Shown: piece by piece, positions 1-20,498 of the stretch
How positions within the stretch are numbered: the first letter of the stretch is position 1
Layout of the letters: each line of letters opens with the position of its first letter
The notes under the pieces: generated by a model
Database searches by the model: none
What the model was told of the DNA's origin: nothing
Seen by the model: only the letters and a program-made list of their open reading frames with translations
Source: a virus
Length of the DNA stretch: 20,498 nucleotides
IMG/VR virus record: IMGVR_UViG_3300042914_001141
Coordinates: 1-20,498 of that record
Reading direction: 5' to 3' (one strand)
Program-made: the position numbers and the translations under genes

Positions 1-306
1 AAGGATGCCCTCGCTAGTCGCGGGGTAAATCAGAAAATTGCTGCATTTATCCCATCGGATATAGACCCAACTGAAGAGTCTGTATCTAAGTGGCTGACCG
101 AGTATGCCGATGTATTCGGCTTCGAGGCTTCAGCCGAAACCCAGACACCTAATGTCGACCCTGCTCAGGCAAATCAGTATAAGAGGCTTACACAGGCCGC
201 AGATGCTGGATTCACTCCAGATTATGGCGCAGATGTAATGAACAAACTTCTCAATGCTAATTCGCCAGAAGAGTTGGATGAGATTATTAGGCAGTCTGGA
301 CTCTAA
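1..306 (+). CDS. Probable capsid scaffold protein, C-terminal part (5' end outside window)
   Basis: The frame is open from the left edge and stops with TAA at 304-306, giving the last 101 residues. They are acidic and predicted helical, with many Asp, Glu, Gln and Ala (for example YKRLTQAADAGFTPDYGADV) and no Cys. The end DEIIRQSGL lies 28 bases before the major capsid gene. Scaffold proteins of tailed phages are helical, acidic at the C-terminus and encoded directly upstream of the capsid gene, so position and composition both fit. No catalytic motif of a capsid protease is seen in this fragment. It could be another capsid-assembly protein; the call rests on context. Confidence 0.6.
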   Translation, partial: KDALASRGVNQKIAAFIPSDIDPTEESVSKWLTEYADVFGFEASAETQTPNVDPAQANQYKRLTQAADAGFTPDYGADVMNKLLNANSPEELDEIIRQSGL

Positions 307-334
307 TCCGATCCTATAAGAAAGGCTAGTCCAA

Positions 335-1264
335 ATGGCAGTACCTACAGGTACATCCACTGGAACGGCGACGATTACGTCACTCGTCCAAACAGCGTAC
401 GATCAGTACGTCCGTATGGCACTTCGATCCATCCCATTGATGCGTTCGATTGCAGACGTAAAGCCAGTCCAGCAAGCAATGCCAGGATCGTCAGTTGTAT
501 TCTCCATCTACTCAGACCTCGCTGCTGCAACCAGCACCTTGACTGAGACCTCTGACGTTTCTTCCATTGCTCTCGGCAACCCAACACAGGTTACCGTAAC
601 TCTCCAAGAGTACGGTTCAGCCGTTACCACAACCAAGAAGTTGAACCTCACTTCTTTCAACGATGTTGATGCAGCACTCGCTGACATCATCGCGTACAAC
701 GCTGCTGATTCGCTCGATCAGGTCGTTGCTTCCGTCCTCACCGGCGGCTCCAACGTCATTTACGCATCAAGCGCAACCAGCACCAACACGATCACTGCAG
801 GAATGACCATCACCACTGCAGACATCCGTGAGGCTGTTGTACAACTCCGTACCAACAAGGCTGTTCCTCGTATCGGGGAACTCTATGCTGCGTACCTCCA
901 CCCACGTCAGTCTGCTGACCTCCGTGCAGAGACCGGCACTGGTGGATTCCAGGAACTCAGCAAGTACGTTGACCGCACACCATTCGTGGCTGGTGCAGTC
1001 GGCGTCCTCGAAGGTGCGTTCGTCGTGGAGACTCCACGCGTTCCATTCGCAGCCAACTCTGGCTCCGTCAACGTCTACAAGGCTGTTGTCGCAGGCCGTG
1101 AGGCTCTCGCAGAGGCAAAGGGACAAGACATCTCTACCGTTATCGGACCAGAGATCGACGCTCTCCGTCGCTTCCGCACCATCGGTTGGTACTTCTTCGG
1201 TGGCTGGTCATTGCTCCGTCAGGCAGCAATCTACCGCATCGAGTCGGCAACCTCGATCAACTAA
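335..1264 (+). CDS. Major capsid protein, HK97-fold, N4-gp56-like
   Basis: This 309-aa protein should form the icosahedral head. It has the pattern of the N4-gp56 or Phage_capsid_2 type: an N-terminal arm, a Val/Thr-rich beta region (around VTVTLQEYGSAVTTTKKLNL), a helix with IIAYNAADSLDQVVASVL, then the typical stretch YAAYLHPRQSADLRAETG, a GVLEGAFVVETPRVPF segment and a late AVVAGREALAEAKG block. The length is normal for the family. The ATG at 335 follows AAAGG about ten bases upstream. The preceding gene looks like a scaffold protein and small head proteins follow, as expected. A strong hairpin lies just after the stop. No fused protease or immunoglobulin domain is visible. Confidence 0.9.
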   Translation: MAVPTGTSTGTATITSLVQTAYDQYVRMALRSIPLMRSIADVKPVQQAMPGSSVVFSIYSDLAAATSTLTETSDVSSIALGNPTQVTVTLQEYGSAVTTTKKLNLTSFNDVDAALADIIAYNAADSLDQVVASVLTGGSNVIYASSATSTNTITAGMTITTADIREAVVQLRTNKAVPRIGELYAAYLHPRQSADLRAETGTGGFQELSKYVDRTPFVAGAVGVLEGAFVVETPRVPFAANSGSVNVYKAVVAGREALAEAKGQDISTVIGPEIDALRRFRTIGWYFFGGWSLLRQAAIYRIESATSIN

Positions 1265-1275
1265 ATAATTGGTTG

Positions 1276-1310
1276 ACTGCGGAGTACCTGGTCGCCAGGT
1301 ACTCTGTGGT
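1276..1310 (+). promoter_or_regulatory. Long RNA hairpin after the capsid gene
   Basis: GAGTACCTGG (1282-1291) and CCAGGTACTC (1295-1304) form a perfect 10-bp stem around a TCG loop. The stem extends at its base to 16 bp (1276-1291 with 1295-1310), including three G-U wobbles. Wobble pairs favour a role in RNA rather than as a DNA operator. No U-tract follows, so it is not a standard intrinsic terminator. A stability element, processing site or attenuator that raises capsid mRNA over downstream genes is likely by analogy with other phages. Confidence 0.7.
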
Positions 1311-1328
1311 AAACCCGTTAGGAGTGAT

Positions 1329-1637
1329 ATGCCATACAAACTGATTACACCGACCAGGAACGAGACCTGGCTTGCGTTCCCACAGAACTACGCATATTCA
1401 CGTCTCGCTGGTAGGCCAATCAGTGGTGCTGGTGTTCCTACAAGATTGACCGATATCCCACGTGGCTACACGCTTTTGGTTACTGGAAGTACGGTAACTG
1501 AGAACCAGACCCCAAGCCAAGATGATTTGGCTGCAGCAGACTACTACTTCCTCGGTGGTCATAATTACACCATCACGGACGCTCAAGCGGCAGTCCTCAT
1601 AGCGGCAGGATATTCAGAGTGGGTAACACCGATATAA
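1329..1637 (+). CDS. Conserved small head-region protein, function unknown
   Basis: A 102-aa protein starting at ATG 1329, chosen because AGGAG (1320-1324) lies just upstream. An earlier in-frame start at 1269 would place coding sequence through the hairpin and has no comparable ribosome site. The protein has no membrane segment and no Cys. Its C-terminal part (ADYYFLGGHNYTITDAQAAV, then AAGYSEW) resembles short proteins encoded next to capsid genes in many actinophages, probably head completion or decoration proteins. I do not recognise a named family. The end overlaps the next gene by 19 bases, so the two are probably translationally coupled. Confidence 0.75.
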   Translation: MPYKLITPTRNETWLAFPQNYAYSRLAGRPISGAGVPTRLTDIPRGYTLLVTGSTVTENQTPSQDDLAAADYYFLGGHNYTITDAQAAVLIAAGYSEWVTPI

Positions 1638-1918
1638 ATAACTGCACCAGCGGTTGCAAGACCAAAGATCACGCAACCTACGCTGAGTGCTTACAACAGA
1701 ATATGCCAATGATTTCGCCATCATCAACACCATCCCGCTCAGGGTGGGATAGGGCGCAGATCAAAAAGGACGAGAAAGAGTTGGACTCATACTACTCCGC
1801 CGTAAGGCAAGGTATAGAGCCACGCAGTACCCGACAGAAAGACATCGACGCAGCAGTCAAACTCTCAAACGAGGGTGGGCAAGCGTTCGATGGAATCAAC
1901 CTTACCTTCAAGGAGTAA
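1619..1918 (+). CDS. Small protein with Cys/His motif, unknown function
   Basis: A 99-aa protein starting at GTG 1619, inside the end of the previous gene. Near the N-terminus it carries C-T-S-G-C followed by DHATYAEC, a CxxxC...HA(S/T)xxEC pattern seen in small proteins near actinophage structural genes; it may bind a metal. The rest is polar and helical (KKDEKELDSYYSAVRQG) and ends in GGQAFDGINLTFKE. No enzyme motif is seen. It lies between the head protein and a string of very small genes, with the next ATG two bases after its stop. Its existence is well supported by context and spacing; its role is unknown. Confidence 0.65.
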   Translation: MGNTDINNCTSGCKTKDHATYAECLQQNMPMISPSSTPSRSGWDRAQIKKDEKELDSYYSAVRQGIEPRSTRQKDIDAAVKLSNEGGQAFDGINLTFKE

Positions 1919-1920
1919 CA

Positions 1921-2058
1921 ATGCCAGCAAATGATCCAGCACAGTACGAGATGGAAGACGAGTTGATGCCTTGGCCTTCCGACACCAATGACAAGCCATT
2001 TATGACCTACGACAAGTTGATGACTGGCGCTCCAGGCAAGCCAGCACCAAAGCAATAA
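1921..2058 (+). CDS. Small acidic protein, unknown function
   Basis: A 45-aa ORF with AAGGAG immediately before its ATG (GGAG at 1912-1915 region, within the end of the previous gene). The protein is acidic in its first half (YEMEDELMPWPSD) and ends in KPAPKQ. It has no recognisable domain. Two-base spacing from the previous stop and the next gene's Shine-Dalgarno sequence overlapping its stop (TAAGGAG) argue that it is translated as part of the head operon. Confidence 0.55.
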   Translation: MPANDPAQYEMEDELMPWPSDTNDKPFMTYDKLMTGAPGKPAPKQ

Positions 2059-2067
2059 GGAGACATC

Positions 2068-2211
2068 GTGCCAGGTAACAAGCCAAAGATCAAAGGCAAG
2101 ATCAAGAAACTCCCTACCGATACCGATATCATTATGCCTGGTCACAAGTATCCCAAGGGTTTTATGAAGCAGATGGAAGCCCAACGCAAAAAGACTAACA
2201 AGAAGAAATAG
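2068..2211 (+). CDS. Small basic protein, unknown function
   Basis: A 47-aa ORF from GTG 2068, preceded by AAGGAG at 2057-2062. It is Lys-rich at both ends (KPKIKGKIKKLP and QRKKTNKKK) with a central segment DIIMPGHKYPKGFMKQM. It belongs to a run of tiny basic proteins between capsid and tail genes. No domain is recognised. Such proteins could bind packaged DNA or the negatively charged capsid interior, but that is a guess from charge and position only. Confidence 0.55.
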   Translation: MPGNKPKIKGKIKKLPTDTDIIMPGHKYPKGFMKQMEAQRKKTNKKK

Positions 2212-2217
2212 GTCACT

Positions 2218-2388
2218 ATGAAGAAGAAGGCAGCAGCAAAGAAGGTCGCCAAGGTTATGGGCGAGTACAAGCGCGGAACCCTGCACTCAGGCAAGAAGGG
2301 TCCAGTCGTCAAGTCCAAGAAGCAAGCCGTCGCTATCGCTATGAGTGAGGCTGGTATGGCTAAGAAGATGGCGAAGAAGAAGAAGTAA
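2218..2388 (+). CDS. DUF6496-like small Lys-rich protein
   Basis: A 56-aa protein in which 18 residues are Lys. The core VMGEYKRGTLHSGKKGPVVK followed by SKKQAVAIAMSEAG matches the pattern I know for DUF6496 proteins (LHSG-KKGP-V-KQAIAIALSEA), small proteins found in phages and bacteria with no known function. Its TAA overlaps the next ATG by one base (TAATG), a strong sign of coupled translation. The family is recalled from its signature and has not been checked by search. The very high positive charge suggests nucleic-acid or membrane association, which is inference. Confidence 0.75.
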   Translation: MKKKAAAKKVAKVMGEYKRGTLHSGKKGPVVKSKKQAVAIAMSEAGMAKKMAKKKK

Positions 2389-2666
2389 TGGCAAAGTCCC
2401 CTGCGTGGCAACGCAAAGAAGGCAAGAACCCCAAAGGTGGTCTCAATGCCAAAGGTCGCGCCTCTGCCAAAGCGCAGGGGATGAACCTGAAGCCACCTGT
2501 CAAGAAGACAGAAGCAGCAAAATCTAAGAAGGCTGCTGGACGACGCAAGTCGTTCTGTTCTAGGATGTGCGGGATGAAGTCGAAGTTGACTTCAGCAAAG
2601 ACAGCAAGAGATCCGAACTCTAGAATAAACAAGTCCCTACGGGCTTGGGATTGTAGTTGCAAATGA
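2388..2666 (+). CDS. DUF6321-like basic protein
   Basis: A 92-aa basic protein starting MAKSPAWQRKEGKNPKGGLN, the signature of a phage family I recall as DUF6321 (WQR-EGKNP-GGLN-KGR...NLK-PV...RR-SFC-RM-GMK). It also holds four Cys (SFCSRMCG and WDCSCK at the very end), which could bind a metal or form disulphides. Its start overlaps the previous stop and its TGA overlaps the next ATG. It sits between capsid and connector genes, where homologues also occur in other phages. Function unknown; the family assignment is from memory of the motif. Confidence 0.75.
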   Translation: MAKSPAWQRKEGKNPKGGLNAKGRASAKAQGMNLKPPVKKTEAAKSKKAAGRRKSFCSRMCGMKSKLTSAKTARDPNSRINKSLRAWDCSCK

Positions 2667-2818
2667 AGAAGAAGAAAGCGTTTTGGGACAAAAAGAACCC
2701 CAACAAGAAGTCAGCAAAACTAACCGATAAGCAAAAGGCTGCAGCAAAGGCACGAGCGAAGAAGGCGGGTCGTCCTTACCCGAACCTTGTCGACAACGCC
2801 TGGGCAGCGAACCAATAG
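2663..2818 (+). CDS. Small basic protein with RPYPNLVDN motif
   Basis: A 51-aa protein whose ATG overlaps the previous stop (ATGA). The first two thirds are Lys/Ala-rich (KKKKAFWDKKNPNKK, AAAKARAKKAG) and the end is GRPYPNLVDNAWAANQ. The GRPYPNLVDN tail recurs in short proteins of many phages next to structural genes. No known function. It is the last of four consecutive, mostly very basic mini-proteins. Confidence 0.7.
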   Translation: MKKKKAFWDKKNPNKKSAKLTDKQKAAAKARAKKAGRPYPNLVDNAWAANQ

Positions 2819-2829
2819 TAGGAGAGTAA

Positions 2830-3110
2830 ATGGCAGGCGTATATGGAAGCACGTTCGTCTCGGAGTTGAATCGCCTAGCAAACGGTGGTACCTATCCGGC
2901 TGTCAACACTCTTGATGCAGCGGGTGCGGCTCGTGCGTGGGCCGCAGCCCGTGCAGTAACACTGTCTAACACAGACCTCGTAGGAGTGCTCAATGAGATT
3001 GCTGGGATTACTGATAAAAGGAACTATCTTGATCTCGCTGGTGTATGCAACCTTATCGCTTCTACTTCTGGGCTGGAGCCAGCGGCTGCTCTCCGAGGAT
3101 TGGAGTCCTG

Positions 3111-3111
<1 letters not shown>
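2830..3111 (+). CDS. Small virion-region protein, unknown function
   Basis: A 93-aa protein with AGGAG six bases before its ATG. It is Ala-rich with a weakly repeated pattern (LSNTDLVGVLNEIAGI, then YLDLAGVCNLIAST), which resembles short repeat proteins in phage structural clusters in which D-L-x-G-x-L/C-N-x-x-A units recur. No membrane segment or catalytic motif. Its stop overlaps the following ATG (TGATG), linking it to the next protein, which appears to be a beta-sandwich virion component. It may be a capsid decoration or neck protein; evidence is positional. Confidence 0.65.
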
Positions 3112-4222
<1,111 letters not shown>

Positions 4223-4231
4223 ACTTCTCGT

Positions 4232-5302
4232 ATGAAAGTCGCTGTCTACACAATAGCCAAGAATGAAGAGCAATTTGTCAAACGGTGGTACGAGTGCAGT
4301 ACCGAAGCAGACTATCACGTCATTGCAGATACTGGATCAACAGATAGAACGGTTGAACTCGCCAGAGAACTCGGTATCGACACGTATAGCATCAGCGTTC
4401 TGCCTTTTAGGTTTGATGATGCACGGAACGCTTCCTTAGCGCTAGTCCCTGCTGACGCAGACTACTGCATCGCTTTGGATATGGATGAAGTTCTCCAGCC
4501 AGGGTGGAGGCAGGAGTTAGAGCGGGCCTTTGAAGAAGGCACCGACAGACCTCAGTACCGATTCATTACGGACTGGACAGCGGCAGGAGAGCCTGCCATA
4601 GAGTTTGATGGATTCCGTATCCATAGACGCCAAGGCGTTAGGTGGAAGTATCCCATCCACGAAGTCCCTATGACCTACGAAGGTGGGGACGTACGCAAAC
4701 GCTACAACTTTGAAGTCCACCACAGACCCGATGTTACGAAGTCACGTGGTCAGTATCTAGACCTGCTACGCAGGGCGGTGGATGAAGAGCCTGATGCGAG
4801 GAACCTCTACTACTTAGGCAGAGAGTTGTTCTTCCGTAAGGCTTACGATGACTGTGCGAAGGTCATCAAGGAGTACATCACTAAGTCTAACTTTCCGGCA
4901 GAGAAATCTTTTGCGCTACGGATGCTCGCTAAGTGCGAGCCTGATAGGGCAGAGGAATGGCTACTGCAGGCAACCGAAGCCTGCCAGACCCGCGAAGCGG
5001 TCTTGGCTTTGGCTAACCACTACTACACACAGAAGCAGTGGAAAGAGTGCAACTACACCGCGAAGTTGGCACTGACGAAAACTGAGAAGGTCACAGGCTT
5101 CCTATCGGAAGAGTGGGCTTGGGGCCATATGGCAGATGATCTGGTTGCAGTCTCAGCGTGGCAGTTAGGCAACTGGAAAGAAGCCTATAAGCACGGGAAG
5201 ATCGCACTAGGTATCAGTCCTGAAGATGAGCGACTAGCGAACAATGTCGTATTTTATGAGCAGAAGTTGAAGGAAGCAACTGCCAAGAAGAAACGGAAGT
5301 AG
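4232..5302 (+). CDS. Family 2 glycosyltransferase with TPR-like C-terminal region
   Basis: A 356-aa protein. The N-terminal GT-A domain shows the GT2 opening YTIAKNEEQFVKRW (7-19), the nucleotide-sugar motif DTGSTDRT (33-40), DDARN (62-66) and the metal-binding LDMDE (82-86). An F-R-I-H-R segment and IHEVPM (about 142-147) are typical of SunS-like/TPR-associated GT2 enzymes. From about residue 190 it is helical with repeat-like units (NLYYLGRELFFRKAYDDCAK, LANHYYTQKQWKECNYTAKL), as in TPR-linked protein glycosyltransferases, and it ends in KKKRK. It probably transfers a sugar from a nucleotide donor onto a protein. It sits between a Thr-rich collagen-like protein and the putative adaptor, so a virion protein is the best substrate candidate. 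Substrate and sugar are unknown. Confidence 0.88.
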   Translation: MKVAVYTIAKNEEQFVKRWYECSTEADYHVIADTGSTDRTVELARELGIDTYSISVLPFRFDDARNASLALVPADADYCIALDMDEVLQPGWRQELERAFEEGTDRPQYRFITDWTAAGEPAIEFDGFRIHRRQGVRWKYPIHEVPMTYEGGDVRKRYNFEVHHRPDVTKSRGQYLDLLRRAVDEEPDARNLYYLGRELFFRKAYDDCAKVIKEYITKSNFPAEKSFALRMLAKCEPDRAEEWLLQATEACQTREAVLALANHYYTQKQWKECNYTAKLALTKTEKVTGFLSEEWAWGHMADDLVAVSAWQLGNWKEAYKHGKIALGISPEDERLANNVVFYEQKLKEATAKKKRK

Positions 5303-5305
5303 CGT

Positions 5306-6202
5306 ATGCCTACATTGGGTGACTTGATTGATGAGGTCAAGTCTAATCTGCAAGGTTACACCTTGCGGCAAGACCGCATTACCTATCTCAACTCGGCTAT
5401 CACGGCAAGTGATACCGCGATTGTAGTAGGCAACAGTGACAACCTCGGCAAAGGTATCATTGAGATTGATGACGAACTCATCTGGATTGACTCCTTCAAC
5501 AAGGCCAACAACACGCTCAATGTCATCCCAGGTTTCGGTCGTGGCTATCAGCAGACCAACCCATCACCACACGCTCAGTATGCTCAGGTGACCTTGGCTC
5601 CAACCTTCCCACGAGTGAGCATCCAGAAGGCTATCAATGACACCATCAACAGTTTCTATCCTAAGTTGTGGGCGGTTGCATCAACGACCTTTACCTTCAA
5701 CGCCAGCCAAGTAACCTATCCGCTTCCTGACGATGCTGAGTCCGTCTTGTACGCATCGTGGCAGACGACCGGATCAAGCCAAGAGTGGCTTCCTATCAAC
5801 AAGTGGCGAGTAGATGGTATGGCTAATGCCGCTACCTTCAACACCAACGTCACCATCAATCTCTACGAGAACATCCAGCCAGGTCGTACTGTTCAGGTCT
5901 GGTACACCGCTGAGGCAGATACCTTGGATAATGCAACGGATGACTTTGCAGATGTGACAGGGTTGCCAGCATCGTGTTCTGATGTGGTAGTCCTCGGTGC
6001 CTGCTATAAGTTGCTCTCGTTCCTTGATGCTGGTCGCATCAACCTCACCAGCGCAGAGGCAGACTTCGCAGACTCGAAGTTGCCAGCAACTGCAGGCGCA
6101 GGCGCATCGCGCTACATCTTTGCTCTTTATCAGCAACGCTTGAATGAGGAGGCACTCAAACTTGCTGACAAGTTCCCCATCCGCCTTCACTATACCCGCT
6201 AA
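5306..6202 (+). CDS. Putative head-tail adaptor / tail tubular A-like protein
   Basis: A 298-aa protein beginning MPTLGDLIDEVKSNL and containing FPRVSIQKAINDTINSFYPK (101-120), a helix pattern common in phage adaptor proteins of the T7 gp11 type. A beta domain is inserted at about residues 30-97 (GIIEIDDELIWID, then IPGFGRGY), resembling the N-terminal domain of the next fibre protein. The C-terminal part has SCSDVVVLGACYKLLSFLDA and a long helix ending at KFPIRLHYTR, as in adaptor helical bundles. Size and order (after capsid, before a nozzle-like protein) fit a short-tailed phage. It could be another neck protein; the fold is not proven. Confidence 0.6.
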   Translation: MPTLGDLIDEVKSNLQGYTLRQDRITYLNSAITASDTAIVVGNSDNLGKGIIEIDDELIWIDSFNKANNTLNVIPGFGRGYQQTNPSPHAQYAQVTLAPTFPRVSIQKAINDTINSFYPKLWAVASTTFTFNASQVTYPLPDDAESVLYASWQTTGSSQEWLPINKWRVDGMANAATFNTNVTINLYENIQPGRTVQVWYTAEADTLDNATDDFADVTGLPASCSDVVVLGACYKLLSFLDAGRINLTSAEADFADSKLPATAGAGASRYIFALYQQRLNEEALKLADKFPIRLHYTR

Positions 6203-6211
6203 GGAAACCAG

Positions 6212-6823
6212 ATGACTCGTAAGTATTCATCTATCAGCGTCGAGACAACCCTTGCTTCGGGCATCTCCAATAGCGCTACCTCGATGACTGTAGCCACAGG
6301 CACAGGGTCAGCGCTTCTGGGCGGAGTGACCTTGGCAGCGGGCAACGTGGATCAGTTCATCGTAGCCCTTGACCCTGATACCATCAACGAAGAGATTGTC
6401 TTCATCACAGCCGTATCGTCAGATACCTTCACGATTGTTCGAGGCCAGTCAGGAACGAGTGCTATCTCGCACTCAGGCGGTGCAACAGTCAAGCACGTCT
6501 TGGTCTCAGATGATCTCAACTTCTATACGACTGGCGTGGCTACTGCCAACGCTGCAGTCCCTAAGTCTACTGTAACAACCAAGGGTGACATTCTGGTTGC
6601 TACAGGAAGTGCCACAGTTTCCCGTCAGCCACTCGGTACCAATGGCTTCTACCTCAAAGCAGACTCAGCCCAAGCAACGGGCCTAGTCTGGGCTGCGGTC
6701 GATGCTCTACCGAGCCAGACTGGAAATAATGGAAAGTACCTCACCACTGATGGAAGCACAGCATCCTGGGCTTCTGTTACCACCGATCCAACCCCGACGA
6801 TGTTCCTCTTGATGGGCGCATAA
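6212..6823 (+). CDS. Tail-fibre-like structural protein
   Basis: A 203-aa protein with AAGGAA just before its ATG. Residues 8-100 form a beta domain with EEIVFITAVSSDTFTIVRGQ (60-79) and HSGGATV, a module common in phage virion proteins. It is followed by fibre motifs KGDILVATGSATVSRQPLG, FYLKADSAQATGLVWAAVD and NGKYLTTDGSTASWASV, short beta-repeat units known from tail fibres. It ends in PTMFLLMGA, a hydrophobic tail. It probably forms a trimeric spike or a fibre base. There is no enzymatic motif. It opens the run of small exposed-looking virion proteins. Confidence 0.7.
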   Translation: MTRKYSSISVETTLASGISNSATSMTVATGTGSALLGGVTLAAGNVDQFIVALDPDTINEEIVFITAVSSDTFTIVRGQSGTSAISHSGGATVKHVLVSDDLNFYTTGVATANAAVPKSTVTTKGDILVATGSATVSRQPLGTNGFYLKADSAQATGLVWAAVDALPSQTGNNGKYLTTDGSTASWASVTTDPTPTMFLLMGA

Positions 6824-6835
6824 GGAGAATAAACA

Positions 6836-7165
6836 ATGCCTACAACCTATAAAATCCTCGGTCAGTCTGCGCCTTCGGCTACGACATCAACCGATCTATA
6901 TACCGTGCCATCTGCGACACAGGCAGTAGTATCGTCTATCGTGGTTGCTAACCGTGATAGTGCTGCTGCTACCTTCCGTATCTCTACGGCAATCGCTGGC
7001 GCTGCTTTGGCTAACGCACAGTACATCGCCTACGATGTCACTGTCGGCGGAAGCGACTCAACCATTATCACCATCGGTGCGACACTAGGAGCAACGGACA
7101 AGATTCGCGTTTATGCTTCTACCGCAAACCTCACCTTCACCGCTTACGGGAGCGAGATTTCCTAA
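6836..7165 (+). CDS. Small beta-rich virion protein
   Basis: A 109-aa protein preceded by AAGGAG. It starts MPTTYKILGQSAPSATTSTD and continues with LYTVPSATQAVVSSIVVANR, a very common phage family of about 105-110 residues with a beta-sandwich strand pattern, ending FTAYGSEIS. These genes occur in fibre or capsid-decoration regions. The function is not established to my knowledge; head decoration or fibre accessory roles are likely. Conserved length and context support a complete, intact gene. Confidence 0.7.
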   Translation: MPTTYKILGQSAPSATTSTDLYTVPSATQAVVSSIVVANRDSAAATFRISTAIAGAALANAQYIAYDVTVGGSDSTIITIGATLGATDKIRVYASTANLTFTAYGSEIS

Positions 7166-7167
7166 CA

Positions 7168-7749
7168 ATGACCATCAAGAGCATCAGGACGGGTTGGACT
7201 GGTATCAGTGCGCTGGCTGGCAACGACCAGTGGTTCAGTGATTTTGAGTCTATTGCTTCGGTGACGGTCACAACACCAACTGAGTCGACTATAACCTTTA
7301 GCAGTATCCCTTCTACTTATACGCACTTGCAACTTAGGGCTATTGCTAGAACGGATAGAGCCTCTCAGATTGTTGATGTGGTCAGATTTAGATTCAATAG
7401 TGACACTGCATCTAACTATTCAGTTCACTTTCTCCAAGGCGATGGCGCTACTCCAGAGTCGGCTGCTAGTACAAGCCAGACATATATTCAAACATATATT
7501 GTTGCTGGCTCAACCGCTGGAACAAGCACCTTCGGAGCATTCGTCACGGATATTCTTGATTACACAAGCACTAACAAAAATAAGACCATAAGGCAGTTAG
7601 CAGGTACGGACAACAATGGTGGTGGAAATGTTGCCCTTACCTCTGGTCTTTGGTTCAAGACTCCAGAAGCCATCAACTCTATTAGCCTTACGGCTATCGG
7701 TAACTTTGTAACTAACTCCCACTTTGCCTTATACGGAATACGGGGATAG
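7168..7749 (+). CDS. Lectin-like virion/fibre protein with N-terminal tag
   Basis: A 193-aa protein starting MTIKSIRTGWTGISALAGND, a short tag (S-[IL]-R-T-G...AGN) shared with the two glycine-rich proteins downstream. The body has the family blocks TITFSSIPSTYTHLQLRA, RFRFNSDTASNYSVH, DILDYTSTNKNKTIRQLAG and SGLWFKTPEAINSISL, ending HFALYGIRG. This is a common actinophage jelly-roll-like family, probably involved in surface attachment. There is no good ribosome site, and its ATG lies two bases after the previous stop, so it is probably coupled. The two next genes are diverged relatives without the tag. Confidence 0.7.
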   Translation: MTIKSIRTGWTGISALAGNDQWFSDFESIASVTVTTPTESTITFSSIPSTYTHLQLRAIARTDRASQIVDVVRFRFNSDTASNYSVHFLQGDGATPESAASTSQTYIQTYIVAGSTAGTSTFGAFVTDILDYTSTNKNKTIRQLAGTDNNGGGNVALTSGLWFKTPEAINSISLTAIGNFVTNSHFALYGIRG

Positions 7750-7752
7750 ATA

Positions 7753-8250
7753 ATGCCAGCAACTTATCAACCGCTTGCCAGCACTACACTAGGTAGCGAC
7801 CAAGCGACAGTAACATTTTCATCAATTAGTGGCTCTTATACTGATTTGATTCTTGTTGCTTCAATACGAACAGTTGCAAGCAATGCTGCTATTTATTGCC
7901 AATTCAATGGCGATACAGGAAGTAATTACAGCAACACGCAATTGTTAGGAAATGGCTCTATAGCCAATAGCGGCAGACAAACCAATGTTTCTCAATTGAG
8001 AATCGGCAATTGGTCACCTAGTGCAACTGACACTTTTGGACCTGTTATTGCTAACTTTCAGGATTATTCCAACACAGTTACAAATAAAACCGTAATTTCA
8101 CGAGCCGGTTCTGCTAATGGTGGGTTAGTGGCGGAAGCCTGCTTGTGGCGAAATACTGCCGCAATTACTTCCATTTTGATTGGCGAGGAATCTGGCTCAA
8201 ATATGAGAGCCGGTTCTACTTTCACCCTCTACGGCGTAAAGGCAGGATAA
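7753..8250 (+). CDS. Lectin-like virion protein, second paralogue
   Basis: A 165-aa relative of the preceding protein. Blocks match in order: VTFSSISGSYTDLILVAS, CQFNGDTGSNYSNTQLLG, ANFQDYSNTVTNKTVISRAG, ACLWRNTAAITSILI and the end FTLYGVKAG. It lacks the SIRTG...AGN N-terminal tag and begins MPATYQPLASTTLGSDQATV. The coding sequence is clearly AT-richer than the capsid or nozzle genes, which suggests separate acquisition. Its ATG has only a weak ribosome site (GGGATAGATA), three bases after the previous stop. A receptor-binding or decoration role is inferred. Confidence 0.68.
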   Translation: MPATYQPLASTTLGSDQATVTFSSISGSYTDLILVASIRTVASNAAIYCQFNGDTGSNYSNTQLLGNGSIANSGRQTNVSQLRIGNWSPSATDTFGPVIANFQDYSNTVTNKTVISRAGSANGGLVAEACLWRNTAAITSILIGEESGSNMRAGSTFTLYGVKAG

Positions 8251-8252
8251 CG

Positions 8253-8759
8253 ATGCCAGGTACTTATGTAAAGATTCAGTCCGTGACGGTGACGGGGGCG
8301 ACTGCTGCTGATATAGATATACAAAACATACCAGCGACATTTGATGATTTGCTTTTGAAGTTATCGCTTCGGGGAAATCGTGCTTCGGTTGATACCGAAG
8401 CCTATATAAAGTTCAATAATAATACGAGCAATTATTCAAGTAGAACATTGTTTGGAACAGGAAGCACTGCTGGTTCCGCTAATAGTGCATCTTATCCACC
8501 AGTATTGATGAACGCTGCTAATGCTACTGCTTCTACTTTTGCCAGCATAGATATTTATATTCCAAATTATGCTGGCTCAACTAACAAATCCTTGTCATCG
8601 GATTCGGTAAGCGAAACCAATGCAACAGGTGTTTATCAATATCTTGTTGCTGGACTATGGGCAAATACAGAAGCAATCAACAGGATTACAATTACTCCAT
8701 CTACCAATTCATTTGTAACTAATTCAACTGCAGTCTTATACGGCATCAAACGCAACTAA
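8253..8759 (+). CDS. Lectin-like virion protein, third paralogue
   Basis: A 168-aa protein starting at ATG 8253 (MPGTYVKIQSVTVTG), chosen because it lies two bases after the previous stop; a longer in-frame start at 8145 would lie inside the preceding gene. Blocks align with its neighbours: IDIQNIPATFDDLLLKLSL, IKFNNNTSNYSSRTLFG, DIYIPNYAGSTNKSL, GLWANTEAINRITI and AVLYGIKRN. It is AT-rich like the gene before it and strongly diverged, so the tandem set is old or was acquired from different sources. Probably exposed on the virion. Confidence 0.68.
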   Translation: MPGTYVKIQSVTVTGATAADIDIQNIPATFDDLLLKLSLRGNRASVDTEAYIKFNNNTSNYSSRTLFGTGSTAGSANSASYPPVLMNAANATASTFASIDIYIPNYAGSTNKSLSSDSVSETNATGVYQYLVAGLWANTEAINRITITPSTNSFVTNSTAVLYGIKRN

Positions 8760-8768
8760 GGAGAAACA

Positions 8769-9002
8769 ATGACCGACACACCGACCAAGATCGTCGTCGA
8801 TTGCTCGACAGGGGAAGTCAAGGAACTCCCACTCACTGCCGAAGAAATCGCCCAACGTGAAGCCGATGCTGCTGCCTTTGCTGAGGCAGAGGCTATCCGC
8901 CAAGCAGAAGAGGCAGCCAAGGCTGCTGCTAAGGCGTCTGCCAAGGCTAAGTTGGCAGCACTTGGACTGACCGAAGACGAAGTATCCGCCTTTCTAAACT
9001 AG
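8769..9002 (+). CDS. Small Ala/Glu-rich helical protein
   Basis: A 77-aa protein with AAGGAG before its ATG. It opens with a short beta segment (KIVVDCSTGEVKELPLTAEE) and continues as a long amphipathic helix rich in Ala, Glu and Lys (AEAEAIRQAEEAAKAAAKAS), ending LGLTEDEVSAFLN. This type is common among actinophage fibre genes and may act as a coiled-coil linker or fibre-assembly chaperone. No membrane segment and only one Cys. The function is inferred from composition and location between two fibre classes. Confidence 0.65.
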   Translation: MTDTPTKIVVDCSTGEVKELPLTAEEIAQREADAAAFAEAEAIRQAEEAAKAAAKASAKAKLAALGLTEDEVSAFLN

Positions 9003-9009
9003 GGGAACA

Positions 9010-9879
9010 ATGACAATCAGCAGTTTGAGAACGGGTGAGATCACCAACACGATGAACGCTGGCAACTACTGCGATGTCCTCGTCATTGCCGGTGGCGGTG
9101 GGGGTGGCTATGACCAGGGTGGCGGTGGTGGCGCTGGTGGCTATCGCGCCTTCGATAAGTTTGGCATTGCCAATGGCGTTACTTACACTCTTACAGTTGG
9201 TGCAGGTGGTGCTGGTCGCACATCAAGTGGTGCCGTTGGTTCTTCTGGTTCAAACAGTGTGTTTTTTGGTGTTGCAACAACTGGCGGAGGCGGTGGCGGT
9301 TCTGACGGAAGCACAACAGGAGCCAATGGTGGCTCAGGTGGCGGAGGTCGTGGAGGAACTACAACAGGCGGAACTGGTAATGCTGGCTCCTATTCACCCG
9401 TAGAAGGTTTCAACGGTGGAAATGGACAAGGTTCGTCGCCATCACCATCACGCGGAGGTGGCGGTGGAGGTGCATCCGAAGCAGGAAACACAGATGGCAA
9501 CGGCGAAGGTGGAGATGGAACTTCGTCATCAATTACTGGCTCAGCAGTAAGCCGAGCAGGTGGTGGAGGTGGTGGCAATCCTGGCGTGTCTTTGGTTTAT
9601 GGCGGAGGCACTGGTGGTGGTGGAACTGGTGGACGAGATAGCGTGAATGCAACTGCTGGCACTGTCAACACTGGAAGCGGTGGTGGAGGCGGCGGTGGAG
9701 GTGGTGGAACGCTCTCCGGCGCAGCAGGCGGCTCAGGCATCGTCATCCTTGCCTACCCACAACAGTTCCCACCTTTGGCATCTATCGATGCAGGTCTGAC
9801 TTATTCCTACTCAACCACATCACGATCAGGATTCCGTGTCTATCAATTCACAGCAGGAACAGGGACGGTGAAGTTCTAA
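9010..9879 (+). CDS. Poly-glycine adhesin-like fibre protein 1
   Basis: A 289-aa protein. Residues 1-18 carry the tag MTISSLRTGEITNTMNAG; then VLVIAGGGGGG opens a Gly-rich region of about 210 residues with runs of up to nine Gly, followed by GIVILAYPQQFPPLAS and a C-terminal beta end (GLTYSYSTTS...FTAGTGTVKF). This is the glycine-rich domain pattern of phage tips whose loops form polyglycine-II sandwiches, as known for the receptor-binding tip gp38 of phage S16. It is probably a receptor-recognition protein, with the non-Gly loop residues giving specificity. Its stop overlaps the next ATG (TAATG). Confidence 0.75.
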   Translation: MTISSLRTGEITNTMNAGNYCDVLVIAGGGGGGYDQGGGGGAGGYRAFDKFGIANGVTYTLTVGAGGAGRTSSGAVGSSGSNSVFFGVATTGGGGGGSDGSTTGANGGSGGGGRGGTTTGGTGNAGSYSPVEGFNGGNGQGSSPSPSRGGGGGGASEAGNTDGNGEGGDGTSSSITGSAVSRAGGGGGGNPGVSLVYGGGTGGGGTGGRDSVNATAGTVNTGSGGGGGGGGGGTLSGAAGGSGIVILAYPQQFPPLASIDAGLTYSYSTTSRSGFRVYQFTAGTGTVKF

Positions 9880-10820
9880 TGGCAGTCGTCAGTCTCAAGA
9901 ACAAAGTCAAGAGCAGGTCTGTTCTGGCGGGTAATCCACAAACTATTCTTGTTGATTTTCTTGTCATCGCTGGTGGAGGTGGTGGCGGAAGACAAATTGG
10001 AGGCGGTGGCGGAGCCGGTGGTTATCGCTGTTCCGTATCTGGCGAATCGTCCGGTGGTGGTGCATCTGCAGAATCACCATTGCCAATAGTGCTTGGTTCC
10101 TCTTTCACGGTAACTGTTGGAGCATCTGGTTCTGGTTCAACCTCAACCTCCTCAAGAGGTTCTAACGGAACAAACTCAGTTTTTTCATCTATTACCTCAA
10201 CTGGAGGTGGTGGAGGTGGAAGCGATGGAGCAGGTGTTCAGTCAGGAGCAAGCGGTGGTTCTGGCGGTGGTTCTTTGGGTGGTCCTGGTGTAAGTAATCC
10301 AGATGGAGAAAGAACAGTAAATCAAGGTTACAACGGTGCTGGAAACTTCACCAATGGTTCTGGTGCTGGTGGCGGAGGTGGTGGAGCAGGTTCTGAAGGT
10401 CAACCTCAAAGTGGTGATACCCTAAATGGTCAAGGTGGTAACGGGGGCGATGGAGTTGCGTCATCAATCACCGGTTCTTCTGTAACAAGAGCAGGTGGTG
10501 GTGGTGGTGGTGGACAATCTGGTATTTCTGGAAGAACTGGTGGCACCGGAGGAACCGGCGGTGGAGGAAATGGCAGTGGAAATAGCACTGCTGGAGCAAA
10601 TGGAACCAGTAACACCGGTTCCGGCGGAGGTGGTGGTGGCTTTCAATCAACTGCTGGAAATGGTGGAAACGGTGCAAGCGGAATTGTTATCCTTCGTTAT
10701 CCATCAACATTTTCCATCTCTGGTGGAACCGGACTCACTTTCTCAACCTCAACTTCCGGCTCTAACAAAGTAACCTCATTCACTGCTGGAACCGGCAGCA
10801 TTTCATTCACGGCAGTATAG
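9879..10820 (+). CDS. Poly-glycine adhesin-like fibre protein 2
   Basis: A 313-aa paralogue of the preceding protein, with the same architecture: N-terminal tag (MAVVSLKNKVKSRSVLAGNP), FLVIAGGGGGG, a Gly-rich body with motifs GGGGAGGYR and SSITGSSVTRAGGGGGGG, GIVILRYPSTF, then GLTFSTSTSG and FTAGTGSISF. The shared VIAGGGGGG, SSITGS(A/S)VSRAGGGG and FTAGTG blocks show duplication, while the loop segments differ throughout, as expected if the copies bind different receptors. Its start overlaps the previous stop by one base, so the two are co-translated. No frameshift or truncation is seen. Confidence 0.75.
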   Translation: MAVVSLKNKVKSRSVLAGNPQTILVDFLVIAGGGGGGRQIGGGGGAGGYRCSVSGESSGGGASAESPLPIVLGSSFTVTVGASGSGSTSTSSRGSNGTNSVFSSITSTGGGGGGSDGAGVQSGASGGSGGGSLGGPGVSNPDGERTVNQGYNGAGNFTNGSGAGGGGGGAGSEGQPQSGDTLNGQGGNGGDGVASSITGSSVTRAGGGGGGGQSGISGRTGGTGGTGGGGNGSGNSTAGANGTSNTGSGGGGGGFQSTAGNGGNGASGIVILRYPSTFSISGGTGLTFSTSTSGSNKVTSFTAGTGSISFTAV

Positions 10821-10830
10821 GGAGAAACTA

Positions 10831-11205
10831 ATGGCACACTACGCATTCCTCGACGGCAACAACACCGTCACCGAAGTCATCGTAGGCAAGGATGAGGGAC
10901 AAGACGGCATCAACTGGGAACAGTGGTATGGCGAGTTCCGAGGTCAGGTCTGCAAGCGCACTTCCTACAACACCTCTGGCGGTGTTCACTCATCAGGCGG
11001 AACGCCCTTCCGTAAGAACTACGCAGGCATCGGCTACACCTACGACGAGGCGCGTGATGCTTTCATCCCGCCCAAGCCGTTTGCGAGTTGGCTCTTGAAC
11101 GAAGAGTCCTGCCTCTGGGAAGCGCCTGTTGCGCATCCGGCGGATGGCGGGTTCTATACCTGGGACGAAGAGGCCCAGAACTGGATCGCAGTAGACAATA
11201 ACTAG
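10831..11205 (+). CDS. Conserved small phage protein (FRKNYAGIGYTYD family)
   Basis: A 124-aa protein preceded by AGGGAG. It has the opening MAHYAFLDGNNTVTEVIVGK, then WEQWYGEF, TPFRKNYAGIGYTYDEARDA (58-77), FIPPKPFASWLLNEE and FYTWDEEAQNWIAV. This strongly conserved small family is found in marine and freshwater phages of many kinds, including T4-like cyanophages, near tail or fibre genes. To my knowledge its function is not known. It is complete and normal in length, and sits between the adhesins and the nozzle protein. Confidence 0.75.
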   Translation: MAHYAFLDGNNTVTEVIVGKDEGQDGINWEQWYGEFRGQVCKRTSYNTSGGVHSSGGTPFRKNYAGIGYTYDEARDAFIPPKPFASWLLNEESCLWEAPVAHPADGGFYTWDEEAQNWIAVDNN

Positions 11206-11219
11206 CCGAAAGGTCCATC

Positions 11220-13439
11220 TTGGTCGACAAAGATATTACGGTAGGTATCCCCTACCCACTTTCCAACCCTGCAGGATCGACAACCTATTCACCAACCGGA
11301 GTCAACTACGACTTCGCTTTCTCTGGGTTGCCCTTCTTTGCAGCGATGGACGATCAGACGCCCTATCGCCGTGTTACGGCGCAGTACCGTAAGCAACAGA
11401 TTGACCAGACCCGTGAGGCTGGCGAGCAGACGCTAACGGGCTGGTGGCTACGCTCTCAATCGTCCTTCCATCAGGGAGCAGGGATCAAGTTCTTTGAGCC
11501 TATCCAAGATGAGTCTTTGCGGTTCCAGTACACCGACTCCAAGGGCGTCGACGTCTGGACGAGAGGGCAGGTCACCCTGCTCAACGACGTTGATGCGACC
11601 CACCACACCACTGCCAATCTCAATGACAACCTGAGACCACAACAGTTCTTGAGGTCTATTGAGTGGAAGCAGTTGAAGAATACAGGGGCTACTACCTACA
11701 ACGAGTACTTAGGTTGCTTGATGCTTGATGGGTTTGATATCGACAAGATCTATGCAACTATCACCGCGACGGTCTCTAACAAGGCTCTGACCTCCAACGT
11801 CGCTACGCTGACAACAAGCGCCGCTCACGGCTTGGCGGTTGGTATGGAGATCGTAGTAACGGGTGTCGATGCTACCTTCAATGGCACATATACCATCGCT
11901 ACTGTCCCTACCACAACCACCTTTACCTACTCTAAGACCGCCTCCGATGTCCCTTCAGCGGCTGCTACGGGTACGGTTACCAGCAATGTCCAGCACTTCG
12001 TTGACTACAACACGGGTACTGATGACAAGGTATATGCAATGTGCGACGATGGTGTCTACTGCTATTGGATCACTAACGTCACCGCTGGTGGCGTCACCAA
12101 ACTGACGATGTATAAGAAGTTGCTAACTGATTACTCTTCGGTAGCAGCAACCAAGATGTTTGACGTCACTGGTCTGACGGTGACCAACGGAGTCCTTGAG
12201 TTCACCAAGGAACGTATCGTAGCCTGTATCAACAACAAGGTCTATGAGATTTCTACGACGGCTACCAACCTACCAACTGCCGTCTATACCCATCCGGTTG
12301 ATGACTTCACCTATACCAGCATCACCTCATCAGGTGCCGCTATCTACGTCACAGGCTTTTCTGGAACGCAGTCGAATATCCAGAAGTTCACACTCTCATC
12401 TGCTGGCGCTATGCCCAGTTTGACCAGTGCTATCACAGCCGCTGAGATGCCATCAGGCGAGCGCATCTACAAGATTGCCTACTACCTTGGCTATATGATG
12501 ATTGGTACGACCAAGGGAATCAGAGTCGCTGCAGTCTCTGATGATGGTTCTATCACCTACGGTCCGTTGGTCTGGGAGAATACCCAGCCGGTCTATGACT
12601 TTGCCTTCCGCGATAGATTCGCTTGGGCTGCAACCTCGGTAGAGGATGAGCCAGGAGTGGTACGCATTGACCTCAGCGCTCAACTATCTCCACTGGTCTT
12701 TGCCTATGCTCAGGATCTCTATAAGGCGACGGGCAGTACGGCCCACGAGACGACCGCTTGTGCCTTCCTCAACGGCACCGATCGACTTGCCTTCACAACT
12801 AACGCCACATCAACTACCGATGGCTCAGTCTACATTGAATCTGATAATGTCAAGATTGCTAGTGGCTACCTACAAACCGGCTTTGTTAGGTACAACACGC
12901 TAGAGAACAAGGTCTTCAAGTTGCTTCAGGCTCGCTTTGATACTGCCGATGGTGGTCTCAATATTGACTCAGTTGCACCAGACCTGCAGGAGTACCGTAT
13001 CGGAACCTTTACCCAAGAGGGAACGGTGCCAGAAATCAACGTCTCCTACCCACAAGGACCGCAGGAATATCTTGGATTCAAGTTCACACTGACTCGATCC
13101 ACAACGGATTCAACCAAGGGGCCACTCTTTACGGGCTACCAACTCAAGGCTCTGCCAGCCGTTGAGCGTCAGCGCCTCATCCAATACCCAGTCTTCTGTT
13201 TTGACCACGAGAGCGACAACCTCGGAGTCACAGTAGGGTATGAGGGTTCAGCCTACGAGCGCATCTCTCAATTAGAGGCTGTAGAAAATACTGGAGATAC
13301 CATCAAGGTAGAGGACTTCCGTACCGGAGAATCATTCCTTGCCATCATAGAAGAACTAGATTTCATCAACCAGACGCCTACCGACAAGAGGTTCTCTGGC
13401 TTTGGTGGAAAACTACTCGTCACCGTTCGATCCATCTAG
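11220..13439 (+). CDS. Large tail nozzle-like structural protein
   Basis: A 739-aa protein starting at TTG 11220, with AAAGG at a suitable distance (11209-11213); no ATG is available near the start. The order in the genome and the many short beta repeats (YAMCDDGVYCYWIT, KVYEISTTATNLPTAVYTH, YDFAFRDRFAWAATSVED) suggest a beta-propeller nozzle like T7 gp12. A separate Thr/Val-rich domain at about residues 183-254 contains AAHGLAVGMEIVVTGV and FNGTYTIATVPTTTTFTY, an Ig-like module common in phage structural proteins and apparently inserted. Later blocks (YLGFKFTLTRSTTDSTKGP) and the end GFGGKLLVTVRSI look complete. It could also be a tail hub; nozzle is the preferred reading because no long-tail genes are present. 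Confidence 0.6.
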   Translation: MVDKDITVGIPYPLSNPAGSTTYSPTGVNYDFAFSGLPFFAAMDDQTPYRRVTAQYRKQQIDQTREAGEQTLTGWWLRSQSSFHQGAGIKFFEPIQDESLRFQYTDSKGVDVWTRGQVTLLNDVDATHHTTANLNDNLRPQQFLRSIEWKQLKNTGATTYNEYLGCLMLDGFDIDKIYATITATVSNKALTSNVATLTTSAAHGLAVGMEIVVTGVDATFNGTYTIATVPTTTTFTYSKTASDVPSAAATGTVTSNVQHFVDYNTGTDDKVYAMCDDGVYCYWITNVTAGGVTKLTMYKKLLTDYSSVAATKMFDVTGLTVTNGVLEFTKERIVACINNKVYEISTTATNLPTAVYTHPVDDFTYTSITSSGAAIYVTGFSGTQSNIQKFTLSSAGAMPSLTSAITAAEMPSGERIYKIAYYLGYMMIGTTKGIRVAAVSDDGSITYGPLVWENTQPVYDFAFRDRFAWAATSVEDEPGVVRIDLSAQLSPLVFAYAQDLYKATGSTAHETTACAFLNGTDRLAFTTNATSTTDGSVYIESDNVKIASGYLQTGFVRYNTLENKVFKLLQARFDTADGGLNIDSVAPDLQEYRIGTFTQEGTVPEINVSYPQGPQEYLGFKFTLTRSTTDSTKGPLFTGYQLKALPAVERQRLIQYPVFCFDHESDNLGVTVGYEGSAYERISQLEAVENTGDTIKVEDFRTGESFLAIIEELDFINQTPTDKRFSGFGGKLLVTVRSI

Positions 13440-13448
13440 GAGCCATCA

Positions 13449-13652
13449 ATGACCCCTACTGAATGGGCTGGCCTTGCCGTCGCCATATTCACCCTGATAT
13501 CGGGTTTCGCAGCCCTTGTTCGCTGGTTAGTCAAGCACTATCTCAACGAACTCAAGCCGAACGGGGGGTCAAGTATCAAGGACAAAGTGAACCACCTCGA
13601 AGAGAAGGTGGACCTACTAACTGATCTCGTCAAGGAAGCGTTGAGGAAATGA
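13449..13652 (+). CDS. Holin-like small membrane protein 1
   Basis: A 67-aa protein with AGGAG before its ATG. Residues 6-27 (WAGLAVAIFTLISGFAALVRWL) form one membrane helix, followed by a charged coiled-coil segment (IKDKVNHLEEKVDLLTDLVK). This layout matches single-span phage holins and small membrane proteins encoded beside endolysins. The endolysin gene starts immediately after its stop. It probably forms or controls the membrane lesion in lysis; which of the two membrane proteins is the holin cannot be decided from sequence. Confidence 0.65.
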   Translation: MTPTEWAGLAVAIFTLISGFAALVRWLVKHYLNELKPNGGSSIKDKVNHLEEKVDLLTDLVKEALRK

Positions 13653-14123
13653 ATGATCCCATTAGCGAAGAGACCCAGCAATGCTGCCGTCGCCCTGTTG
13701 CGACAGGCCAATGCTCTTGCTCCGAAAAGGAAGAAGGCGAGCGATGGACTACTTCCTTCTGCTGCTCACGTCAAGCAGAATCCGAATAGCGACCACAACT
13801 CAGGCCACGCTGTCGACCTGACTCACGATCCCAAGAACAGGATGGATTGCAGGGTCCTCTATGACGCCTTCAAGAACGACAAGCGCGTCAAGTATCTGAT
13901 ATTCAATGGCAAGATTTGGTCTCGTAGTAGGGGTGAGAATACCTACGGTGGGGCCAACAAGCACGAGAAGCACCTGCATATCTCGATCTACCCAGAGTAT
14001 GAGAACGACACCTCTGACTGGTTCCCTTGGCTCGATGGGCCTAAGAGGTGGGACAGGGTGAAGAGTAGATTCATTAGAGTAAAGCGCAAGAAGAAAGACC
14101 CCACCAGTCCAAAGGAGGACTAA
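13653..14123 (+). CDS. Endolysin, M15-type peptidase (VanY/DD-peptidase fold)
   Basis: A 156-aa enzyme predicted to cut peptide cross-links of the host peptidoglycan. It carries the M15 zinc motif SxHxxGxAxD as SDHNSGHAVD (46-55), giving ligands H48 and D55, and HLH at 107-109 supplies the third ligand (H109). YLIFNGKIWSR (81-91) and the Y-x-G-x-N-K-H segment (98-104) fit phage members of the family. It lacks a separate wall-binding domain; its C-terminus (KSRFIRVKRKKKDP) is strongly basic and may bind anionic wall polymers. No signal peptide, so export depends on a holin. It lies between two holin-like genes, the second overlapping its stop (TAATG). Confidence 0.85.
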   Translation: MIPLAKRPSNAAVALLRQANALAPKRKKASDGLLPSAAHVKQNPNSDHNSGHAVDLTHDPKNRMDCRVLYDAFKNDKRVKYLIFNGKIWSRSRGENTYGGANKHEKHLHISIYPEYENDTSDWFPWLDGPKRWDRVKSRFIRVKRKKKDPTSPKED

Positions 14124-14317
14124 TGAAGGTAAACGAACAACTCAAGCAGGTAGCACTGACCTGGTTCCGAGCCGCTGCTGCTGCAGCGATTGCTCTGTTC
14201 CTAGCAGGAGAGACTGACCTCAAGACGCTTGGACTAGCAGCCTTGACAGGCTTCCTTGGACCAGCACTGAAGTACCTTGATACCTCTGCTCCAGAGTTTG
14301 GACGCAAGAAGAAGTAG
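14123..14317 (+). CDS. Holin-like small membrane protein 2
   Basis: A 64-aa protein whose ATG overlaps the endolysin stop. A hydrophobic stretch (FRAAAAAAIALFLAG, 15-29) is followed by a short polar turn (ETDLK) and a second apolar segment (LGLAALTGFLGPALKYL), so one or two membrane passes are possible. It ends EFGRKKK. The pattern (N-E-Q-L-K...R...A-G-x-T-D-x-K...P-x-L-K/R-Y) is common in actinophage holin-like proteins. It is the last gene of the late operon, and a strong terminator follows 22 bases after its stop. Confidence 0.65.
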   Translation: MKVNEQLKQVALTWFRAAAAAAIALFLAGETDLKTLGLAALTGFLGPALKYLDTSAPEFGRKKK

Positions 14318-14339
14318 TTAGCGTTACTGCGAGGCAAAC

Positions 14340-14377
14340 GGCCCTCATCACCGAAAGGTGGTGGGGGCCTCTTTTTT
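14340..14377 (+). terminator. Intrinsic terminator of the late operon
   Basis: A 13-bp stem (14340-14352 with 14357-14369), with two G-U wobbles and a GAAA tetraloop, followed by TC and six T (14372-14377). It is GC-rich, very stable and sits directly after the last late gene, so it should end plus-strand late transcription. Confidence 0.92.
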
Positions 14378-14389
14378 ATGCCCGAAAAC

Positions 14390-14410
14390 ACCCCGCTAAG
14401 GTGGGGTTTT
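14390..14410. terminator. Second, possibly bidirectional terminator hairpin
   Basis: ACCCCGC (14390-14396) pairs with GTGGGGT (14401-14407) around a TAAG loop, with one G-U pair, and is followed by TTT (14408-14410). On the other strand the stem is followed by GTTTTC. It lies between converging genes (late operon and minus-strand gene at 14477), so it may back up the first terminator and also stop minus-strand transcripts. Confidence 0.6.
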
Positions 14411-14439
14411 AGACCACAGAATAGGTGGGGTGGTATGAA

Positions 14440-14450
14440 TGGGTCACCCA
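14440..14450. other. Short palindrome TGGGT-C-ACCCA
   Basis: An 11-base near-perfect palindrome with a single central base, in the spacer between the terminators and the 3' end of the minus-strand gene. The one-base centre makes it unsuitable as a hairpin, so if functional it would be a protein-binding site. No other copy was noticed by eye. Confidence 0.25.
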
Positions 14451-14476
14451 GAAAAGAAAAGGGCTGAAGTCGGGGG

Positions 14477-14719
14477 TTAGCGGAGGTCGTCTGATGATTT
14501 GTCTACGGGGCAGGGAACCGTGACGATATTGCCACAACTGGCACAGGTGGCATCCAGAAAGTACCAGACCAGTTCATAGTCCTCGAAGCAGGCCATCACA
14601 TTGAATACTTCACAGCCACACGAGCAGACGTGGACTGGGCCAAGGGATCGTAGGTCAGCACCGTGAACGGGTGGTAGGCTGTCTCTGTTTTTCAACAGCC
14701 GGAGTAGACGGAACCACAT
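14477..14719 (-). CDS. Minus-strand zinc-ribbon protein
   Basis: This is the only convincing minus-strand gene in the window. The 80-aa protein starts at ATG 14719 (MWFRLLRLLKNRDSLPPVHG); an earlier in-frame ATG at 14767 lies upstream of the AGGAGG ribosome site (14740-14735), so the later start is preferred although the spacing is long (15 bases). The core is HVCSCGCEVFNVMACFEDYE (30-49) and YFLDATCASCGNIVTVPCP (53-71): C32/C34/C36 with C59/C62 make a zinc ribbon like those of small actinophage proteins of unknown role. It has its own promoter candidate at 14818-14845 and converges on the late operon. It may be a regulator or a host-directed factor. Confidence 0.75.
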   Translation of the reverse strand: MWFRLLRLLKNRDSLPPVHGADLRSLGPVHVCSCGCEVFNVMACFEDYELVWYFLDATCASCGNIVTVPCPVDKSSDDLR

Positions 14720-14734
14720 TGCTCGGCACGGCTC

Positions 14735-14740
14735 CCTCCT
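14735..14740 (-). promoter_or_regulatory. Shine-Dalgarno AGGAGG of the minus-strand gene
   Basis: On the minus strand a perfect AGGAGG precedes ATG 14719 by 15 bases. It lies downstream of the alternative ATG at 14767, and so argues against that longer start. Confidence 0.5.
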
Positions 14741-14777
14741 GTGGTCGGTCGCCTCTCGGCCTTCCACCTATCGGCCT

Positions 14778-14795
14778 CGGCCCCGTCAGGGGCCG
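14778..14795. promoter_or_regulatory. Perfect GC hairpin in the minus-strand leader
   Basis: CGGCCCC (14778-14784) and GGGGCCG (14789-14795) form a perfect 7-bp stem with a four-base loop. It lies between the minus-strand promoter candidate and the AGGAGG site, so it would be in the 5' leader of that transcript. No T-run follows on either strand, so it is not an obvious terminator. Confidence 0.5.
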
Positions 14796-14817
14796 TACCG
14801 TTATTCGCTTCGCTCAT

Positions 14818-14845
14818 ATTATAGCGATTCCATTGGGAGTGTCGC
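14818..14845 (-). promoter_or_regulatory. Minus-strand promoter candidate
   Basis: Reading the minus strand there is a perfect -10 TATAAT at 14823-14818 and a -35-like GCGACA at 14845-14840 with a 16-base spacer. The start would fall near 14811, giving a leader of about 90 bases to ATG 14719. The -35 overlaps one arm of the inverted repeat at 14839-14856. Confidence 0.5.
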
Positions 14846-14856
14846 TGGCGCGACAC
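14839..14856. promoter_or_regulatory. Inverted repeat, operator candidate between divergent genes
   Basis: GTGTCGC (14839-14845) and GCGACAC (14850-14856) are perfect inverted repeats with a four-base centre. The site overlaps the -35 of the minus promoter and lies 15 bases upstream of the -10-like box for the early operon. A dyad here could let one protein control both directions; the binder is unknown. Confidence 0.45.
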
Positions 14857-14870
14857 GCCGTAAGGTGGTG

Positions 14871-14876
14871 TAAATT
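14871..14876 (+). promoter_or_regulatory. -10-like box of the early operon, probable leaderless start
   Basis: TAAATT at 14871-14876 lies eight bases before ATG 14885, so a transcript would begin at or just before the start codon. No Shine-Dalgarno sequence is at usual distance (the nearest, AAGGTGG, is about 18 bases upstream). Leaderless mRNAs are frequent in Actinobacteria. No clear -35 is seen. Confidence 0.4.
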
Positions 14877-14884
14877 ATGTACCT

Positions 14885-15454
14885 ATGACCACACTTGTAG
14901 GGATACAGACAGCAACGAGTGTAGTGCTGGCTGCTGATAGCCAAATCACCGAAGATAATCTCCGCTCCATTGCATTGTCCACGCCCAAGATTGTAGAGGT
15001 TGGTCGGTATCTATTGGGCATCACGGGCGATACACGCCCTGGAGATATCTTGACCTATAACTGGAGACCGCCTGCTCCAAAGTATGGCGATGATCCCATC
15101 GTCTTTATGGGCAGGAAGGTTATCCCTTCCATCGTCAACACTTTCAGGGAACATAACTACGACTTCAACGAGGCACTCAAGGACAAGGACTCTGGGTTTG
15201 ATTACCTACTGGCCTTCAATGGAAATCTCTTTCACGTGGCCTGCGATCTATCGTTCTTCCAGTCCCAGTACGGAGCCTACGCAATCGGCTCCGGTGGGCA
15301 GTTCGCGCTGGGCTACCTCTACTCACAGGTCAAAGGCAACGCCATACCCTTCACACGGGCTGATCAGATAGCGAAACGCGCCATTGAAATCGCGTCGGTG
15401 CTTGACGTCAATACAAGCCTGCCCTTACAGTTGGTGGTACAGGAGAGGAATTGA
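14885..15454 (+). CDS. HslV/proteasome-like Ntn-hydrolase
   Basis: A 189-aa protein matching the HslV/20S proteasome beta fold. It starts M-T-T, so Met removal would expose Thr as the N-terminal nucleophile. VVLAADSQ (13-20) holds the conserved Asp (D18), STPKIVEVG (32-40) the catalytic Lys (K35), LLGITGDT (43-50) the GxxxG-like turn, and AYAIGSGGQFALGYL (131-145) the HslV-type SGG loop (136-138). ADQIAKRAIEIAS resembles the helix after it, and LDVNT parallels a late HslV segment. The length is close to bacterial HslV (about 175). Residues of about 55-75 form a small insertion. No unfoldase is seen here, so it may use a host ATPase or act alone on small substrates. It is first in the early operon. 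Confidence 0.85.
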   Translation: MTTLVGIQTATSVVLAADSQITEDNLRSIALSTPKIVEVGRYLLGITGDTRPGDILTYNWRPPAPKYGDDPIVFMGRKVIPSIVNTFREHNYDFNEALKDKDSGFDYLLAFNGNLFHVACDLSFFQSQYGAYAIGSGGQFALGYLYSQVKGNAIPFTRADQIAKRAIEIASVLDVNTSLPLQLVVQERN

Positions 15455-15455
15455 T

Positions 15456-15665
15456 ATGGCAGGTTGGCATAGGGACCCATATACCGTCTACATCAATAGG
15501 TCAAGCCCACGTAACTTTGGTCTTGGCTTTGATAGATACCAAGAACTTGATGACTATGGTTACATCATATTGGCTGACTCACTAGCCTTGAACTTTATAT
15601 TCTTCAACATTACAATTACCCGATGGAGGGAAGACGCAGTATGGAAGACATCAAAACGTTCTTAG
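15456..15665 (+). CDS. Small protein, unknown function
   Basis: A 69-aa protein from ATG 15456, preceded by AGGAGAGGAA (about 15441-15450). It is rich in aromatic residues (WHRDPYTVYINRSSP, NFGLGFDRYQELDDYGYIIL, FIFFNITITRW) with an alternating pattern that suggests beta-strands, but no recognised domain. It overlaps the nuclease gene by 25 bases. Several phages encode short proteins of this type near early promoters; no function can be assigned. Confidence 0.55.
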   Translation: MAGWHRDPYTVYINRSSPRNFGLGFDRYQELDDYGYIILADSLALNFIFFNITITRWREDAVWKTSKRS

Positions 15666-16585
15666 TGCAGGCACTGCACGACAAAGAGAACTCCAGGCCA
15701 CGCAGTACTCAGGTCCAGATAGGACCATCAGAGTTAGGTGGTTGCCGTCGTAGGGTGTGGTATCGGCTCAACAACCAGCCAGAGACCAACGAGCAAGAAC
15801 TAAAACTTGCCGCTATTATGGGAACAGCGATTCACGGAGCGATTGAAGAGGCGCTTAGCAAGCGAGACGATTTGCTGATAGAGACCACCGTCGAGTATGG
15901 TGGGATGAAGGCACACGTCGATCTCTTCATACCTGAAACGGGCGACGTGGTTGACTGGAAAACAACTAAATATAAGAACCTCTCGTACTTTCCTAGCCAG
16001 CAACAACGCTGGCAGGTACAGGTCTATGGTTACTTGATTGAGAAGTCTGGCAAGGGGAAGGTCAGTCGAGTCAATCTTGTAGCCATACCTCGTGATGGTG
16101 ATGAGCGTGACATCAAAGTCCACTCGGAAGCCTACGACGAGAAAGTAGCGTTAGAGGCTTTGTCGTGGTTAGAAGCCATCAAAGCCTCTGACGTTGCACC
16201 AGAACCAGAGCGTGATGAGTCTTACTGTAAGTTCTACTGCAAGTACTACGACGCCTCTGGGGAGATGGGATGCGTTGGTCTAAAAAAAGAACGTACAAAA
16301 ACTGAACAACCACCCATAGATAATCCTGAAATAGACTTACGAGCGCTTGAGTATCTTCAAGTTGATAAGGAGATCACAAGACTCGTGGCTAGGAAGGAAG
16401 CGCTCAGAGATGTATTCGCTGGGCTTACAGGTCTGACTCAATCGGGTATCGATATTCGATGGAGTACAGTACAGAATAATACCGTCGACAAGGAAGCAGT
16501 GGAGAAAGCACTAGGCTTCGTGCCGACAAAGCAAGGAAAGGAAAGCGCAAGGCTTTCAATCAAACTAATTACTGGAGGAATATAA
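15641..16585 (+). CDS. Cas4/RecB-type PD-(D/E)XK exonuclease with four-Cys cluster
   Basis: A 314-aa protein from ATG 15641, preceded by GGAGGG; an upstream in-frame ATG at 15623 lacks a ribosome site. Motifs appear in order: GGCRRRVWYRL (33-43, first Cys C35), MGTAIHGAIEEAL (60-72, H65), AHVDLFIPETGDVVDWKTTK (91-110, D94, D105, K107), QVQVYGYL (125-132), and CKFYCKYYDASGEMGC (196-211), giving C196, C200 and C211. One N-terminal and three C-terminal Cys are the 4Fe-4S arrangement of Cas4 and AddB-like nucleases. A C-terminal region of about 100 residues follows. It probably resects DNA ends for phage recombination or replication, or degrades host DNA. No cas1/cas2 or CRISPR is nearby. Confidence 0.85.
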   Translation: MEDIKTFLVQALHDKENSRPRSTQVQIGPSELGGCRRRVWYRLNNQPETNEQELKLAAIMGTAIHGAIEEALSKRDDLLIETTVEYGGMKAHVDLFIPETGDVVDWKTTKYKNLSYFPSQQQRWQVQVYGYLIEKSGKGKVSRVNLVAIPRDGDERDIKVHSEAYDEKVALEALSWLEAIKASDVAPEPERDESYCKFYCKYYDASGEMGCVGLKKERTKTEQPPIDNPEIDLRALEYLQVDKEITRLVARKEALRDVFAGLTGLTQSGIDIRWSTVQNNTVDKEAVEKALGFVPTKQGKESARLSIKLITGGI

Positions 16586-16586
16586 A

Positions 16587-16976
16587 ATGGCTGCACCCGA
16601 TACAACGAAGTTCCAGGTGAACTTCAAGTTGGCTGACGGAACACTCGTCAACATCTATGCGCAGGACTCTACTGAACTAGAGACCTCGCTTACTACGATT
16701 CAAGATACGGCGTCGTTGATCCACAGTGTGAGTCAATCTTTGGGAAGCGCTCCGCAAACTGGGGGATACCGTCGTAGTTTCGTACCAAAGTCCGACACAC
16801 CAGTGGCACAACCAGCATCTACCGAATCACCAGCAGTAGTTGAAGGACAGTCACCGAGTTGTAAGCACGGCGTTATGACCTACCGTACTGGTACGTCAGC
16901 GCGTGGACCTTGGAAGGGTTGGATGTGTGCTGCGCCAAAGGGTGCAGTAGACAAGTGCCAGACCATCTGGGCGTAA
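16587..16976 (+). CDS. Zinc-binding protein paired with the nuclease, unknown function
   Basis: A 129-aa protein with GGAGGA before its ATG. It has an N-terminal beta domain (FQVNFKLADGTLVNIYAQDS), a disordered Pro/Ser/Thr linker (about 62-90) and a C-terminal zinc motif: CKHGVMTYRTGTSARGPW (C92, H94), GWMCAAPKG (C114) and DKCQTIW (C124). This C-x-H...C...C module is frequent in small actinophage proteins downstream of RecB-like nucleases. It may bind single-stranded DNA beside the nuclease; that is inference from its place in the operon. It starts one base after the nuclease stop. Confidence 0.7.
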   Translation: MAAPDTTKFQVNFKLADGTLVNIYAQDSTELETSLTTIQDTASLIHSVSQSLGSAPQTGGYRRSFVPKSDTPVAQPASTESPAVVEGQSPSCKHGVMTYRTGTSARGPWKGWMCAAPKGAVDKCQTIWA

Positions 16977-16979
16977 ACC

Positions 16980-17294
16980 GTGAGGGGGCCAAGAGATTTC
17001 GAGGCCCCACTCTGCGCTCAAACTGACCCAGAAGCGTTCTTTCCAGAGAAGGGTCACACACCTCCGCGCTCTGTCAAAGAGACTTGCTTTCGGTGTGAAC
17101 ATCAAGTTGAGTGTGCTGAATGGGGCTTGAAGCACGAAAGGTTTGGGATATGGGGCGGTCTTACTGAGAGGCAACGTCGCGTCATTCGCCGACAAAGAAA
17201 CATAGTTGTAGATCATATTCCAGTGGAGGTGTTCATTGCTAAAACTATCCCGCGCTTGGGGGACAGTAACAACCAAAGCAACACCACTACCTGA
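16980..17294 (+). CDS. WhiB-family iron-sulfur transcription factor
   Basis: A 104-aa protein with the WhiB signature: C12, then C36-x-x-C39 and C45 (TCFRCEHQVECAEWGL) to hold a 4Fe-4S cluster, D16-P-E-A-F-F after the first Cys, the GIWGG turn (56-60) and a basic tail (ERQRRVIRRQR). WhiB proteins bind the sigma factor and redirect transcription. Phage copies, such as TM4 WhiB, can interfere with host WhiB function. It starts at GTG 16980, three bases after the previous stop and without a clear ribosome site, so it is coupled. The last 20 residues overlap the next gene. This is the strongest sign of an actinobacterial host. Confidence 0.9.
   Translation: MRGPRDFEAPLCAQTDPEAFFPEKGHTPPRSVKETCFRCEHQVECAEWGLKHERFGIWGGLTERQRRVIRRQRNIVVDHIPVEVFIAKTIPRLGDSNNQSNTTT
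17225..17230 (+). promoter_or_regulatory. Shine-Dalgarno GGAGGT deciding the TTG start of the helicase gene
   Basis: GGAGGT lies five bases before TTG 17236, inside the 3' end of the WhiB gene. This strong site is the main reason for accepting the rare TTG start. Confidence 0.65.
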
Positions 17295-18075
17295 AGTCTG
17301 GAAGGACCTTACCAAACAAGACATTAGATTTCGCAGGGGTCAGGTTTGTATGATTGCTGCAGCGCCTAACGCTGGCAAATCAATGCTTGCTTTGGTCTAT
17401 GCAATCAGGGCAGGTATACCGACACTTTTCTTCTCTGCTGATACTGACACGGCAACCGTAATGCTAAGGACCGCAGCAGCGGTCTCTGGTCATTCACAGT
17501 TGACCGTCGAGCAACAGTTAGACCGTGACCCTAGAGCCTACGCTGATGCGATGAGACAGGCTGAACATATCCAGTGGGTCTTTGACTCTTCACCAAGTCT
17601 TGATGATATCGAGATGGAAGTGAAGGCATACCTTGAACTCTATGGTGAGATGCCACAACTTATCGTCATAGACAATTTGATGAATGTTGTCTCAGAGTCA
17701 GACAATGAGTGGGCAGGGCTTCGAGCGATTATGGCAGAACTGCACGATATGGCTCGCAAGACTGAGGCCTGTGTGATGGTCTTGCACCACGTCTCAGAGG
17801 CGTCAGAGTACGGCTCACCTGAGATGCCACCACCACGTCGGGCTATTCACGGCAAGGTCTCACAGTTACCAGCAATGATCTGCACCCTGGGCTATGACCC
17901 TATGAACAGAACTTTGAGGGTAGCCGCTGTCAAGAATCGCTTTGGAAAACACACTGCCAATGGAAGCGAATGGGCTACCTTTTCGGTAAACTTTGCTTCG
18001 TGTCAGATAGAACCAGCCGATAGCGAAGTAGGTCGTATGTTCTACAGAGATGCTCTACACGAGAGTAGAAAATGA
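17236..18075 (+). CDS. DnaB/RepA-like RecA-fold ATPase, putative replicative helicase
   Basis: A 279-aa protein from TTG 17236. The Walker A is APNAGKS (43-49; Ala replaces the usual first Gly), FFSADTD (65-71) follows strand 2, Walker B is LIVIDNL (142-148), and a VMVLHHVSE strand and a late VAAVKNRFGKH segment match motif H3/H4 regions of DnaB-type helicases. It lacks the N-terminal primase-binding domain of bacterial DnaB and is about 280 residues, the size of RepA/gp4-core helicases. It probably unwinds DNA at the phage fork with the primase genes downstream. It overlaps WhiB by 59 bases and the next gene by four (ATGA). It could also be a RecA-like recombination ATPase. Confidence 0.8.
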   Translation: MLKLSRAWGTVTTKATPLPEVWKDLTKQDIRFRRGQVCMIAAAPNAGKSMLALVYAIRAGIPTLFFSADTDTATVMLRTAAAVSGHSQLTVEQQLDRDPRAYADAMRQAEHIQWVFDSSPSLDDIEMEVKAYLELYGEMPQLIVIDNLMNVVSESDNEWAGLRAIMAELHDMARKTEACVMVLHHVSEASEYGSPEMPPPRRAIHGKVSQLPAMICTLGYDPMNRTLRVAAVKNRFGKHTANGSEWATFSVNFASCQIEPADSEVGRMFYRDALHESRK

Positions 18076-18764
18076 ACGCGAACCTTGTCATCATCCCTAC
18101 ACGTGGTAGGCCAGAGAGCGCTGAACGCGCTGTCACCTACCTCAAGGAACACAGCAGGGTTTCTGACATTGTGCTTGGTCTTGATGAGGATGACGAGCAT
18201 AACTATCCGAGGCTTGATGGTGTGATGTATGAGGTAGGTCCACGTGAATATATGATTGCTACTCTCAACAAGATAGCGATGAAGTATGTTGATAACTACC
18301 TCTTCTTCACCTTCTTGGGTGATGACAACATCGTGACCACCGAAGGGTGGGATGTGGCTATGTCTGTCACCTTAGGCAAGCGCGGATACGGCATTGCCTA
18401 CGGCAACGATATGTTGCAAGGGGACAAGTTGCCTACCTCAGTAATGGTGACAACCAATGTCGTCAAGGCGCTGGGGTTTATGGCTCCGCCACAACTCAAG
18501 CATCTCTACGCTGATAACTTCTGGCAGGTATTAGGCAGAGGCTTGGGTTCCTACTATTACTTTCCCAGCGTGTACTGGGAGCATCTGCACTTCATCAATG
18601 GAAAGGCAGAGAAGGATGTCATCTACGCAGAGGCTAACTCCAAGGATCGCTACCTCAAAGATCGTAAGGCCTTTGAGAAGTATATGAAGAAGCATTATGT
18701 CAATGATGTGCTTAGGGTCAAGGAGGCGTTAGGTGTCAACCTACAACAAGACCAAGGGGACTAA
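18072..18764 (+). CDS. GT-A fold glycosyltransferase in the replication module
   Basis: A 230-aa protein with GT2-like signs: VIIPTRGRPESAERAV (6-21), the metal-site candidate LDEDDE (37-42), ATLNKIAMKYVDNYLFF (63-79) and FLGDDN (81-86) with GWDVAM following, the pattern of a nucleotide-sugar site. W-E-H-L-H-F (about 170) may be an active-site loop. It is distinct from the enzyme at 4232 and has no TPR region. It lies between a helicase and a Holliday-junction-type nuclease, overlapping both, so it is expressed with DNA-replication genes. That suggests glycosylation of phage DNA or of a host early target. Substrate unknown; T4 DNA glucosyltransferases have another (GT-B) fold. Confidence 0.8.
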   Translation: MNANLVIIPTRGRPESAERAVTYLKEHSRVSDIVLGLDEDDEHNYPRLDGVMYEVGPREYMIATLNKIAMKYVDNYLFFTFLGDDNIVTTEGWDVAMSVTLGKRGYGIAYGNDMLQGDKLPTSVMVTTNVVKALGFMAPPQLKHLYADNFWQVLGRGLGSYYYFPSVYWEHLHFINGKAEKDVIYAEANSKDRYLKDRKAFEKYMKKHYVNDVLRVKEALGVNLQQDQGD

Positions 18765-19083
18765 GTTCGAGACGGATGTGATGAAGTACCTGCGCTCGCT
18801 AGGCCACTTCGTTGAGCGCCTTGCCAAGGCTGGGGCCAATGACGAGGGTGACCTCGTTGCCATAGTCGCAGGTCAGACCTATGTTCTGGAACTCAAAAAC
18901 CGTAAGAAGATTGATCTGCCTGCCTTCTGGAGCGAAGCGCAGGTGGAAGCCGAGAACTATGCGAAGGCTCGTGGACTCGCCTCTAGCCCACCTGCCTTCG
19001 TCATAGTCAAACGTAGGAACGCATCAATAGAGAGGGCGTGGGTCATCCAGCCTTTGGAGAACTGGGCAAAGGAGAAGGAATGA
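18733..19083 (+). CDS. Holliday-junction-resolvase-type PD-(D/E)XK nuclease
   Basis: A 116-aa protein from GTG 18733, with GGAGG (18722-18726) upstream, overlapping the previous gene by 32 bases. It shows the archaeal Hjc/VRR-like layout: KGTKFETDVMKYLRSLG (8-24, E13), ANDEGDLVAI (35-44, D40) and VLELKNRKK (51-59, the E-x-K motif E53/K55), then Q70 in a helix. It probably resolves or trims branched DNA during replication and packaging. Small size and lack of other domains are normal for the group. Its stop overlaps the next ATG (ATGA). Confidence 0.8.
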   Translation: MSTYNKTKGTKFETDVMKYLRSLGHFVERLAKAGANDEGDLVAIVAGQTYVLELKNRKKIDLPAFWSEAQVEAENYAKARGLASSPPAFVIVKRRNASIERAWVIQPLENWAKEKE

Positions 19084-19283
19084 ACACGCTTCAGTATTCT
19101 ATTACGTGTAATTGCGGAATAACGATTATTGGAAACTCTGAAAAGGGGTTAGTGGAACTTGTCAAACTGCATAACGAGAGTGGCAGATGGCATCTAATGT
19201 GGAAAAACTATTACAACATTATTCAAAAGACAGAGATAGAAGAAAGAATAGAAAGGGAGAACAGTGCCAACACCACAGGGTGA
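19080..19283 (+). CDS. Small CxCG protein, unknown function
   Basis: A 67-aa protein from ATG 19080, overlapping the nuclease stop, with GGAG and AAGGA just upstream. It starts MNTLQYSITCNCGITIIGNS, where C10 and C12 with G13 look like half of a zinc site, then EKGLVELVKLHNESGRWHLM, which may supply His residues. The tail is polar and charged. Small proteins of this kind occur in actinophage early operons; no function is known. Confidence 0.6.
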   Translation: MNTLQYSITCNCGITIIGNSEKGLVELVKLHNESGRWHLMWKNYYNIIQKTEIEERIERENSANTTG

Positions 19284-19416
19284 TATCACCAGTAGCAATA
19301 TATGGAGCCAGCCAGAAGAGGAGAGTCAAGATGATTTGTCAACCGTGCCAGACAGCGGGGGAATTGAACAGCCAGCAGAAGATCAAGGAAGCGACGAAAC
19401 TACACAAGAAGTGTAA
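19264..19416 (+). CDS. Small acidic ORF, uncertain
   Basis: A 50-aa ORF from GTG 19264, preceded by GGGAG at good distance. The product (MPTPQGDITSSNIWSQPEEE, then SQDDLSTVPDSGG and the end GSDETTQEV) is acidic and probably disordered. It is in the same frame as the primase zinc gene, which begins ten bases after its TAA, so suppression of that single stop would join the two. It overlaps the Cys-rich ORF at 19331 by 86 bases. Real but unknown, or a decayed N-terminal part; support is limited to the ribosome site and spacing. Confidence 0.45.
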   Translation: MPTPQGDITSSNIWSQPEEESQDDLSTVPDSGGIEQPAEDQGSDETTQEV

Positions 19417-19504
19417 GGATTGCGAATGTCAACACAAGACTGGAACAGGGTGGTTCGTTCGAAAGGGAGAAAAGGTAGGTCTGCATCAAACGCAATCTCC
19501 ATAG
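19331..19504 (+). CDS. Cys/His-rich zinc protein, nested across two other ORFs
   Basis: A 57-aa ORF from ATG 19331, with GGAG seven bases upstream (19320-19323). The product MICQPCQTAGELNSQQK, then KLHKKCKDCECQHKTGTGW, has C-x-x-C, H, C-x-x-C-x-C and H, with the CQHKTG ending typical of small actinophage zinc proteins. It occupies another frame than the acidic ORF (overlap 86 bases) and the primase gene (overlap 79 bases). The motif density is unlikely by chance. The start at ATG is preferred over a frame opening further upstream at 19187, which has no support. Confidence 0.6.
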   Translation: MICQPCQTAGELNSQQKIKEATKLHKKCKDCECQHKTGTGWFVRKGEKVGLHQTQSP

Positions 19505-19803
19505 AGGTTATCGTTTCCCACTACGGCGGTGAGGTCAGGCAGGGCCGAGCCGCTTCGGTCAAGTGTTGTATTCACGACGACTCCAGACGGAGTGCAGTCA
19601 TCAACACCTACGACAACCTGTACTTCTGCCACACGTGCGGTAAGGGCGGGTCAGCAATAGATGTGATAATGGAAAAAGAGGGGTTAGGGTACAAAGATGC
19701 AGTCAGCCGTGCAGACGAGATCATTGTTGGAAGCGGTGGTGAGGTACAGTCAAAGCCTCGACGAGGCAACCGTAGCGTATCTCGAAGGACGTGGTATATC
19801 TAA
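19426..19803 (+). CDS. Primase zinc-finger (CHC2) protein
   Basis: A 125-aa protein from ATG 19426, with AAGGA upstream. It carries a DnaG CHC2-type zinc finger: CCIHDDSRRSAVINTYD (C47 and H50), then YFCHTCGKGGSAIDVI (C68 and C71). VIVSHYGGEV before it is the usual lead-in. The zinc domain recognises template sites for primer synthesis. The catalytic TOPRIM part is in the next, overlapping gene, so this phage has a split primase. The tail KPRRGNRSVSRRTWYI is basic and may be out-of-frame read into the next gene. Confidence 0.85.
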   Translation: MSTQDWNRVVRSKGRKGRSASNAISIEVIVSHYGGEVRQGRAASVKCCIHDDSRRSAVINTYDNLYFCHTCGKGGSAIDVIMEKEGLGYKDAVSRADEIIVGSGGEVQSKPRRGNRSVSRRTWYI

Positions 19804-20341
19804 GGAAGTGGCCGAGCAGATGACGCTCGGCACAGTTGTTGACCCAGCAGAGGGTCATCAAGATTATGTGGGCTGGCTATCCATTCCCTACATAACAGCG
19901 ATGGGCCACTGCGTAGCGGTGAAGTTTCGTCGCATTGACGATGGCAAGCCGAAGTATGGCCAACCTACTGGACAGAAGGCGCACCCATACAATGTGTCCG
20001 ACATTCTCGTTGAGTCACCATTCGTGGTGGTCTGTGAGGGTGAGTTGGATGCGATCATCTTGTCGTCCATTGTGGGTATCCCAGCGGTAGGTATTCCTGG
20101 AGTGCAGGCGTGGAAGCCACACTTTGCCAAGTTATTCACTGGCTATGAGGTTGTCTATGTCGTAGGTGATAACGACGTGAAAGAAGATGGCACAAACCCA
20201 GGGGCAGAGTTCGCTCGGCGTGTCCAGCACGAACTCACAAATGGGGTTATAGTAACATTACCACCCAATACGGACATCAATGAATACTACTTGTCCAATG
20301 GGCCTGACGAACTACGGAAACTATTTGGAGGAGTGAAGTGA
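19697..20341 (+). CDS. Primase TOPRIM-domain protein
   Basis: A 214-aa protein in another frame than the zinc gene, overlapping it by 107 bases if ATG 19697 is used (AGGG at 19686-19689 upstream). A GTG at 19736 or 19739 is also possible, because recognisable homology begins near SLDEATVAYLEGRGISKEVA. The TOPRIM core is FVVVCEGELDAI (109-120, E114) and VVYVVGDND (152-160, D158/D160), with PAVGIPGVQAWK between. W-L-S-I-P-Y and VKFRRIDDGKPKYG are the usual N-terminal strands. It should form the primer-synthesising half of the primase with the zinc protein, and works with the helicase at 17236. Confidence 0.85.
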   Translation: MQSAVQTRSLLEAVVRYSQSLDEATVAYLEGRGISKEVAEQMTLGTVVDPAEGHQDYVGWLSIPYITAMGHCVAVKFRRIDDGKPKYGQPTGQKAHPYNVSDILVESPFVVVCEGELDAIILSSIVGIPAVGIPGVQAWKPHFAKLFTGYEVVYVVGDNDVKEDGTNPGAEFARRVQHELTNGVIVTLPPNTDINEYYLSNGPDELRKLFGGVK

Positions 20342-20498
20342 GTGACAACCAAGCGGGAGTTACAGGAAGTGGCAGAATTGTTGACGGGTATGGGAATGAT
20401 TATAGTGTCGATGAACTACAAGGATGGAACAATAACAGTCCGTCCAATCCCCACAAAGGCATAGACGATGAGTTCATCAGAGATGTCTGGACTATTCT
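20338..20498 (+). CDS. Unknown protein, 3' end outside window
   Basis: An open frame from GTG 20338, overlapping the previous stop (GTGA), with GGAGGAG at 20327-20333. It remains open to the right edge (53 residues seen): MSDNQAGVTGSGRIVDGYGN, then DELQGWNNNS and DDEFIRDVWTI. It is acidic and polar, with no known motif in this part. A second small ORF in another frame (20342-20464) shares the same ribosome site. Confidence 0.5.
   Translation, partial: MSDNQAGVTGSGRIVDGYGNDYSVDELQGWNNNSPSNPHKGIDDEFIRDVWTI
20342..20464 (+). CDS. Alternative 40-aa ORF overlapping the last gene, uncertain
   Basis: From GTG 20342 the frame reads MTTKRELQEVAELLTGMGMI and ends TVRPIPTKA at TAG 20462-20464. The product looks protein-like (a helix then two strands), and the GGAGGAG site lies at usable distance. 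It competes with the longer frame starting four bases earlier; only one, or both, may be translated. Confidence 0.3.
   Translation: MTTKRELQEVAELLTGMGMIIVSMNYKDGTITVRPIPTKA

Follow-up and report, generated by a model that had tools for sequence, protein, structure and literature searches.

A proteasome-family Ntn hydrolase gene at the head of the replication operon in a clade of probable actinobacterial phages

Introduction

What would a virus digest with a proteasome-like peptidase if it carries no unfoldase? This question is raised by a gene in a viral DNA stretch of 20,498 nt (IMG/VR record IMGVR_UViG_3300042914_001141, positions 1 to 20,498; hereafter the window), in which an initial annotation made from the sequence had recognised an HslV/proteasome-like N-terminal-threonine (Ntn) hydrolase heading an early operon. 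Group I of the proteasome homologues comprises HslV, BPH, AAH, CPH and PPH, and both PPH and AAH occur in phages, where a co-occurring AAA+ partner was not found (PMC8665760). In the papers searched, which did not include Ghai et al. 2017, no freshwater actinophage was credited with a proteasome gene. Here we examine the identity of the gene, its surroundings and its homologues, and weigh what its product may do during infection.

Results

An intact proteasome-family active site

We found that the product of ORF 14885-15454 matches the Pfam Proteasome family (PF00227; E 2.4e-7, 31 bits against a curated cut-off of 22.4) and, over residues 1-187, the PHROG 1040 profile 'peptidase HslV family' (E 2e-23). 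That it is a proteasome-family Ntn hydrolase, and that its active site is intact, is confirmed. Once Met is removed, T2 of the ORF would become Thr1 and G48 mature Gly47, and a Met-Thr start fits Met aminopeptidase. In the viral alignment T2, T3, D18, K35 and G48 are unchanged in all 164 IMG/VR homologues, and residue 136, within the GSGG loop that spans residues 135-138, is S or T in each of the 163 rows that have this column. Even among very divergent phage homologues (n = 16), D18 and K35 are invariant, while T2 is T in 15 and S in one. T2, D18, K35 and the S136-G-G loop lie where the initial annotation had placed them, and T2, D18 and K35 are also in register with BPH, as described below. 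By codon comparison the gene is under strong purifying selection, with a dN/dS of 0.06-0.21 in the 12 computable pairs.

Predicted structure and family placement

The AlphaFold monomer model, built from 25 homologues, reached a pLDDT of 88.2 and a pTM of 0.85. Its best structural match is Td-BPH (Z 20.3, rmsd 2.6, 173 residues, 25% identity), with HslV and the 20S beta subunits at Z about 19, that is, only about 1 lower. Residue 2 of the model superposes on Thr1 (chain residue 1) of these structures, and the profile of the protein aligns with Cm-BPH from end to end, at 22-25% identity and with T2, D18 and K35 in register. The Thr1-Asp17-Lys33 geometry on which the initial annotation had staked its reading is favoured by the conservation and, at the level of a predicted model, by the fold superposition.

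BPH (PDB 5ovs, 5ovt, 5ovu) resembles the phage protein in its fold, in the Thr1-Asp-Lys register, in its compact subunit and in being without a known unfoldase; it has an exposed Thr1 and was found with epoxomicin bound (PMC5777263). BPH differs in being bacterial, in its 22-25% identity and in its long acidic pore loop; loop 90-104 of the phage protein, HNYDFNEALKDKDSG, holds four acidic and two lysine residues. The tetradecameric double ring is likewise a feature of BPH, whereas the phage protein was modelled as a monomer.

The likeness to HslV (ClpQ) consists of the fold and of weak matches to the two NCBIfam HslV equivalogs used (NF003964 and TIGR03692), which gave 28.1 bits against a cut-off of 137 and 26.1 bits against 157.75. 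The proteasome-family Ntn part of the original label stands on PF00227, PHROG 1040 and the fold, but 'HslV' is too specific: the scores lie far under the NCBI cut-offs, searches of the window and of 15 related, possibly incomplete records yielded no AAA+ unfoldase, an HslU-type AAA_2 gene included, and the top structural match is BPH. PPH is rejected, since PPH has about 140 residues and lacks helix H2, whereas the phage protein has 189 residues with helices at 51-59 and 71-89.

Overall, the protein is a group I (HslV/BPH/AAH-like) proteasome homologue, of a kind already known (PHROG 1040; PMC8665760). With AAH, PPH and CPH it shares group I membership and phage carriage, and no AAA+ partner was found for any of them. 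The actinophage branch to which it belongs has a full-length profile match (E 1.7e-28) to an AAH-like set, in which Streptomyces, Sinorhizobium, Paraburkholderia and Bacillus plasmid proteins are pooled with divergent phage proteins, but the tree sets the branch apart from these proteins (moderate support, 90/75). By sequence, the branch lies beside AAH-like proteins and would be either AAH or a further subfamily. The tree holds only one true HslV (L185), because a PF00227 search of G036 found nothing. A scan of genome contigs with a family alignment yielded a single partial match, to a proteobacterial MAG, and a class-wide profile search around this MAG gave weak matches in 6 of 71 genomes.

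Search for an unfoldase and for partner subunits

The initial annotation had stated that the window contains no unfoldase gene, and AAA and AAA_2 searches bear this out. When the search was extended beyond the window, as had been proposed, we found no AAA or AAA_2 unfoldase in 15 related clade records of up to 40.6 kb, which are fragments or classed as linear and possibly incomplete, so that an unfoldase may still lie elsewhere in the genome; the AAA_2 search gave matches in 14 of 14 control genomes. A PF00004 match in an E7-like genome (G017; E7 is described below) was rejected as an unfoldase since it coincides with the DnaB-like helicase, and we take the similar 260-aa PF00004 matches in its relatives to be this helicase gene too.

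A partner alpha subunit was not found either: the Ntn gene is the sole PF00227 gene in the phage record, with no second proteasome-family gene. The PrcB model TIGR03690 gave no match to the window's protein at E 10, and a single match among 25 relatives (E 0.002).

The control region upstream of the gene

We next describe the intergenic region, the features of which are collected in Table 1. The inverted repeat GTGTCGCTGGCGCGACAC at 14839-14856 had 0 matches in 100 shuffles and occurs once in the window and once in each of three long clade genomes. Across related loci, for which the counts are not independent, the GACACGCCG part of the repeat lies at -27 to -35 in 77 of 79, a TAnnnT motif starts at -11 to -14 of the ATG in 75 of 79, and a Shine-Dalgarno sequence is absent before this ATG in 77 of 79; GGAGG-like sites precede the next operon genes (the exonuclease and the gp49-like gene). 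The TAnnnT spacing and the absent Shine-Dalgarno fit a leaderless mRNA, and in the window's clade the transcript probably is leaderless, starting at or near the ATG. The description of the ORF as the first gene from the control region is supported by the late terminator, the unique inverted repeat and the leaderless -10 hexamer.

The E7-like genome G017 has a GCGACACGCCG half-site (about 32908, minus strand) in its gap between lysis and exonuclease genes, a place without the Ntn gene; the element therefore belongs to the control region and not to the Ntn gene. The product of the divergent gene is zinc-ribbon-like by eye and has no family name, and E7-like phages encode stretches 37-44% identical to it, about 9 kb from their Ntn gene.

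Table 1. Features around the Ntn hydrolase gene, in window coordinates
Feature	Position	Strand	Remarks
Lysis-like genes: holin-like small membrane protein, M15-type-like endopeptidase, small membrane protein	13449..14317	+	Named from sequence and position; PHROG of unknown function
Intrinsic terminator closing the late (lysis) operon	14340..14369	+	13 pairs and a T run
Small divergent cysteine-rich gene	14477..14767	-	Other side of the control region; clade-conserved
Inverted repeat GTGTCGC-TGGC-GCGACAC plus GCCG	14839..14860	+	Single copy; probably an operator or an upstream element of the promoter
TAAATT, probable -10 hexamer of a leaderless promoter	14871..14876	+	8 nt upstream of the ATG
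Proteasome-like Ntn hydrolase, 189 aa, ATG start	14885..15454	+	T2 nucleophile, D18, K35, oxyanion G48, loop G135-S136-G137
Small ORF directly downstream of the Ntn gene	15456..15665	+	Unknown function; in part of the clade
Cas4/RecB-like PD-(D/E)XK exonuclease	15623..16585	+	Next conserved operon gene
L5/D29 gp49-like protein	16587-16976	+	Actinophage marker
WhiB regulator	16980-17294	+	Actinophage marker
Replication genes: DnaB-like helicase, glycosyltransferase-like, RusA-like resolvase, primase	17236..20341	+	

Gene neighbourhood and probable host

When comparing gene order up to the contig ends, we find that one order recurs in the clade, with a few loci lacking a member: holin, endopeptidase-like gene, divergent gene, Ntn gene, exonuclease, gp49-like gene, WhiB, helicase, RusA and primase. 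Among helicase-anchored loci with enough upstream sequence, the Ntn gene is kept in 55 of 55. Phage records with a related helicase (n = 1451) carry names of almost wholly actinobacterial hosts, the best being E7 and F5. These helicase relatives and the WhiB gene in the operon agree with the actinobacterial host assumed at the outset, and we infer such a host for the window's phage. Elsewhere in the window, we observe a collagen-like protein with a GPTGPTG repeat (3449-4222), a protein that is glycosyltransferase-like by eye (4232-5302) and two adjacent glycine-rich tail-fibre-like proteins (9010-10820); the gene at 18072-18764 matches PHROG 14945, glycosyltransferase.

Homologues in other phages

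A viral pattern search returned at least 586 relatives among the 600 matches listed. Named homologues include those of the Planktophila phages LanE43AprE7 and F5, of Actinomycetia phage DSL-LC01 and of many larger phages, and homologues were also found in phages of Vibrio, Escherichia, Bacillus-type and other hosts. The 'ATP-dependent protease subunit' of DSL-LC01 (OQ999401) is 32% identical and is directly followed by a WhiB gene, but this is a 129-kb phage with another surrounding gene order; its AAA gene was rejected as a partner, lying about 10 kb off beside a gene annotated as cobalamin biosynthesis. In Aeromonas phage 2L372X (L090), the neighbouring gp211 and gp001 are both annotated as 'peptidase HslV family', possibly a two-subunit arrangement.

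This spread of hosts bears on whether the phage subunit might interfere with host proteolysis, by co-assembling with or blocking the host 20S proteasome or its ATPases. Such interference would suit an actinobacterial host, the early-type gene position in the window's clade and the finding of neither a phage alpha subunit nor a phage unfoldase. However, a pure poison would have no need of the complete catalytic set, which is conserved; the homologues extend to phages of the other hosts just named and PrcB similarity is negligible; we regard interference as improbable.

Position behind the portal and relocation

The phages E7 and F5 infect 'Ca. Planktophila' LanE-43, the host on which they were isolated, and the main text describing them names no proteasome-like gene (PMC10202952). 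E7/F5-like phages share related terminase, portal, coat, helicase and lysis genes with the window's phage, and the homologues of E7 and F5 (OX376640, OX376641) are 31-32% identical to the window's protein with the same active site. They differ in their placement: the E7/F5 homologue begins at most about 35 nt from the portal gene and has a GGGG-type Shine-Dalgarno, whereas the window's gene is at the replication-operon head and probably leaderless. The E7/F5 portal was recognised from its homology (42-45%) to the portal annotated in Streptomyces phage Dennebes. Across 80 portal-anchored loci, the Ntn gene lies behind the portal in 66 and is absent in 11 with enough sequence, the remaining 3 being too short. 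The tree places the window's clade as sister to a post-portal type (L290/L302; support 96/86), and from its nesting among post-portal types, a move from the structural module to the replication operon appears the likelier direction.

A place directly behind the portal, in the structural operon and with a Shine-Dalgarno, is the classical slot of a head protease, and together with the tree it suggests a virion-assembly or head-maturation protease that trims the coat, the scaffold or the giant protein by the portal and that changed its place in the window's clade. Against this, three long E7/F5-group records (30.5-39.9 kb) contain no Ntn gene anywhere, with positive controls in the same search, and the two of these Ntn-less records examined keep the portal at 86%, the scaffold at 66% and the coat at 68% identity, the coat being kept from its first residue. 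Streptomyces Beephvirinae phages with a related coat likewise gave no match to the Ntn protein, and in the window's clade the gene stands outside the structural module. We rejected an obligatory head-maturation protease since the same portal, scaffold and coat exist without the Ntn gene; such an obligatory role is unlikely, and a head protease of any kind has a low probability. The major capsid protein (335-1264 and relatives) occurs in both phage groups in a short form of 309-314 aa and a long form of 393-399 aa, the latter with an insert of about 80 aa.

These loci also bear on the timing of expression. The initial annotation had proposed that the gene is probably expressed soon after infection and could act on host factors, a claim now weakened: the nearest homologues by tree lie behind the portal, with a Shine-Dalgarno in E7/F5, so that an early takeover of the host is not a property of the family. 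The operon-head and possibly early position holds for the window's clade only, in which an early host-directed role is possible, although the protein family does not imply it.

The absence of the gene from some E7/F5-group relatives could also point to a neutral passenger without function, but the low dN/dS, the invariant active site and the retention at all informative clade loci make this extremely improbable.

The post-portal slot sits at the left border of a variable stretch, which also encodes giant proteins and probably is the 8-kb island described for E7/F5 (PMC10202952). The identity of the Ntn protein is low between phages with near-identical portals; swapping of alleles of this gene alone was rejected, as the next gene and the giant protein are at least as variable. 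The giant proteins (about 1000-1900 aa; L195:10566-15716 and counterparts) are hypervariable despite 85-97% portal identity, and a family search gave no domain above cut-off, only PHROGs and families of unknown function.

Discussion

On balance, we lean with modest confidence towards a catalytically competent HslV/BPH-like threonine peptidase that works without an unfoldase or with a host ATPase, that probably forms a double ring and that stands at the operon head in the window's clade. Removal of Met1 would expose the Thr at ORF residue 2 as the nucleophile, assisted by Asp18 and Lys35, and by analogy with BPH the subunits probably form a barrel of two rings that encloses the active sites. 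Either no dedicated AAA+ unfoldase would be needed or a host unfoldase would be borrowed; Met removal, ring assembly, proteolysis and ATP independence are what we infer for this protein. In the window's clade, a leaderless promoter of its own would drive it as the opening gene of the replication operon. During infection it may cut peptides, unfolded chains or a small number of particular proteins from host or phage. The most likely role is that of an accessory, self-compartmentalising peptidase that either is independent of ATP or has the help of the host.

Neither BPH nor Anbu acted on standard substrates (PMC5777263), and an intact active site therefore does not guarantee general proteolysis; for the same reason a narrow substrate range of the phage peptidase is plausible. 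This inertness would also suit an Ntn enzyme that does not degrade proteins, for example a specific protein ligase, a transpeptidase or an amidase, and connectase shows that the fold can act as a ligase (PMC8665760). The 189-aa phage protein, however, shows no connectase-type insertion between strands S3 and S4, and its best matches are BPH, HslV and 20S beta; we hold a non-degradative enzyme to be unlikely compared with the accessory peptidase.

A more speculative extension, to which we assign only a small probability, is that a distinct actinophage branch represents an unfoldase-free viral proteasome acting on proteins made by the phage or injected. Its substrates in the Planktophila phages would be the adjacent giant variable proteins, and in the window's clade, where the gene would have moved under the operon-head promoter, host or incoming virion proteins.

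Phage proteasome homologues are already known from sequence surveys, and nearly all of the close relatives examined have retained the actinophage branch. Its related genes occur in phages of some of the most abundant freshwater bacteria, and the conserved active site, the retention, the probable own promoter and the two cultivated 'Ca. Planktophila' phages with their host make the question of function testable. In the survey of AAH, no Actinobacteria-specific phage with AAH was found (PMC8665760); if the branch proves to be AAH, it would fill this gap.
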